The notes under the pieces were generated by a model. That model saw only the letters and a program-made list of their open reading frames with translations. It ran no database searches and was not told where the DNA came from. A program made the position numbers and the translations under genes. A stretch of DNA of 64,000 bases from Rhodopirellula bahusiensis. Lineage in GTDB: Bacteria; Planctomycetota; Planctomycetia; Pirellulales; Pirellulaceae. Of this stretch, positions 1-64,000 are shown in pieces; within the stretch, counting starts at the first letter, position 1, and the number at the start of each line of letters is the position of its first letter. The stretch covers positions 124,001 through 188,000 of the forward strand of contig NZ_NIZW01000015.1 of NCBI RefSeq assembly GCF_002727185.1. The letters are read 5' to 3'.

Positions 1-394
1 TCAGGTAACGCCCTTGCTCGTGTGCCCCCGTTTCGGTGGACAGCGAACGAACCGTCGCGATGGCTCCGGCAAGGTAAGAAAGCTTTGGAAAGCGATCTCC
101 GAACTGGATGCCGGGAACTCGAGTCGCAATGGGTTTTGTCTCGCCTGCCTCTTCCACACCGACTTTGGGATCGAACGTGTCCAAATGCGACATCGCACCA
201 TCCATGAACAGATAGATGATGTGCTTGGCTTTTTTGGCAGACGCGGACGCAGCATGAGCGCGACTGCTGGGCGACAACTCATCCCACCACGGCCCGCCCA
301 AGGCGCCACCGGCGAAGGACACGCCGAGTGTTTGTTTTGCCAAACGGCTGATGAATCGTCGTCGATCTTCCAGGGTGAAATCAATTCCGGCCAT
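1..394 (-). CDS. DUF1501 family protein, 3' part missing
   Basis: The reading frame opens at an ATG on the minus strand and runs off the left edge, so only the first 131 residues are present. It begins MAGIDFTLEDRRRFI, followed by a short alanine-rich stretch and then HIIYLFMDGAMSHLDTFDPK. This is the usual opening of DUF1501 proteins, which are distantly related to the alkaline phosphatase/sulfatase fold and normally carry an export signal of Tat type. It lies 93 bases downstream of a DUF1549/DUF1553 protein on the same strand, the standard planctomycete pairing, so the two are probably co-transcribed. The biochemical role of the pair is unknown; an envelope location is likely. Confidence in family is high, in function low. 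Confidence 0.88.
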   Translation of the reverse strand, partial: MAGIDFTLEDRRRFISRLAKQTLGVSFAGGALGGPWWDELSPSSRAHAASASAKKAKHIIYLFMDGAMSHLDTFDPKVGVEEAGETKPIATRVPGIQFGDRFPKLSYLAGAIATVRSLSTETGAHEQGRYL

Positions 395-487
395 GATTCG
401 GTCTCGTGGGGGTGAACCGCAACGCGGGCGATGAGGAAAAAGGATAGGAAAGAGTGGGGATGCAATGCCAACCAACGCCCCAGTGGG

Positions 488-2422
488 TCACTGGACGAAC
501 AAGAATTCTCGCGTGTTGAGCAACGCCCAAATGATGTTGCCGTAGCCGACACCGGTTTGGTTTTGGCTGGACAATTCGCGCGAGGCGAGAACGCGATCAT
601 CCGTCGATGGTTTGCGAGTCAACACGCTCAGGAAGATCGCATCGATTCGTTTCTTGACGTTGTTCACTTGCAAAACGTTGTCCACCAAAGCTGAGCCTGG
701 TTCCAACATCACGTGCGTGATCGGGCCGTTGAACATTGCCAAGATCTGCGGCACAGTGGCCTCATCCTGCGATCCATTGATGACCTCGCGATCACCTTGC
801 CCAAACTGGCGTAAAAAGTGATCGGCGGGCAAAGGCGCAGGCAGCTCGCTGGCGCGACACAGCACATTGCGTTGATAGGCATGCTGATTCAGATTCCGTT
901 TGTAGACCGGAGCGAAGTAGGATTCTTTGAACTTCGCGGAACGCCGCTTGACCTCCGCAAAATCCACCTTGGAGAAATCCAGGTCCAGAACGGGCTTCAT
1001 CTCTTCCGCCGTTGGACGTTGGAATGGCCACGGGTTGCTCACGGCCAATGTCAGAATGGAATCCCAGACTTGTTCGGCTGTCATCCGCCGAACGGTGGGC
1101 CCAGGGAAGTAGTACATGTCTCCATCGGTGATGTCATAGTCAACGGCTTGCCGTTGGTATGTTTGGCTGTACAGAACGACGCGGGTCAGTTCCTTCAGAT
1201 CGAATCCGCGTCGAATCAGTTCCTCGCACAGGTGATCCATCGCGGCTTCATTGACACAAGGGTTTTCGTCTCGGAAGTCATCCACGGGTTCCACAAAACC
1301 GACTCCCATCAAACGCTTCCAAAGCCGGTTCACGATCGTTTGACTGAACCGAGGATTCTCGGGACTGGTCACCCAAGCGGCGAACTGCTCACGAGGCGTC
1401 GCATTGGCGGCGGAAGTTGGGATTTCGCCCCACAGTACCTTGGGCTCAACAACGTCCTTCGGCTTGGCGTCGCGATAGGCATAGTCATGCGGCAATCGCA
1501 GACGTCGCGGTCGCTCACTGACAACGTAGGTGTTCGCGCGGGCGATGCGTTGAAACTCGCCGGGAACGCGTCCTTTGTCGAAGTGTTTTTTCCCCTCGTT
1601 GATCAGCGCGTTGGCGGGATTGGTTTTCTCGAATCCTGGATCGCCCTTTCGCATCCGAGTGCTGGTTCCCGCGGTGAATGCAGCCAGTTGATAAAACTGG
1701 TACTGCGACCACTCATCAAACGGATGGTCGTGACATTGAGCGCATCCGATTTGAGTCCCCAAGAAAACTCGTACCGTGTTGTCGATGTAAGGCAGCGGCA
1801 TCCCATCATCGCGGAGCTGAAATCCGACGGCCGGGTTGTCCCAGACTTTGCCGTCCGCTGTCAGCATCTCGTAAACCCACTGGTCGTAGGGTTTGTTCTC
1901 GGCGATCGATTGCTTGACGTACCCGTTGTAAGGATCGGCGACCAAGTTTGGCTGGGGACGATCCACCAATCGCAACGTGTCCGCCCACCAGTTGTACGAA
2001 TGACTGACGTAGTCGGGGCTGGAGAGCAATTGATCGATCAGCACTTCGCGTCGGTCGCTGGATTTGGATTCGAGGAACCGATTGGCTTCTTCCAAGGTCG
2101 GAATGCGTCCAGCGACATCCAAGTAGACACGTCGCAAAAACACTTCGTCGCTGGCCAGTTCTTGCGGCGTGATGCCCTCGGCCAACAATTCTCGCTCGAT
2201 GAAGGTATCCAGTTCGTTCGCGGCGTAGCGAATTCCCTGGCGACTGGACGTGCGAACAGGGGCGACTTCCATGTCGACGGTTTTCTTCGAACGCACGCTT
2301 TCTGGAAGTCGAATCTTCGTTTTCGAGTTCGTTTTTTTGACGTTTCGTTGGTTGGCTCGCTGGGCAAACGCATCCGGGCCAAGCAAACAAAAGGCCAACA
2401 AAAACATTCCCATCAAACGCAT
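488..2422 (-). CDS. DUF1549/DUF1553 domain protein (planctomycete cytochrome-like)
   Basis: Exported protein of about 644 residues. I place the start at 2422 because a GAGG ribosome-binding sequence sits seven bases upstream and the protein then begins with a clean signal peptide (MRLMGMFLLAFCLLGPDAFA); an upstream ATG at 2515 would bury that signal. The N-terminal half carries DUF1549 features (FIERELLAEGI, LRRVYLDVAGRIPT, the WWADTLR block and a GCAQCHDHP haem-like CxxCH site). The C-terminal half is DUF1553 (SPENPRFSQTIVNRLWKRLMG and NTREFLFVQ). Family members are paired with DUF1501 proteins, as here. The single CxxCH suggests covalent haem c binding, but the reaction is not known. The remainder of a divergent promoter region lies between this gene and the one starting near 2699. 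Confidence 0.9.
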   Translation of the reverse strand: MRLMGMFLLAFCLLGPDAFAQRANQRNVKKTNSKTKIRLPESVRSKKTVDMEVAPVRTSSRQGIRYAANELDTFIERELLAEGITPQELASDEVFLRRVYLDVAGRIPTLEEANRFLESKSSDRREVLIDQLLSSPDYVSHSYNWWADTLRLVDRPQPNLVADPYNGYVKQSIAENKPYDQWVYEMLTADGKVWDNPAVGFQLRDDGMPLPYIDNTVRVFLGTQIGCAQCHDHPFDEWSQYQFYQLAAFTAGTSTRMRKGDPGFEKTNPANALINEGKKHFDKGRVPGEFQRIARANTYVVSERPRRLRLPHDYAYRDAKPKDVVEPKVLWGEIPTSAANATPREQFAAWVTSPENPRFSQTIVNRLWKRLMGVGFVEPVDDFRDENPCVNEAAMDHLCEELIRRGFDLKELTRVVLYSQTYQRQAVDYDITDGDMYYFPGPTVRRMTAEQVWDSILTLAVSNPWPFQRPTAEEMKPVLDLDFSKVDFAEVKRRSAKFKESYFAPVYKRNLNQHAYQRNVLCRASELPAPLPADHFLRQFGQGDREVINGSQDEATVPQILAMFNGPITHVMLEPGSALVDNVLQVNNVKKRIDAIFLSVLTRKPSTDDRVLASRELSSQNQTGVGYGNIIWALLNTREFLFVQ

Positions 2423-2698
2423 CGAACCGCCTCGGTGACACATCGCGTCCACTCCGAAAAAACCAGAACTCAGAAAAGATGGCATCATGCTCCGTCCCCC
2501 TCTATCATAATCCATCGACTCGCGGGCAACCGGCGAATCAAACGCTCAGATCGCCCGCTGATTTTCACCCCCCCCCTCCCAGTCCCACCTTCGCAACGAA
2601 TGGTTGCACGAACATCCGAAGAGACTGCCGGTGCCACTGGCGTCGAGGTCACTTTGGCAAACGTTGCGACCTCTCGTTCAAACGCATTCCCACTGACT

Positions 2699-3781
2699 AT
2701 GAACTCAAACGGACCCACCTTGATGAATCCTCCGCGTATTCGCCGGTTCCTTCGACAACTCACACAGCATGCTTGCGTTGCTATCGCAGCATGCTCGATC
2801 GCCTCCTCTGCGACAGCCGCGAATCCAGAGGCTGCCGAAGCCGCTGCGACCTGGGAAACCAAAACGGTTGCTTCCGATAGCAAGGGTTCGAAGCAACAGG
2901 ATGTGGAGATCTACCGGGGTGGAAAATTGATCGCCCGTCACCACTCCAGCTTGCTCGGCACGCCTGGCCTCTATCCGCTGAATTCTCCCTCGGGTTTGCC
3001 GCTGACGCGTGACTACCCGATGAAGGCCAAGGGCAAGTATGAACGGGACGACCACCATCACCATCGTTCGCTGTGGTTCACCCACGGCATCGTCAACGAC
3101 CTCGATTTTTGGTTGGACAAACCAACGCCACACACCGGCTACGTCGTGCAGACTTCGATGTCCAAAGAGGAAGGCGAAGATGGAATCACGCTGACCACGA
3201 ACAATGATTGGAACGACCCTGATGGCAACCGTGTTTTGAGCGATCAGCGGCAATGGACGTTCTCCGAATCACAAGGCGACACCGTCATCGACTTGGACGT
3301 TCGACTCAAAGCGACCGATGGCGATGTTACATTCGGTGACACCAAAGAAGGCACGCTTGGTGTTCGGGTCGCGGGCTCGATGAAAGTCGATGCGAAACTC
3401 GGTGGAACCGGACAAAACGCAGAAGGTCTGAAGGACGGCGCCGCATGGGGCAAGAAGTCAGCGTGGGTCGACTACAGTGGCCCGATCCAACAAGCCGGTT
3501 CAGACGAGCCATCCGATTGGCCCACCGCGGGCATCACGATGTTCTATCACCCGGGCAACTCGCAACCTGATTGCTACTGGCACGTCCGGACCTACGGTTT
3601 GTTCGCAGCAAACCCGTTCGGCCGCCATCACTTTGGCCAGCCTGAATACGAAGGCGTCAAAATCGCCGATGGAGAGCACTTGGACCTTCACTTCCGAATC
3701 GTGTTGCACGACGGTGGCTTCGATCGCGAAAAATCGGAGCAACACTTCGCTGATTACGCCGAAACCAAGCCATCGCTTTGA
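2699..3781 (+). CDS. DUF6807 (PmoA-like) exported protein
   Basis: About 360 residues. The N-terminus has an arginine-containing n-region and a hydrophobic, alanine-rich segment ending near SSATAA, consistent with a signal peptide. The mature part contains YERDDHHHHRSLWFTHGIVND, followed by a long beta-rich region with VRVAGSMKVD and a C-terminal PFGRHHFGQPEYEG. These features fit the DUF6807 family, earlier labelled PmoA-like in Pfam, which is common in planctomycetes and often found near sugar-oxidising genes. Two in-frame ATGs (2699 and 2723) could start it; neither has a clear ribosome-binding site. The stop overlaps the likely TTG start of the next gene, so translation is probably coupled. 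Function is unproven; an envelope role in carbohydrate metabolism is an inference from context. Confidence 0.75.
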   Translation: MNSNGPTLMNPPRIRRFLRQLTQHACVAIAACSIASSATAANPEAAEAAATWETKTVASDSKGSKQQDVEIYRGGKLIARHHSSLLGTPGLYPLNSPSGLPLTRDYPMKAKGKYERDDHHHHRSLWFTHGIVNDLDFWLDKPTPHTGYVVQTSMSKEEGEDGITLTTNNDWNDPDGNRVLSDQRQWTFSESQGDTVIDLDVRLKATDGDVTFGDTKEGTLGVRVAGSMKVDAKLGGTGQNAEGLKDGAAWGKKSAWVDYSGPIQQAGSDEPSDWPTAGITMFYHPGNSQPDCYWHVRTYGLFAANPFGRHHFGQPEYEGVKIADGEHLDLHFRIVLHDGGFDREKSEQHFADYAETKPSL

Positions 3782-4638
3782 ATTCGCCAGATCCATCTGC
3801 CGGTGATCCATCGCCGGCGTCCGCTTCCACGGCGTTTCATCCCAGCGGGTTTCGCTTGGATGGCCGCCGCGTTGTCGTCACTGGCGGCACGCAAGGAGTC
3901 GGCGGAGCGATCGCTCGTGGCCTGACCCGAGTCGGCGCGGACGTCGTTTTGATTGGACTCCAACGTGACGCCGCCGCGGAAGCAACCCTGACCGCTTGCC
4001 GTGACAGCGGACAGCGTGCGGAGTTGGTCCTGTGCGATCTTTCGACTTCCGCAGAAACCTGGATCGATCAACTGTTGTCACAAATCGACGAAGTGCTTCC
4101 GGGAGTGGACACGCTGGTCAACAACGCGGGCACCTTCATCGATGTTCCATTCTTGGAGATGACGACTGACCGATATCAAGCCACGATGAATCTCAACGTC
4201 GGGGCAGGGTACTTTCTCACCCAAGCCTTCGCGAAACGCTGGGTGACAAACCAAGTCGCTGGACGCGTTCTGTTCACCGGGTCCATCAATGGGTTCTTGG
4301 CAGAACCGGATCACACCGCCTACGACACCTCGAAGGGTGCGGTGGCTTCGATGGTCCGTTCGCTTTGCGTGTCGCTGGCACCGCATCAAATTCGCGTCAA
4401 TTCGATGGCCCCAGGCTTGGTTCGAACACAGCTCACGGATGTGGTCAATCATGACGCTGCGATCGAGTCGTGGATGCAACTGCACACACCCAACGGGCAA
4501 ATCCCGTCGCCGGACGCGTGCGTCGGAGCGGCAATTTTCTTGCTCAGCGACGTCGCAGCACATGTTCACGGACAAACACTCTTGGTCGATGGCGGCATGA
4601 GTGCGTGGCAACAACCGGACCTCCCCGCGGATCACTGA
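3778..4638 (+). CDS. short-chain dehydrogenase/reductase (SDR)
   Basis: A 286-residue classical SDR. The NAD(P)-binding loop TGGTQGVG is at residues 35-42, NNAG at 115-118, the catalytic serine in FTGSI near 169, and the YDTSK catalytic pair at Y182 and K186. The C-terminus ends with LLVDGGMSAWQQ, typical of the family. No in-frame ATG exists ahead of the Rossmann motif, so the start is taken as TTG at 3778, whose TTGA overlaps the stop of the preceding DUF6807 gene; this implies translational coupling. The first roughly 27 residues are Pro/Ser/Ala-rich and extend beyond the usual SDR start. The substrate cannot be told from sequence; the neighbours suggest a sugar or sugar acid. Confidence 0.88.
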   Translation: MNSPDPSAGDPSPASASTAFHPSGFRLDGRRVVVTGGTQGVGGAIARGLTRVGADVVLIGLQRDAAAEATLTACRDSGQRAELVLCDLSTSAETWIDQLLSQIDEVLPGVDTLVNNAGTFIDVPFLEMTTDRYQATMNLNVGAGYFLTQAFAKRWVTNQVAGRVLFTGSINGFLAEPDHTAYDTSKGAVASMVRSLCVSLAPHQIRVNSMAPGLVRTQLTDVVNHDAAIESWMQLHTPNGQIPSPDACVGAAIFLLSDVAAHVHGQTLLVDGGMSAWQQPDLPADH

Positions 4639-4680
4639 TCCGCTTTCCCCTCCCCCCTTTCCCCACCGAAGTTCCTCACC

Positions 4681-6879
4681 ATGACACACCACCGATTCGG
4701 CCCAAGACGCGCCTTGTTCGCGGCACTATCGATCTGTTTTTTCGCGAGCGTTGTGCAACCAAGCCTCGTTCGCGGTGATGTAAAGCTGCCTGGTTTCTTC
4801 ACCGACCACATGGTCCTGCAACAAGAAAAGCCGATCCGAGTTTGGGGTTGGGCGGATCCATCTGAGAAAGTCCAAGTCACAATCGGCGATGATCAAGCCG
4901 CGACGCAAGCCAATCAAGACGGAAACTGGTTGGTTGAACTCCCCGCACGTTCGGCGAGTTCGGATGCGGTTGAAATCAAAGTGACCGGCAACAATGAGCT
5001 TCAGCTCAAAGACATTCTGATTGGTGAGGTCTGGTTGTGCTCGGGCCAATCCAACATGGAATGGCGAGTCCAATCCAGCGTGAACGCGGCGGAGGAAATC
5101 GCATCGGCAAACTACCCACAAATTCGGCACATGAAAGTGCCTCGCGTACCGTCTCCCATGGCGGTTGATGATGTGCCAGCGCCATGGCAAGTCTGTTCGC
5201 CGGAGACAGCGGGCCAGTTCACGGCGGCCGGATACTTCATGGCTCGACGACTGCACAAAGAATTGAACGTTCCAATCGGATTGGTCAACTCATCTTGGGG
5301 TGGAACCCGCATCGAACCTTGGACACCACCGGTTGGGTTTGAAGGCATCGAAGAACTCAAGGACATCTCCGAATCGGTCATTCAGCGCACACCAGGAACA
5401 GACGCATTTGAATCAGCACTTCAGAACCACGTGCAATCGACCAAAGCGTGGGTCGCGAAAGCTGAACAAGCACTCGCGAAAGATTCGTTCATCGAACCAG
5501 CACCGGTGTACCCCAGCTCGCTGACGCCGTTCACATCGCACGGCCAGCCAACGACGCTATACAACGGTATGATCCATCCTTTGATCCAAATGCCCATCCG
5601 TGGTGCGATCTGGTACCAAGGCGAAGCCAACCATCGCGAAGGGATGCTCTACACCGCCAAGATGCGAGCTTTGATTGACGGATGGCGAGCCAAGTGGGAT
5701 CAAGGACCGTTCCCGTTCTACTTCGTGCAGATCGCTCCGTATCACTACGGCAATGAATCCGGCACGGTCCTGGCCAAGTTCTGGGAAGCTCAAGCGGCGG
5801 CCGCGGCCATTCCAAACACAGCGATGGTGGTCACCAACGACATCGCAACGGTCAACGACATTCACCCGCCAAACAAACAAGACGTGGGTAAACGTCTGGC
5901 CGACCTCGCGTTGCGTTATGACTACGGAAAGACGGACTTGGTCGCAGACAGCCCTGAATTGGATTCCGTGCAAACGCAGGACGGCAAACTGCGTCTGAGT
6001 TTCAAAAACACCGGCGGTGCACTTCAAACCAGCGACGGCAAAGCACCGAATTGGTTCGAAAACATTGGCCCAAACTCCGGCGGGTTCCAAGCGGCAACGG
6101 CGAAGATCGAAGGCGACGAGATTGTCCTGTCGTCCGACAAAGTCCAGCAACCAACCGCGATGCGATTCGGCTGGGACAAACTCGCCGAACCCAATCTGCG
6201 TGGAGCGACCGGCCTGCCGCTTTCGGCGTTTCGAGCTGGCAAGGTCCCCGAATTCGCACAAACAATTCCCGGCGCGGACGAATACGAATTGGTCTACGAG
6301 TTGGATTTGAGCAAACTGGGATCGTCGATTCAGTACGACGTCGACCATCACGAAAGCATTTCCAAATTCGATCGAGTGGCTTACCTGGTGTCGCTGGAAG
6401 ATGCCGGCGGCAATGTGAAGTCGGTCTTCGTCAGCATGGATGCCTTCACCGATGACATCGCGAAAATTGGCATTCCGACCGCTGATGCAAAGGCGAAGTT
6501 TCAACAGTCGGTTGAGTCGATGACTGTCTACGGCAGCGACAGCAGCGTGTCGTCAGGTGCCGAAATTAAAAATGGCCGAATCGAGTTTTGGCCGAACAAT
6601 TACAGCCCCAGCAACGCTGACAAGGTTCCCGGCGCGTCTGGAACCGCCTTCGACTTTGGCGATGAACCTGGAATGCCGGTCAGCGGTTATGGCTGCATGC
6701 AGGTTCACAATGTCGATGCACGCCAAACCGTATTTGCAATCAACAATTGGAAGAATGGACCAAATGCGGATCTGGGAATTGGCAATCACTCAGGCGAGCA
6801 CAAGGATTGGACATTCACCAGCAATGCGTCGCAGTATGCGAGCAAGAAACTGCAGGTCTTGGTCCGCCCAGTGAAGTGA
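4681..6879 (+). CDS. sialate O-acetylesterase-like exported protein (SASA family)
   Basis: 732 residues starting with a signal peptide (MTHHRFGPRRALFAALSICF...). The esterase domain has the nucleophile block CSGQSNMEW near residues 120-128 and the catalytic DIHPPNKQDVG motif near 395, matching the SGNH-fold SASA/sialate O-acetylesterase family. An N-terminal beta domain (LPGFFTDHMVLQQ...RVWGWADP) precedes it, as in family members that remove acetyl groups from sugars. The C-terminal stretch from about residue 540 to the end is extra and beta-rich (AYLVSLEDAGG, FDFGDEPGMPVSGYGCMQ), possibly a carbohydrate-binding module. It lies 42 bases after the SDR gene on the same strand. Location is probably periplasmic or extracellular. 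The exact acetylated substrate is unknown. Confidence 0.9.
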   Translation: MTHHRFGPRRALFAALSICFFASVVQPSLVRGDVKLPGFFTDHMVLQQEKPIRVWGWADPSEKVQVTIGDDQAATQANQDGNWLVELPARSASSDAVEIKVTGNNELQLKDILIGEVWLCSGQSNMEWRVQSSVNAAEEIASANYPQIRHMKVPRVPSPMAVDDVPAPWQVCSPETAGQFTAAGYFMARRLHKELNVPIGLVNSSWGGTRIEPWTPPVGFEGIEELKDISESVIQRTPGTDAFESALQNHVQSTKAWVAKAEQALAKDSFIEPAPVYPSSLTPFTSHGQPTTLYNGMIHPLIQMPIRGAIWYQGEANHREGMLYTAKMRALIDGWRAKWDQGPFPFYFVQIAPYHYGNESGTVLAKFWEAQAAAAAIPNTAMVVTNDIATVNDIHPPNKQDVGKRLADLALRYDYGKTDLVADSPELDSVQTQDGKLRLSFKNTGGALQTSDGKAPNWFENIGPNSGGFQAATAKIEGDEIVLSSDKVQQPTAMRFGWDKLAEPNLRGATGLPLSAFRAGKVPEFAQTIPGADEYELVYELDLSKLGSSIQYDVDHHESISKFDRVAYLVSLEDAGGNVKSVFVSMDAFTDDIAKIGIPTADAKAKFQQSVESMTVYGSDSSVSSGAEIKNGRIEFWPNNYSPSNADKVPGASGTAFDFGDEPGMPVSGYGCMQVHNVDARQTVFAINNWKNGPNADLGIGNHSGEHKDWTFTSNASQYASKKLQVLVRPVK

Positions 6880-6978
6880 CACCAAAGCCGCGAGTATCAA
6901 TGTCGCCCCTCGGCTCCGACCGATGGATGATCGGATACCATCGAACGGAGTCGGTGGGCGACAGCAACGTATAGCAAC

Positions 6979-7045
6979 GACAGTAAGCTGTCGCACGTTG
7001 GTCTCCAACGTGAGTTTGCGCTCATCTCGGTGGGGGACCACCGAG
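6979..7045. repeat. three consecutive small hairpins
   Basis: Three perfect inverted repeats sit side by side between convergent genes. The first is GACAG/CTGTC (6979-6992), the second CACGTTGG/CCAACGTG with a three-base loop (6994-7012), and the third CTCGGTGG/CCACCGAG with a four-base loop (7026-7045). There is no T-run after them on either strand, so they are not classical intrinsic terminators. They may be a dispersed repeat cassette of the genome and may still slow or stop convergent transcripts. Confidence 0.7.
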
Positions 7046-7080
7046 CTACAGGTTGAGGCTTGCGGTGATGGTTCGGTGCC

Positions 7081-7593
7081 TCAATGGTTGGCTTGGCCTT
7101 TGATGGTTCGCTGAGCGACTTCCCAGGCTTCGTTCAGGTGCTCGGCGTAGTCATCCGATGACAGCAGGTTTTCTTCCGACGTGTTGCCGCGAATTTCGAT
7201 CAGCCATCCGTCAACGTAGGGCGATGCATTGATGACCGATGGCTCATCCAATGCGTCACCGTTGATCGCGACCAGCTCTCCAGCGATTGGCGAGAACAAA
7301 TCGCTCTCGGCTTTCTTGCTCTCGATCGATCCGATTGTCTTGCGAGCCGTCAAAGGTGTGCCCGGTTCGACGAGCCAATCAAGAAAATAGACGTCTTGTA
7401 GCAAACGCACCGCGTAAGCTGACAAACCAAACCGCCACACGCATTGGTCATCGCCTGATGCCGCGGATTGGTCTGGCGATGGCGTCGCCCACATATGATT
7501 TTTCGCGTAGCGATAACCCTTGGGGAACGAAGCATCAAATTCGCCCATCGCGAACTTGAACTGCTCTCCTGGATTCGGATCGGATTCGTTCAT
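7081..7593 (-). CDS. gcvH: glycine cleavage system H-protein (lipoyl carrier)-like
   Basis: 170 residues with start at 7593 (MNESDPNPGE); an earlier ATG at 7644 would overlap thiL by 32 bases. The core matches the H-protein: GLSAYAVRLLQDVYFLDW, then IGSIESKKAESDLFSPI, where K94 is the predicted lipoyl-lysine, and GWLIEI. In the glycine cleavage complex the H-protein shuttles the aminomethyl group between P, T and L proteins. The loop after YRYAKNHMW is longer and more acidic than usual. No gcvT or gcvP is nearby, so it may serve the cleavage complex from a distance or act as a lipoate relay. It lies 19 bases downstream of thiL on the same strand. Confidence 0.82.
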   Translation of the reverse strand: MNESDPNPGEQFKFAMGEFDASFPKGYRYAKNHMWATPSPDQSAASGDDQCVWRFGLSAYAVRLLQDVYFLDWLVEPGTPLTARKTIGSIESKKAESDLFSPIAGELVAINGDALDEPSVINASPYVDGWLIEIRGNTSEENLLSSDDYAEHLNEAWEVAQRTIKGQANH

Positions 7594-7612
7594 TTGGATC
7601 AAGCTCGGTGGA

Positions 7613-8563
7613 TCAATTGGCTGGGGCGATATCAATTTCGCCATGCACGAAACCTTGCGGGAACACCCGTTCGAACTTGCTGGTCGCGACGCGTTTCCAC
7701 AATCCTGTGCGTCCGACGACCTTGCCCACTCGCGTCACCGGAACGCCCCAGTCGGTCGATTCTATGATCGCAGCTTGCTCGGGTGAAACGCAAAAGATCA
7801 ATTCGAAATCTTCCCCGTCGCTCCAAGCATGCTCGAGCGGCGTCCGTCCACTCTTCTCAGAAAAGCGATGTGCGGCTTCCGAAATCGGCAGCGTCTCGAG
7901 CTCCAATTCCGCTCCCATGCGACTGGCCGCCAGCATCCGATCCAGATCCAAGCTGAAGCCGTCGCTGACATCGATCGCCGCGTGCACGTCGACTTTCTCT
8001 TTCAGCTTCGCAGCCAATTCGACTCTCGGTTCGGGTCGAAGGTGCCGGCCCAGCAAACTGCCGCCGAGCGATCCGGTGACGAACAGTGCGTCGCCTTCTT
8101 CGGCTCCCGTTCTCAGCCAAGGTTTTTCCACCCATCCGAGCAAGGTGATGCTGATCGAGAGCGGACCGTCGTAAGTCGAAAGATCACCGCCGGCAATCGC
8201 GACGTTGTACTTCTGAGCTGCTTCGAGAATGCCCTCGTAAACTTCCCCCGCGATCTCCGTCGCATTTTCAGCCGGCAACGCCAGCGTCACCAAAGCCGAC
8301 GAAGGTGAGGCGCCCATCGCTGCGATGTCGCTGAGGTTGATCGCCATGGCTTTGAAGCCGATGTCGGACAGTGACTGTTCCTGGGAACGAAAATCAACGC
8401 CATCGAGAATTTGATCGGTGCAAGCGACCTGACGAAGTTGGGGCTGATCGGACGCGGGGGTTCCGGGCCAGTCGATCACGGCTGCATCGTCGCCAATACC
8501 GACGGCGACCTGGGGCAATTGGCGAGTTCGGCCGCGGAGGTAAGCGAGAAAGGACTGTTCCAT
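7613..8563 (-). CDS. thiL: thiamine-monophosphate kinase
   Basis: About 316 residues from the ATG at 8563 (MEQSFLAYLRG); an ATG at 8608 would add 15 residues absent from the family. ThiL phosphorylates thiamine monophosphate to thiamine pyrophosphate with ATP. Diagnostic blocks are VGIGDDAAVID near residue 22, CTDQILDGVDF, FKAMAINLSDIAAMGA, AIAGGDLS, FVTGSLGGSLLGRHL and the IDVSDGFSLDL box. The order and length are those of the PurM/ThiL fold. It is followed closely by the H-protein gene; both concern cofactor-dependent metabolism but no direct pathway link is known. No TPP riboswitch was recognised upstream. Confidence 0.93.
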   Translation of the reverse strand: MEQSFLAYLRGRTRQLPQVAVGIGDDAAVIDWPGTPASDQPQLRQVACTDQILDGVDFRSQEQSLSDIGFKAMAINLSDIAAMGASPSSALVTLALPAENATEIAGEVYEGILEAAQKYNVAIAGGDLSTYDGPLSISITLLGWVEKPWLRTGAEEGDALFVTGSLGGSLLGRHLRPEPRVELAAKLKEKVDVHAAIDVSDGFSLDLDRMLAASRMGAELELETLPISEAAHRFSEKSGRTPLEHAWSDGEDFELIFCVSPEQAAIIESTDWGVPVTRVGKVVGRTGLWKRVATSKFERVFPQGFVHGEIDIAPAN

Positions 8564-8651
8564 TCTGAAATTCAGCTTCGTTGTCAGGGGGATTGGGGCA
8601 GCGAGCAATCATCATTGGCCAATTGGCTCGCCGATCGCAATCACTCACAGC

Positions 8652-9743
8652 TTACTCGGCAAGCAATTGCTCGATGCTCCCTCGCATCTGTTGCTCGCCG
8701 GGTGTGCCTTGCCAATTCATTTCACCCTGCCACCATCGACGAATGAACCCCTTCTTGTCAATCAAGTAGGTGGTCGGCCACATGGTATTTCCCCAAGCAT
8801 TCCAATTGCCCGATTCTTCGTCGAACAAAACCGGGTATTCAAAACCGTCCTTTTCCACAGCAGCCAAAACGCGTTCTCGATTTCGCTCGGCAGACGTTTC
8901 GGGCCTTTGGATTCCGATCACGACCAAACCTTGATCGGCCATGTCGTCATGCCAAGCCTTGTAGTGCGGGAAGTTCCGTTGGCAATTGATGCACTGAAAC
9001 GCATAGAAATAAACCGCGACGACTTTGCCACGCAAATCTTCCATCGTTTCGGGTTCGCCTTGGATCCACTCCGCACCTTCGAGCACAAACTCGGGGGCTC
9101 GTGGGTAGGTTCGTTGGACCTTTGAAAAGTCAAAGGTTTTTCCCAACAGAGTTCCGATCTTGGCTTGCTGATCCCGAGTCAAAAGGCCAACCAGACTCTG
9201 CCGCTCACGAGCCTGAATCGCAGCGACATCCTTTGCTGCGTCGGTGGCTTCCATCTCTTTGTCCGCGACCTGCTTCTGCAATTTCGCGACTTCTTCGTCC
9301 GTCGCCGCAAAGGTTTCCTTCAGCTTTTCAACCTGGCTCTCGCTCAACTCCAACGCCGCGACAGCATCCGGATGAACGACGAAGCGGGTTCCTGCCGCTT
9401 GCTTTTCGAGTTGCTTCAACCGGTTCATCTGGTCAGCTGACAAAACGCTGGACAATCGGCTTTTCAGCATCGCCGTCAATTCGCGAATTTCGGTCGATTG
9501 CTTCTCCAAAGGAGCGATCCGGTTGACCCACCAACGAGGATCGACCTCGCCGATGGCCTCGTAGACCTGATTGATTTGGTCCGTCGAAAGCTGCAGTTCC
9601 GCGTGCACCGAATCGTCGCGAATCATCTGCAGGACGAAAGGCGAAGCCGCGGGCTCGGCGGCCGAGGTTGAGTGCGAGACCGAAGAGGCAGTCGATAGCC
9701 CCAACACCCCAGCGAACAAGATTAAGAAAACTCGAATCGACAT
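8652..9743 (-). CDS. exported thioredoxin-fold (redoxin/TlpA-like) protein
   Basis: 363 residues. Residues 1-29 form a signal peptide. Residues 35-205 are helical and charged, with repeated LTxDQ-like segments (LSTDQINQVYEAI, LSADQMNRL, LTRDQQAK) resembling Spy/LTXXQ-type helices. Residues about 215-360 are a thioredoxin-like domain with the redox pair CINC at 251-254 and a WPTTYLID block containing the expected cis-proline. Such proteins reduce or isomerise disulfides in the periplasm, or act as redoxins. The combination of a helical N-terminal part with a redox domain is common in planctomycetes. The gene is separate from thiL by a gap of 88 bases and could have its own promoter. Confidence 0.82.
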   Translation of the reverse strand: MSIRVFLILFAGVLGLSTASSVSHSTSAAEPAASPFVLQMIRDDSVHAELQLSTDQINQVYEAIGEVDPRWWVNRIAPLEKQSTEIRELTAMLKSRLSSVLSADQMNRLKQLEKQAAGTRFVVHPDAVAALELSESQVEKLKETFAATDEEVAKLQKQVADKEMEATDAAKDVAAIQARERQSLVGLLTRDQQAKIGTLLGKTFDFSKVQRTYPRAPEFVLEGAEWIQGEPETMEDLRGKVVAVYFYAFQCINCQRNFPHYKAWHDDMADQGLVVIGIQRPETSAERNRERVLAAVEKDGFEYPVLFDEESGNWNAWGNTMWPTTYLIDKKGFIRRWWQGEMNWQGTPGEQQMRGSIEQLLAE

Positions 9744-9909
9744 CGGGAATCTCTTTTAAAAAGACAGGGTCGCTAGAGGAGAAGCAGTATTAGAGGACCA
9801 TGGTTGAGGCAGATTCAATTCACGAAGTGCCGCGGTTGCCTAAGCAACTGATCCGGTGCGAAATGGTTGTTTTCGCCCACTTCCCGCCAATGAACCGTCT
9901 TCGTGACGA

Positions 9910-10746
9910 TCACCCCAAACGGGCCGGCACCGGGAATTGCAGGCTGAATTTAGTTCCACGTCCGGTTTCGCTTTGGACGGAAATGCGTGCCCCGTGGGCT
10001 TCAATGATCTTTCGAGCGGTCGGCAATCCGAGTCCCGACCCGCCATCTTTCGTGCTGTAGAACGGCTCGAACATGTGCAGCACGGTGTTGTCGTCGACTC
10101 CGGTTCCGGTGTCGATTAAATCCAAATTCACGCCGCCGCGCGTGCTGTAGGTTCGCGCCCAAAGCTGGCCACCATCGGGCATCGCCTCCAATGCGTTTTT
10201 CACCAGATTCATCAGTGCCGACTGCAACGCGTCGCTGTGCAAACGAATCGACGGCAGATCAGGATCGAGGTAGCGCTGCAGTTCGACGTCCTGAGAATCG
10301 GCTTGAGCCTGGTAGGCGTCGAGGACTTGTTGAATTTGGTCGTTCAGACTGCCGGGGACCAAATCGATGTGGCGCAATCGAGCGAAACGTAAGAAATCCC
10401 GCAGCAGCCCTTCCATGCGTTCGCATTGATTGCGGACCATGTCGACTCGATTTTGGCAGCGACGACTCGACGGAGAATCAATCTCCATCAAATCTTCGCT
10501 CAGCAAATCGATGTTCATGTGAATGATGGAAAGCGGGTTTTTGATCTCGTGGGCCAGCGACCCAGCGAGTTCCGCTAGCTCTTCGTAGTGGCTGCGTGCC
10601 TCTTGCATCTCCGCTTCGTGCCGTGCTTGCTCGCGAGACCGATCGCTGCGATTCGAATGAGCAGGGGAGCGTTCAGCGCCCGACTGGGCACCTGGATTTT
10701 CCGAAGGCAATGCGTCGTCGTGACTGGAAAAAATCGGCTCGGACAT
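9910..10746 (-). CDS. soluble sensor histidine kinase (NtrB-like)
   Basis: 278 residues from ATG 10746. No membrane segment is seen. Residues 1-50 are polar and charged, residues 40-60 probably a short coiled coil. The dimerisation box AGSLAHEIKNPLS gives the phospho-acceptor H66. The ATPase part has the N box MNLVKNALEAM (about 179-189), G1 DTGTGV (212-217), F box FEPFYSTK (226-233) and G2 GSGLGLP (236-242). This is a complete HisKA plus HATPase_c protein without a sensor domain, like NtrB-type cytoplasmic kinases, so its input probably comes from a partner. No response regulator is adjacent, which makes it an orphan kinase in this window. Confidence 0.92.
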   Translation of the reverse strand: MSEPIFSSHDDALPSENPGAQSGAERSPAHSNRSDRSREQARHEAEMQEARSHYEELAELAGSLAHEIKNPLSIIHMNIDLLSEDLMEIDSPSSRRCQNRVDMVRNQCERMEGLLRDFLRFARLRHIDLVPGSLNDQIQQVLDAYQAQADSQDVELQRYLDPDLPSIRLHSDALQSALMNLVKNALEAMPDGGQLWARTYSTRGGVNLDLIDTGTGVDDNTVLHMFEPFYSTKDGGSGLGLPTARKIIEAHGARISVQSETGRGTKFSLQFPVPARLG

Positions 10747-10867
10747 GAATGAACGCGGGAAAAGGGCGGGCAACGGATCGGCCCCATCTCTCCGGAGGGC
10801 TCAGGGCCGGTCCATTGTACCGCTCAATCGTCCCGCTGCCGATTGCCACCCTCCCGATTTCGAGGTC

Positions 10868-11087
10868 GTGCCGCTTTCAAGTTGTTGGTTTGCAAAGCGT
10901 TTCTCATCACCCTCCCCTTGGAGGTTGTGCAGTTTTATTTCACCCTCCCTTTGGGAGGGTCGGCCCGCTTCGGGCCGGGGAGGGTTACGCGCTGGTTCCG
11001 ATGCTCGACCCTCCCCTCGCTTCGCTCGACCCTCCCACGGGGAGGGTGATGAGAAACGCTTGGCAACACAGCAGTTAAAAACGGCAC
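10868..11087. repeat. MITE-like element with long terminal inverted repeats
   Basis: An approximately 220-base intergenic element. Its ends (10868-10917 and 11039-11087) are inverted copies of each other: both begin or end with GTGCCG, differ slightly in the outer half, and share 23 identical bases at the inner end (AAGCGTTTCTCATCACCCTC plus CCC). Between them are smaller palindromes: CCTCCC/GGGAGG around 10942-10958 and GGCCCG/CGGGCC around 10963-10980. There is no open reading frame worth naming. It could be a non-autonomous mobile element or a dispersed structural repeat; no target-site duplication was established. Confidence 0.65.
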
Positions 11088-11237
11088 GCCCTTTTCCAGG
11101 CGAGTGCCCAGAGGCAGCCCCGGCGTGGAATCGCACCGGAGACGAGAGGTCATTCACGACCTCGACGAACGTGTGCTTCGCAGCTAAAACATTCGATTCG
11201 CTCATTTCTTTCCCCGAACGATCTCGATGGGTCGCAA

Positions 11238-12512
11238 ATGTCCTCCGCTGCCGCAGCTTCCGAAACCACTCAGAACTCCGATCCGTACATTCAATCGCTG
11301 TTTGCCGAACGAATTGGCGGAGCGAACTACGGCAAAAGCACCGAGATCTACAAGTTCGAAAAAATCAAGCGAGCCAAGCGAAAGGCCCTGGCTGATCACC
11401 CCGAACGCCAACTGTTGGATTTCGGAATCGGTGAAAACGATTCCATGGCCGACGCTTCGATCCGCGAAGTGATGGGCCGGGAAATCAATCAAGTCGAAAA
11501 CCGTGGCTACGCCGACAATGGCGTCTCGGAATACAAGGAGGCCGCCGCTCGGCTGATGCAGCGTCAATTCGGCGTGAAGCTGGATCCTGAAACGCAAATC
11601 AACCACTGCATCGGCAGCAAACCAGCCTACGCGATGTTACCGGCGTGTTTCATCAACCCGGGCGACATCACCATGATGACCGTGCCAGGCTATCCGGTCG
11701 CTGGCACTCACACTCGTTACTACGGCGGCGATGTCTACCGTTTGCCATTGTTGGCCGAGAACAATTTCTTGCCCGACTTGGACGCGATCCCAGACGATGT
11801 GTTTCGTCGCACCAAGTTGATGATTTTGAACTACCCCAATTCGCCCACCGGCGGCACGGCACCAAAGTCATTCTTCGAAGACGTGGTCGCGCTCGCGAAA
11901 GAAAAAGAGTTCGTCGTCGTCAACGATGCCGCTCACATCATGCTGACCTTCGACGGCAAACCGACCAGCTTCCTGGAAGTTCCGGGTGCGTTGGATGTCG
12001 GCGTCGAAGTCCACTCGATGAGCAAAGGCTACGACATGATCGGATGGCGAATGGGATTCGTCGCTGGTCACCCGCTGGTCGTCAAAGCGTTCTCGGACGT
12101 CAAAGACAACAGCGACAGCGGTCAGTTCATCGCCACTCAAAAAGCGGCTGCCGCGGCGCTGGACGATGACTCGATTCCAGAACGCATTCGCACCAAGTAC
12201 CGTCGCCGGATGGAAAAACTGGTCAAGGTCCTGCGTGATTGCGGCTTCGAAGCTGAGATGCCCGGAGGAACTTACTTCCTTTACACGAAATCTCCTTCGG
12301 GAACCGCGAGCGGCGAAACCTTTGCCGCGGCCGAAGACGCAACCCGATTCCTGATCGAAGAAAACGGCATCGTCACCGTGCCGTGGGATGACGCCGGTTC
12401 GTTCCTTCGCTTCAGCGTGACCTACATCGCAGAAGACGAAGCCGCCGAAGACGCTTTGATGGCCGAAACGGCAGCCCGGTTGAGCGGAGCCGGTTTCCAA
12501 TGGAAATCCTAG
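11238..12512 (+). CDS. dapL: LL-diaminopimelate aminotransferase (DapL-type)
   Basis: 424 residues, a PLP-dependent fold type I aminotransferase. It has NYPNSPTGG (198-206), the NDAAHIML block following the aspartate that contacts the pyridine ring, and SMSKGYDMIGWRMGF, where K263 is the Schiff-base lysine and R271 is in the substrate-binding block. The N-terminal GGANYGKSTEIYKFEKIKRAK and the GIGENDSMAD loop match DapL proteins, which convert tetrahydrodipicolinate directly to LL-diaminopimelate for lysine and peptidoglycan synthesis. An alternative is a related aspartate-type aminotransferase, but the N-terminal signature favours DapL. The stop overlaps the start of aroC by 13 bases, implying coupled translation. 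Confidence 0.85.
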   Translation: MSSAAAASETTQNSDPYIQSLFAERIGGANYGKSTEIYKFEKIKRAKRKALADHPERQLLDFGIGENDSMADASIREVMGREINQVENRGYADNGVSEYKEAAARLMQRQFGVKLDPETQINHCIGSKPAYAMLPACFINPGDITMMTVPGYPVAGTHTRYYGGDVYRLPLLAENNFLPDLDAIPDDVFRRTKLMILNYPNSPTGGTAPKSFFEDVVALAKEKEFVVVNDAAHIMLTFDGKPTSFLEVPGALDVGVEVHSMSKGYDMIGWRMGFVAGHPLVVKAFSDVKDNSDSGQFIATQKAAAAALDDDSIPERIRTKYRRRMEKLVKVLRDCGFEAEMPGGTYFLYTKSPSGTASGETFAAAEDATRFLIEENGIVTVPWDDAGSFLRFSVTYIAEDEAAEDALMAETAARLSGAGFQWKS

Positions 12513-13714
12513 GCGGTCCCCACTTCGCAGTCGCGGGTGCCGGCGAAAGCCACGGCCCCGCGGTCACCACGATCATCCATGGATCCCCCGCGGGATTCCG
12601 GATTCGTCGCAGCGATGTGCAACCGTTCCTCGACCGACGTCGGCCGGGCGGCAACAAACACGGCACGCCCCGAAACGAAAAAGACAAAGTCGTTTTTCTG
12701 TCGGGGCTGTACCAGGACGACACCGACGCGTTGCTGACCGGATCGAGACTGACGGTTGATGTCGACGACCAATCGTTCGAAACAGAAGGCTACGAAAACG
12801 GCTTCACGACCGGTGAACCGATCGCTGCAATCGTTCTTTCGACCAGCAAGAAATCGGGCGACTACACCCAGTTCAGCGGTCCCACCGGCGAAGTCCGTCC
12901 GGGTCACACCGACCTGGTGAAGTTTCATCAATCCAAAGGCTTCGTCGACGTTCGCGGCGGAGGCCGATCGAGCTACCGATCGACCATCACCGATGTGATC
13001 GGCGGCAGTGTCGCTCGCATTATCTTGCGTGAATGCTTTGGAACCCGGTTCGTCTCTTCCATCTGCCAAGTCGGTTCACTCAAGGCCGAACGTAGCTTGG
13101 CGGATTCACTGACAATCGAAAACGTCGACGAGATTGAAAACTCGCTCGGCGAGGCGGAGATCGCGTCGATCGATTCCGACTTCGCAAATGAAGCGGGCGA
13201 GCTGATCAAAGAAACTCGTAAACGCGGTGATTCCCTCGGCGCGGCCGTCGAAGTGGTTGCCGTCGGCGTTCCACCGTTGCTGGGACAACCACTGTATCAA
13301 AGCCTGAAGGTTCGCCTGATGGGAGCACTCGGTGGACTCAACGCGGTGCAGTCCTGCGAGATCGGATCGGGCGTGGATGTCATTCCGCGAACCGGAAGCG
13401 AGAACAACGATCCCATTCGCAGCGGAGGATACCAATCCAACACGCACGGTGGATTGATCGGTGGCATCACGACGGGCAATCCATTGGTCGCGAGAGTCGG
13501 ATTCAAACCCACTTCGACGATCAACCTGCCGCAAGATTCCGTCAACAAGCAATTGGACGAAATCGAATTCGAGCTGGCGAAGGGCCGGCACGATCCGTGC
13601 GTTGGCGTTCGAGCCGGCGTGACTCTGGAATCACGCATGGCGATCGAGCTGCTCAACTCAGTGTTGGCGTATCAAGCCACCGCTCATTGCGGCGACTCGA
13701 TTCAGCTATTTTAA
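12500..13714 (+). CDS. aroC: chorismate synthase
   Basis: 404 residues. Chorismate synthase makes chorismate from 5-enolpyruvylshikimate 3-phosphate with reduced FMN, the last step of the shikimate pathway. The family signature AGESHGPAV is at residues 12-20, RRPGGNKHGTPRNEKD near 49, and RPGHTDLVKF plus the RGGGRSSYRST block follow. GVPPLLGQPLYQSL and GGITTGNPL are in the C-terminal half. Length is slightly above the bacterial average. The start overlaps dapL by 13 bases, so the two amino-acid pathways share a transcript here. A weak hairpin follows the stop. Confidence 0.96.
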   Translation: MEILGGPHFAVAGAGESHGPAVTTIIHGSPAGFRIRRSDVQPFLDRRRPGGNKHGTPRNEKDKVVFLSGLYQDDTDALLTGSRLTVDVDDQSFETEGYENGFTTGEPIAAIVLSTSKKSGDYTQFSGPTGEVRPGHTDLVKFHQSKGFVDVRGGGRSSYRSTITDVIGGSVARIILRECFGTRFVSSICQVGSLKAERSLADSLTIENVDEIENSLGEAEIASIDSDFANEAGELIKETRKRGDSLGAAVEVVAVGVPPLLGQPLYQSLKVRLMGALGGLNAVQSCEIGSGVDVIPRTGSENNDPIRSGGYQSNTHGGLIGGITTGNPLVARVGFKPTSTINLPQDSVNKQLDEIEFELAKGRHDPCVGVRAGVTLESRMAIELLNSVLAYQATAHCGDSIQLF

Positions 13715-13728
13715 ATTAGCGAACGTTG

Positions 13729-13752
13729 CTCGCTCGGTCGAAATCGAGCGAG
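13729..13752. terminator. possible bidirectional terminator hairpin
   Basis: CTCGCTCG pairs with CGAGCGAG across an eight-base loop between the convergent ends of aroC and the sigma factor gene. There is no clear T-run on either side, so termination efficiency is uncertain. Confidence 0.45.
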
Positions 13753-13769
13753 TTATGCATCGACGATTC

Positions 13770-15359
13770 TCAGATCGCTTCGCTGCCTTCGAACAGAGAC
13801 ACTTCGGCTCCGTCGAGGAAGCTGACCAGTGACTTGGCTCGGTAGGGTTGTTGCAATTTGCGAACAGCCTTGCTCTCGATCTGGCGAACACGTTCGCGGG
13901 TGACCTGGAAAATCCGGCCCACTTCTTCCAACGTGTAGGTGTAGCCGTCGGCCAAGCCATATCGCAAACGAAGGATCTCCCGTTCGCGATAGTTCAGTGT
14001 TTCCATTGCCAAGTCGATCTGATGCTTCAGAGCTTCGCGGTTGGTTTCGACCAATGGATCGTCGTCGCGGTGGTCTTGCAGGAATTCTCCGAAGACGCTG
14101 TCGTCATGATCGCCCACCGGTTGATCCAATGACAACGGTTGACGGCTCATCTTCAGAATCACGCGTGTGTCATCGAGCGACAAACCACTGCGTTTGGAAA
14201 CTTCTTCGGCGGTGGGTTCGCGACCGTGTTCCTGAACCAAGTCACGTGTGATTTGGCGAATCTTGTTCATCGTGTCGATCATGTGCACAGGCACGCGAAT
14301 CGTTCGACTTTGATCAGCGATCGCTCGCGTGATCGCCTGACGAATCCACCATGTTGCGTAGGTGCTGAACTTGTACCCACGGGCGTGTTCGAACTTGTCG
14401 ACCGCTCGCATCAACCCTGTGTTGCCCTCTTGAATCAGGTCCAAGAACGACAGACCACGGTTGCGATACTTCTTCGCGATCGAAACGACCAATCGCAAGT
14501 TGCCCGCTGACAAGACTCGTTTGGCCGCGTCGTAGTCGTCGCGAAAAGTGTCGCAACGGTCGACTCGGCGAGACAACGTGCGAGGTGTTTCGTAGGTCAA
14601 ACGCATCAGGCTGCGGAGCTCGGATCGTAGTTCATCCACCGATGGCATACCGGGCATGGTTGAACGATGAGCATCGGCCAAGATCGCTTTGATCTCTTGC
14701 ATGCGTTCGCAACTGCGACGCAGCTTTTCGAAGATGGGTTGCAGCTTGTTGGTTCGAAGATTCATTTCCTCGACCAGACGAACCGCTTTGTTTCGGCGGA
14801 TCACCAGGTTCCGCCAAGCGGCACGGCGACGACGCATCGGTAGCGACGAATTGATCGCCACCATGTAGTCACCGCGATTTTCACGCAGCAGGTAATCCAG
14901 CGTCCGTGTGTTTGGAACGATTCGCTTCATGATCGCTTTTTTCTCGGCCGCGTTTGTCACGCTGACTTCGATGGTGCGGTCCAGACGCAACTGTTTGTCG
15001 CGGACTTGTTGCAGCAATTTCAGGGCTGCTTGCAACATGAAATCGGTTGCCATCATGCAATGACGATAGCGTTCCCGAGTGGCTTCGATCTGCTGGGCAG
15101 CGGCCACCTCCTGATCTCGTGTCAGCAATGGGATCTGCCCCATTTGCATGAGATACATCCGCACGGGATCTTCTGTCGGGTCGGTTGGAAACTCGTCGCG
15201 ACGCGAAACAGCGTCCTCATCCCCCGTCGAACCCGATTCAATTTCCTCGGAAATAGAATCCGAGAATTCTTGGCCCATTGTGCGAGACCGGCGATTCACC
15301 GAATCCTCGGCATCAAAGGCGTCGTCCTGCAAGCTACGGCGGCTGAGCTTCTTTCCCAT
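13770..15359 (-). CDS. rpoD: primary RNA polymerase sigma factor (sigma-70, RpoD/SigA type)
   Basis: 529 residues from the ATG at 15359, which has a strong GAGGAGA ribosome-binding site seven bases upstream; an in-frame ATG at 15476 lacks this. Region 1.2 is [22 protein letters not shown]. Region 2 has [17 protein letters not shown] and [19 protein letters not shown], with [15 protein letters not shown], the -10 recognition block. Region 3 follows ([14 protein letters not shown]), and region 4 carries [15 protein letters not shown] and [19 protein letters not shown], the -35 helix-turn-helix. The insert between regions 1.2 and 2 is long and basic, as in group 1 factors. It is transcribed towards aroC and divergently from the GlnE-like gene. 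Confidence 0.94.
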
Positions 15360-15944
15360 CAAGGTCTCCTCGACACCCGAAACAACATCAACACGGTTGG
15401 GTGAATGAGACCAAGCACCGGCGGTGCCAGTCGCCTGCTGAGGCAACGCATAAATCATAGCAAACCGTTGTCGCATAAAGGTTTAGACGGACGAACCGCC
15501 TACGGGGTGGATAAGCTTGCGACGTGGCATGTGGGTTCCAGACATCACCAATGTTGCGTTCCCGCAACGCTCGATGAAAAACCACCACACGCCTCAACTT
15601 CGTGACTATTGGATGCACGACGTTCCCCCGCCTCGCATACAAAAACGTAGGTCACGTCTGAGTGATGTCACACAAGATTCGGAATTCGTTGTCATCATTT
15701 TGGCCCGATGGATGGAACAACCAAGCCGGTCCGTGGGGACTACACTCCACCCGACCAGCTACAGCAAACCTTCCATGAGCTGCATCGGTGAATCAGGGTG
15801 CCCCACCGTCCGCTACAACGATCCCCACCCACCGTTTAAACTCGCTCGTCGCGTCAAAGCAAATTGCTTGGTCGCGCAAGCGGTCCATACAATTGGACGC
15901 ACCTCGACGATGCGAAGTTCCGTGGAGCCCTCGAATGCGACTGG
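15360..15944. other. long divergent intergenic region
   Basis: About 585 bases separate the start of the sigma factor gene from the GlnE-like gene on the other strand. Open frames here look non-coding. It must hold promoters for both genes, but I could not assign convincing -35/-10 pairs by eye, and saw no riboswitch or tRNA. Confidence 0.5.
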
Positions 15945-18900
15945 ATGAATTGGATGAGTGACTGGGCCGACTACGCGCCGCTGAGCCCCGAGGATGTCGC
16001 CGATCCCTCTCGTGTCGCCAAATCATTGGCTGCGATCGCCGGCAGCGGGGTTTCAGATGACCTGTTGCAGTTGCTGTGGTCCAGTTTGGTGGAGCACCTG
16101 CATCTGACCGACGATCCCGACGAATCGATCGATCGATTGAGTCAGTTCATCGGCGTCTCTCGTAGCCCGATGGCTCTGCTCGCGTTGTTCGAACGTGATC
16201 CAATGATGCTGCCAGCGTTGCTGCAGGTCCTCAGCACCAGCCCGGCGATCGCGAAACTGCTGATCAACGACCCGGAAAGTTTCGATCTGATCCGAGCCAG
16301 TGATGGCTCCCCAGCCCAACGATCGGTCTTGGTCGACGAGCTGTCCGGCGAGATGAAAACGATCCAATCGAATCGCCGTGCTGCGTTCGCCATCCGAAGA
16401 TTCGCGAGTCGAGAAATCTTGCGGATCGCGTACGGCGAATTTGTTCGGGGACTTCCGCCGGACAAGGTTCAATCTCAGATCAGCTTTGTCACCGATGCGA
16501 TCATGGAAGCGGCCCTGGCTTTTGCCACTTCTTCCATTTCCGCCAAACGATCCATCCCTCAACGCATCGACGGAAGCCAGCCTCAGTTTTCGATCATCGC
16601 ACTTGGCAACTACGGCGGTCAAGAAATCGGCTACGAATCGCAGTTGGACCTGTTGCTGCTGTGTGACCAAATCGACCGCAAAAACGCCAGTCACATTGAA
16701 TTTCATCGGCAAGTGGCTCGAAGTCTGGTCGAATTGCTGCAATCCAATGGCAGCCAAGTGATCCCCTTCACCCTGCGTTTCGACCATCAACCGACACAGA
16801 ACGAAATGACGTTGTCGGACACGCAACGCTTGGGCGTTCAATCGTCTCGTCTTCAGTCATCACTGGGACGACAAACGTCTGACAATTCGAGCACGGTCAG
16901 TTCAGGAGCGGACGTTGATTTCTTTGGCATCAACGAAGCCGCGACGCACTACGAACGTAATGGTCGCACTTGGCAACGGTTGGCATTTGTAAAAGCGCGT
17001 CACGCCGCGGGAAAAGAATCTCTGTCCCAGTCGTTTCTAAAACGCATCGAACCGTGGGTCTATCACCATTTGTTGACCCGCAGCGAAATCGCGGACATTC
17101 GTGTGCTGCGTCGAAAGTTGGAAAAGCGAGCCGTCGCGACTTCTTCCACCAACGGCACTCCTATCGCCGATGTGCCGGGAGGTCGCCGCGACATTGAACT
17201 CACAATCCAGTTCTTGCAATTGCTGCACGGAGGTGACCTGCCCGACGTTCGTGTCACCGGAACGCTGCCCGCGATCTCTGAACTGTCACGCCACGGTTGC
17301 CTGACGTCTCAAGAAGCCACGATCCTGTCGACCAACCACGCGAAACTTTGTCGACTGGAACATTTGTTGGCGGTGTTGTTTGATCACCGAATCTCACACT
17401 TGCCCGAAGAACGCGATGTGCGTTCCCGTCTCGCTTGGCGATTGGGAGTCCGCACGGAATCCGAGAGCGGCAAAGCGATTCATATCCAAGGCGACGCGGA
17501 TCGATTCGAGAAGATGCTGCAGGAAACGTTTGATGTGAATCGCAAGATCATCAATCACTTGATGGTCGATGAAGTCCCGCCGAGCGAGACTTCAGAAGCC
17601 AGCGAAAGCTCTGGTTCCGCCGCCAATAATGAAGCTGGATCGCTGCACGATTTAGCCGTCATCACTGAACTGATTCTGGATCCTACTCCAGACATGGACG
17701 TGTTCCAACAAACGGTTGCTCAGTATCGATTCGACAATGTGCCGCAAGCCATTTCAAACGTGCTCGCGCTCAGCCAAGAAACCGTTTCGTTTCTTTCGCC
17801 TCGCCGGTGCCGTCACTTCTTCGCCGCCGTCGCCCCGCGCGTCTTGCAAGAGATCGCAGCTTCGCCCGATCCCGATTCGACGCTCGCGCGATTGGTCGCG
17901 ATGACGGACTCGATTGGTGCCAAAGCCACTCTTTGGGAACTGCTTCGAACCAACGATGCAACGTTAAAGCTGACCATTTCGATGTGTTCGCTGGCGCCGT
18001 ATCTGACGAACATCTTGATTGATCATCCGGGAATGATCGACGAGCTGATCGATTCACTGGTGATGGATCGCCTTCCAACAACTGAACGACTGGACGCCCA
18101 AACCATTCGGCTGTGCGATGGAGTCGATGAGATTGTCGATGTCCTGCGTCACGTCAAAGCGAGTGCTCATCTGATGATCGGCGTTCGCGATTTGCTGGGC
18201 AAAGAATCGATTGACTCAATCAGTCGTTCGCTGACCGATATCGCTGAAGCCTGCTTGCGACGAGTGATCGACCAGGAACACGAACTTCTCGCTCAGCGAT
18301 ACGGCGATCCCCTCGATAAAAATGGCGAGCGATCAGAATTGGTCGCGGTGGCGTTGGGGCGTTTCGCGGGCGGCGAAATGAACTACCACAGCGATCTGGA
18401 CCTGACGTTTGTGTACACGGCTGAAGGCGAGACCAAACGCCGAGTCGGTGGCCCTCGATCGACGCTTTCCAATCGCCAATTCTTCAATCAACTCGCGGGC
18501 AATATCCTTCGTCGAATGGACCAATCCATCGAAGGTCGTTTGTACGAGATGGACTTGCCCTTCGCCGGTGGTGCGGATGAGTCCGTGTTGGCGATGTCAC
18601 GAGACCAATTCATCAAACCGTTTCGTCAACGAACCGCTTCGCTTTGGCAGTCCGTCACCTTGTGCAAAGCGAGGCCTATCTCCGGCTCTCGCGAAGCTCG
18701 CGAATCAATCGAACAGATGCTTCGCAGCGTGACCCGCGGTGTCAGCTGGCGAGACAGCATGAACGGCGATCTTCGCGATTGGCGAGAGAACAGTGAATCG
18801 ACAGCCGGCCCCAACAATTTGAAACGCGGTGCTGGTGGGTTGGTGGACATCGAGCTGATCGCCGCCGTTGGTGTTCTGCGTATGGCGAGCGATGACGACT

Positions 18901-19208
18901 TTCCACTGCACGCCAACACGGTCAAATGCCTGGAAGAACTTTCGCGTGCCGATTGTTATTCCAACGACGATGTGGAAACGTTGGCTCGCAACTACCGAAC
19001 GCTACGAAGCATCGAAGGCAAACTCCGCTTGCTCAACACGGTCGCTCGGCATGAACTGCCACTTGGGTTTGATGACGAAGAAGCGCCGCTGGAACTGAAG
19101 CAACTGGCGAGTCTAGCGGGAGCCGAATCGCCCGGTGAACTGTTGAGCCAATGTGAAATCGTCCGCCAGGAAAACCGCGAATTGTTGAATCGGCTGGTCC
19201 CGAAGTGA
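15945..19208 (+). CDS. glnE: GlnE-like glutamine synthetase adenylyltransferase, N-terminal site altered
   Basis: About 1087 residues from ATG 15945 (MNWMSDWADYAPLSP); 15954 is an equally possible start. The architecture is two nucleotidyltransferase domains, as in GlnE, which adenylylates and deadenylylates glutamine synthetase. The C-terminal domain has ALGRFAGGEMNYHSDLDL with an intact SDLD metal-binding pair near residues 816-819. In the N-terminal domain the matching block is ALGNYGGQEIGYESQLDL: the first aspartate is replaced by glutamine (Q233), which would be expected to impair the deadenylylating site. GGRRDIELTIQFLQL and GGLVDIELIAAV complete both domains. The overall length is slightly above the E. 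coli protein. Family assignment is confident; loss of one activity is inference. Confidence 0.85.
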   Translation: MNWMSDWADYAPLSPEDVADPSRVAKSLAAIAGSGVSDDLLQLLWSSLVEHLHLTDDPDESIDRLSQFIGVSRSPMALLALFERDPMMLPALLQVLSTSPAIAKLLINDPESFDLIRASDGSPAQRSVLVDELSGEMKTIQSNRRAAFAIRRFASREILRIAYGEFVRGLPPDKVQSQISFVTDAIMEAALAFATSSISAKRSIPQRIDGSQPQFSIIALGNYGGQEIGYESQLDLLLLCDQIDRKNASHIEFHRQVARSLVELLQSNGSQVIPFTLRFDHQPTQNEMTLSDTQRLGVQSSRLQSSLGRQTSDNSSTVSSGADVDFFGINEAATHYERNGRTWQRLAFVKARHAAGKESLSQSFLKRIEPWVYHHLLTRSEIADIRVLRRKLEKRAVATSSTNGTPIADVPGGRRDIELTIQFLQLLHGGDLPDVRVTGTLPAISELSRHGCLTSQEATILSTNHAKLCRLEHLLAVLFDHRISHLPEERDVRSRLAWRLGVRTESESGKAIHIQGDADRFEKMLQETFDVNRKIINHLMVDEVPPSETSEASESSGSAANNEAGSLHDLAVITELILDPTPDMDVFQQTVAQYRFDNVPQAISNVLALSQETVSFLSPRRCRHFFAAVAPRVLQEIAASPDPDSTLARLVAMTDSIGAKATLWELLRTNDATLKLTISMCSLAPYLTNILIDHPGMIDELIDSLVMDRLPTTERLDAQTIRLCDGVDEIVDVLRHVKASAHLMIGVRDLLGKESIDSISRSLTDIAEACLRRVIDQEHELLAQRYGDPLDKNGERSELVAVALGRFAGGEMNYHSDLDLTFVYTAEGETKRRVGGPRSTLSNRQFFNQLAGNILRRMDQSIEGRLYEMDLPFAGGADESVLAMSRDQFIKPFRQRTASLWQSVTLCKARPISGSREARESIEQMLRSVTRGVSWRDSMNGDLRDWRENSESTAGPNNLKRGAGGLVDIELIAAVGVLRMASDDDFPLHANTVKCLEELSRADCYSNDDVETLARNYRTLRSIEGKLRLLNTVARHELPLGFDDEEAPLELKQLASLAGAESPGELLSQCEIVRQENRELLNRLVPK

Positions 19209-19243
19209 GCGGCAATGGACATCGCCTCGCAAAAGCCCAATGG

Positions 19244-22132
19244 CTAAAGTGTGGCCTCGATCCACTCGCGCCAATCTTGCCACTGCATTTCATCCATGTC
19301 GGAATTTGGCAATGAAGGCAGCATCACGGTGCGTCCCAAATCGGGACGTTCCAAGTGAACTGAAAGCAGTCCGTTGATGTCGAGTTCAAAGCCGAGACGC
19401 CGCATGGGATTCACCTCGTCCGGCGCCACTTCGATGATGTGACGACCTAGCGTTTGCCAATTCTCGCCATTCTTGCCCGAGGATTCCACCAACGACAACG
19501 TCATTCGATTGTCGCGTGCCGTTCCGTTGAGTTGTCGGTTCGTGCGCGCCGGTGTGGGAGTGCCACGCGGGATGATTGGCAAAATTCGTCGCTTGCCATC
19601 ACGGTCAGCGACAACAAATCCAACCGAGTGTCCAGCAACGCTTTTCGCAGGCGGTTCCGAACACAACTGGCCGGGCAACTCAGACGCCACGCACGCGGCG
19701 GCACCGTGGGCCGCGTCGACTTGATCATAAAAGGTGATCGCGGCGTTGGGTGCGCCCTTCGTCAACACACGGTCGCGAATCGCGGGAAGTCTCAGCAACG
19801 GCCCCATGGCCAAACACTGCTTCAAGTCAGATGGCAACACACCTGCGCGTTGACAAACCAATTGAATGCTTTCCTCGATTGAACACAACAAGTCTTCGCA
19901 CTCGGTCAGCCACTCGTCTCGGGTCAGCTCCACGGTATCGACGTGGTTTTGATGAGCGATCTCGACCCGAGTTTCAGGCATCAGCAACAATTGGTTCATT
20001 GCTCGTTCGCCCGCCATCTGAATGCGGGTGACATGAATCAATTCTTGGCGATTCGTGGCCAAGCCTTGGATGCGTTTGGGGGCACTCGGCAATCGTGACG
20101 AAATCATCTCGACCAAACGTCGAGACCACGCCATCGTGCTGTGGCACCAATGCCCCGCAGTCGCAATCTGTCGAATTTGCCCGCCGTAGACTTGCAGGAT
20201 GGAGATATCCAACGACTGCCCCGTCAGGCCGACGTACAAAATCGGCGCCGATGACTGTGAATCAATGGGTGGCTGGCGATCTTCGGCGTGGCTTCCTCGA
20301 TGCGGAGTCGTCATCGCGAATCGTGTCACCGCAATGCTTCGTTCAATCAGACGTACCGCGGGCAACCCTGCCAATTGTGCGGACTGATGAATCGCGCGGC
20401 GATGCAGTTGGTCGTAGCTCGACGGCACCGTGATCGCGACCGCATCGGGCCAACGAGCATGTCGTTTCCAGTTGGTTCCCAATGCCATTGGTGATGAAGA
20501 GTCACCATCGAGCGAACCTGGAGAATCCAATTGAGTCAGTGTGTTGCCAAGCAAATGCCGCAAGCACAATCCCATCGTGACTTCCGGCGGGCACATTCGT
20601 CCGTCGATCCGCCGCATCATGTCATCGCGGCCGAAGTACATCATTTGGCAGTGCGCCACCCGTTGCGGATGGCGTTCACGACGCTCGTAGGCATTGTGAC
20701 CAAACAAGATTGTCGACTGTCCCGTGTCACGATCCGTTTTTTCAGCAACGGCGATTCGGCACAATGGACGAGGCCCTTGCGAGGTCATCCCCGGCCATCC
20801 GGCCAGCATTGTGCCATCGGACTGAGTGATCGCGGTCGCCGCGTGAGTCATCCCAAGTTCAATGCCAATGACACTGAGCAATCCACGACGGGTCGATTCG
20901 CCGCCCACGGTTGTGTGGTCTTCGCCAGTTTCTCGCCGAGCAAAATCCAATACCCAAGCCGGGGTCGAACGGTCGTTGTCGTATGGAGCCATCGCGCGTG
21001 CGACTTCGTCCATCGATCCATAACGTTCCGCCGGATCCTTGGCCAACATCCTTCGCACGATGTCCGCGAGTTTCAGGTCGACGTCATTTCGAAGTGTCAT
21101 CAAATCCGGGACTTCCCCGTGCCGATGACCGTAAACCTGTTCGACCAAATCACCGGTGAACGGGGGATGCCCCATCAACAGATAGAACAACGTCGCCCCA
21201 AGCGAATACTGGTCGCTTCGCGAATCGGCTGAATTCGCGTCCTCGAGTTGTTCGGGTGAGATGAACGACAAAGTCCCGAGCAAAGGTCGATTCTTTGCAT
21301 CGGTCGAGGCGGAGTTGTGCGAACTGTGATCCTCGGTCAGGTCCTTCTCCTGCGGCTTCAAATCACGAGGCGACGGATACCATTCGGCGGAAAAACGAGC
21401 CAAACCAAGATCCAACAACTTGATCGTTCCATCATGGGCTCGCATCAGGTTGCCAGGTTTGACATCGCGGTGAACGATGCCCGCCGCGTGTGCGTGGTGC
21501 AACGCAAAGGCAGCCTGGCGAATCGCCGACGCAGCGTCACCGATCGACATCGGTCCTTGGTCGTTCACCCATTGCGACAGCGTTCGCCCATCGACGTACT
21601 CCATCGCCATGTAGTGAATGCCATCCGCTTCGCCCGCATCAAACGCGGTGACGATGTTCGGGTGCATCAAACTCGAGGCCGCTCGGACCTCTTCGTAGAA
21701 TCGGTTGACCGACTCGACACGATCAAGCCAACGGGTCGGCAGTATCTTGAGCGCAACGACTCGCCCCATCGATCGGTGCTCCGCCAGGAACACCTCGCCC
21801 ATGCCTCCTCGTCCGATCGGGCGACCGACTTTGTAGACGCCTACAATTTCAGGGATGGACCGATGAAACTTCTCGACTTCAAATCCGACTTCCGAATGCG
21901 TTTGGTCGCGAGTCAACTCGCCCATCGAATCCGCGTGAGAAGCATCCAACAAATCAGCCCACGAACTGCCATCGCCACTTCCGGACTCGCTGGAGTTCTC
22001 GGCGCGACGTTGCATAGCCTTGCTGGCGGAATCGCCGAACAGTTCCGGTTCGTCAGAAGAATTGGACAATGGCGGACGAAGAATGAGGAATGGCGAGCGT
22101 ACCAGGGCACAACCGAGTCTCTTCCTGACCAA
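19244..22132 (-). CDS. Ser/Thr protein kinase fused to an Hsp70-like region
   Basis: 962 residues from ATG 22132; ATGs further in (22015) are alternatives because the first 40 residues are not conserved-looking. Residues 98-385 are a Hanks-type kinase: glycine loop GRGGMGEV (107-114), lysine K129 in VALKI, HRDVKPGN (221-228), DLG in place of DFG (241-243), and SPE (292-294). Residues about 420-935 follow the order of Hsp70: VIGIELGMTHAATAI (422-436), VAITVPSSYDQLHRRA (565-580), YVGLTGQSLDISIL (633-646), LTRDEWLTECEDLL and a beta substrate-binding-like part ending GFELDINGLLSVHL. The Hsp70 phosphate-binding and glycine motifs are altered, so ATPase activity is doubtful. No transmembrane segment is seen. 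The gene is convergent with the GlnE-like gene and divergent from hemC. Confidence 0.88.
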   Translation of the reverse strand: MVRKRLGCALVRSPFLILRPPLSNSSDEPELFGDSASKAMQRRAENSSESGSGDGSSWADLLDASHADSMGELTRDQTHSEVGFEVEKFHRSIPEIVGVYKVGRPIGRGGMGEVFLAEHRSMGRVVALKILPTRWLDRVESVNRFYEEVRAASSLMHPNIVTAFDAGEADGIHYMAMEYVDGRTLSQWVNDQGPMSIGDAASAIRQAAFALHHAHAAGIVHRDVKPGNLMRAHDGTIKLLDLGLARFSAEWYPSPRDLKPQEKDLTEDHSSHNSASTDAKNRPLLGTLSFISPEQLEDANSADSRSDQYSLGATLFYLLMGHPPFTGDLVEQVYGHRHGEVPDLMTLRNDVDLKLADIVRRMLAKDPAERYGSMDEVARAMAPYDNDRSTPAWVLDFARRETGEDHTTVGGESTRRGLLSVIGIELGMTHAATAITQSDGTMLAGWPGMTSQGPRPLCRIAVAEKTDRDTGQSTILFGHNAYERRERHPQRVAHCQMMYFGRDDMMRRIDGRMCPPEVTMGLCLRHLLGNTLTQLDSPGSLDGDSSSPMALGTNWKRHARWPDAVAITVPSSYDQLHRRAIHQSAQLAGLPAVRLIERSIAVTRFAMTTPHRGSHAEDRQPPIDSQSSAPILYVGLTGQSLDISILQVYGGQIRQIATAGHWCHSTMAWSRRLVEMISSRLPSAPKRIQGLATNRQELIHVTRIQMAGERAMNQLLLMPETRVEIAHQNHVDTVELTRDEWLTECEDLLCSIEESIQLVCQRAGVLPSDLKQCLAMGPLLRLPAIRDRVLTKGAPNAAITFYDQVDAAHGAAACVASELPGQLCSEPPAKSVAGHSVGFVVADRDGKRRILPIIPRGTPTPARTNRQLNGTARDNRMTLSLVESSGKNGENWQTLGRHIIEVAPDEVNPMRRLGFELDINGLLSVHLERPDLGRTVMLPSLPNSDMDEMQWQDWREWIEATL

Positions 22133-22269
22133 GTCGCACTCGGTTCCGGAATTGGCACCCTCGGCCTACACTCTTCCTACTAGCGTAACGACGCAGCGGA
22201 AGAATTTCCGCCATGATTTTTGCAATTTCGGCCGTTCCGTCCACCCTTCCCACCGAATAAACCGCAACC

Positions 22270-23283
22270 GTGGCCTCGACTCCCCCCTCCGACACCCCCC
22301 GCCTCCGAATCGCCACCCGAGAAAGCCCGTTGGCCATGTGGCAGGCCGAACACGTTGCTGAATCATTGAAAAAACGTGGTTTCCAGACCGAAATCGTGCC
22401 GTTGGTCAGCAAAGGCGACACCGACATGCGCCCCATCGACGGCACTCGCCAAGTCGGTTTGTTCACCAAACGCATCCAGCAGGCGTTGGTTGATGACGAA
22501 GCGGATGTGGCGGTCCACTCCCTCAAAGATTTGCCAACTGAACCGGACAGTCGATTCACCTTGGCCGCGGTTCCCCCACGTGAATCGGTCTTGGACGCCC
22601 TCGTCTTCGCCGACGACAGTCCTCATTTGAAGGAGCAGGCGGACGCGGCCTCGCCACTGGACTGCTTGCCGCAAGGAGCACGTGTTGGAACGGGCAGCAC
22701 CCGCCGGTTGGCTCAACTGAAACAGCTTCGTCCGGACCTCGATGTCCTGCCCATCCGCGGCAACGTGCAGACTCGCTTGGCCAAACTTAACGCTGGCGAA
22801 TTCGATGCAATTGTCTTGGCCCACGCCGGAATCTTGCGTTTGGAAATGAACGACCTGCCTCACCGATTGTTCCCGCTCGAAGAGATGATTCCCGCTCCCG
22901 GCCAAGGTGCCTTGGGAATCGAAGTTCGAAGCGATGACACCAACGCGATGCACGCTATCTCAAGTTTGAACGACGCGGCGGCACGGTTGGCGGCGACGGC
23001 GGAGCGAAAGGTTTTGTCGGAACTTCACGGCGGATGCTTGGCTCCGATCGCTTGTCATGCCAAATTGGAAACGTCTGACACGGGCACCGAACTGTGCCTC
23101 AACGCGATCGTGATGTCAGCCGATGGCAAAGAACGATTGCAAGAATCCGCTCGCATCGCTGTCACACCGGACGACAACGACTTGGAAGTCGCCACCGCAC
23201 ATGAATTGGGAACAAGCGTTGCCAACCGATTGCGAGAACAAGGTGCGGACAAACTGATCAGCACCGTTCGTGACGCACACTGA
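22270..23283 (+). CDS. hemC: porphobilinogen deaminase (hydroxymethylbilane synthase)
   Basis: 337 residues starting at GTG 22270. The enzyme joins four porphobilinogen molecules into hydroxymethylbilane in haem synthesis. Visible blocks are [14 protein letters not shown] near the start, VHSLKDLPT with the catalytic D87, GTGSTRR (141-146), [21 protein letters not shown] and LHGGCLAPI, where C256 carries the dipyrromethane cofactor. The protein has an eight-residue N-terminal extension and a slightly longer insert after residue 115. hemL follows 65 bases downstream, so the pair forms a haem unit. The start is GTG; no ATG lies ahead of the first conserved block. Confidence 0.95.
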
Positions 23284-23348
23284 ATTCCCTGCGACCTCCG
23301 ACACCGGCCTCCTTCAAACACCACTTCGCTTCACCTCCACCGACGACC

Positions 23349-24668
23349 ATGAACTCACCCGCGAACTCTTCTGCCGCTCTGCCCACCGCTGGTCCAAAGA
23401 GTGTTGCCGCTTTCGAACGTGCGTCCAAGTTGATGCCCGGCGGTGTCAACTCACCGGCCAGAGCGTTTGGTGCCGTTGGTGGCACACCGCTGTTCATCGA
23501 ACGAGCCGAAGGTCCGTATTTGTTCGACATCGATGGCAACCGCTACATCGATTACATCGGATCATGGGGACCGATGATCCTGGGCCACGCTCACCCGGAG
23601 GTCATTGCCGCAATCACCGCCGCCGCGGCCAAGGGAACCAGCTACGGAGCGCCGACCGAAGCGGAATCGCAACTCGCTGAGCAAATCATCGAAGCTGTTC
23701 CGAGCATCGAGAAAGTCCGCTTGGTCAACAGCGGCACGGAAGCAACCATGAGCGCGCTCCGCGTGGCTCGTGGAGCAACCGGACGAAAGAAGGTCATTAA
23801 ATTCGCGGGCAACTACCACGGTCATGTGGACTCACTGCTCGTCGCTGCCGGAAGCGCCGCCGCGACACTGGGTGCTCCCGATTCCCCGGGTGTCACACCC
23901 GGTGCAGCCGAAGACACGCTGGTGCTTTCTTACAACGATGTGCCTGGTTTGCAGAGCGCGTTTGATCAACACGGCGATGACATCGCTGCTTTGATCCTCG
24001 AACCCGTCGTCGGAAACATGGGATGCGTCCTGCCGACCATGGACTTCCTGAACGCCGCTCGCGACCTGACTTCGAAACATGGATCGATCCTGATCTTTGA
24101 TGAAGTCATGACAGGTTTTCGTGTGGCATACGGTGGGGCTCAGGAGCGATTCGGTGTCACACCGGACATGACGACACTCGGCAAAATCGTCGGTGGAGGG
24201 ATGCCGCTGGGAGCCTACGGCGGACGTGCCGACATCATGAACCAAGTGCTTCCTGCGGGCAAAGTCTTTCAAGCCGGAACGCTGAGCGGCAACCCCGTCG
24301 CGGTGGCGGCCGGTTCAGCAACGCTTCGTTTGTTGAAAGAGAACCCTCCCTACGAGCAACTGGAACGATTGGCAGATCGCTTAGCCGAAGGCTTGGATCG
24401 CGCGGCGACCTCAGCGGGCATGGCACACACTGTTGCCAAAGCCGGCGCGATGCTGACGCTGTTCTTCAATCCCGATGCGGTCCATTGCTGGGACGATGCA
24501 GATCGTTGTGACCGAGACGCCTTTGGACGCTACTTCTGGGGAATGATGAGCGAAGGCATCTACATGCCTTGCAGCCAGTTCGAAGCGTTGTTTTTCAGTC
24601 AACAACACACCGAAGCGATGATCGACGAAACAATCGCCGCGGCGGAAAAGGTCCTGAAGTCGCTTTAA
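23349..24668 (+). CDS. hemL: glutamate-1-semialdehyde 2,1-aminomutase
   Basis: 439 residues. The PLP enzyme converts glutamate-1-semialdehyde to 5-aminolevulinate in the C5 pathway. It has LMPGGVNSPARAF at residues 28-40, NSGTEATMSALRVAR, FAGNYHGHVDSLL, LIFDEVMTGFR with D251-E252, and TTLGKIVGGGMPLGAYGG, where K279 is the Schiff-base lysine. Length and order are normal. Presence of hemL indicates that 5-aminolevulinate is made from glutamyl-tRNA. The stop overlaps the 3' end of the convergent gene at 24665 by four bases. Confidence 0.96.
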   Translation: MNSPANSSAALPTAGPKSVAAFERASKLMPGGVNSPARAFGAVGGTPLFIERAEGPYLFDIDGNRYIDYIGSWGPMILGHAHPEVIAAITAAAAKGTSYGAPTEAESQLAEQIIEAVPSIEKVRLVNSGTEATMSALRVARGATGRKKVIKFAGNYHGHVDSLLVAAGSAAATLGAPDSPGVTPGAAEDTLVLSYNDVPGLQSAFDQHGDDIAALILEPVVGNMGCVLPTMDFLNAARDLTSKHGSILIFDEVMTGFRVAYGGAQERFGVTPDMTTLGKIVGGGMPLGAYGGRADIMNQVLPAGKVFQAGTLSGNPVAVAAGSATLRLLKENPPYEQLERLADRLAEGLDRAATSAGMAHTVAKAGAMLTLFFNPDAVHCWDDADRCDRDAFGRYFWGMMSEGIYMPCSQFEALFFSQQHTEAMIDETIAAAEKVLKSL

Positions 24669-25156
24669 GCTCCCGGGTCTTGCCCGTCTTGATAAGCACG
24701 CAGGCGATCGATCAATGAAAGCAGTCGATTCGCGGCCGTGGGCAGTGCGACTTCACCCAGTTCCGTGAGGGCGGCGGATGGGCCACGAGTCTTTTCGCAG
24801 ACTTGTTGAATCTCAATCGCGATTCGCCGCGCCAAGCGTTCTTTGTCCTGGCACAATCGCAATCGGGTTTTCCAGCGAGCCACGTTCTTGGCTTCTTCCG
24901 TGGCAGGAACTCGCTCGCCGGGCCGAACGGTGGAGCGTTTTCGACTGAGCTGATCCTGGGCCGCTGTCAGCTCTCGTTCGGCCAGTCGCGTTTGATCTCG
25001 CCAGTAGGTCACTTGATTGACCGAGAAGTGTTCATCAACGCGATTCAGTGTCGCGTGAATCGAATGGCTGGACAGACACAAGCGGTCCGCCAATCGCTCG
25101 ACTGCCTTGCGAAGGGCATCGAGCGAATCGAGATCTCTGACGTCGCTTTGGGTCAC
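24665..25156 (-). CDS. hypothetical helical protein coupled to a FlgM-like gene
   Basis: 163 residues, almost entirely charged helix with no signal or membrane segment. A likely coiled coil runs through the block RLAERELTAAQDQLSRKR (about residues 57-74) and again through RLARRIAIEIQQ. I do not recognise a domain. Its ATG overlaps the stop of the FlgM-like gene by ATGA, so both are made together. In other bacteria FlgM is often followed by the chaperone FlgN, a small helical protein, so a FlgN-like role is possible, but no FlgN motif is visible. The 3' end overlaps that of hemL by four bases. Confidence 0.6.
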   Translation of the reverse strand: MTQSDVRDLDSLDALRKAVERLADRLCLSSHSIHATLNRVDEHFSVNQVTYWRDQTRLAERELTAAQDQLSRKRSTVRPGERVPATEEAKNVARWKTRLRLCQDKERLARRIAIEIQQVCEKTRGPSAALTELGEVALPTAANRLLSLIDRLRAYQDGQDPGA

Positions 25157-25473
25157 GCCAGCTCATCGAGGAAGCGGTCGAGTGCCGCGTCCATCTTCTC
25201 CGGTGTGTCATAGCTTCCGTCGGCAATTTGGCGACGGATATCAGCAACGCGGTCGATTCGGATTTCACCACCACCAGCGATGGATGATGTGGAATCCAAA
25301 CGATTCGCGGATGTCGCGGCGCTGGACAGATCGAGTTGGTCCACCGGCGCGGCTGATGTCTTGGAAGTGGTTGCATCCGGCTTCAGACGGTTCGCACCAG
25401 CATTGGCAGCTGGCTTGGAAACCGACGAGGCGGCTTGGCTCGTGGAAAGTCGAAATGGACCGTAAATTTGCAT
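25153..25473 (-). CDS. flgM: FlgM-like anti-sigma-28 factor
   Basis: 106 residues from ATG 25473 (MQIYGPFRLSTSQAAS). Residues 20-70 are Ser/Ala/Thr-rich and probably disordered. The C-terminal end carries IRIDRVADIRRQIADGSYDT...MDAALDRFLDEL, the part of FlgM that binds the flagellar sigma factor FliA and is the only well conserved piece. Longer starts upstream to 25542 lack that style of N-terminus. The gene overlaps the next gene by four bases. No flagellar structural gene lies in this window, so the pair sits away from them. The assignment rests on the short C-terminal block, hence moderate certainty. Confidence 0.75.
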   Translation of the reverse strand: MQIYGPFRLSTSQAASSVSKPAANAGANRLKPDATTSKTSAAPVDQLDLSSAATSANRLDSTSSIAGGGEIRIDRVADIRRQIADGSYDTPEKMDAALDRFLDELA

Positions 25474-26275
25474 CTTGACGTGTGCTCCCGGGAGGAAAGC
25501 GGAATTGACAACCGCGTGACACGCCGGACCTTCGTGGCCCATATGGCATGTCGATCGATCGACAAAAGTTTGAAAAGGATTGTGGGTGCGACAACCGATC
25601 CGTCATGGGCCAGCGCCAAGGGGCGCATCCAGTCAGGGAACTCTCGACTCGGTTATCAGCGTTGCAATCCTTGTCCCAGGAATCAATCCGTCAGAATCGG
25701 TGGAGACTTCGCAAGCGCAGTTTCGAGAACACGTCTGATATCGGCCTAAAACGCGGCCGGCCTGCAGTCTCAATTGAATTCTGAGCGAAAGTTCTGGGCA
25801 AAATTCTGTTCCGTCACACTATCAATCGCGTGAAACCGCCGGCAAGGTCAACGCAGTCAAAAAAATCGGCTTTTACAAACGAATTGATTCAAGCCTCGTG
25901 GTTTGTCAGGATTGAATCTTGGAGTTGGTCAAACCGGAGGGCTCGCAACCAGCCGCTAAACTGGGCAGCGGAATGGCTGAGCCGTCCTGTGTCACCCAGG
26001 GATCTTTCACCGACAAACCATTCGCCAGTTGCCATCCGAGACACATTCCTCCAGCCCCAAAACAACCGCCGCATTCTCCCCCGACTAGTCGACAGTTCGG
26101 CGTGAAACCTTCGAGTTTCCCGCTCGGGCTCAAGTGGATTGATACCGACCCTCGGGGGACCAGCAGTTTGGCCCGGCTACCGGCTTGCCCGAAAGGTACT
26201 GGCAAGGGACGATGTTGGCCCACATCGTTCTTCATTCGCCATCCCCATCGCCAAAACGGCTTTTTCGGATCCCCG
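25474..26275. other. 802-base intergenic region
   Basis: A long gap between two divergently read genes, the FlgM-like gene and the GlmU-like gene. Frames on both strands are open for up to about 160 codons but look out of style, with Pro/Ser-rich or Gly/Trp-rich translations and no domain. I see no RNA gene or riboswitch. It presumably contains promoters, including one that could be sigma-28 dependent, but I could not locate it. Confidence 0.45.
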
Positions 26276-27073
26276 ATGACTACGAATTCAGAGTCCACCG
26301 CTCCCCCGACGGCGAACTCCACCGCCAACGTCTGCTTGGTTGTCCTGGCCGCAGGCAAAGGAACTCGCATGAATAGCGAGCTTCCCAAGGTGCTGTGTCC
26401 GGTTGTCGATCGTCCGATGATTCATTTCGTTTTGGACGCCGCAGACAAAGCTGGGATCCAAAAGAAAATTGCGGTCGTGGGCTACGAAGCGGATTTGGTT
26501 CGCAAGGAGCTGCAATCCCGCGATGACGACTCGCTGACCTTTGCCGAGCAAACGGAGCAACTCGGGACGGGACATGCCGTTCAAATGTGCCTCGATCAGT
26601 TGGCCGACCACGACGGCCTGACGCTGGTCATCGCCGGTGACTCACCGCTGATTCAGCCGTCCAGCTTGATCAAGTTGATCGAGCATTTCCAAGCCACGCA
26701 GCCGGCTTTGCTACTCGGCACTCTGACCAAAGACGATCCAACGGGGCTCGGCCGAATCGTTCGAAACGACAGCGGCCAATTCACCGGCATCGTGGAGCAC
26801 AAAGACGCCACCGATGCACAACGCGAAATTCGCGAGGTGAACATGAGCACGTATCTGTTCAACAACGCGGACCTGCTGGACTCACTTTCCAAACTCAGCA
26901 ATGACAACGCACAAGGCGAATACTACCTGACGGATTGTGCTCGCCTGCTTCATGAAGCCGGACGCCCCGTCGAAGCTTTGCCCGTTTTGCAGGATTGCGA
27001 ATCGCTTTCCATCAACAACCCCGAGGAACTTCAATTGGTCGACCAAACAATGCGAGCGATGGGTTATGCGTGA
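26276..27073 (+). CDS. GlmU-like uridyltransferase (nucleotidyltransferase domain only)
   Basis: 265 residues from ATG 26276. The nucleotidyl-transfer loop LAAGKGTRMNSELPKVL is at residues 24-40, followed by QTEQLGTGHAV and VIAGDSPLI, the UTP and metal-binding blocks of GlmU, and IVEHKDATDAQREIREVN. This is the N-terminal half of GlmU, which makes UDP-GlcNAc from GlcNAc-1-phosphate. The left-handed beta helix that carries the acetyltransferase in the usual bifunctional protein is absent; the frame stops soon after the first domain. Acetylation of glucosamine-1-phosphate must then come from another protein, or the enzyme uses a different sugar phosphate. The stop overlaps the prs start by eight bases. 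Confidence 0.85.
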   Translation: MTTNSESTAPPTANSTANVCLVVLAAGKGTRMNSELPKVLCPVVDRPMIHFVLDAADKAGIQKKIAVVGYEADLVRKELQSRDDDSLTFAEQTEQLGTGHAVQMCLDQLADHDGLTLVIAGDSPLIQPSSLIKLIEHFQATQPALLLGTLTKDDPTGLGRIVRNDSGQFTGIVEHKDATDAQREIREVNMSTYLFNNADLLDSLSKLSNDNAQGEYYLTDCARLLHEAGRPVEALPVLQDCESLSINNPEELQLVDQTMRAMGYA

Positions 27074-28016
27074 ACTGAAAATCTTCAGTGGCCGAGCAAA
27101 CCATGACCTTGCTGACAAACTGTGTCGTCACCTGCACTTGAAGCCAGCCCGCATCACGCTGGGCCAATTCCCGGACGGTGAAAACTACTGCAAACTCGAT
27201 GAAGACGTTCGCGGTCGCGACGTTTTCTTGGTGCAACCAACTTGCCCACCCGTCAACGACAACTTGATCGAGTTGTTGACGATGATCGATTGCTGCAAAC
27301 GAGCCAGCGCTGAACGCATCACCGCCGTCATCCCGTACTTCGGTTACGCACGCCAGGATCGCAAAGACGAAGGCCGTGTGCCGATCACCGCGAAATTGGT
27401 TGCCAACCTGATCACGCGGGCGGGTGCCGATCGAGTCCTCACAATGGACCTGCATGCGGCTCAGATCCAAGGGTTCTTTGACGTGCCCGTCGACCACTTG
27501 TACGCCGCTCCCGTGATCAATGATCACTTTGTCAGCCGCCGGTTCGCCGGTGACGAAGTTGTCGTGGTCAGCCCCGACGAAGGCAGCATCAAACGTGCAC
27601 TGGGTCACACGAAACGACTCGGTGGCAACTTGGCCATCGTCGACAAACGTCGCACCAATGCCTTGGAAGTCCGCCAGAACACAATCATCGGCGGCCCAGT
27701 CGAAGGCAAGGTTGCACTCATGTTTGATGACATGATCAGCACGGCCGGATCAATCTGCGGGGCGGCCCGACTGGTTCACGAAGCCGGTGCGAAAGAGATC
27801 CACATCGCGTGCACGCACGGCGTTTTGTGTGGTCCCGCCATCGAACGGCTTCGGGAAGCACCAATCGACTCGATCACGGTGACGGACACGATTCCCGTGA
27901 CCGGTGAGAAGCTGCTGCCAAACTTGGTGCAACTCTCGGTGGCACCTTTGCTGGCCGAAGCGATCAAGCGGATTCACCACGATCAATCGATCAGCGAACT
28001 TTTTCGCGAACGTTGA
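27066..28016 (+). CDS. prs: ribose-phosphate pyrophosphokinase (PRPP synthase)
   Basis: 316 residues from ATG 27066, which overlaps the previous stop; upstream in-frame ATGs read through the GlmU-like gene in another frame. PRPP synthase makes phosphoribosyl pyrophosphate for nucleotide, histidine and tryptophan synthesis. Blocks seen are FSGRANHDLADKLC, LGQFPDGENYCKLDEDVRG, YFGYARQDRKDEGRVPITAK (ATP binding), MDLHAAQIQGFFDVPVDHL, VDKRRTNALE and MFDDMISTAGSI, the PRPP loop. Length is that of class I enzymes. The short overlap suggests co-translation with the sugar nucleotidyltransferase. Confidence 0.96.
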   Translation: MRELKIFSGRANHDLADKLCRHLHLKPARITLGQFPDGENYCKLDEDVRGRDVFLVQPTCPPVNDNLIELLTMIDCCKRASAERITAVIPYFGYARQDRKDEGRVPITAKLVANLITRAGADRVLTMDLHAAQIQGFFDVPVDHLYAAPVINDHFVSRRFAGDEVVVVSPDEGSIKRALGHTKRLGGNLAIVDKRRTNALEVRQNTIIGGPVEGKVALMFDDMISTAGSICGAARLVHEAGAKEIHIACTHGVLCGPAIERLREAPIDSITVTDTIPVTGEKLLPNLVQLSVAPLLAEAIKRIHHDQSISELFRER

Positions 28017-28039
28017 TCAATCGCGGATTAGACCGGTGA

Positions 28040-29536
28040 TCACTCAGTGTCTTGGCAAAAGTTTTCGACGATGCCAACGCCGGTCAATCCATTGCGACGC
28101 AGCTCTTGAACGAGTGTTTCAATTTCGGAAACATCCGTTCTGCCTGCGTCTCGCACGACCAAAGCCGAGTCACAAAGACTGGCCGTCGAAAGAGCAGATG
28201 TGCCGCAGTCGATGATCACAAGATCGAAGGATTGCTTGAGGCGTTCGATGACCTGTTCCAGTTCACTCGAAGCGGGCGACAGTTCTTCCGCACCGGGCAA
28301 CAATGGAATCAGAGTCAAAGCATCAGACTCGGACGCCACTGCGATTTCCTCAACGGGAATTCCATCGCGAATCGCGTCGATCCAGTCATGATCCAGCTCC
28401 AACGCGAAGTCATCGACAAGCGTTGGTCCGTTGCTGTCAGCATCGACCAAAGCGACCTTCATTCCGGTGTACGCCACACTGAGCGCAATGCCCATGGCAA
28501 CGGTCGAGCGACCTTCGCCGGGCAACACACTGGTCACGGCGATTGATCCGAGTCCATCGAGTTGAGCGTCCACGATGTGTTGGCCAAGTTGGTCGGCCAA
28601 CGATCCACACAAGAACAACTCAGAAACTGTGTCTGGAATTTCCAGCTCGTTCACTTGCCATGCGGCGACGAAGGGTCGCTTGGCCACTTCCACCGGTTCA
28701 TCAACTGGTGCTGTGACCGGTTGGACCACGGCGGCGGGTTCTGGTTCGATAACCGGTGCCAGGTCGGCCATATGAGCAGTTTGCTGACGCATCGACTCGG
28801 CGAGATAGCGTTCCGCTTCGCTCACCGTTTGTGTCACGCGAGAAGCAACGTCAGGCATCGGTTGCGGTTCGGGATGATGAACCGGCGTCTGGATTGTTTC
28901 GGGAGCGAACGATGATGGCTGCGAAACTTCGGTGTGCAGCGAGTCGACATCGACGACTGGAGCAGCAGGAATCTTTGCAACGCCAGACACAATCAGCGGT
29001 TCGCCAATTCGTCGAGCGGTGTCTTCCGCATCCACCGGGCGATCGATTCGCAGACGAGTCGACTGATCAGCGGTTTCCATCCAGATGGAACTCGATTCCG
29101 AAACCGATGCATCCAACTGCATTCCCGTCGCGTCATCGCGGCGGTCGACTCGCATCGACTTCAATCGATCCGATGGCCGTTTGATTGCCGAGGGCGAATC
29201 TTCGAGCAAATGAGACTTCGGTGCGGGCACAACGGGATCGTTATCCACGGGTGCGGCCTCGACCTCGGTCGCTTCGCCGAGCGTTTCTTCCGTTCCGCGC
29301 TGACGACGCATCGATGCGGCACGATCCAGTCGCAGAACCGCCTCGTCCAAACGCCGCGTGACTCGTTCAGATCGCTCCAATCCGGTCAACGATTCTCGAA
29401 TCGTGGCGTCGTTTGTCCGTGGTGCTGCGGAGGAAGAGTCGAGCGAGTCGACTGCTTGCATTTGCGCCACCGTCTTGGAGACGTAGCGACGATTCCGAGC
29501 GTGCGATTGAATGAAATTATTGGGCTGATTCATCAC
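28040..29536 (-). CDS. MinD/BY-kinase-like ATPase with long disordered N-terminus
   Basis: 498 residues. Residues 1-290 are low-complexity, rich in Ala, Pro, Glu and Arg. Residues 300-498 resemble the cytoplasmic domain of BY-kinases and other MinD-like ATPases (CpsD/Wzc C-terminal part): SVLPGEGRSTVAMGIALSV (336-354), a second Walker-like strand KVALVDADSNGP (360-371), and FDLVIIDCGT (437-446). In the Walker A loop the usual GK[ST] is GRS (R343 for Lys), and no C-terminal tyrosine cluster is present. It may therefore lack normal kinase activity. The gene is followed on the same strand by a single-pass membrane protein gene upstream at 29550, 13 bases away, which could be its anchor. Confidence 0.72.
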   Translation of the reverse strand: MMNQPNNFIQSHARNRRYVSKTVAQMQAVDSLDSSSAAPRTNDATIRESLTGLERSERVTRRLDEAVLRLDRAASMRRQRGTEETLGEATEVEAAPVDNDPVVPAPKSHLLEDSPSAIKRPSDRLKSMRVDRRDDATGMQLDASVSESSSIWMETADQSTRLRIDRPVDAEDTARRIGEPLIVSGVAKIPAAPVVDVDSLHTEVSQPSSFAPETIQTPVHHPEPQPMPDVASRVTQTVSEAERYLAESMRQQTAHMADLAPVIEPEPAAVVQPVTAPVDEPVEVAKRPFVAAWQVNELEIPDTVSELFLCGSLADQLGQHIVDAQLDGLGSIAVTSVLPGEGRSTVAMGIALSVAYTGMKVALVDADSNGPTLVDDFALELDHDWIDAIRDGIPVEEIAVASESDALTLIPLLPGAEELSPASSELEQVIERLKQSFDLVIIDCGTSALSTASLCDSALVVRDAGRTDVSEIETLVQELRRNGLTGVGIVENFCQDTE

Positions 29537-29549
29537 GTTTCCCTGTCAC

Positions 29550-31121
29550 TCAGCGGCGCAGATTAAAATCGGGATAGGTAGGCGGTGCGGCGACCCGTGC
29601 GTTGGGCTGATCGCCCGCTGGCGGAGTCTGAGTTCCGACGGAACCCTCCGGTCCATCGCCTGGCAATCCAAAGCGAAAGTCCGGTGTTCCGGGAGACTGC
29701 GTCGATGGAAAATCGTATTCCGAAGCAACCTCTTCACTGTTCTCTGGCACCGACAAACCAGCATCGGTCGGCTCAGTGGTTGCACTCGAAGCTTGCTCAC
29801 CCATCTCCGATGGCATTGGCGGAAGGTAGTCAATCCAGTTCAAAATCGGTCCTGGTGTTCCGGTTTGAAGCGGAACAGGAATGGCCGGCGGTGCGTCGTC
29901 GGCCGCAGGTCCACTTTCTAGAGGCGTGTTCTCTTGTGTCGCGACTGCGCCGGCCGGTTCGTTGCCTGCGATCGCTTCCTGGGTTGCATCCGGCTCGGTT
30001 GGTTCGTTCAAAGCCGCGGTCGTTTCCGCTGGCAAACCCGCTCCGTAATTGGCAGCCAAAGCATCGATTGTCATACCAGCCTCAGTGGACACTTCTTCCA
30101 TCTGAGGTTTACGAACCGATTGCGAGGCCGTTTCGGCTGGAGCTTCGAAGTGAAACGGGACCGAATCGAAAGGTGCCGCACCACCGACGCCATGCTGCAT
30201 CGTCGAGGATGCCAACTGCGACTCCACCAAGCTGGTTCCACCTGGAACCGCCCCCATCGAGTTGGTAGCGGAAGGTTGGCCCAAAGTGGAAGTGCCGACT
30301 GATTGCTTTGGTGCGTTTGGTGCCGTAGCGGCGATGGATTGACCGGATGTACCTCGAGCGGCTCGCGGCTTCGAGTTCGCAGCAACGCTTTCAGACGCAG
30401 CGATGCTGTCCGCTGCCTTGCGGATGCCAGACGGATTCTTAGGTCGCGAAATCGTTTTTCCAGCGGCGATTGATTCGAACGGCGTCGGATCACCCTTCTT
30501 CGCAGCAGACCGATCGGCGTCAGGTTCTTTTGCCGTCAGCGCCTCTGAATTTTGCTGAGCGTTGGGATGTCGTCTCGGTGCGAACACCGCCCAACAAGCG
30601 ATCACGGCAAGCAAAACCAGCAACGTGTTGCGAGATCCAACAACGCCCAAGACGCGATTGCTCAACGTCTCGGAACTCTCTTTCCAGGATCGTTTGGACG
30701 CGGATCCAGTTGGCTCCGATTCGGCAACCTTCGTCGCGGTTGAACTCGGTGTTTGATCGACGGGCGACGTAGCGACTGCGGCTGGCGTAGCAGCATCACG
30801 AATTGCAAAAGCAGACACTGGCGCTGCCGGTGGACTCAAGTCAATTTGGGGCGGTGCCAAGTCAGGCAGGCGTGTGACGCTGGCTTGTCCAACCGCATCA
30901 TCAGTGGCCTCCATTGCCACATCGAGCAACTCTTGCATCGATGACTGCCCACCGTCTTCTGGTTCTTTTGAAACCGAAGCTTCTTCGATATACGACTCAT
31001 CTGAGTCCGCTGGCGGGCAAAGGTCCGGCAATCGGAGCAAGGTTGGCGCCGTCGCATCCATGTCCGCTTGAGACGGATTGGAGCGGCGGCTTGGATCAGT
31101 GTTTTTGGACGCGGTTGTCAT
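29550..31121 (-). CDS. single-pass membrane protein, Pro/Ala-rich, unknown function
   Basis: About 523 residues from ATG 31121 (MTTASKNTDPSRR). Not recognised. One hydrophobic segment, NTLLVLLAVIACWAVFA (about 165-181), divides a cytoplasm-like acidic N-terminal part from a long Ser/Pro/Ala/Glu-rich C-terminal part. The N-terminal part holds two copies of RLPDL followed by xPP (RLPDLCPP near 30-37 and RLPDLAPP near 84-91), separated by about 54 residues. The gene ends 13 bases before the BY-kinase-like ATPase gene and is likely its operon partner; the two may form a membrane-bound ATPase and anchor. This is inferred from spacing only. Confidence 0.6.
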   Translation of the reverse strand: MTTASKNTDPSRRSNPSQADMDATAPTLLRLPDLCPPADSDESYIEEASVSKEPEDGGQSSMQELLDVAMEATDDAVGQASVTRLPDLAPPQIDLSPPAAPVSAFAIRDAATPAAVATSPVDQTPSSTATKVAESEPTGSASKRSWKESSETLSNRVLGVVGSRNTLLVLLAVIACWAVFAPRRHPNAQQNSEALTAKEPDADRSAAKKGDPTPFESIAAGKTISRPKNPSGIRKAADSIAASESVAANSKPRAARGTSGQSIAATAPNAPKQSVGTSTLGQPSATNSMGAVPGGTSLVESQLASSTMQHGVGGAAPFDSVPFHFEAPAETASQSVRKPQMEEVSTEAGMTIDALAANYGAGLPAETTAALNEPTEPDATQEAIAGNEPAGAVATQENTPLESGPAADDAPPAIPVPLQTGTPGPILNWIDYLPPMPSEMGEQASSATTEPTDAGLSVPENSEEVASEYDFPSTQSPGTPDFRFGLPGDGPEGSVGTQTPPAGDQPNARVAAPPTYPDFNLRR

Positions 31122-31608
31122 GCGTACTTCTCTCGTTTTGGAACGTGAGTGGTCGACGGAAACATCCTCCACGTACAGGACTCTCCAGGCGCAACATCTC
31201 CCCATCAATGATCGACATCAAATGGAAACGATCTTGAAGGAAATCCGGAATAGCGAAACTTTGCGGGCGACGACAAGACGGATCAAGCCACCAACATCGC
31301 CGAACCAGTTTCACGCAGTTGCGTTTCATTTCCATCGCAGAAAATCGTCCCCGATGGCCAACAACCAACTCCCGCCCAAACACTTCGCGAGAGCTTGTTC
31401 GAGCAACTCACGTTCTCAAACTTCAACTATTAGCCAATGGCCGTTAGGCCCGGTTGCCTCGTAGAAACCGGTGCGAGCGTACCTCGGCCGATATTTTCAA
31501 ACTCTGCCAATGACTTGCCCTGGAGAGCGGATGGGGTCAATTCTCAGTTCGCGTCGACTCTGCTAAGTTGACATTCGATTGATCCCGTATCCAACCTTTC
31601 GGTACTAA
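31122..31608. other. divergent intergenic region
   Basis: About 490 bases between the Pro/Ala-rich membrane protein gene (minus) and the small lipoprotein gene (plus). A TTGACA (31568-31573) sits about 36 bases before the lipoprotein start, but no properly spaced -10 element is seen, so I do not call a promoter. No other feature recognised. Confidence 0.45.
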
Positions 31609-31803
31609 ATGATGAAACAAGTTTTCCAAGGCGTTTGCTTCGCCTCTTTGATCGCGTTCGGCGCGTGTGCATTGCCCGGTTGTGGCTCCGACGAACCAGC
31701 TTCGGTCGTGGATTCAACTGACCTCGATGCAATCGCTGATTACGAACGCATGATCGCTGAAGAAGAGAAAGCTGCCCAAGAAGGCATGGAAGCAGCCGAG
31801 TGA
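31609..31803 (+). CDS. small lipoprotein
   Basis: 64 residues. A signal peptide ends in ALPGC, a lipobox with the lipidated cysteine C24. The mature part is short and acidic: GSDEPASVVDSTDLDAIADYERMIAEEEKAA. It probably is anchored to a membrane and may be a partner of the neighbouring DUF1559 protein, as small lipoproteins recur next to DUF1559 genes in this window. A convergent DUF1559 gene follows and both share a hairpin. It resembles the 70-residue lipoprotein at 62551 in size and signal, but the mature sequences are not obviously alike. Function unknown. Confidence 0.68.
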   Translation: MMKQVFQGVCFASLIAFGACALPGCGSDEPASVVDSTDLDAIADYERMIAEEEKAAQEGMEAAE

Positions 31804-31831
31804 GACGCCACTCAGTCACGCCAAATTGAAA

Positions 31832-31867
31832 AAAGAACGCCACGTTGTCTTCAACGTGGCGTTCTTT
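31832..31867. terminator. bidirectional intrinsic terminator
   Basis: A 16-base perfect stem (AAAGAACGCCACGTTG and its complement) with loop TCTT. Read on the minus strand it is followed by a T-run (TTCTTTTTTC), and on the plus strand by TTCTTTGTTT. It lies between the convergent small lipoprotein and DUF1559 genes and can end both transcripts. Confidence 0.85.
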
Positions 31868-31913
31868 GTTTCGGCCTCGATGTTGCCACCCGATGTGACA
31901 CTGCGAGGGTGAA

Positions 31914-33143
31914 TCAGAACTCGCCGTCGATCACTTCGCGAGCTCCTCGTGATCCCAGTGCTCCCCACAAACCATAAGGACTTTGTGCTCCGGGCTGGTT
32001 CATGTTGGCATCGTTTCCGTTTCGCCAAACCACGGGGTTGTTCTGATTCCCCGATTCGATGGACGACGTGATGAATTTGACCGCGCCGTCACCCATCAAC
32101 ACATGAGCGCCGCCTTGGTGACGGCTCGAAACTGTCATGATGGATGGGCCGTTCGAATCGTGCGGAATGCAAGTGGGGCTGTTGGGCGGCAAGATCGTGT
32201 GAACTTGAGATTGAGCGTTTTGACAATCCGCCCAGCGAAAGCCACGTCCCTTGCTGTTTCCCTCGAGAGCACCCGGAGTCCAGAATTGCGGCCGCTGTGG
32301 GTCAATCATTGTTCCATCCTCGATGCACAGTCGCGGGTTTTGGCGAATGGCAGTCTGTGCTGGCTGACGGTCGGGGTGACGCTTGGCACGAGTTCGGTTG
32401 TCGAAATCTCCCAGGTCGGTCGCAATTTCGCCCATTGCGATCGTGTTTGACAATCCGTCGAGCACGTCTCGAAATTTGACCTGCTTGTGCTTCACAAAGA
32501 ATCCACGATTCGCCGCGCGAGAATGCTGCGCGTAATTGTTGGCAGCACCTGAGTTGGCCGGCCGAAGGTCACCATGCATGGTCCACCAGAAAGAATCCCC
32601 CATCGACATCGCGTAGTTCGTTCGACCAAGGCTTGGCAGACCTTTGCCGGGATCGCTAGGACAGCGAAACGTCGGCAATTCGGTCGCCCAAGGTTTGTAC
32701 TGAATGTTTTGAGGCGTTGGCCCCATCGGTGGCCACGGATTCGCCGTCGTTCCGATTCCTGCTCCGGTATTGCCATCGGTGCGTTCTGAATTCGGGTTGG
32801 TGATCTGCTCCCACAAACCCTGCTGTTCCATGAATGGAGTCATCCCAACCAGAGCGCTCAGTCGCCAGTAGTTATGAGTTGTGTAGCTGGACCACCAATT
32901 GTGGCTACCGTTCCCAACGTCCGTTCCGACGCCCTGCATCGGAGCGCCGTTGTAGGCGCTGTGATAATTGTGAATCGCGAGCCCAAGCTGCTTGAAATTG
33001 TTGCTGCAACTCATTCTGCGAGCCGCTTCACGTGCCGCTTGAACTGCAGGCAGCAATAAACCAACCAAAACTCCAATGATTGCAATGACGACCAAAAGCT
33101 CGACCAACGTAAAACCACGCCGACTGCTTCTCTTTAAGTTCAT
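31914..33143 (-). CDS. DUF1559 protein with prepilin-like N-terminus (copy 1)
   Basis: 409 residues. The N-terminus SSRRGFTLVELLVVIAIIG has the type IV prepilin-like cleavage and methylation pattern (G|FTLVE with Glu at +5) and a hydrophobic helix. The remaining region has the DUF1559 style, with SCSNNFKQLGLAIHNYHSAY, RCPSDPGKGLPSLGRTNYAMS, FRDVLDGLSNTIAMGE, SSRHQGGAHVLMGDGAVKFI and the end GALGSRGAREVIDGEF. These proteins are abundant in planctomycetes and probably build pilus-like or pseudopilus structures, but their function is not settled. It is a tandem paralogue of the gene at 33505, by eye about four fifths identical. A GGAG ribosome-binding site precedes the start. Confidence 0.92.
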   Translation of the reverse strand: MNLKRSSRRGFTLVELLVVIAIIGVLVGLLLPAVQAAREAARRMSCSNNFKQLGLAIHNYHSAYNGAPMQGVGTDVGNGSHNWWSSYTTHNYWRLSALVGMTPFMEQQGLWEQITNPNSERTDGNTGAGIGTTANPWPPMGPTPQNIQYKPWATELPTFRCPSDPGKGLPSLGRTNYAMSMGDSFWWTMHGDLRPANSGAANNYAQHSRAANRGFFVKHKQVKFRDVLDGLSNTIAMGEIATDLGDFDNRTRAKRHPDRQPAQTAIRQNPRLCIEDGTMIDPQRPQFWTPGALEGNSKGRGFRWADCQNAQSQVHTILPPNSPTCIPHDSNGPSIMTVSSRHQGGAHVLMGDGAVKFITSSIESGNQNNPVVWRNGNDANMNQPGAQSPYGLWGALGSRGAREVIDGEF

Positions 33144-33445
33144 GTCTCCGTTCCTCGGAATAGAAGTGCGAATCCAGACTCCTGAATGAAAGTCCTTCGC
33201 ACAGACATTCCAAATACCGACCGTTTCCCATGCTCATATCCCGCCGCAAGAACCACAGCTAGCCCCCAACGGCGTCTAAATCGCCATTAGGACCTTCTTC
33301 GTGCGCATAACGTGAGAATCTTCACGCGTAAAGATGTCACTCTTTTATTGAAAAATTCTCGACATAAATTGCGAACCAGCAAAGCGCTCCCATGCAGGGG
33401 AGGAAAGAGGTTAGGTGCGCGGCTCCTTTAGCATCAAAAAAAATA

Positions 33446-33471
33446 CGCCACGCTGAACAGTCAGCGTGGCG
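33446..33471 (-). terminator. intrinsic terminator for the minus-strand DUF1559 gene
   Basis: CGCCACGCTGA pairs with TCAGCGTGGCG across a four-base loop. On the minus strand it is followed by TATTTTTTTT. It lies 34 bases beyond the end of the gene at 33505 and separates it from the tandem copy. Confidence 0.9.
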
Positions 33472-33504
33472 ATCGAAAATTCAGTCTAGTGACCTCGTCC
33501 AATC

Positions 33505-34737
33505 TTAGAATTCGCCGTCAATCACTTCGCGTGCGCCACGCGAACCAAGTGCACCCCACAAGCCGAAGGGGCTCTTCGCACCGGCTTGGTTTTGGTTGGC
33601 GGCGTTACCGCCCAGGTGCACGACAGGGTTGTTCTGGTTGCCGGCTTCGATCGACGAGGTGATGAATTTCACGGCACCATCACCCATCAACACGTGCACA
33701 CCGCCTTGGTGGCGACTGGATGCGGTCATGATCGCATTGCCGTTCGAATCGTGCGCGACGCACAACGGCGCGTTTGGTGGCAAGATGGTGTGAACATTCG
33801 ACTGAGCATTCTGAGAATCGGCCCAGCGAAAACCACGGCCCTTCGTCACACCTTCCAAACCGCTGTTGACCCAAAACTGCGGGCGAGTCGGATCAATCAT
33901 CGGAGATGCATCTTCGATGCAGAGCCTTGGGTTGTTCTGCATGGATGCTTGAGCACCCTGACCGCCCGAATGGGTTTTCCCGCGGGTCCGGTTGTCGGCA
34001 TCGCCCAGATCAGTCGCGATCTCGGCCATCGCAATCGTGTTGGACAAACCATCCAGCACGTCGCGAAATTTGGTTTGCGAGTGCATCACGAAGAAACCAC
34101 GGTTGGCGGCACGGGATTGCTGAGCGTAATTGCTCGCGACACTTGGATTGGAAGGACGTAACTTTCCGTCCATCGTCCACCAAAACGAATCGCCCATCGA
34201 CATTCCGTAATTCGTTCGACCAAGGCTCGGCAAGCCTTCACCTGGATCGCTGGGGCAACGTAGCGTCGGGAGTTCCGTGGCCCATGGCTTGTATTGAATG
34301 TTGTCAGGTGCAGGTCCCATCGGCGGCCAAGGATTGGCTGGAACTCCAATTCCCGCACCGGTGTTGCCATCGGTTCGCTCTGAATTGGGGTTCGTGATCT
34401 GTTCCCACAGAGCTTGCTGCTCCATGAAAGGAGTCATCCCTACCAAAGCGTTCAATCGCCAGTAGTTGTGAGTCGTGTAGCTGGTCCACCAATTGTGGGT
34501 GCTGTCGCCAACATCCGTTCCAACACCGTGGATCGGTGCGCCGTTGTACGCGCTGTGATAGTTGTGCATCGCCAGCCCGAGTTGCTTGAAGTTGTTGCTG
34601 CAACTCATCCGCCGAGCGGCTTCACGAGCGGCCTGCACCGCGGGCAAAAGCAGCCCAACGAGCACGCCGATGATCGCGATCACGACGAGCAGTTCCACCA
34701 ACGTGAACGCTCGACGAGAACGATTTTTACTTAACAT
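33505..34737 (-). CDS. DUF1559 protein with prepilin-like N-terminus (copy 2)
   Basis: 410 residues, closely similar to the adjacent copy at 31914. The N-terminus SRRAFTLVELLVVIAIIG differs in having alanine instead of the usual glycine before the F, which may affect prepilin peptidase cleavage. Common blocks are YHSAYNGAPIHGVGTDVG, NPNSERTDGNTGAGIG, RCPSDPGEGLPSLGRTNYGMS and GALGSRGAREVIDGEF. AGGA 9 bases upstream of the ATG is a likely ribosome-binding site. A terminator follows it, so each of the two copies is probably a separate transcription unit. Function unknown, as for the other copies. Confidence 0.92.
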   Translation of the reverse strand: MLSKNRSRRAFTLVELLVVIAIIGVLVGLLLPAVQAAREAARRMSCSNNFKQLGLAMHNYHSAYNGAPIHGVGTDVGDSTHNWWTSYTTHNYWRLNALVGMTPFMEQQALWEQITNPNSERTDGNTGAGIGVPANPWPPMGPAPDNIQYKPWATELPTLRCPSDPGEGLPSLGRTNYGMSMGDSFWWTMDGKLRPSNPSVASNYAQQSRAANRGFFVMHSQTKFRDVLDGLSNTIAMAEIATDLGDADNRTRGKTHSGGQGAQASMQNNPRLCIEDASPMIDPTRPQFWVNSGLEGVTKGRGFRWADSQNAQSNVHTILPPNAPLCVAHDSNGNAIMTASSRHQGGVHVLMGDGAVKFITSSIEAGNQNNPVVHLGGNAANQNQAGAKSPFGLWGALGSRGAREVIDGEF

Positions 34738-35159
34738 GGAAACATTCCTGGTTTGAATAGTTCAGAGTTCGAGAGACTCTCGATCTGCCGTGCCAAAAGG
34801 CGCAGACCGAGAATGCGTATTTTTCGCATACTGTATATTCAAAGGAACACCACTATTAAACGCTGGCGTCGAACGAACCTCCAAAAACCCCCAAAAGAGG
34901 AGCTCAAACCCTCCTGCAGACATTTCAAAGAGGGGGAACGCCCACCAGCCATCGTCCGCAAAACGCCACCATTTTTTGAGAAAAACTTTTCTCGAAGAGC
35001 CTTCCATCCTCCATCGAGGGATTGGAACACCGGCGGCTGACAGCCGATGATCGTTCGGCTCGGTTGCGTCGCAGCAACCATCGCTACCGCACTTCGGCTA
35101 ACGCTCGCAAACGAGCCGGTTGTCTTGCCCTATTTGGCTCGGCCAAGCATCAGTTTCGA
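34738..35159. other. intergenic region upstream of the DUF1559 pair
   Basis: Roughly 420 bases. A small inverted repeat TCGAGAG/CTCTCGA sits near 34769. Short open frames on both strands have compositions unlike coding sequence. Contains the promoter for the DUF1559 gene. Nothing else is recognised. Confidence 0.45.
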
Positions 35160-36185
35160 TCAGTTCGAAAGCGATGAGTTGAGCATTTTCGCTTGCTTCT
35201 CAGCCGACTGCATCACGGCTTCGATTTCGACGGGTATGCCGCCTTGGCGTTTGCTTTCGTAAGCCGCTTGCATGAAGGCATACAGCTCGATCGTTTCCGC
35301 GGCATCGATCGGAGATTCACCGGTGCGGAAGAATTTGGCGATCTCGACGAGCAGCGGTCGGTAGCCGTCGTACTTTCCGATTTCCCGAACGGCTTTCTCT
35401 CCGTAGACCATTCCGCCGTAGCCGGAACTGCCGGCCCGGATGCCTCGAAACGTTCCGATCCGACCATCGCTCCAGCGACCAACGGCAAACTCAAAATCGT
35501 CGGTTGACGTGTGGGACACCGTATCGCAGCCCACGCCCATGCAGGTGTAAAGCGTTTCGACACCGTGGATTCCGTACCAATACAAATCCACATGCGATGG
35601 CTCAATCTTGCAGGGGCTATGGGCACTGCAACCGAGCACCTTGCCAACGGAACCTGATCGAATCGCTTGAGCCCCGTTGCTGTAACGCAGCGAGGAACTG
35701 GAGAACATCGGCACATCGAAGTGTTTCGCCGCTGCATAGATGGCCAGCGTTTCGGCTAAGTCGGACCCGACAGGCTTGTCGATGAATACGGGCTTTCCCG
35801 CCTCGAAGACCTGCAACGCTTGCTCGTGGTGAAGCGTTCCATCGTTGGTTTCCAGCAACACGCAATCCACCTTGGACAACAGATCGCTGATGGAATCAAC
35901 AATCTCGATTCCCATCGATTCCAGCTGCTCGGTGTAGCCGGGAATTCGGCTGCTGCTCGACTCGATCGATTTGCTGCCGAATGGGTAAGCAGCAACGACG
36001 CGAAAACCGGCCAACGGATCATCGGCCGAATGCTCGGCATTGAACTCCTTTGCAAACGCTGGCGAGTGCGAAGTGTCCAGCCCGATGATGCCAATCCGAA
36101 CGGGCTCGTCCGCCACCACCGTCGCAACGGAAGACAAGACACTCATGCCTAGAAACGCTGTCGCAACAACCAAACCGACTCGCAT
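35160..36185 (-). CDS. Gfo/Idh/MocA-type oxidoreductase, exported
   Basis: 341 residues from ATG 36185 (MRVGLVVATAFLG). The N-terminus is a signal peptide, and the Rossmann part begins VRIGIIGLDTSH, with VLLETNDGTLHHEQAL and GKPVFIDKPVG, the conserved EKPxx-type block (here DKPVG), which carries the catalytic lysine in many members. C-terminal SGYGGMVYGEKAVREIG follows. Family members oxidise or reduce sugars with NAD(P), but an exported member would need cofactor in the periplasm, so some planctomycete versions may act differently. It is 65 bases beyond a second Gfo/Idh/MocA gene on the same strand and may be in an operon with it. Confidence 0.82.
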   Translation of the reverse strand: MRVGLVVATAFLGMSVLSSVATVVADEPVRIGIIGLDTSHSPAFAKEFNAEHSADDPLAGFRVVAAYPFGSKSIESSSSRIPGYTEQLESMGIEIVDSISDLLSKVDCVLLETNDGTLHHEQALQVFEAGKPVFIDKPVGSDLAETLAIYAAAKHFDVPMFSSSSLRYSNGAQAIRSGSVGKVLGCSAHSPCKIEPSHVDLYWYGIHGVETLYTCMGVGCDTVSHTSTDDFEFAVGRWSDGRIGTFRGIRAGSSGYGGMVYGEKAVREIGKYDGYRPLLVEIAKFFRTGESPIDAAETIELYAFMQAAYESKRQGGIPVEIEAVMQSAEKQAKMLNSSLSN

Positions 36186-36250
36186 GGAATCACTCACAAG
36201 AACAAAGATGAAAAACTAGATGAACTGAAAACGGCGCCGACTGGTTCTGC

Positions 36251-37597
36251 TCAGACAACGGGCTTCCAACCAGGTTGATACTCACGGCCCCAATATGACA
36301 ACGCATCGGAATTCCCGACGGGTTTGCCGGTAGCCGAATCAATCTCCAGTTCCGATGAACTGCGGTACGCCATGTTGCCCAGGTGACAAAGCAACGTGCT
36401 CAAGTGAGCTTCCTGGATGTCGGCATTGGGGAGTCGGCCGGTGCGAGTGGCGTCCAGGAAATCGGCCAGGTGGCTCGTATCGCCACCTTCATCGTTGACG
36501 GTTTCGATTTCTTTGTTGTGGTCATCAAACCGAGTGAAACCATTGCCACGGATAACAATCGAACCTTCGCTGCCGTGGAAACTGACTCCGACCGCTGCAT
36601 CATGGGGGCCCAACGGTGACCAACTCAGCCCTTCCCAGGTCGCTGTCTTTCCCTCGGGGAAATCGTAGGTCACCATCATCGTGTCGGGTGTTTCTTGATC
36701 GTCGTCGTGACGGTACTTGCCCCCGCCCGCACGAACTCGACTCGGTGTTGTGACTTGCAATCCCCAACGAGCCAAATCCAACACATGGATGCCGTTGTTG
36801 CCAAGTTCGCCGTTGCCCCAATGCCAACGCCAGTGCCAGTTGTAGTGAACCAAATTGTCCACGTATTCGCGACGCGGCGCTGGACCTTGCCACAGATCCC
36901 AGTTCAACCAATCCGGGACCGATGCCGTTTGGCCGTGCCCGATCGATGGGCGCCGGTTGTTGTACCAACTGCGTGAATAGGAAACGTCGCCGATGCCACC
37001 CGAGTGAACCAATTCGATCGCACGAATGATCGCCGGCCAACTGCGACGCTGCGATCCCATCTGCACCACACGATTGTGCTTCCGTGCCGCTTCGACAGCC
37101 AACACACCTTCCTCGGCGGTTTGGCTGCATGGTTTTTCGACGTAGACATGCTTGCCGGCGGCACACCCTAAAATCGTAGCGGGAGCATGCCAGTGGTTCG
37201 GGGCCGCCACCACGAGCGCGTCCACGTTGCCTTCGTCCAACATCTTCCGAACATCAACGAACGTCTTGGGTCGGTGCCGTTGTCCATCCGCAATGGAACC
37301 AGCCACCTTCTCAGATGCTCGCGAATCCACATCGCAGATGGCAACCACGTCGGATCCGGGATCCTTGATGAAGCCCTTTGCCAGGGCGGCTCCACGATTG
37401 TTGACGCCCATGATTCCAATGCGAACGACATCGTTGGGTGACTTCGAAGGAGAAGTCTCGGCGAGCACCGTTCGAGTTGCGACCGTCGCACTCAGTGCCG
37501 CCCCCGCCTTCAAGAACAAACGACGATCACGCGCACGATGATTCGTTTGCGTCGACGCAGAAGACTGGACACCAGGATACTGAGAACGCTTGGTCAC
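36251..37597 (-). CDS. Gfo/Idh/MocA-type oxidoreductase with Tat-like signal
   Basis: 448 residues. The start is taken as GTG 37597 because AAAGGA lies seven bases upstream and no ribosome-binding site supports the ATG at 37675. The sequence then has a twin-arginine motif, RDRRLFLKAGAAL, consistent with folded export. The NAD(P)-binding start is VRIGIMGVNNRGAAL, followed by VVAAPNHWHAPATI and GKHVYVEKPCSQ, the family EKP motif. The C-terminal domain has HWRWHWGNGELGNNGIHVLDLARWG, seen in the planctomycete sugar oxidoreductase subgroup. Co-oriented with the 35160 gene. Substrate unknown. Confidence 0.88.
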   Translation of the reverse strand: MTKRSQYPGVQSSASTQTNHRARDRRLFLKAGAALSATVATRTVLAETSPSKSPNDVVRIGIMGVNNRGAALAKGFIKDPGSDVVAICDVDSRASEKVAGSIADGQRHRPKTFVDVRKMLDEGNVDALVVAAPNHWHAPATILGCAAGKHVYVEKPCSQTAEEGVLAVEAARKHNRVVQMGSQRRSWPAIIRAIELVHSGGIGDVSYSRSWYNNRRPSIGHGQTASVPDWLNWDLWQGPAPRREYVDNLVHYNWHWRWHWGNGELGNNGIHVLDLARWGLQVTTPSRVRAGGGKYRHDDDQETPDTMMVTYDFPEGKTATWEGLSWSPLGPHDAAVGVSFHGSEGSIVIRGNGFTRFDDHNKEIETVNDEGGDTSHLADFLDATRTGRLPNADIQEAHLSTLLCHLGNMAYRSSSELEIDSATGKPVGNSDALSYWGREYQPGWKPVV

Positions 37598-38007
37598 GGC
37601 GGAATCCTTTGGTTGAATCGAAAGCGTTGATCGCGGTTCGCCAAACAAGCTGGACTTCGCACAACAACGACGCATGCGAAAACAAACTCAAAACGACTGC
37701 GACCAGCGGCCGGTCTCAGCGATTCCAAATCGGAAACACCAAGGCCCATTCGATAGGTGGGAGGGTTGGGTGGGACGTTTGAACCAGCCTGGCGGCCGAC
37801 TCAAGATGCCATGCACTCGGGTTTGACTCGAGTGCATGATGAGACGTGACTGCTCATTGTACGCAGAATCGACTCCGCATTGGGCTCGCTCCCGCGACTC
37901 CCGATTCGCGTGCTCACACTCGGACCCTGGACATGAGCCGACGCGGGAAAGAGATTGACGTTGATTCCCGTCATTCGTCGACCGCTTCCACGGCGCAAGA
38001 AACCCTG
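37598..38007. promoter_or_regulatory. divergent intergenic region with a hairpin
   Basis: Regulatory region between the Gfo/Idh/MocA gene (minus) and a membrane protein gene (plus). It holds the inverted repeat CATGCACTCG/CGAGTGCATG with a nine-base loop at 37810-37838. No T-run follows. It may be an operator or just a structural repeat. Confidence 0.45.
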
Positions 38008-38757
38008 ATGAGCCTCCCTGATTCAGCCTCCACCCGAATCGATTCGTCCGACTCGATGATGGATCGTTTGGTGCTTTCGTATCTGGACATTCGCCGAGCA
38101 ATCGGGCTGAGCGGTTTGGTTCTGCCACTCGTTCTGGGGCCCGGCGGAATGTTGCTCGGGATCGAAATTCAAGAGAACATGAGCAGCTACTACCACACGC
38201 CACTCCGAGACGTGTTTGTGGGAACGCTCTGCGCCATCAGCATTTTCTTGTTTTGCTACCGCGGATACGATCGAATTGAAAACTGGACGGCCAACATCGG
38301 GGCAGTCGCAGCGATCGGGATCGCCCTTTTCCCTTTGGATTATGGCAGTGATCCGCTGATTCAGAAGTCGTTCGTGGGATACGTCCACACCTTCAGTGGA
38401 GGCGTGTTCTTCACAACACTGGCGTTCTACTCGCTCTATCACTTTCCTCGGGATTCAAAACGTGAAGCCGAGTCCCATCTGTTCGAACGCTCCGCCGCCT
38501 TTCGCGCCAGCGGATTGACGATTTTGCTGATCACGTTCGCCATGGGCGGCTACATGGTCCTGACGCCACAAGATTGGAAGGATTGGCTGAACGGCTACAA
38601 CTTCCTGTTCTGGGCAGAATGGATTGCCGTTTGGTCCTTCGCGAGTTCTTGGCTCGCAAAAGGCCGAATCATCGTGACCGAGATCGGCGTCGAAGTCCTC
38701 GCCTATTCGCGAAAAATGGTGCTGGAACATGGTTTGGGTATCAAAGACAAACCGTGA
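38008..38757 (+). CDS. multi-pass membrane protein, unknown
   Basis: 249 residues from ATG 38008 (MSLPDSASTR); in-frame ATGs at 37846, 37933 and 38053 are alternatives. The first roughly 15 residues are polar. Then five or six hydrophobic segments follow, including GLVLPLVLGPGGMLLGI, VFVGTLCAISIFLFCY, IGAVAAIGIALFPL, TFSGGVFFTTLAFYSLYHF, LTILLITFAMGGYMVL and FLFWAEWIAVWSFASSWLA. The motif SSYYHTPLRDVFVG precedes the second of these. It may be related to DUF998-like families, but I am not certain. No operon partner on the same strand. Confidence 0.68.
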   Translation: MSLPDSASTRIDSSDSMMDRLVLSYLDIRRAIGLSGLVLPLVLGPGGMLLGIEIQENMSSYYHTPLRDVFVGTLCAISIFLFCYRGYDRIENWTANIGAVAAIGIALFPLDYGSDPLIQKSFVGYVHTFSGGVFFTTLAFYSLYHFPRDSKREAESHLFERSAAFRASGLTILLITFAMGGYMVLTPQDWKDWLNGYNFLFWAEWIAVWSFASSWLAKGRIIVTEIGVEVLAYSRKMVLEHGLGIKDKP

Positions 38758-38766
38758 GACACTCGA

Positions 38767-40233
38767 TCAGCTTCCTTGATCGGGCACACCAAACGTGCGA
38801 GCAAACTCGACATCCTCTTCGCTCAATTTATCGAGCGGCACGGATATCGTTTGCCGGTTGTCCAATCTCAACAGCGAGACGTTCGACTTATCAACCGATC
38901 GCAACATCGCTTTGATCGTGAACGATCCACTGTCGTCCGACCACTCTCGCGGAAACTTGGTCGCGACTTCCCGGATTGATTTCCAACGACTGAGAATCTG
39001 CTCGAATTGGATGTCATTCTTCCAATTGGATTCGTCGCGAAGTTCTTCCTCCAGCAAACGCTCCAACTTCGAATTCGCTGGCGGTGGCGCGCTGTTGGTT
39101 GCCAGTTGCGCAAACTGGTTCCCCAGCGCATAGTTCGGTCGAACCCGACTTTTCTTAGATCGTGGCTCCCAATGCTTCACCATTTCGGATTGCTGCTTCG
39201 AAGTCAGCCGTGGCAGGTTGGTGGCATCGAATGCCTCCATCGTGGGCATCAAATCATTGTCAAACAACATCGCTCGAATCGGATCGAGGTGATGAAACCC
39301 GACACGCAAATCAAATTTGGTTGCCTTCCCGACATAGCTTGCTCCTTCGATTTTGTAGTCAACGCTACCGGCATATGGCATTCCCATTTCGGTCGAGAAT
39401 TCCCACATCCCGGAACCTGAAAGCGTGAGCTGTTTCCCAGCAGAAACGCCTCCAGCAATTTCAATTTCGCGATCGAAAGCCAAGTGACCTTGTTCGAGCG
39501 ACTCCCGTGGAGTCATCAGCGAAAACACGGAAATCGTTGACTGAGCAACTTGGTCGTTATTCGATGAAACGAAGTTCAAACCACTTTCACTACGAGAGCT
39601 GAATCCCGACTCTGTTTTGCCGTCATCCGGTAGCTGCAAGAAGATCAAACCCGCGATCGCACCGGTGGCGAAGGGCAGGTTTCCCTTTTCACCTTTGCCG
39701 CGAATTTTGCCTGAAGCCGTGCACCAGATCTCTCCGTCGCAAAAGCGAAACAGCCCCCGATATTGCTCCAGCTCGACAAGTTTTCGCCGCTGCAACTCCA
39801 TCCGCATCGCTTCGGCACGCTGACTCGCGGCTTGTTGCAGACGTGCCATATCCGGATCGGAAGGAGTCCGCCCAAATTGGTTGTTCGGGCCAGCTTCGTA
39901 GGACTCCCGCGTACGTCGATGGTACGTCGCAAGCGCACCTTTGTTGGCAAGCTTGTTTCCCATGAACGGAATCGTCTGATAGGTCCCTGTCCATTCCTTG
40001 GAATCCGATTTCGTCACCACGTAACGCAATCGGCATCGTTGGCGGATCATGATGGGATTGCGTTCGCCTTCGGTGGTTTCAATGATCCGGTACTCAATCC
40101 CGTAGTCAAACGTTTCGCCCACCGCGGGCAAGTAGGCAACGTCCTCGCAGCGAGCCTCGCTAGCTATCCCAAGCGTTCCAGCGAACAACACGATTACCAA
40201 ACGTTGCAATGGACTCGTCGTCGCCCAACTCAT
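38767..40233 (-). CDS. exported protein with C-terminal SHD1 domain
   Basis: 488 residues. The start at 40233 is supported by GGAGGA upstream and an ATGA overlap with the DUF1570 gene. A signal peptide covers residues 1-27 (LQRLVIVLFAGTLGIASEARC). The last 60 residues, EWSDDSGSFTIKAMLRSVDKSNVSLLRLDNRQTISVPLDKLSEEDVEF, match the SLA1 homology domain 1 (SHD1), common in planctomycete secreted proteins. The middle region is beta-rich with no recognised fold (DYKIEGASYVGKATKFDLRVGF). The overlap with the DUF1570 gene suggests they work together. SHD1 in yeast Sla1 binds an NPFxD peptide; whether the bacterial domain binds peptides is not known. Confidence 0.8.
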   Translation of the reverse strand: MSWATTSPLQRLVIVLFAGTLGIASEARCEDVAYLPAVGETFDYGIEYRIIETTEGERNPIMIRQRCRLRYVVTKSDSKEWTGTYQTIPFMGNKLANKGALATYHRRTRESYEAGPNNQFGRTPSDPDMARLQQAASQRAEAMRMELQRRKLVELEQYRGLFRFCDGEIWCTASGKIRGKGEKGNLPFATGAIAGLIFLQLPDDGKTESGFSSRSESGLNFVSSNNDQVAQSTISVFSLMTPRESLEQGHLAFDREIEIAGGVSAGKQLTLSGSGMWEFSTEMGMPYAGSVDYKIEGASYVGKATKFDLRVGFHHLDPIRAMLFDNDLMPTMEAFDATNLPRLTSKQQSEMVKHWEPRSKKSRVRPNYALGNQFAQLATNSAPPPANSKLERLLEEELRDESNWKNDIQFEQILSRWKSIREVATKFPREWSDDSGSFTIKAMLRSVDKSNVSLLRLDNRQTISVPLDKLSEEDVEFARTFGVPDQGS

Positions 40234-41795
40234 AATTCCTCCGCCAACTGTTCCATGTCCGTCTTGAGCGTTCGCATGTAGCGTCGCCACTCCAGTTCCA
40301 ACGTGACTCGGTCGCCAAAGCACTCGTTGAACAACTCCACCAGTTCCATTCCCTTTTCTTTGGGAGGCGTGTCGACGGGAATTTTGCGTGACTTGCCGTA
40401 AAACTGAATCAGTTCGTCAAACCGTTCGGTGAACAAGTAATGCGTCAACGCCCAAGCTTGCCCGTAAGCAGGAAGCTGGTCACCAAGAGCCGATTCAACA
40501 ATGAATCCAAGGTCCGAAACGATGAACTCCACACTTCCGCGAACCGTGTCGCCTTCCAACGCGCGGTAGTAACTGATCCGGTTCTGGTCGACCACACCAA
40601 CGCCACTCCAAACTGCTAACTTCGATGACTCAAAGTAGGACGCCAAACCTTCGTGGACCCAGCGAATGAAAACACCATCCCGCGGGAACAATCCCGTGTT
40701 GGCGGCCAATTGGTGAACCGCTTCGTGTGAGACCGTTGCGACGTCTTCGCTCTCGTGCTCGATGTCGATCAACAACGAAACCGTGTTCGCGAACCGAATG
40801 ATGTGAGCCGCGTTGGGACTTCGAGTCCGCTTGGCTTGGTCCTTCATTTCATCGAGCTTGTCCGTCAATTCTTTCAAGTACAGAAAGATTTCAGTGGTGC
40901 CCGAGTCATAGAAAAACGAAACGTTCTCCTCAGGGAGGTAGAAACCAGCGACCTGCTTCAGACCCATTTCGAGCCGTCGTTCCATCAACAAAAAATCTTT
41001 GTGTTCCGAAAACAAGACGGCATTGAGCGGTTCGCTTGGCGGTTTCAAATAAAACCCACGCAGGGCAAATGTCAGGAAGTACGACTCGTAGACTTTCTCC
41101 AACAACTCCAGACGCATCTCCGCTCGAGTCATCTTGGTCACCGCGTCTTTTTCGCTTTGGGCATCATGGAACAACGCAAAGTGCTTGCTCCGCGACATTT
41201 CCATACGGCTCCCTCCGATCAAGTTCCGAACATGGGCCTCGCTCGCGGAATCATTGGGCACCGGCCGATTGATGTGCACCATCAACGACGCCAACTTTTT
41301 GATCTTCGTATCGGACGGGTCCAATTTCCAAGCATCGCTGAGCAGTGACTTGCACTCCTTCAACATCCCATGCTGGAGTGCCCACTGGGCCAATTTGATG
41401 TAGTTGTCGACCGTCTTTTCGCTGAGGATTTTCCCCGATTTGCGTTTGAAGATGGTTTGCCGGGTTGGCGTCTGAATCACCTGCAAATCGCGAGCGTTGA
41501 AATACAGCGATCCGCGAGGATGACGAAAGGTGACCGTGCCTCCAGGGTTGTAATTCGTCGTGCCTTCCAGCAACAAACCGGCGTCCGTCCCCGGAATCTG
41601 GTAGATGGCATAGTCCGCCCGAGCAACCTGCCACGAGCAACAACTCGCCAGCAGACTGACGATTGCAATGACGCGAATCCAACCTGAACCTTCAATCCTG
41701 CACAGCCGATGCGGCGAGGAAGTCTGCAAAGGTAAGTCTCCACTTCGGCCGCGAAATCGGTCCGCTTGGTGAGCTCCAATCTGGATGCTCGTCAT
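40230..41795 (-). CDS. DUF1570 metalloprotease-like exported protein
   Basis: 521 residues from ATG 41795, chosen because GGAG is seven bases upstream. A hydrophobic segment (VIAIVSLLASCCSWQVARA) near residues 42-60 is probably a signal peptide or anchor. The C-terminal part carries HEAVH at 357-361, a zinc-binding HExxH, with EGLASYFE near 382, placing the third ligand as in gluzincins. DUF1570 proteins are proposed metallopeptidases on this basis. The region before this is helical with an SSEPLNAVLF strand. The stop overlaps the next gene (SHD1 protein) by four bases. Activity is inferred. Confidence 0.82.
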   Translation of the reverse strand: MTSIQIGAHQADRFRGRSGDLPLQTSSPHRLCRIEGSGWIRVIAIVSLLASCCSWQVARADYAIYQIPGTDAGLLLEGTTNYNPGGTVTFRHPRGSLYFNARDLQVIQTPTRQTIFKRKSGKILSEKTVDNYIKLAQWALQHGMLKECKSLLSDAWKLDPSDTKIKKLASLMVHINRPVPNDSASEAHVRNLIGGSRMEMSRSKHFALFHDAQSEKDAVTKMTRAEMRLELLEKVYESYFLTFALRGFYLKPPSEPLNAVLFSEHKDFLLMERRLEMGLKQVAGFYLPEENVSFFYDSGTTEIFLYLKELTDKLDEMKDQAKRTRSPNAAHIIRFANTVSLLIDIEHESEDVATVSHEAVHQLAANTGLFPRDGVFIRWVHEGLASYFESSKLAVWSGVGVVDQNRISYYRALEGDTVRGSVEFIVSDLGFIVESALGDQLPAYGQAWALTHYLFTERFDELIQFYGKSRKIPVDTPPKEKGMELVELFNECFGDRVTLELEWRRYMRTLKTDMEQLAEEL

Positions 41796-42162
41796 CCTAT
41801 TTCTCCATCGTGGCAATCACCGGCCAGACACTATTCAGCCGCCAGTCCTGGGTGAACAGAACTACTCCTGAGGCGTGTCCAGCCTCCCCTAAAAAGAAGT
41901 GATTGTAACTCGGTCGAGAGTGCTTTGTTGCGAGCAACCGCAGGAAGGATCCTCGCAATTCACTGGTTCCAGCCGTCAAAATCAGACCACTCGCTAAATC
42001 AGTTGATTTCCCCCAATCGAGAAGCGACTCGAGCGAGCGATACTCTCGTTCTTCCAGGGAAGCTCCTACGTTCACGTTTCGTTCAAGCCGAGGTAGCATC
42101 AGGGTATGGCATCCCAGGACGGAAAGCCTACAAGCCGTTTCCGCAACATCGCAAAGTGAGCC

Positions 42163-43308
42163 ATGACCTCGCCAAGCCCTCGTTCCCCTTCCTCGCCATC
42201 GAAGCCGCAGCTATCGGTTCGGAAGAAGATCCTGTTTTCCTTCGTGTTTGTTGTTGGAGTCCTTGGATCGATCGAGCTCTTGCTGCGTGTTGCGAGGATT
42301 GGCGAGCCGCCCGCAATTGGCGTTTTGCGGTTTGGCTACGACACTGGCATTCCAATCTTTGACGGGGATGGTATTGAGCGAGAAGGCGAGTTCTATCAGG
42401 ACGTGCCACTATTCGAAGCCGACCCGAATTTGTTCTGGAAACCGATCGCCAACACACCGTTCACGGGCACGGATGGGCTGCGACTTCCTGCTCCTAAACA
42501 ACAATCAAAGAGAGACAACACTTACCGAATTGGAGTGATTGGCGACTCCTGCAGCTTTCTCGGAACAACGCTTTACCCGGCTCGTTTCGCCAACCTCATC
42601 GAGGAAGCCACCGAACTCGACGTTGAAGTCGTCAACGCGAGCTGCCCGGGCTACACATCCTTCCAAGGCAAGCAACGTTTGCAAGCTCTGTGGCCTTGGG
42701 AACCGGACATCGTCGTCGCCTACTTTGGTTGGAACGATCACTGGAAGTCGTTGAACGGTCAAACGGATCGAGACGTGATGCAGAGACAAATGTTGAGCGA
42801 CCGAGCACGCACTTGGCTGGGGAAGTCGCGAATTTTTTGGTGCATGTACTCGTTGCGTACCAAGCTTGCACCGTTGAAGTCGATTCGCGACGCGCCCGTT
42901 CGTGTTCCGCTGGAACATTATCAAGAGAACCTGCAAGAGATCCTTTCCCGCTCGGAAGAGCATGCTTGCCCCACGTTCTTCGTCACGGCTCCTTCCGCGT
43001 ATCGCGACGGCCAAATGCCACCTTGGTCGTATGACTTTTTCGGTCAGTTTTATGGGATGAATGCCAATGACGTTTCTGCCATTCCGCAAACGCACCATCA
43101 GTACAACGATGTGGTGCGACAACTCACTGAGTCAAACTCGAACGCTCACTTGGTGGACGTTGCCGCTGACTGGAGAAAAGAATCGGATACAGAGAAAGAT
43201 CCAGAACGATTTCGGGGCGATCGGATTCACCTGACTGAACAAGGGCATCAAGAAATCGCCGAGCAGCTTTTCAAACGGTGGACCGAGCTGGACGTTCGTG
43301 CAAAGTGA
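42163..43308 (+). CDS. membrane-anchored SGNH/GDSL hydrolase-like protein
   Basis: 381 residues. A single hydrophobic segment at about 21-44 (KILFSFVFVVGVLGSIELLL) anchors the protein, with the rest outside. Catalytic blocks of the SGNH fold are GDSCSF with Ser129 in GDS (127-129), GWND (189-192), and DRIHLTEQGH near 350-360, which supplies Asp and His. A Gly/Cys block, VVNASCPGYTSFQG, precedes GWND. Similar proteins act as esterases or acyltransferases on cell-surface polysaccharides. Substrate is unknown. No same-strand partner is nearby; the tRNA gene is downstream on the other strand. Confidence 0.85.
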   Translation: MTSPSPRSPSSPSKPQLSVRKKILFSFVFVVGVLGSIELLLRVARIGEPPAIGVLRFGYDTGIPIFDGDGIEREGEFYQDVPLFEADPNLFWKPIANTPFTGTDGLRLPAPKQQSKRDNTYRIGVIGDSCSFLGTTLYPARFANLIEEATELDVEVVNASCPGYTSFQGKQRLQALWPWEPDIVVAYFGWNDHWKSLNGQTDRDVMQRQMLSDRARTWLGKSRIFWCMYSLRTKLAPLKSIRDAPVRVPLEHYQENLQEILSRSEEHACPTFFVTAPSAYRDGQMPPWSYDFFGQFYGMNANDVSAIPQTHHQYNDVVRQLTESNSNAHLVDVAADWRKESDTEKDPERFRGDRIHLTEQGHQEIAEQLFKRWTELDVRAK

Positions 43309-43415
43309 GATTTGGTGCGACGGAGCGCTGACCTGTGCCGCCCGCCGAAAGATGAAGGCGAAGCAAATTCCGAAGCAGTTAGTGCGAGACACCCCGAGAA
43401 AGTCGGCGCAAGAAA

Positions 43416-43451
43416 AAGGCCAAACCCCGTGTTCACACAGAGTTTGGCCTT
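43416..43451 (-). terminator. intrinsic terminator after the tRNA gene
   Basis: AAGGCCAAAC pairs with GTTTGGCCTT; a second small stem GTGT/ACAC forms the tip. On the minus strand the hairpin is followed by TTTCTTG, in keeping with a terminator for the tRNA gene at 43480-43553. Confidence 0.8.
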
Positions 43452-43479
43452 GAGTGTCCCGGGCTGCTTGGCCCTGAAG

Positions 43480-43553
43480 TAGCGGCAGAGGGACTCGAAC
43501 CCCCGACACGCGGATTATGATTCCGCTGCTCTAACCAGCTGAGCTATGCCGCC
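43480..43553 (-). tRNA. tRNA with anticodon CAT (probably elongator Met, possibly Ile2)
   Basis: The minus strand reads a 74-base cloverleaf. The acceptor stem GGCGGCA pairs with TGCCGCT (the last pair a wobble), with discriminator A. The D arm is GCTC-AGCTGGTTA-GAGC, the anticodon arm is GCGGA-ATCATAA-TCCGC with anticodon CAT, and the T arm is CGGGGGTTCGAGTCCCTC-like with GTTCGAG. The anticodon stem lacks the three consecutive GC pairs of initiators. tRNA-Ile2 with a lysidine-modified C34 also has CAT, so Met elongator is preferred but not certain. CCA is not encoded. A terminator follows at 43416-43451. Confidence 0.88.
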
Positions 43554-43874
43554 GCTCGAAATTGAATTTCGAGAGGGCGAGAATGTAGGCGAATCCGGCA
43601 GGCTTGAAAAGACGGCTTCGTCGCTTCCCAGCGGGATTTCTGGTGTTCAGCCACTTCCAACGCGACGGTTTTGACGGCAATTCCGATTTCCGCCAACGCC
43701 TCCGGGCGTGAAGCCAGCCTGATCGGCATTTCGAGCGTCGGACTTGAGCCGACTTCGCCAGATTGACGTTGTCGCGGTTTCCCCCGGACCGCTACAAACA
43801 CCCCTTGGGACGAAGGACCGTACCGATCGCGCGAACCGATCACCCTTTTGATCGCCCCCTGAGAAGGAACTCGG
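43554..43874. other. 321-base divergent intergenic region
   Basis: Region between the tRNA gene (minus) and the ABC permease gene (plus); no other gene seen. It must hold promoters for both, not identified. Confidence 0.4.
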
Positions 43875-45473
43875 ATGTACCGACTGCTGCTTTGTTTTCG
43901 CTATTTGCGAACACGCTACATCGCATTGGCGTCAATCATCAGCGTCACGCTGGGCGTGGCCACTCTGATTGTCGTGAACAGCGTGATGGCGGGTTTTTCC
44001 GCGGAGATGCACGAACGCCTGCACGGACTGGCCTCCGACATCGTCATCGAATGCCACGCTTCCGGCGGCATGCCCGATCCTGATGCCCACCTCGACGAAA
44101 TCAATCGAATCGTCGGTGACCAAATCGCGGGTTCGTCGGTCAGCGTCCATGTCCCCAGCATGCTCGGTATCGATTTCAACGGCCAGTTGATCACGCATCA
44201 CGTCAACCTCGTCGGCATCGACGCGGAGACTTATGACAACGTCAGCCACTTTGGCCGCTATCTTCTTCACCCCGACAACCAAACCGCCGTTTCCTTCGAT
44301 TTGCGAGAAGACGGCTACGAAGAAGCACGCGAAGGTTTTCCCAATTCAGGATGGAAGTATCGTCGCGATCACGCTCGAATGGAAAAGGCTTGGGAAGCCG
44401 AACGCAAACGAATTGAAGACTTGAGCCGTGAAGCAGCACGCTTGGCCAGCGGTCGACCACAAGAAGACAACACAGAAATGGTTGATTCCGACGGTCCATC
44501 GATCGGGTTCGGTGGTCCTACGATCGGGACCAATCTCCCCGAGGGACTTCGAGAAGAAGGGGCTGGTGACAAACCGGTCTATTTCGATCCAGAAGCCGAC
44601 CAATACCCGGGCATCATCCTGGGAATTGCGACCTGCAGCAACAAGTCTCGTGATGCCGAAGGCAACGTCCGCGACCACTACTATTGCCGCCCCGGCGACG
44701 ACGTCCGCTTGATGTTCCCCAATGCATCCGACAAACCTAAGGTCGTCAATCAAAAGTTCACCGTGGTGGATTTGTACGAGTCCGGCATGAGCGAATACGA
44801 CAGCACGTTCGCGTTCGTGCGATTGGATCAACTGCAAGATTTCCGCGGGATGATCGACCCAATCTCGAATACCACCAGCGTCACCACCATCCAATTGAAG
44901 CTGATCGAAGGAGCGGACCTCAACGCCGTTCGCGACGCTCTGCGTCAACGCTTTCCACCCGACACCTACGCCTACAGCATCCAAACATGGCGTGATATGC
45001 AGGGCCCCTTGCTGGCCGCCGTTCGCTTGGAAACCACCATCCTGAACATCCTGTTGTTCCTGATCATTGCTGTTGCTGGTTTTGGCATTCTGGCAACGTT
45101 CTTCATGATTGTTGTGGAAAAGACCCGCGACATCGGAACCTTGAAAGCGCTCGGTGCCAGTGGCAGCGGCGTGATGAGCATCTTCCTCAGCTACGGTCTG
45201 TTGCTTGGCATCGTTGGCAGCGGAGTGGGTTTGGTTGGCGGAATCGCTTTTGTCCACAACATCAACGATATCGCGTCGGTGATTGAAACCATCACCGGTC
45301 AAGAAGTCTTTGACCCGACGGTTTATTACTTCACAGAGATCCCCACAATCCTCAACCCGTTCACGTTGGCCTGGGTCATGGCAGGAGCCGTCGCGATTGC
45401 GACCACCGCCAGTGTTCTGCCTGCGATCCGTGCCGCTCGTATGCATCCTGTCGCCGCGTTGCGATTCGAGTGA
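43875..45473 (+). CDS. ABC transporter permease, FtsX/Lol-type
   Basis: 532 residues. One membrane segment lies near residues 15-40 (YIALASIISVTLGVATLIVVNSVM), a long periplasmic region follows, and three segments are near the C-terminus (LLFLIIAVAGFGILATFFMIV, GLLLGIVGSGVGLVGGIAFV and LAWVMAGAVAIATTASVLPA). This is the MacB/FtsX topology. The sequence EKTRDIGTLKALGASGSGVM is the FtsX coupling region. The periplasmic region contains an unusual charged and Gly-rich insert between residues 130 and 240 (HARMEKAWEAERKRIEDLS, then GPSIGFGGPTIG). With the following ATP-binding gene it likely forms a LolCDE-like or MacB-like exporter for lipoproteins or peptides; the substrate is inferred. Confidence 0.88.
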   Translation: MYRLLLCFRYLRTRYIALASIISVTLGVATLIVVNSVMAGFSAEMHERLHGLASDIVIECHASGGMPDPDAHLDEINRIVGDQIAGSSVSVHVPSMLGIDFNGQLITHHVNLVGIDAETYDNVSHFGRYLLHPDNQTAVSFDLREDGYEEAREGFPNSGWKYRRDHARMEKAWEAERKRIEDLSREAARLASGRPQEDNTEMVDSDGPSIGFGGPTIGTNLPEGLREEGAGDKPVYFDPEADQYPGIILGIATCSNKSRDAEGNVRDHYYCRPGDDVRLMFPNASDKPKVVNQKFTVVDLYESGMSEYDSTFAFVRLDQLQDFRGMIDPISNTTSVTTIQLKLIEGADLNAVRDALRQRFPPDTYAYSIQTWRDMQGPLLAAVRLETTILNILLFLIIAVAGFGILATFFMIVVEKTRDIGTLKALGASGSGVMSIFLSYGLLLGIVGSGVGLVGGIAFVHNINDIASVIETITGQEVFDPTVYYFTEIPTILNPFTLAWVMAGAVAIATTASVLPAIRAARMHPVAALRFE

Positions 45474-45557
45474 TCGATGTCGTTTCAAGCGAGCCGTCCG
45501 TTCGCAGCTGTGTAACACCTCTCCCCATTCCCCCTCCTTCGACCAACGATTTGATCC

Positions 45558-46325
45558 ATGCATTCCTCGCCTGAACTGCTGCTGGAAGCCCGTGGAATTC
45601 GCAAGAGTTACCACAAGGACAAAATCGAACTGCCAATTCTTCGCGGCATCGATGTGGGGTTTGCCGCGGGTGAAATGTCGGCGTTGGTCGGACGAAGCGG
45701 AAGCGGCAAGAGCACTTTGATGCACTTGCTCGCGACGCTCGATCAACCCGATTCGGGAGAAGTCTGGTTTGACGGATCACGCATCGACAACCAGAGCCGC
45801 GCCCGTCGCGATCAGTATCGCAACTCGCAGATCGGAATCATCTTTCAGTTCTATCACCTGCTGCCGGAACTCTCTGCGATCGAAAACGTGTTGGCTCCCG
45901 CCATGATCCGCCGCAGCGTTCTGGGCTACCTTCGCGATCGAAAGTCATTGCGTCTTCGAGCCGAAGCGATGCTGGACCGAGTCGGATTGCTGAATCGAAG
46001 TCAGCACCAACCATCGGAAATGTCGGGCGGTGAAATGCAACGGGTGGCCATCGCGAGATCGTTGATGTCCAACCCCAAGTTGCTACTGGCTGATGAGCCG
46101 ACCGGCAACCTCGACACGGAAACCGGAGCAACGATCCTGACTCTACTTCGCGAATTGAATCAGGAAGACGATCTGACAATCGTGATGATCACCCACGATG
46201 ACTCAATCGCCGAAACCGCCGACCGTTGCTACCGGATGTGCGATGGGTTGCTCGAAGACAACGCATCCAACCGTGACGCAAGCGACCATTCAGGTTCCGC
46301 AAAATTGGAAACAGTTGCTGCCTGA
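45558..46325 (+). CDS. ABC transporter ATP-binding protein, LolD/MacB type
   Basis: 255 residues. Walker A GRSGSGKS is at 45-52, the Q-loop in IFQFYHLLPELSAIENVL, the signature MSGGEMQRVAIARSLM, and Walker B LLLADEPTGNLD. This is the LolD/MacB/FtsE subgroup that powers FtsX-type permeases. It begins 84 bases downstream of the permease and pairs with it. The C-terminus (DASDHSGSAKLETVAA) is a short extra tail. In the cytoplasm, it hydrolyses ATP to drive lipoprotein release or other export. The exact substrate remains unassigned. Confidence 0.94.
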   Translation: MHSSPELLLEARGIRKSYHKDKIELPILRGIDVGFAAGEMSALVGRSGSGKSTLMHLLATLDQPDSGEVWFDGSRIDNQSRARRDQYRNSQIGIIFQFYHLLPELSAIENVLAPAMIRRSVLGYLRDRKSLRLRAEAMLDRVGLLNRSQHQPSEMSGGEMQRVAIARSLMSNPKLLLADEPTGNLDTETGATILTLLRELNQEDDLTIVMITHDDSIAETADRCYRMCDGLLEDNASNRDASDHSGSAKLETVAA

Positions 46326-46344
46326 TCGACGGTCGATGGCGTAG

Positions 46345-46460
46345 GCCAGGTCATGACCTGGCGACCAGGCCGATGCTTTGGAACAAAGCGAGGCGTGGTT
46401 CAAACTCTGTCTCGAGAACAACATTCACCGGCGAAGAACCAGTGTCAGGTGGGACCTGAC
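46345..46460. repeat. palindromic repeat pair in an intergenic region
   Basis: GCCAGGTCATGACCTGGC (46345-46362) is a perfect 18-base palindrome. GTCAGGT/ACCTGAC with a three-base loop is at 46444-46460. They share the core AGGT/ACCT and lie 80 bases apart between convergent genes. No T-run follows. They look like members of a family of intergenic repeats. Confidence 0.6.
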
Positions 46461-46543
46461 CTACGAGGTTGCATCGGTGGGATGATTGCAAAGTGCGAAT
46501 TGTTCAATGCAATTTGCAATCCCACCAATCTTCTCACCCGCAA

Positions 46544-48793
46544 TCAGTCGAGACCGTAGTGCTCGATCTCGGCCCAATAATCATTGAAAGCACCGTCGGC
46601 GTGGAAGTCAGGGCTGTTGTCCAGATCGTGGCACTTCATGCACGATTCGCGAGCCTCATCCAGCGGTAGCTTCATCGCTTCCCGCAATCGAGTCTTTTCT
46701 TCGTCGCTGACTCCACTGTCGGCTTCTTCCGCTTTCGTGTGAGCCGCCCCAGGTCCGTGGCAGTTTTCGCAACCGTTGCCATGCAAGTGCGAACTGGCTT
46801 CCAATTCCAAGTAGCCGGAAACGTACGGGTAGTAACCTTGCGGGTTCCAACCGGTCACATGGCAAGAAATGCATTCGGGATCGAAGTGCCGCGAAACGTC
46901 GCCGCGTTCGCCTGGATTGACAAGGTGCTCGGTTGCCTCGAAGTGAGCAGAGCTTTCCCATATATCAAATGCGGTTGTGTGACACTTGCCGCAAGCTTCC
47001 GCCCCAACAAACTTGTCGCCTGATGGATGCTGGATGGGTTTCAGACCCAATCCTTCGAAACCAACGTCTCGAAGTTGGAACTGGTAGTCCTTCATCAAGT
47101 CTCGCATTTCTTGCGAGTCTTCAAACTCGTGGGTCAAAGGCACGCGGGCGTAACGAATCGGAGCATCGGGATACAGACCAACCAGTCCCGCGTACATGCC
47201 TTTGTCGCCGGTCAAGATCGCCTTCGTTTCGGTGCCTTCAATCAATTGAGGTTGGTACGTTGGCTCGCCGTATCCGCCCGCGATCACGACCAAATCGAAA
47301 CCGGGAACCGCACGAACCAACTCCTGAGCATTCTCTTCCTTGCCATAGAACGTCAGCACGGTGTAGTCAGGGTTCTCTTTCTGAATCGATGCCAAAGCTT
47401 CTTTTGCTGAGTCAACCAGATCGGTCATTTGAATATCGGCGCTGAGTTTCGTTTCCAACGAATCAGGGTCGAGAAGCGTGGTGACGGCCAACGTCATTCC
47501 GCCTTTGCGAACGACGCGATGCGCTGGCATCAACGAACGATCAAAAGGGATCACATTGGCGGACACATAAATCGCCTCTTCGGAATCGCCGGGCGACGCT
47601 TCCTGGATCAAGTCATTCACGCTCAAACGAACGTCGTCTGGGCCTAGCCCAACCGAGACGTAATCCATTTCGCGAAGAGCTTCGAGCGAGCGGTGGAATT
47701 TGATCTCAGCTTGCCGACCATAACGACGGACCAGATTGCCCGCGTCGATGGGAGCCATATCCCAACCTTTCTCGCGAAGCTGATTCAGGAAAGTCATCCG
47801 GCGAGCGACGCCGCCCTTCTGATTTTCCAACCCCGTGCATCCGCATGGCTCGATGTAGCCGTGTTGTTGCCCGGTCACAAACAAAGTCAGCGAAGGCTCA
47901 GGCCAACTGTTGTAGTCCTCGGGTTCCTGACCTCCGCCGACCGTTTCCGCATCGATCAGCGTGTCGATGATGGGAGAATCGGGTCCAGTCAATTGGAACG
48001 CGGCGTCTGCTTCGGCGGGCAAACTCAATCGTTCAGCCGCCGAGCTCTCCGCATCGTTGACGGGACGCTTGGCGATCATCTTCTCGGGCGAGATCAAATC
48101 GATTGGCGAGTCCGACAAATCCGCTGCGGGGGCATTGCCTCGGCGTGCCGCGGTGGGACCAGCGACACCGGCTGTCTTCGCAGCGGTCGAACGATGGTTC
48201 TCCGGCAACCCCAACGGCGTCGGAACGATTTCCGCTTCGATCTCTTTGCGAGCCACAGGCGTGGGGACGATTTCAACTTTGCCCAGATCCGAAGCTGACT
48301 TTTCCGTCTGAGCGTCTTCGCTGGTGTCGATCTGACTCAGGTCAATCTCACCGTCAAACTTGCCCGTTGCCTCTTTCTTCGGCGTTTGAGGCTCCTCGGC
48401 GGAGGGCTCCTGATCGGTTTCAACCGTCCAAGTCAATTCCCGTTCGGATTCCCTTTCAGTCGCATTCAACGCAGCAGAAGTAGCGAAGGAAAGCGGTTGC
48501 TCGCGAGCGAAACGCCAATCTTCCGGCAGTAGCTGGACGCGACCGTGGTAGTCTGCGTCTGCATCAACTGCGACAGGTTTGACCGCCACCAATTCGGGTG
48601 GCCTCAGCGAAGCGATCTGCTCTTCTTCGGATTGTTCTGCCACCGGTGTGGGCGAGTTGCACCCGGGCATCGCAATCGCGGACGCCCCCAGGATGGCCAT
48701 CAAGCAAGACCATCGAGAGCGTTTAACAGACGACCTTGTCCGCGCACCATTCGGGGCTGACAAATTGCGAAAATGGGTGCGTAGCGAGTTCAT
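46544..48793 (-). CDS. tetraheme cytochrome c lipoprotein with UshA-like domain
   Basis: About 749 residues from ATG 48793; ATGs at 48907 and 48703 are alternatives. A lipobox (AIAMPGC) shows a lipid anchor. The region after it, up to residue 280, is low-complexity and acidic. Residues near 300-560 resemble the metallophosphatase/5'-nucleotidase (UshA/SoxB-like) fold: FVTGQQHGYIEPCGC and the PIDAGNLVRRYG block. The C-terminal 150 residues hold four CxxCH haem c sites (CGKCH, CISCH, CENCH, CMKCH at about 601, 641, 675 and 718). It is probably periplasmic and involved in electron transfer. A DUF1573 gene lies 143 bases upstream on the same strand. The reaction is unknown. Confidence 0.82.
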   Translation of the reverse strand: MNSLRTHFRNLSAPNGARTRSSVKRSRWSCLMAILGASAIAMPGCNSPTPVAEQSEEEQIASLRPPELVAVKPVAVDADADYHGRVQLLPEDWRFAREQPLSFATSAALNATERESERELTWTVETDQEPSAEEPQTPKKEATGKFDGEIDLSQIDTSEDAQTEKSASDLGKVEIVPTPVARKEIEAEIVPTPLGLPENHRSTAAKTAGVAGPTAARRGNAPAADLSDSPIDLISPEKMIAKRPVNDAESSAAERLSLPAEADAAFQLTGPDSPIIDTLIDAETVGGGQEPEDYNSWPEPSLTLFVTGQQHGYIEPCGCTGLENQKGGVARRMTFLNQLREKGWDMAPIDAGNLVRRYGRQAEIKFHRSLEALREMDYVSVGLGPDDVRLSVNDLIQEASPGDSEEAIYVSANVIPFDRSLMPAHRVVRKGGMTLAVTTLLDPDSLETKLSADIQMTDLVDSAKEALASIQKENPDYTVLTFYGKEENAQELVRAVPGFDLVVIAGGYGEPTYQPQLIEGTETKAILTGDKGMYAGLVGLYPDAPIRYARVPLTHEFEDSQEMRDLMKDYQFQLRDVGFEGLGLKPIQHPSGDKFVGAEACGKCHTTAFDIWESSAHFEATEHLVNPGERGDVSRHFDPECISCHVTGWNPQGYYPYVSGYLELEASSHLHGNGCENCHGPGAAHTKAEEADSGVSDEEKTRLREAMKLPLDEARESCMKCHDLDNSPDFHADGAFNDYWAEIEHYGLD

Positions 48794-48936
48794 CCGGGCC
48801 TGATCAACGGCGTTGAAAGAGCTTCTTTCCGACGATTCACGTTCAACGCAGAAGGGGCCGCGATCGTCATTGATATTTTGATTCGATCGCAGCGACGACA
48901 TCGTCATGATCCCCTTGGTTACGCGACCCGTTTATC

Positions 48937-50199
48937 TTAACGCGCCGGCAGCGAAAATTTCAGCCGTAATTTCATGGAAGGCACATTGGGGTTATCGGAC
49001 AAAATCGTCACCAATCCATAGTCTTCTCGGTTCATACCCAATCGATCGATTTTTTCGTCACCAGGAGTCAATGTGAACTCCAAGCTGTAAAGGGACATCG
49101 AGCCGTTTTGGATCGGGTCATTCAGCTTGGCTTCCACGACACCTTCGGGAGTAACCTTGCCAACCGACAAATTCGTCTTGTCGCGTTCCGGTCCTTTTAA
49201 AACAACAAAGGCTTTCGCAGTTTGGGGCCCAGTCTCGGTGATCTTACCGAAGTCATAGATGTACCCCCCGCCAGTGACGCCTTTCAGCTTGTTGCTCTCC
49301 AACATGCTGAGTACACCAACAATCCGGCCCGTCACCGCTGCGACGATCGTCTTGCCGCCCTCACCCTCTTCATCTGGATTCGCATCGGCCGACGCGTCAA
49401 CGGTTTCTTCGCCGACCTTGCTGAACGGCATCACCAAGTTTTGGCTCACCGGACCTTGTTCCAATCCAGGAGCAACGGTGGCTTTGACCACGAAAGCCTG
49501 GGTGGCTTCGGCGTGTTCCGTGTCTTCCTCTTCGATTTCCATCGGAGTGACTTCAAACTCAGCCAGTTCGTTCATTTCGTCGCTGGTGAATTTTGGCTGG
49601 CCCAGTTCGATTTCATCGCCCATGTAGCTGTAAACCTTCAATTCCAACTCGATAGGCTCGCCCGAGGCCACTTCCTTGAAAGTCAATGTTTCAGGCACCA
49701 GCTGAACCTGGCGAACGACTTTGCCGGTGATTTCAAACCGAATTGCCACTTGAGTGGGATCGTTCGTTCGAAGTTCGGCCGATTGGCCAAAGGTGCTGTC
49801 GTTGGTTTTGACCGTCCAAGTCATTTTGACTTCGGTTTCTTCGCCGGGCGCCAGACTTTCGTTTTCGAGCGTTCCAACCGTGCATTTGCAAGTCGACGCA
49901 CCGATTTTCAGCGTCAGCGGAGCGTCGCCCACGTTTTTCACCGCGAAGACGTGCTCGCCCTCTTCTTCCGGCTGCATGATCCCAAAGTCGTGCTCATTGC
50001 CGTCAGGCAATTCGACTTTCGGAATGTCCTCACTCCATTCCTTTTTCAACGCCGCCATCGCGTTGGCGGCCGTGGTTTCCCCTTCGAAATCGATGGGCCC
50101 AAAATGTGGCTCGTAGCGGCCGTAGTTGGATTCGTTGATGTTGTAAGCAATCGTGGCACCGATTCCGGCAACGATCAAACAGGCGAGAAACGTTTTCAT
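48937..50199 (-). CDS. DUF1573 domain protein, exported
   Basis: 420 residues. MKTFLACLIVAGIGATIAYNI is a signal peptide or anchor. The DUF1573 region begins around residue 62: HDFGIMQPEEEGEHVFAVKNVGDAPLTL, then GASTCKCTVG, the typical Cys-containing block with two cysteines, and AELRTNDPTQVAI. A second beta region follows, with GGYIYDFGKITETGPQ near residue 310, which looks like a repeat of the domain. DUF1573 proteins are immunoglobulin-like and appear in bacterial envelopes. It is positioned with the tetraheme lipoprotein gene and may be co-transcribed. Function unknown. Confidence 0.85.
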   Translation of the reverse strand: MKTFLACLIVAGIGATIAYNINESNYGRYEPHFGPIDFEGETTAANAMAALKKEWSEDIPKVELPDGNEHDFGIMQPEEEGEHVFAVKNVGDAPLTLKIGASTCKCTVGTLENESLAPGEETEVKMTWTVKTNDSTFGQSAELRTNDPTQVAIRFEITGKVVRQVQLVPETLTFKEVASGEPIELELKVYSYMGDEIELGQPKFTSDEMNELAEFEVTPMEIEEEDTEHAEATQAFVVKATVAPGLEQGPVSQNLVMPFSKVGEETVDASADANPDEEGEGGKTIVAAVTGRIVGVLSMLESNKLKGVTGGGYIYDFGKITETGPQTAKAFVVLKGPERDKTNLSVGKVTPEGVVEAKLNDPIQNGSMSLYSLEFTLTPGDEKIDRLGMNREDYGLVTILSDNPNVPSMKLRLKFSLPAR

Positions 50200-50291
50200 G
50201 GCAAAACGACGACGAGAAAAGGAAAATCAAGAATCACCGCTGGAGTACGCCGGGTACCTCCGCATGGTTCATTGCAAGGCAAGATCTGCCA

Positions 50292-52913
50292 TCACAGTCT
50301 TAAAGCGTCCATCGCTTCCTGAGCCGACTGCCGGACAGGTTGCTGGATCGCAGACCGCCCAATTGGCCGCACAACCAGCACAAATTGCAGCGACAATTTA
50401 CGCGTGACCACCCCGCCAGCTTCCGCCAACTCGACAGCTTTCTCAGCCAATTCGCGAATGGTTTCCTCGGTTCCCCCCTCCGCTTTCGCGATCACCGCCC
50501 GTTGAGCTGCGATTCCCTGATGCATCGGGCTGAGCGACCCGCATCGATCATAGATCGCACTAGCCTGCCCGAGTGCCTCGGCGTCGCCCCCGACTTGATA
50601 ACGATGCAGGACCAACTCGCCAATTGCCTGCAATCGCGACGGATCGTTACCGGCTCGCTGGATCGCGTCTTGCAAAGCATCTTTGAATCGCGAGCTCTCA
50701 CCCATGGCCGCCCCATTCGCTGCGACGCGTTGCAACCAGGCTTGCTGGACCGCGTGCAACCGGAACATCGCAGGATCAAACGCGTGCGGGTCCGCCGCCA
50801 TCGCCCGTTCGCACAGTTTCTCCACCCCGGCCAAATTTCCTCGCCGAATCTGAACGTCGGCATCCGCCATCCACTGCTTCGCCTCCGCGACGGGCCGATA
50901 CGAAACCATCCACAAAGCCACCGCAGCGACAACGGTTACGGTCGCCATCGCGACGGCTGCCAGCCGTTTGGTAGCCAACAAATTCGTTGCTCCTTGCGTT
51001 TCACCGGACAATGTGGCCGCAGGCGATGCGACCTCTGGTGAAAGCACAATTGCGGCCAACGTCCACAACACCACCGCGATTCCAGGGACAGTCCATCCGC
51101 CAGAAAAGCTGAGGTGCAACAAACCCGCCATCAGAGCGAAGCAGGCCAGACGCCGAACGTCCCAACCGGTCTTCATCGTCGAGTCAGCTCTCGCGGTGGC
51201 GGAACCTGAATTCTCCGCCGAGTTTTCGTTCGCCAACCCAAACCACCACAACCATCCAACTGCACAAGCCAACGGAACCGCGATCAGGTGAGCGTCAAAA
51301 TCGGGCAAGTCTTGATAGCGAATTCCAAGAACCCAAACAGCCAACCAACCAACGGCAGCACCAACCGGGACACTCCAACGAGACAAGCCCGTCTGCCGTT
51401 GAGACTCGACGACGACCTCCGTTGGTTCGGCAACTGATAGGCCGGCCGCTCGGTTTTCGACACGCCAAAACATCCATGCTGCAACCGCCAACAAAACGAA
51501 CAGCAAAAGGCCGGCAGGCAATCCGCCTGCACCCAACGTCTCGGCGACGAAGTGATGTGGGTCCGCAATGATCTCGTGCGACTCGAGCAATCTAAAACGA
51601 TGGTAGGCCTGTTGGTAGTTCCCCGGACCGGCCCCCGTCCAAGGTGAATGCTCGACCAGCCTCCAGGTCGCGTCCCAATACTGAAAACGATACCGCACCG
51701 ATTCAGGCAACAATCCGATCCAGCCGGTTCCAAACCAACCTCGGGCAGCCAACGGCAATGCAGCGAACATCGCTGCGATGACAAGCGACATCGCAGCAAC
51801 GGCCCGGCGTCCAAAGGGCGTTGCCCAGATGAAATCAAGTAAGACGCAGCCACCTACGATCAGCACTGACAACATTCCCGCTCGGCTCTGCGTGTCCTTC
51901 AAAGCCAGCATCAAGATCGAGGCAACGACCACCAAACCGATCAACGCCGCGAGGTGTTCTCTCGACGGACTGCCGCGATTTTCGCTCGATGACTCCGCCT
52001 CGTCTTTCGCGTCGAGCTTCGCCTTGTCCGCGTCACCGTTTTTCAAACGAAAACGAACAACGAAACGAGGGAATGTGTTGCCCAAGACTCGAAGCGATAC
52101 AGCGATCACAACCACCAAAGCCATCGCCAACAAACCTGCCAACGTGTTCGCCAAAGCAAACGTCGCCGTCGGGCCACCGTCTCGCAAACGATTCTCGAAG
52201 ATCATCCGAGCGTTGGAACCTTCTGGTGCACTGATTCCGACTTCCGCCAACACTCGATCTGGATCGGCGTTGTATTCCCGCAATGTTTGTGGCAGCGAAA
52301 CATGCACTTGATGCAGAGCGTGTGTTGCCAGCAAAACACCACCGACAACGATCAATCCCAACAAAGCCGATTGATGTGCTCCGCCCCGCAGCGACCGCCG
52401 CAGGACGCCGAACCAAACCGCACCAACGATCCAGACCCAAGCTTCGTTGCTGGCCGCTCGCCAGTCGCCTCCAATCGCCCAAGCCCCATCGATGGAGCTG
52501 GTCCCGACCTGCAACTGCGCAATCGCCGAGTATCCAATCCACACCGCCAGCAAACCGACGATGCCATCGACCAACCAATGCCACTTCTGATCCAGCGGTG
52601 CTCGTGGTTCACGTTCGCTGAATGAGTACGCATGCCCGACCCGCAACATCTGCACGGCCGCCGCGGTCACCAGCGCCGACAAACACCACCCCAAGGCACC
52701 TCCTTGTTCCACGTCCGTCGAGTCGGACGGATGGTAGAACGCCCACATCATCAGCGTTGCAAACGCCGCTAGAACGACCGGCGTCATGCCGCTTGATCCG
52801 ACCGGTGCAAAAGGCGATCGCTTCGAAGTCGCCGGAGACTCGACGGTCGATCGCTCAGGTGCTTCGCGGTCGGCCGCTTGCTTCGGCGATCCGGGCCTAC
52901 GTTTGCGATTCAC
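50292..52913 (-). CDS. O-antigen ligase/polymerase-like membrane protein
   Basis: 873 residues from GTG 52913, whose GTGA overlaps the stop of the WecA-like gene by four bases; a longer frame to 53168 reads through that gene and lacks coding style. About ten or more hydrophobic segments lie in residues 40-720 (VVLAAFATLMMWAFYH, VDGIVGLLAVWIGYSAIAQL, ALLGLIVVGGVLLATHAL and more). The block WTGAGPGNYQQAYHRFRL resembles the Wzy/WaaL-type periplasmic loop of O-antigen ligases. The last 200 residues are soluble and TPR-like (MADADVQIRRGNLAGVEKLCERAMAADPHAFDPAMF). With WecA it suggests assembly of a lipid-linked surface polysaccharide. Confidence 0.8.
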   Translation of the reverse strand: MNRKRRPGSPKQAADREAPERSTVESPATSKRSPFAPVGSSGMTPVVLAAFATLMMWAFYHPSDSTDVEQGGALGWCLSALVTAAAVQMLRVGHAYSFSEREPRAPLDQKWHWLVDGIVGLLAVWIGYSAIAQLQVGTSSIDGAWAIGGDWRAASNEAWVWIVGAVWFGVLRRSLRGGAHQSALLGLIVVGGVLLATHALHQVHVSLPQTLREYNADPDRVLAEVGISAPEGSNARMIFENRLRDGGPTATFALANTLAGLLAMALVVVIAVSLRVLGNTFPRFVVRFRLKNGDADKAKLDAKDEAESSSENRGSPSREHLAALIGLVVVASILMLALKDTQSRAGMLSVLIVGGCVLLDFIWATPFGRRAVAAMSLVIAAMFAALPLAARGWFGTGWIGLLPESVRYRFQYWDATWRLVEHSPWTGAGPGNYQQAYHRFRLLESHEIIADPHHFVAETLGAGGLPAGLLLFVLLAVAAWMFWRVENRAAGLSVAEPTEVVVESQRQTGLSRWSVPVGAAVGWLAVWVLGIRYQDLPDFDAHLIAVPLACAVGWLWWFGLANENSAENSGSATARADSTMKTGWDVRRLACFALMAGLLHLSFSGGWTVPGIAVVLWTLAAIVLSPEVASPAATLSGETQGATNLLATKRLAAVAMATVTVVAAVALWMVSYRPVAEAKQWMADADVQIRRGNLAGVEKLCERAMAADPHAFDPAMFRLHAVQQAWLQRVAANGAAMGESSRFKDALQDAIQRAGNDPSRLQAIGELVLHRYQVGGDAEALGQASAIYDRCGSLSPMHQGIAAQRAVIAKAEGGTEETIRELAEKAVELAEAGGVVTRKLSLQFVLVVRPIGRSAIQQPVRQSAQEAMDALRL

Positions 52914-54115
52914 TTGTCCGGCCGCCGCCACTGCGTGGATTCCAAGATCCCGACCAACGTGAGCAAACACATCACGATGCCCAGCACCGCGATCGCTTGC
53001 CAAATTCCCACGTGCGTTAGAAGCAAAGCGGAAAGACCACAGGTCGCGGTGATCAAGTGAATGGTCGCCACCGCTCCGGTTCGCGAAAGTCCCAAATCGA
53101 CCAAACGATGGGACAGGTGGCTGTGGTCGCCTTGAAAGGGGCTGCGACCTTGTCGAATGCGGATCCAAATCACAGTTGTCATGTCATACAGCGGCACCGC
53201 CATCGCACACAAAGGCGCCAAGACCGCATGGGGACGACTTCCGATCCATCCCGATCCTGACTCGTCTCCCGAATCACCGGCCGCGAAAGTAGCCATCAAC
53301 ATTCCCACCGCAATCAGAAACCCAACCAGATAACTGCCTCCGTCACCCATGAAAATTTTCGCTGGCGGACGATTGTGGAAGAGAAAGCCTATCAACGCGC
53401 CCGCGACAACCAATAACAAGGAAGCCACCAGCAACTGAGGTCGGTCCGTTCCAGGATCGGGAATCGTCAGCATCACAAGCGCCATCGAAAACGCGATGAT
53501 GGCTGCCACTCCCGAGGACAGTGTGTCCATGTTGTCGAGCATGTTGAACGAGTTGATCACGGCAACAATCCAGACAACCGACATCAACTTCGTCAGCCAT
53601 CCGCCGTCGATGAACAGCGACAACTCGATGTTCAATCCCCAAACAATCGCGGCGGCAATTCCGAACTGGACGCCCAAGCGGAATCCGACAGGCAATCCAA
53701 ACCGGTCATCCGCCAAACCCAAAGCGACCAAAATCGTGCCCGCCAAGATCAACCACCACACATCACCGCAGCGAGACCAAACACCGGGAGCATGCAACAT
53801 GGCCGCGTCCCACCAACCCGCCGGCGCGATCGATGGCGAAGTCAACTCACGAAGCGACGTGACCCAAGCCGGCACCGATTCGGGGTCGTTCAATAAAGCT
53901 GCGGCCAAGGTGGCAAGCGCAACCGTTGCCAGGATTCCAAAGTAAATCCCCAATCCACCGCCGAGCGGCGTCGGCACGGTGTGGCTGCTGTGGCCTCCAG
54001 GGCGATCCAGCAACCCAAGCTGCGCGGCGAACTTTCGGATCGGGAACAAAATCAACCAACTGAAAACGGCCGCCAATCCTGCGGCCATGAGCACGAGTCC
54101 GATCGTTGCCGACAT
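52910..54115 (-). CDS. undecaprenyl-phosphate sugar-1-phosphate transferase (WecA/MraY-like)
   Basis: 401 residues with about ten transmembrane segments. Family features are LGLLDRPGGHSSHTVPTPLGGG near residue 34, ALGLADDRFGLPVGF with the double aspartate, NSFNMLDNMDTLSSG and IFMGDGGSYLVGF. These match GT4-type PNPT enzymes such as WecA and TagO, which load the first sugar onto undecaprenyl phosphate. It starts a two-gene operon with the polymerase/ligase-like gene (GTGA overlap). The first sugar is probably HexNAc, but the specificity is not visible. Confidence 0.9.
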   Translation of the reverse strand: MSATIGLVLMAAGLAAVFSWLILFPIRKFAAQLGLLDRPGGHSSHTVPTPLGGGLGIYFGILATVALATLAAALLNDPESVPAWVTSLRELTSPSIAPAGWWDAAMLHAPGVWSRCGDVWWLILAGTILVALGLADDRFGLPVGFRLGVQFGIAAAIVWGLNIELSLFIDGGWLTKLMSVVWIVAVINSFNMLDNMDTLSSGVAAIIAFSMALVMLTIPDPGTDRPQLLVASLLLVVAGALIGFLFHNRPPAKIFMGDGGSYLVGFLIAVGMLMATFAAGDSGDESGSGWIGSRPHAVLAPLCAMAVPLYDMTTVIWIRIRQGRSPFQGDHSHLSHRLVDLGLSRTGAVATIHLITATCGLSALLLTHVGIWQAIAVLGIVMCLLTLVGILESTQWRRPDK

Positions 54116-54386
54116 GAAATCTCGCGCAATTCAGAAAATGGTGAAACGATAGAGAAGCAAAACTTTGCTACGCCCGAGACGCGAAATGGTTCGATGCCGC
54201 CAACCGCTCACTCGACAGACAATTTGAACCGCGAATTCCGCTCGTTTCCAGCCGACAACTCGCTATAATCGTGGGCAGCGTCCACCCCATTGGAATGCCC
54301 GCCCGCTTCTCACCGGAGCGACTCGCAACCCAACGGCCCCCGCGACGTCCCGCCTTCCTTCCCACCCAACATTGCGTGCCTGGTTC

Positions 54387-56855
54387 ATGCTTTCGATCTC
54401 GCCCTTTCGGCTGGCTGCAAGTTTTGCCTGGATCGCCTGCCTCGCATTCGCCGCTGCGTCCAACGCAGACGCTGCCAATCCGGCTTCCCAAAACAATCGG
54501 GATGTCGCGGACGACGCCGTTGATTTCCTGCAGGAACAATGTATCGATTGCCACGATGGTTCCAGCGGCGAAGGCGGATTTGACATCCATGCCGTCTCGA
54601 CCGATTTGTCGCGACCATCCGCTATGGATCAATGGGTCTCGATCCACGACCGAGTCCAATATGGTGAGATGCCTCCGCCGGAAGACATCGAACTCGACCC
54701 ACAAACGGCTCGCAGATTCACCGAACCGCTACGGCATCAATTGCGGACTTACCAACTCAACCAGCAGCGACGTGACGGACGCGTCCGAGGCCGCCGACTC
54801 AGCAACGAACAACTGTCTCGCACGCTGCAGGATCTGCTGAAGGTCGAACTGCCACTCGAAGACTTGATGCCTCCCGAACAAAGGGTTGGCGGCTACGTTC
54901 ATTTGGCGTCCGCTCAATCGATGTCACACTTTCAGCTCAACACCCACCTCAAAGTCGTCGACGCGGCTCTCGACGCGGCGTTCGACAAAGCAATGAAACC
55001 AGCGTCCGATTGGGCCATCGATATGGCTCCCAAGAAGATTGCCAACAAACCCAGGGGGCGTCGCAACCGGGATCCTGAAATGCGTGAAGGCCTCGCGGTC
55101 ATCTGGTCATCAGGAATGATCTTCTACGGTCGCATTTCATCGACCCGAGTCCCCGAGGACGGTTGGTATGAAATCACGCTGACGGCGTCCGGACTGAAGC
55201 CACCCAAGGACCACGGCGTTTGGTGCAGCGTCCGCAGCGGCGAATGCAACTCGGGTGCTCCGCTGCTGTCCTGGATCGGTAGCTTCGAAGCCAAAGCGGA
55301 GCCCCAAACGATGACCTACCAAGCGTGGCTGCCCAAAGGTCACATGCTGGAGGTCCGCCCCGCCGACCGAACGCTCAAACAAGGCCGCTTCCAAGGTGGC
55401 CAGGTCGGCTTTGGCGAAGGTGAAGACCAAGACATTCCCGGTGTGGCCATGCATTCACTGGCGATGAAACGCATTTACCCGGGCGGCGACCGCAAAGAAT
55501 CTCGCGAACGATTGCTCGGCAAACTTCCGCTTCGCTACAACCGCGAACTCAATCAATCCGAAGTCAACGTCGACAAGTTCAATGAGAAACGGGATCGCAA
55601 TGAACTGCGAGCCGCAATCGTCCGCTTTGCTGACCTTGCCTTTCGTCGCCCCGCGGACGCCTCGACGATCGAATCCATCCTGCAACTCGCCGAAGATGAA
55701 CGACAAAGCGGCGCAACGTTCATCGATGCCTTGCGAGCGGGATACCGTGCCGTGCTTTGCTCGCCTCGTTTTCTTTACCTGACTGAATTCTCCGATGATT
55801 CGGGGCGTTTGGACGATTGGGCGATCGCTTCACGATTGAGCTACTTCTTGACCGGATCGATGCCGGATGAAGTACTGCGAACTGCGGCCGATGAAGGATT
55901 GCTTCGCCACGACGGAGAACTCCAACGTCAGACGGATCGCCTTCTGAAAACTCGTCGGGGACAGCACTTCCTGGTCGACTTTTCCGATCAGTGGCTGGAC
56001 CTCGAAGACATTGATTTCACCGAACCCGACCGGCGTTTGTTTCGTGACTTTGATCCAACCGTGCAAGCAGCGATGCTGAGCGAAACGCATCATTTCCTGC
56101 AGCGTTTGATGGACGAAGATCGCCCCGTTCGTGAATTGGTCGGCGCCGATTACACCTACCTGAATTCGCGGCTGGCTCGATACTACGGGCTGACCGAATC
56201 CGAAGCCGACGTCGCCAATTTGGACGACCAAATGAAATTGGTCCGAGTCGATCCGGCGACCCCTCGTGGCGGACTGCTGACCCATGGATCAATTCTGAAA
56301 GTCACCGCGGCCGGCAACGACACGTCCCCGGTTCTGCGTGGTATTTGGGTTTCTGAGCGAATCCTAGGAGTCGAAATCCCCGCCCCGCCTGAAAACGTCC
56401 CTGCGGTGGAACCCGACATTCGCGGTGCGAAAACGATTCGCGAATTGCTAGCCAAACACCAAGCCGACTCGTCCTGTGCCGCTTGTCACCAAAACATCGA
56501 CCCACCTGGATTTGCACTCGAGAACTTTGATGCCGGAGGTCGCTGGCGTGATCGCTACATGCAAAAACGCGGTAACGCCTACAAACCAGGTGCCGATGTG
56601 GACCCCAGTTTCGAAATGCCCGACGGAGCAGCCTTCGACTCGTTCGTCGCTTTTCGTGATTTGATCGCGGAACGAGATGGACGATTGGCCGCGAACGTGG
56701 CGTCGCATTTGGTGACCTACGCGACCGGACAAACGATTCAGTTCGCTGACCGCGACCGAGTCGAAACCATCGTCGCGAATACCAAGGTCAACAAACACGG
56801 TTTCCGATCGCTGTTGGATGAAGTCATTCAGAGCGATCTGTTCCTTTCTAAGTGA
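54387..56855 (+). CDS. DUF1592-type planctomycete cytochrome protein
   Basis: 822 residues from ATG 54387; a TTG 15 bases upstream is less likely. A signal peptide (MLSISPFRLAASFAWIACLAFA) leads. Residues 30-110 are a cytochrome c-like part with CIDCH and GEMPPPED. Then come the DUF1587, DUF1592, DUF1588 and DUF1585-type blocks: RRLSNEQLSRTLQDLL, FADLAFRRPAD, YRAVLCSPRFLYLTE, RLSYFLTGSMPDE, VDFSDQWLDLEDID, GGLLTHGSILKVTAAGNDTSPVLRGIW and a second site CAACH. It is paired with a DUF1552 gene, as is usual. Probably a periplasmic or envelope redox protein; substrate unknown. Confidence 0.9.
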   Translation: MLSISPFRLAASFAWIACLAFAAASNADAANPASQNNRDVADDAVDFLQEQCIDCHDGSSGEGGFDIHAVSTDLSRPSAMDQWVSIHDRVQYGEMPPPEDIELDPQTARRFTEPLRHQLRTYQLNQQRRDGRVRGRRLSNEQLSRTLQDLLKVELPLEDLMPPEQRVGGYVHLASAQSMSHFQLNTHLKVVDAALDAAFDKAMKPASDWAIDMAPKKIANKPRGRRNRDPEMREGLAVIWSSGMIFYGRISSTRVPEDGWYEITLTASGLKPPKDHGVWCSVRSGECNSGAPLLSWIGSFEAKAEPQTMTYQAWLPKGHMLEVRPADRTLKQGRFQGGQVGFGEGEDQDIPGVAMHSLAMKRIYPGGDRKESRERLLGKLPLRYNRELNQSEVNVDKFNEKRDRNELRAAIVRFADLAFRRPADASTIESILQLAEDERQSGATFIDALRAGYRAVLCSPRFLYLTEFSDDSGRLDDWAIASRLSYFLTGSMPDEVLRTAADEGLLRHDGELQRQTDRLLKTRRGQHFLVDFSDQWLDLEDIDFTEPDRRLFRDFDPTVQAAMLSETHHFLQRLMDEDRPVRELVGADYTYLNSRLARYYGLTESEADVANLDDQMKLVRVDPATPRGGLLTHGSILKVTAAGNDTSPVLRGIWVSERILGVEIPAPPENVPAVEPDIRGAKTIRELLAKHQADSSCAACHQNIDPPGFALENFDAGGRWRDRYMQKRGNAYKPGADVDPSFEMPDGAAFDSFVAFRDLIAERDGRLAANVASHLVTYATGQTIQFADRDRVETIVANTKVNKHGFRSLLDEVIQSDLFLSK

Positions 56856-56956
56856 CCAACCCAAATCGCGGTCGAACTGAACATCCCAACTGATCGAAAA
56901 CATCGCACCACGCTTCGATCATCCCACCTGACCAATCCCGCCTTCGAGAATCAATC

Positions 56957-58258
56957 ATGAAACGCACCAACCTTCATTCGCGAAGTCCGTTGAAACGCCG
57001 CACCCTTTTGCGAGGCTCTGGTGTCGCGATGGGATTGCCATTTCTGTCGGCGATGCGTCAGTCATTCGCTGGCAGCGACAGCAACGAAGATTCGGGTCGA
57101 GCCAAACGATTTGTTGCCATGACGGTGGGCTTGGGGTTGCTGCCCGAAAACCTGGTTCCCGAAGGCGAAGGGATGAGCTACCAGCCCTCGCGATACCTCC
57201 AATCGTTGCAAGATCTTCGCGACAACGTGACCGTCGTTTCGGGTTCGTCGCATCCGGGCGTCAACGGTGGGCACCGCGCCGAAGCCAGCATTTTGACCGC
57301 GACTCCGATGGGTTCATCAGGTGCCGTCAACAACACGATTTCAATCGATCAATACCTGGCCAAACATAAAGGTCACGAAACGCGATTTCCCTCGCTCGTT
57401 TGCAGCACCGGTGGCTCCACCAGTCCCTGCTACACCGAAAGCGGAGCGATGATCCCACCGATCACTTCCGCGTCGCAGTTGTTCGCTGAACTGTTCGTGA
57501 ACAGCTCGCCAGCAGAACGCGAGAAGCAGGCGGATCGAGTTCGTCAGGGTCGAAGCATCATGGACATCGTCGCCGAAGACGCCAAGTCGCTTCAGCGTGA
57601 CCTGGGCAGCGGCGACCGAGATCGACTGGACGCTTACTTCACGAGCGTCCGTCAGCTTGAACAACGCATGCAGCAATCTCAAAAGTGGGCCGAAATGCCG
57701 AAGCCCGCGGTGGATGCGACTGCGCCGGTCGACATTCGGAACCCCAATGACCTGATCGCACGAATGAAGACGATGTGCGATGTCGTTTCCCTGGCGTTGG
57801 AAACCGATTCGACCCGTTACGTGACACTGCACTTGCCGGGAAGTGGCGGCGTGGTTCCGGTCGACGGAGTGGAGGAGGGCTATCACTCGCTCAGCCACCA
57901 CGGCCGAGACGAAACCAAACTGGAGCAACTCGCTTTGGTCGAAGAAGCCATGATCGGACAGTGGGGCGAATTCCTTCGTGGGCTGAGCGAACACGGCAAC
58001 TCACACGGCAATCTGCTGGATGACACCACCGTGTTCCTCACCAGCAACCTTGGCAACTCGTCCAACCACGACAATCGAAACATGCCCGTGTTGATCGCTG
58101 GCGGCGGCTTCAAACACGGCGGTCACTTGGCCTTTGACCGCAAGAACAACTACCCGCTGCCGAACTTCTATGTCTCACTTTTGCAACAGCACGGATTGGA
58201 GGTCGATCAGTTTGCCAGCAGCACGGGAACGATGAACGGCCTGGGAATCACCTCCTGA
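56957..58258 (+). CDS. DUF1552 protein with Tat-like signal
   Basis: 433 residues. The N-terminus [17 protein letters not shown] has the twin-arginine pattern, as typical of DUF1552. Internal blocks are [59 protein letters not shown] and [23 protein letters not shown], the last resembling DUF1501-type active-site regions. The alkaline phosphatase-like superfamily is suspected but not established. It begins 101 bases downstream of the DUF1592 gene and is likely in the same operon, paralleling the DUF1549/DUF1501 pair at the start of the window. Function unknown. Confidence 0.88.
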
Positions 58259-58876
58259 TTGACGCAACCTCCACCTGACTTTTCGCCGTCTCGAACGGAA
58301 TCCATTGCGATCCCACGGGGCGGCACACGAGCATTGGCAAGACGAGTGATGGCCGGCCATGACCCGAGAGCGTCTTAGATCGCCTGGGTCCTCACTGATG
58401 AAACGCCGCCTTAAAACCACGTCCCGATTCTGCTGGAAGCTTGATCGGCACCCTGCTTACTGATGCCGATTGCTGTTGTCTCAAGCGTTCAGGCAGCCCG
58501 AATACCAGCACCAAGAGCAGGAACACTTGCACACTTCCTGCGCATAACCGCATTTCTATTGGGCAACTCTGCGGACGCGTTCCACCCTAACGGGCCAGAA
58601 GCAATGACGTTGTGATTGAGGTGTGTTTGAAATTGTGAAAATAGTCAAAACGCAGACTGCTCAAATTTCGCATCCACAGCAAACTGCCTTGGTTGAAATC
58701 TGCCCCCATGGTCGAGCGTTTCGATAGGACCGATCGTCCGCCGGGCCTCGCGCGAATTGAGTTTGGCCTCTTGCTTGCGATGTGGAATCGAACTTCACAC
58801 GTGTCGAAATTCAGAGCACTTGATGCTGATCGACACGTCAAAGTCATTTCGTTTAAGCAATTGGAAACCACAAGTG
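58259..58876. other. 618-base intergenic region
   Basis: Between the DUF1552 gene and a DUF1559 gene, both plus strand. Open frames are short and look non-coding. I see no hairpin after the DUF1552 stop that I would call a terminator, and no RNA gene. The DUF1559 promoter must be here. Confidence 0.4.
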
Positions 58877-59995
58877 ATGCGACGTCCTCAATCCTTCCAC
58901 TCCCCCAAAAGCGCCGTCAGGACTTCGGGCTTTACCCTCGTCGAACTTCTTGTCGTCATCGCCATCATCGGCGTGCTCGTTGGCCTACTGCTTCCTGCCG
59001 TGCAGTCCGCACGTGAAGCTGCCCGCCGAATGCAATGTTCGAACAACATGAAGCAAATTGGATTGGCGATCCACATGTACCACGATGCCTTCAAGGCATT
59101 CCCGCCTGCCTCCTACGCGATGGCAGATTCGGGCGACCTGAACCGGCCCGCCTCATGGATGGTTCGGATCCTTCCTTTCCTCGAACAAACCGCCGCTTAC
59201 TCGAACGTCGATTTCAGCGGTGACTTCTCCAACCGAGACGGCATCAACTACAGCTGGCGCGGGCTCGACGGTCTGGTCGTCCCGACGTTCAACTGCCCCT
59301 CCAGTCCGCTCGAGATTTTCCGTCAAGACACTGCCTCAGCAGGCACCATTGCTCTCGGATCACCAGAAACTCTGCAAACACAAGTTGCATGTTACGCCGG
59401 TGTCGCGGGGATGTATCACTACGGCCAAGGCACTGGCAACGATGCCCCCTACACGCTGTGGAACGGCCACAACGGCCGTGTCGATTACAACGGAGTCATC
59501 ATTCCCGTTGACAGCAAGAACGGTCGCCCCCTGCGATTTGCATCGATTCTCGACGGCACAACCAACACGATTGCCGTTGGTGAAACGGGGAACTTCAAGT
59601 CGGTCATTCAAGAGGATGGCACCCGACAACAACACGACGATCGCGTCGGCAACTGGCACGGTGGAGCTTGGTCCGGCGGTGGTGGAGACCCCAATTTAGG
59701 AGCGGCGGATGGATACCGAATGAACGTCGCTTCCATTCGCGCCGGCATCAACTTCACTCCCGTCTATCCAACGACACGCTATGGAACTGGCGGCGGCCCC
59801 TACTTCGGCATCGGTCCCTACTGGTACGGACGCCCCGGAATGCACTCGCCCTTCCGCTCGGCACACGTTGGTGGTGCTCAGTTCGTTCTATCAGACGGAT
59901 CAGTCCACTTCGTCAGCGAGAACATCAACTACCAAGTCCTCTTGGATCTAGCTTGCCGACTAGACGGCAACATCATCGAAGACTTCCAAAACTAG
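58877..59995 (+). CDS. DUF1559 protein with prepilin-like N-terminus (copy 3)
   Basis: 372 residues from ATG 58877; upstream in-frame ATGs read non-coding-like sequence. The N-terminus TSGFTLVELLVVIAIIG is a prepilin-like methylation signal. Then come QCSNNMKQIGLAIHMYHDAF, PPASYAMAD, LDGTTNTIAVGE and the C-terminal QFVLSDGSVHFVSENINYQVLLDLACRLDG. It is more divergent than the tandem copies 1 and 2 and lacks their GAREVIDGEF end. A hairpin at 60015 and a lipoprotein gene at 60104 follow, an arrangement repeated at 61166-62763. Confidence 0.92.
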   Translation: MRRPQSFHSPKSAVRTSGFTLVELLVVIAIIGVLVGLLLPAVQSAREAARRMQCSNNMKQIGLAIHMYHDAFKAFPPASYAMADSGDLNRPASWMVRILPFLEQTAAYSNVDFSGDFSNRDGINYSWRGLDGLVVPTFNCPSSPLEIFRQDTASAGTIALGSPETLQTQVACYAGVAGMYHYGQGTGNDAPYTLWNGHNGRVDYNGVIIPVDSKNGRPLRFASILDGTTNTIAVGETGNFKSVIQEDGTRQQHDDRVGNWHGGAWSGGGGDPNLGAADGYRMNVASIRAGINFTPVYPTTRYGTGGGPYFGIGPYWYGRPGMHSPFRSAHVGGAQFVLSDGSVHFVSENINYQVLLDLACRLDGNIIEDFQN

Positions 59996-60014
59996 CTTTC
60001 GCAAACGCTAGGAA

Positions 60015-60046
60015 AACGGTCCCGCCGCAGTTGCCGCGGGGCCGTT
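60015..60046. terminator. hairpin between DUF1559 and lipoprotein genes
   Basis: AACGGTCCCGC pairs with GCGGGGCCGTT (11 bases with one wobble pair) over a ten-base loop. It lacks a T-run, so may be a partial terminator or an RNA-stabilising structure that lowers expression of the next gene. Confidence 0.55.
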
Positions 60047-60103
60047 CCCGGCCTCCGCATGCCTCTCTTACCTCCAACACATTTGAAGACACCGAGCCGA
60101 TAC

Positions 60104-60574
60104 ATGACACGCCTCACTCAACTCTTTTCACTTCTCTGCCTTACCGTTCTCGCAGTTGGCTGCTCGTCAGGTGACAAACCGGATCTCGTGCCCGTCGCCG
60201 GCACGCTGACCAAAGACGGCGTTCCGTTCGTCAACGCAACGCTGGAGTTTCATCCGCAAGGCCACGGCGGCGTCTCTTATGGCCAAACCGACGAAACGGG
60301 TCAGTTCAAACTGCACTACACGACAGGCGAAGCTGGCGCCGCGATCGGATCACACGAAGTGCACGTCTTCGGCGGACACGAGCAAGGAAAGGCCGCACCC
60401 GCATCAGCGGCGACCGCATCGAACCCTGATGAGGGAGAGGCCCCGACTATCATCGGCAGCCCCGATGGCGAGAAGAAGCGAGGACGCGGCAACGGCGCGC
60501 CAGCTGGCCCAGTCAAAATCACCGCTGAAGTAAGCGATTCGGACAATCAGTTGTCCCTCACCATGCCATCGTGA
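60104..60574 (+). CDS. lipoprotein with transthyretin-like domain
   Basis: 156 residues from ATG 60104 (MTRLTQLFSLLCLTVLAVGC), a signal peptide with a lipobox at AVGC. Residues 24-105 form a beta-rich domain, VPVAGTLTKDGVPFVNATLEFHP...YGQTDETGQFKLHYTTGEAGAAIGSHEVHVFG, typical of carboxypeptidase regulatory-like/transthyretin-like folds. The remaining tail is Ala, Pro, Gly and Lys-rich, with a final PVKITAEVSDSDNQLSLTMPS strand. Such lipoproteins commonly follow DUF1559 genes in planctomycetes; a role with the DUF1559 protein is inferred. A hairpin follows at 60597. Confidence 0.82.
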   Translation: MTRLTQLFSLLCLTVLAVGCSSGDKPDLVPVAGTLTKDGVPFVNATLEFHPQGHGGVSYGQTDETGQFKLHYTTGEAGAAIGSHEVHVFGGHEQGKAAPASAATASNPDEGEAPTIIGSPDGEKKRGRGNGAPAGPVKITAEVSDSDNQLSLTMPS

Positions 60575-61165
60575 TCAGATCTCGCAACTGAGCCGTGCAT
60601 TGCTCAGTTTATGAGCAATGCAAACGACCGGGCAATCACCGCCCGCAGTTCTCAAAGGGACGTTCCATTCCCTTGAATGGGGTTCAGAGGCAAACAAAGA
60701 TCGCATCCACCTCTGCTCACTGCCGGAACTCACCCACCAACCGGATTGATTCTGAGCATCCGGTAGTGACAAATTCAACGGCGACTGAATTCACATTCAG
60801 CAAACAACGCTGATCGCCTCGAAATCGTGCAACTATGCGCGCACTTGAGGCGTTCGGCGTTTTGAACCCCATCCGTCAGGGAACGGGTCGAAACCCTAAA
60901 AACCGGTTTGGGAAGCAATTATTTAAAATAACTGGAATTTCATTACCCCTTTTTCAAAGCCACACGGATGAGCTTTGGCCGGATTCCTCACCACAAACCG
61001 AACGTGGAACCGTATGCGACCACTCCGGCCGATTGGTGTGACAAGGAGTCTTGGTCCCTTTCTTGCGAAGCGTTGGGCATATCACGCGTCGCCCTTCCCG
61101 ATCGAATCGATCGAGCAAAGGAGACGCCAGCCCTCTTAAAGCACTTGCAGATAGGATCCTAATTC
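60575..61165. terminator. intergenic region with terminator-like hairpin at 60597-60621
   Basis: GCATTGCTCA/TGAGCAATGC, a ten-base perfect stem with a five-base loop, lies 22 bases after the lipoprotein stop, without a T-run. The remaining part, up to 61165, is AT-richer near 60910-60950 and contains the promoter and ribosome-binding site (AGGA, nine bases before the ATG) of the next DUF1559 gene. No other gene is seen. Confidence 0.55.
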
Positions 61166-62431
61166 ATGCGTCGTCCGCACTCCTCCCCAACCCAAAGTCG
61201 CACCGGCTTCACGCTCGTTGAGCTGTTGGTTGTTATCGCGATCATTGGTGTTCTCGTTGGCCTCTTGCTACCGGCTGTCCAGGCGGCTCGAGAAGCAGCT
61301 CGTCGGATGAGCTGCACCAACAACATGAAGCAGCTTGGCTTGGCCATGCACAACTACCATTCTGCCTACGGAATGATCCCCAAGCACGGCACCGGTGCAA
61401 CTGATTCATCACAAGGGATGCAAACTTGGTCCTCCAGTACCAACTCGCTGATGATGCTGAGCTGCTTCGTCAGCATGACCCCCTTCGTCGAACAGCAAGC
61501 ACTGTGGGAAGAAATCAGCAACCCATCGACCTACCAGGTCTCTGACCCAAACACACCTCGCAGTCCAGCTTGGCCCGCAATGGGCCCAGCCCCAGAACAA
61601 ACTTCGATCGGATACAACTATCGTCCTTGGATGACTCAGTTGAGTACACTTCGCTGCCCGAGTGACCCCGGCGAAGGTCTTCCAGCGATGGGACGTTGTA
61701 ACTACTCAGCTTGCCTGGGTGATTCCAGCAACTGGCTGATGCTATACGGAAACTTGGGCGACGGCTTTGAGCCATATCAATACGCCGCCACTCGAACCAA
61801 CGCGACTGCTCGTGGTTTCTTCAAACCTCGTGTTCAAACTCGCTTCCGCGACGTCCTTGACGGTCTTTCCAACACGATCGCCTTCGGCGAACACATCTCG
61901 TCACTGTTTGACCGAGACGTCCGTGGTCAAACGGCTTATGACATCCCAACGGCCTACGACAACCCTCGCGGTTGCGATGGCTACGTCAGCGTCGAGCGTC
62001 CAAACTTCTGGTCCGATGGAACTGACGGCGGCACCGCACCACCAAACTTGATGGGTGGCACCGCTTGGTTCTCCGAGAACTGGGGTCGCGGATGTGCTTG
62101 GGCACACTTCGGATCGGTGGACACTGGCATGCTGACCCAAGCGGCACCCAACAGCCCAACGTGCAACGGTTGGTGGAGCAAACTGCAACCTGGCAACATG
62201 CCACCTAGCAGTCGCCACCCCGGTGGTTGCAACGTTGTCATGGGCGACGGTGCTGTGAGATTCATCACCGACTCGATCGAATCGGGTGACCAGACTTCAA
62301 ACAGCCCCGGCTACCACAATGACCAATATGTCATGACGGGTGCCTTGGCTCCCGGTGCTCAAAGCCCTTATGGATTGTGGGGTGCTCTCGGCACTCGTGC
62401 CTCCGGCGAAATTCTCGACTCAGAATTCTGA
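61166..62431 (+). CDS. DUF1559 protein with prepilin-like N-terminus (copy 4)
   Basis: 421 residues. The N-terminus SRTGFTLVELLVVIAIIG has the prepilin-like signal. The body is like copies 1 and 2: SCTNNMKQLGLAMHNYHSAYG, TPFVEQQALWEEISNPS, RCPSDPGEGLPAMGRCNYSA, FRDVLDGLSNTIAFGEH, SSRHPGGCNVVMGDGAVRFI and GALGTRASGEILDSEF at the end. It is followed by a strong hairpin and a small lipoprotein, as copy 3 is. Likely a surface pseudopilin-like protein of unknown role. Confidence 0.94.
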   Translation: MRRPHSSPTQSRTGFTLVELLVVIAIIGVLVGLLLPAVQAAREAARRMSCTNNMKQLGLAMHNYHSAYGMIPKHGTGATDSSQGMQTWSSSTNSLMMLSCFVSMTPFVEQQALWEEISNPSTYQVSDPNTPRSPAWPAMGPAPEQTSIGYNYRPWMTQLSTLRCPSDPGEGLPAMGRCNYSACLGDSSNWLMLYGNLGDGFEPYQYAATRTNATARGFFKPRVQTRFRDVLDGLSNTIAFGEHISSLFDRDVRGQTAYDIPTAYDNPRGCDGYVSVERPNFWSDGTDGGTAPPNLMGGTAWFSENWGRGCAWAHFGSVDTGMLTQAAPNSPTCNGWWSKLQPGNMPPSSRHPGGCNVVMGDGAVRFITDSIESGDQTSNSPGYHNDQYVMTGALAPGAQSPYGLWGALGTRASGEILDSEF

Positions 62432-62461
62432 TTCGGCAGATTCGCCATGTTGCAAATTCAC

Positions 62462-62493
62462 GAGCCGAGTTCGCTCCTCCGCGAACTCGGCTC
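62462..62493. terminator. strong hairpin between DUF1559 and small lipoprotein
   Basis: GAGCCGAGTTCGC pairs perfectly with GCGAACTCGGCTC (13 bases) over a six-base loop, followed by TCTCCTTTG. It is likely a terminator or attenuator within the DUF1559-lipoprotein unit. Confidence 0.7.
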
Positions 62494-62550
62494 TCTCCTT
62501 TGTAAAACAAACGACCAACGACGAACCCTCTCACACACAGAATCATTCCG

Positions 62551-62763
62551 ATGAAAAAGTTCACTTCGCTCGCTTTGCTTGGCTCTGCTCTTTTGCTATC
62601 GACCGGGTGCGGTCGACCTGACAGCGCGCTTGTCACTCCCGATGCCGAGTTCTACGCAAAGGGCCTGGAAGCCGAAAAGAACGGCCTGCCACCTGGAACC
62701 GTGGCACCTCAGAAGGGAAAGCTTCAACCTGAACCGCCAGTCGCTGCTCCTTCCACTCCATGA
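62551..62763 (+). CDS. small lipoprotein
   Basis: 70 residues. The signal peptide MKKFTSLALLGSALLLSTGC ends in a lipobox. The mature part is Pro-rich: GRPDSALVTPDAEFYAKGLEAEKNGLPPG... A polar, proline-rich tail suggests a flexible linker. It is 119 bases downstream of a DUF1559 gene, with a hairpin between. Similar in size and position to the lipoprotein at 31609. Function unknown. Confidence 0.78.
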   Translation: MKKFTSLALLGSALLLSTGCGRPDSALVTPDAEFYAKGLEAEKNGLPPGTVAPQKGKLQPEPPVAAPSTP

Positions 62764-63029
62764 TCGCTTAGCAAGTGGGCAGGAGCGATTGGTACACTCA
62801 GTCGCGCCGCGTTGGTCGCGGATCTCGCCACTAAAAGAAAGTGGCTATCATCACAAACACTGATGAGGTTACCGCCAATCATTCCTGCCTTCCTGCTGAA
62901 CACCAGTTCGATGCGAATCGCGTCCGCGTCGACGGAAAGTGAAGCTCGAACAGAGTGTTCTCGATGATCGTGCGATTGAATCCATCTCGCTGCGGCCTCT
63001 CTTGCGTACGATTGATCAAGCCATCACGG

Positions 63030-64000
63030 ATGGCCTGGAACAGCGTTTTAATGGGTATGGCTCTGTTAACCGGTTGCGGTCAATCGGTTACGCAGGACAC
63101 ACCTTCGGACGACCTTTTTTCGACGCAAGCGAGCGAGCCGAAAGATCGGCTGAGCGATGCGAGTGACGCATTCGAAAGCGGCAATTTCGATCACGCATCC
63201 AAATTACTGCGTTCGCTGATGATCGAACGCCCCGATCATCTGGACACCATTTGGTTGGCTGCTCGCGTCGAAGCAGAACGAGGCAATCTGTCGAGATCAT
63301 TGGATCTGGCTGAACTCATCGCCACGTCTGATTCGCATTCGCGGGAACAAGCGATCGACCTGTGCGTGCAGACCGCTTCGAACCTTGAAGACCACCGTCG
63401 CTACGAAAAGGCGCTGCGAAGAAAAATTGCGGTCAACCCAACTCAGCCCGAAGGCTACCATCGATTGTGGCAGCACTTCATGCGGCATGGCCGAACCTTT
63501 GAAGCCGCCCAAGTCGCGGATCTTCTGGTTGATCGTGGGCAGGCAAACTCGCAACAGCTCGAGTCCCTTATCTTTCGAGGGCAGTCAACACCGAGAATTT
63601 CGATCCGTTCCGGTGACGAACAAATCGAGCAACACTTCGAACCGGGACAGGGTCGGGCGAGACACTTTTTTTCGAACAATGACTTTCAATCAGCTCGCGA
63701 AGAATTGGAAGACTCGCTCGCCGAAGACTCGCCCAACCGGCCCGTCAATGTCGCGTCCGCGAAAGCTTTGTTGGGGCGTGTGTTGGCCGAATCACAGGAC
63801 GACGAAGCGTTCTTGAAATGGTACTCCTCCCGATCTTCGTCGTTGGAAACCTACGACGATTATTGGTTCGCGATCGGCAGCTACCACTTCGACCACGGGC
63901 AATATGAATCCGCTGTTCATTGCCTCTTGGAAGCCTTGCGGAGAAACACCGCTGATCTGGTGACCTACCAGCGGATTCGACAATCACTGAAAGCACTTCA
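63030..64000 (+). CDS. TPR-repeat lipoprotein, 3' end missing
   Basis: Open from ATG 63030 through the window end (in-frame ATGs at 62964 and 63051 are alternatives). The opening MAWNSVLMGMALLTGCGQSVT has a lipobox-like TGC. The rest is helical repeats: ASDAFESGNFDHASKLLRSLMIERPDHLDTIWLAARVEAERGNLSRSLDL, YEKALRRKIAVNPTQPEGYHRLWQHFM, FQSAREELEDSLAEDSPNRPV and ISGSYHFDHGQYESAVHCLLEALRRNTADL-like segments, each with tetratricopeptide spacing. It stands after the DUF1559/lipoprotein gene pair and may be part of the same envelope system; the gene is cut by the right edge. Confidence 0.78.
   Translation, partial: MAWNSVLMGMALLTGCGQSVTQDTPSDDLFSTQASEPKDRLSDASDAFESGNFDHASKLLRSLMIERPDHLDTIWLAARVEAERGNLSRSLDLAELIATSDSHSREQAIDLCVQTASNLEDHRRYEKALRRKIAVNPTQPEGYHRLWQHFMRHGRTFEAAQVADLLVDRGQANSQQLESLIFRGQSTPRISIRSGDEQIEQHFEPGQGRARHFFSNNDFQSAREELEDSLAEDSPNRPVNVASAKALLGRVLAESQDDEAFLKWYSSRSSSLETYDDYWFAIGSYHFDHGQYESAVHCLLEALRRNTADLVTYQRIRQSLKAL

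Follow-up and report, generated by a model that had tools for sequence, protein, structure and literature searches.

A protein that joins a kinase to an Hsp70 domain has already been listed for Pirellula sp., under the label ‘Kinase + HSP70’ (gi|32474490) in a paper that gives it two sentences (Krupa and Srinivasan 2005, PMC1262709). This Pirellula sp./Rhodopirellula baltica protein has the same order as the one studied here, kinase then HSP70 in one chain, and the Pirellula sp. row of the kinase table reads ‘59 (1)’. The passages of PMC1262709 that contain ‘HSP70’ give the domain name only, with no mention of lost ATPase residues, a clade, intact relatives or a mechanism. The sequence-only reading of the window (64,000 nucleotides of a Rhodopirellula bahusiensis contig) had called the fusion unfamiliar from well-studied bacteria; as an architecture, it is not new. 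Automatic annotation of homologues also names both halves, and the Hsp70 half of one homologous locus (L010) is 93% identical to that of the window. In the literature searched, largely outside the subscription journals, we found no paper on a lost ATP site in the kinase-Hsp70 family. What appears to be new is the fixed replacement of the ATP site, the clade that it marks and the existence of intact relatives.

A non-hydrolysing Hsp70 that invites comparison is Ssz1 of the yeast ribosome-associated complex, which lacks a lid and binds a peptide motif in its beta substrate-binding domain (SBD-beta). According to the passages on it in PMC7083937, Ssz1 resembles the fusion in having no SBD-alpha lid, in keeping SBD-beta and in being tied to a partner, and it does not hydrolyse ATP. 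However, Ssz1 retains ATP binding and has a J-protein as its partner, whereas the fusion has fixed replacements of its catalytic residues and carries a kinase in its own chain. DnaK and other Hsp70s (PF00012) share with the fusion the nucleotide-binding domain (NBD) and SBD-beta folds, their order, and equivalents of P143 and R151, but in the fusion K70, E171, D194 and T199 are replaced, the adenosine loop is changed and the lid is missing. The fusion scores too low for all NCBIfam models of DnaK and HscA among the matches listed (TIGR02350, 51.1 bits versus a cut-off of 822.55). It also does not reach the equivalog model for PknB/PASTA-type kinases (NF033483, 250.9 versus 450 bits), and has an Hsp70 instead of PASTA repeats. 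HSP70 and protein kinases are named in the same broad class among GTPase conflict systems (PMC7159879), but in the relevant passages they are separate genes belonging to different themes, and a kinase-Hsp70 fusion is not described.

The fusion gene occupies positions 19244..22132 of the window on the minus strand, as do all features within it, and encodes 962 amino acids plus a stop from a TTG start codon. Residues 1-92 (21857..22132) form a poorly conserved tail in which none of the 92 columns reaches 90% conservation and 58 are too gappy for scoring. The predicted structure has pLDDT below 50 for residues 1-89, and because in-frame ATG codons at residues 40 and 70 (positions 22015 and 21925) lie within this stretch, the real start is uncertain. 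A PknB-like kinase domain follows (residues 93-386, 20975..21856), which the sequence-only reading had recognised as a complete Hanks-type kinase. Its motifs GRGGMGEV, K129 and HRDVKPGN (HRD223, N228) are indeed all present, with D241-L-G243, and Pkinase PF00069 matches residues 100-374 (E 4.3e-44, 151.3 bits, cut-off 31.7). The catalytic residues of the kinase are intact, and the HRDxKPxN and DxG motifs are found in 113/113 fused loci.

A short linker (residues 387-418, 20879..20974) leads to the Hsp70 nucleotide-binding fold (residues 419-828, 19649..20878), then SBD-beta (residues 829-940, 19313..19648) and one terminal helix (residues 941-962, 19247..19312). HSP70 PF00012 matches residues 565-928 (E 4.3e-17, 62 bits, cut-off 20.6), and the Hsp70 half alone matches solved DnaK structures with a best E of 2.9e-14. 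The earlier claims of an Hsp70-like C-terminal half and of its direct attachment to the kinase agree with both profiles. Absence of an actin-like fold in residues 420-830 had been set beforehand as a refuting condition; the model contains the predicted actin-like/Hsp70 fold there, followed by SBD-beta. No SBD-alpha lid is present in the model, in which helix 948-961 ends a chain that stops 22 residues past SBD-beta. The modelled protein aligns best with domain-docked DnaK. An intact fused control (P0076) was also modelled docked (4b9q_D, rmsd 1.9; 7ko2_D, rmsd 1.9). Because the docked pose is therefore not specific to the eroded form, we dropped the idea of an ATP-like lock and do not use the pose as evidence.

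The ATP-site equivalents were read from an alignment with the DnaK of the window's own genome (L031), using E. coli position numbers (D8, T11, K70, P143, R151, E171, D194, T199). GIELGMT, VGLTGQSLD and GPLLRLP, the changed loops noticed previously, occupy the places of GIDLGTT, DLGGGTFD and GGSTRVP in that DnaK. The first includes E425 (20858..20860) at D8 and M428 at T11, the second has G635 (20228..20230) at D194, where GLTGQS starts instead of DLGGGT, and S640 at T199, and the third (residues 777-783, 19784..19804) is the adenosine loop. Two further losses had been missed: the catalytic K70 is M497 (20642..20644), and the catalytic E171 is R598 (20339..20341), with reversed charge. From the aligned residues, the lost lysine and reversed glutamate are stronger points than the changed loops, and the erosion is evidently a fixed replacement in which the catalytic glutamate has reversed its charge. 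Bovine K71 and E175 correspond to K70 and E171. According to the entry titles, both bovine residues are mutated in solved structures (1kaz, 1kay, 1qqo).

The same pattern extends to 161 database homologues of the R-type defined below (75 from the first search; another search gave 395, whose best 120 added a further 86). All 161 have arginine at both 171 and 151, and K70 and D194 were found in none of them, a pattern of replacement that is evidently beyond chance. Five apparently standalone eroded Hsp70s (P0027, P0041, P0205, P0208, P0218) all begin inside the kinase C-lobe; they are likely gene calls cut short, or genes broken by a contig end, and not Hsp70 domains that stand on their own.

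For the distribution of the gene, the Hsp70 half was used as a query against 241 genomes of the same family, of which 125 match at E 1e-22 or better. From 100 regions fetched from this list, plus loci from earlier searches, we kept 139 Hsp70 ORFs with a full-length domain, leaving out five partial pieces (including both pieces of the domain that is split in L118). The kinase is in the same ORF in 113 of these and is lacking in 26, which include three paralogues of the window's own genome (L031-L033), three from other families of the order, and one (L069) that begins at a contig edge, where a kinase could have been lost. D8, T11, K70, E171, D194 and T199 are all kept in 26/26 kinase-less Hsp70s. 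Two Hsp70 genes of the standalone lidless kind also lie side by side (L088, L028; G605:C48:54030-57737).

Among the 113 fusions, 105 have lost K70, E171 and D194 together. We call these eroded, and they fall into R-type loci with arginine at position 171 (70 loci; 69 genomes, 12 genera) and K-type loci with lysine (35 loci; 33 genomes, 3 genera), in 102 genomes and 15 genera overall. T199 is still present in three of them. The recurrence of fusion and altered loops across Pirellulaceae, proposed as a check by the sequence-only reading, is thus clear, and the gene is present in 13/13 genomes examined in the window's genus, its own included. Four fusions keep all six residues (L079, L083, L085, L103), which indicates that the kinase is compatible with a normal ATPase site. 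The other four (L027, L089, L105, L108), from one genus, form a separate group that keeps K70, E171 and D194 but has lysine for T199, which may be another way of silencing the ATP site. These proportions are biased: the search used an eroded R-type domain, which leaves K-type and intact fusions under-represented. Among 392 genomes drawn from across the phylum (E 1e-24, three candidates scored per genome), the eroded form matched only in the window's own genome and one other of the same family. An intact-fusion query matched 4/392 genomes at E 1e-150 and added one full-length fused match, from a genome (G254) that the first search had not listed.

At least four intact fusions occur in the protein database among the best 120 of 8000 matches (P0076, P0077, P0079, P0080). 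That of Lignipirellula cremea (P0076) and the other three have the same chain of kinase and lidless Hsp70, but an intact ATP site, and the L. cremea Hsp70 half (L079) nests among standalone Hsp70s. The 105 eroded Hsp70 halves fall into a single clade (SH-aLRT 100), which has 100/100 support in a tree of 61 rows. Erosion evidently marks one large clade, outside which some fusions keep the ATP site. In the Hsp70 tree, the intact fusions branch with standalone proteins, and those with T199K stand separately. A topology that unites all fusions in a single clade is rejected (p-AU 0.032), in a test that used 30/105 eroded rows, left out three own-genome DnaK rows and concerned a group chosen after the tree was seen. 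In the kinase tree, which samples 46/105 eroded kinases, all the fusions included cluster by their kinase domains (97/96), and an own-genome kinase (L006) is unresolved beside them. The history would thus be either a single fusion with later kinase loss, or repeated joining of related kinases.

The loss of ATP-site motifs could mean that the Hsp70 half is a decaying passenger without function, and in one genome (L118 in G176) the domain is divided between two ORFs that overlap, owing to a frameshift or sequencing error. However, dN/dS across 11 pairs is 0.017-0.075 in the Hsp70 half and 0-0.080 in the kinase; because dS exceeds 1 in the Hsp70 half for seven pairs, which are saturated, the values are trustworthy in only the four with dS below 1. 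The Hsp70 half is under purifying selection. The replacements are fixed in 15 genera and in 161/161 homologues, and the matched stretches listed in the same-family genome search contain no stop codons. We rejected decay on the dN/dS values, and consider it almost certainly wrong.

Conservation is higher in SBD-beta (0.66) than in the NBD (0.57), and is 0.72 in the kinase. Even in standalone relatives, the loops that form the peptide cleft in DnaK align poorly, so SBD-beta may bind something specific, not unfolded chains.

Two positions of the NBD are kept even though the catalytic residues are gone. In DnaK, P143 acts as the proline switch, and R151 takes part in the relay between the SBD and the NBD. 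Their equivalents, P570 (20423..20425) and R578 (20399..20401), are kept in 103/105 and 105/105 eroded loci, respectively. Other positions are less constant: the R167 equivalent is arginine in only 69/105 eroded loci, and the K155 equivalent is lysine in 30. Retention of P143 and R151 without catalysis could suit a domain that has stopped burning ATP, yet remains able to move or dock.

Our best reading, to which we give a probability of about 0.5, is that an ATP-independent, lidless Hsp70 serves an active kinase as a regulatory arm that binds a peptide or a partner. SBD-beta, which presumably still binds peptide, would be occupied by part of an exposed protein or of a partner. The retained SBD-NBD relay, through the P143 and R151 equivalents, would pass this occupancy on, and the short linker would convey the signal, so that kinase activity changes or the kinase is brought to its substrate. 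In the cleft, R598 and the retained acidic E425 could form a salt bridge that takes the place of Mg-ATP. We infer that the Hsp70 half does not hydrolyse ATP, and that it is probably coupled to the kinase. The sequence-only reading had suggested a stress or unfolded-protein sensor, with client bound by the Hsp70-like part and the kinase signalling; both client binding and stress sensing are hypothetical.

A rival explanation is a docking adaptor that senses nothing: the pseudo-Hsp70 would mimic an Hsp70 surface and recruit J-protein and GrpE co-factors or DnaK clients, and the attached kinase would thereby phosphorylate the chaperone machinery. The R151 region of DnaK lies close to the J-domain/relay surface. 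The fold and this region are kept while catalysis is lost, and the motifs are intact in the three further Hsp70s of the genome (L031-L033). However, no co-chaperone is found among the annotated neighbours (glnE-like, hemC, hemL, a sigma factor, aroC, FlgM-like and one without a match), and we regard this explanation as possible but rather doubtful.

It is less likely still that the cleft binds a nucleotide or small ligand in a new geometry, with the kinase reporting its level. Position 8 is acidic in 113/113 fused loci, and the replaced loops of R-type proteins show a consensus of their own (GLTGQ, GPLLR), as a rewired ligand site might. But the site lacks three catalytic charges, and its adenosine loop is both altered and variable, with 1/21 columns at 90% in residues 770-790 and a difference between R-type and K-type.

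Linker length bears on the suggestion that the Hsp70 part is an intramolecular stabiliser, with no other role than to assist folding of the attached kinase or to hold it inactive before maturation. Linkers are 28-39 amino acids in the R-type rows listed versus 54-73 in the four intact fusions, and the pTM of the whole eroded fusion is 0.82 versus 0.64 for the intact one, although this comparison is confounded, as only 10/54 rows of the alignment used (A3) come from kinase fusions. The T199K fusions, however, have linkers of just 22-24, and we judge a purely stabilising role improbable. A conserved phosphosite in the linker was rejected, the pattern [ST]T.{1,2}GG[SE][ST] being too patchy (32/70 R-type, 0/35 K-type).

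A bolder and very unlikely variant is that the kinase has taken over the power stroke. The cleft would be held closed by an internal Arg/Lys-to-Asp/Glu pair and the Hsp70 cycle driven by the attached kinase, through phosphorylation of the linker or the Hsp70 module, making a phosphorylation-driven chaperone switch.

Pseudoenzymes derived from kinases are well known. Here an Hsp70 appears to have become a pseudo-ATPase, fixed in many genera and linked to a kinase, which would offer a natural test of the Hsp70 fold without ATP. That a domain with a rebuilt ATP-burning site is nevertheless kept by selection in many relatives suggests a chaperone fold turned into a built-in sensor or docking arm. 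Since intact, T199K and fully replaced fusions coexist in one family, each stage of the conversion is available for parallel assays. Planctomycetes carry many kinases, few of them with known inputs. If the SBD still binds peptides, as the regulatory-arm reading holds, the fusion would connect protein state with phosphorylation signalling within a single planctomycete protein. Stress-induced R. baltica kinases are named by RB number in PMC2754498; for heat regulation, none of the kinases in the passages of that paper was matched to the fusion gene.

We now note properties of the surrounding genes. A glnE-like gene (15864-19208), whose best NCBIfam score is under the cut-off, lies downstream and convergent. 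The upstream divergent neighbour is hemC, encoding hydroxymethylbilane synthase (22270..23283, plus strand; TIGR00212, 300.4 bits, cut-off 164), with hemL on the same side (23349-24668). The divergent hemC was found in 22/34 R-type loci with at least 1 kb of upstream sequence. It was not found in other loci with as much upstream sequence (27 of the K-type, 19 without a kinase, and 6 that are intact or T199K). This linkage may be mere conserved order within the clade. The intergenic region between the fusion and hemC (22132-22270) may hold a shared promoter. A small protein (25153-25542, minus strand) has a sub-threshold match to FlgM anti-sigma factors (32 bits versus 40.75).

Directly after intact standalone lidless Hsp70 genes, on the same strand and within 154 bases or overlapping, moeA (molybdopterin synthesis) occurs in 5/23 standalone loci (L094, L095, L096, L107, L109), and it directly follows none of the fusion genes. 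A second ClpB-like gene (G000:C15:96803-99244) lies about 44 kb from the kinase, and is also present in the two complete relatives searched.
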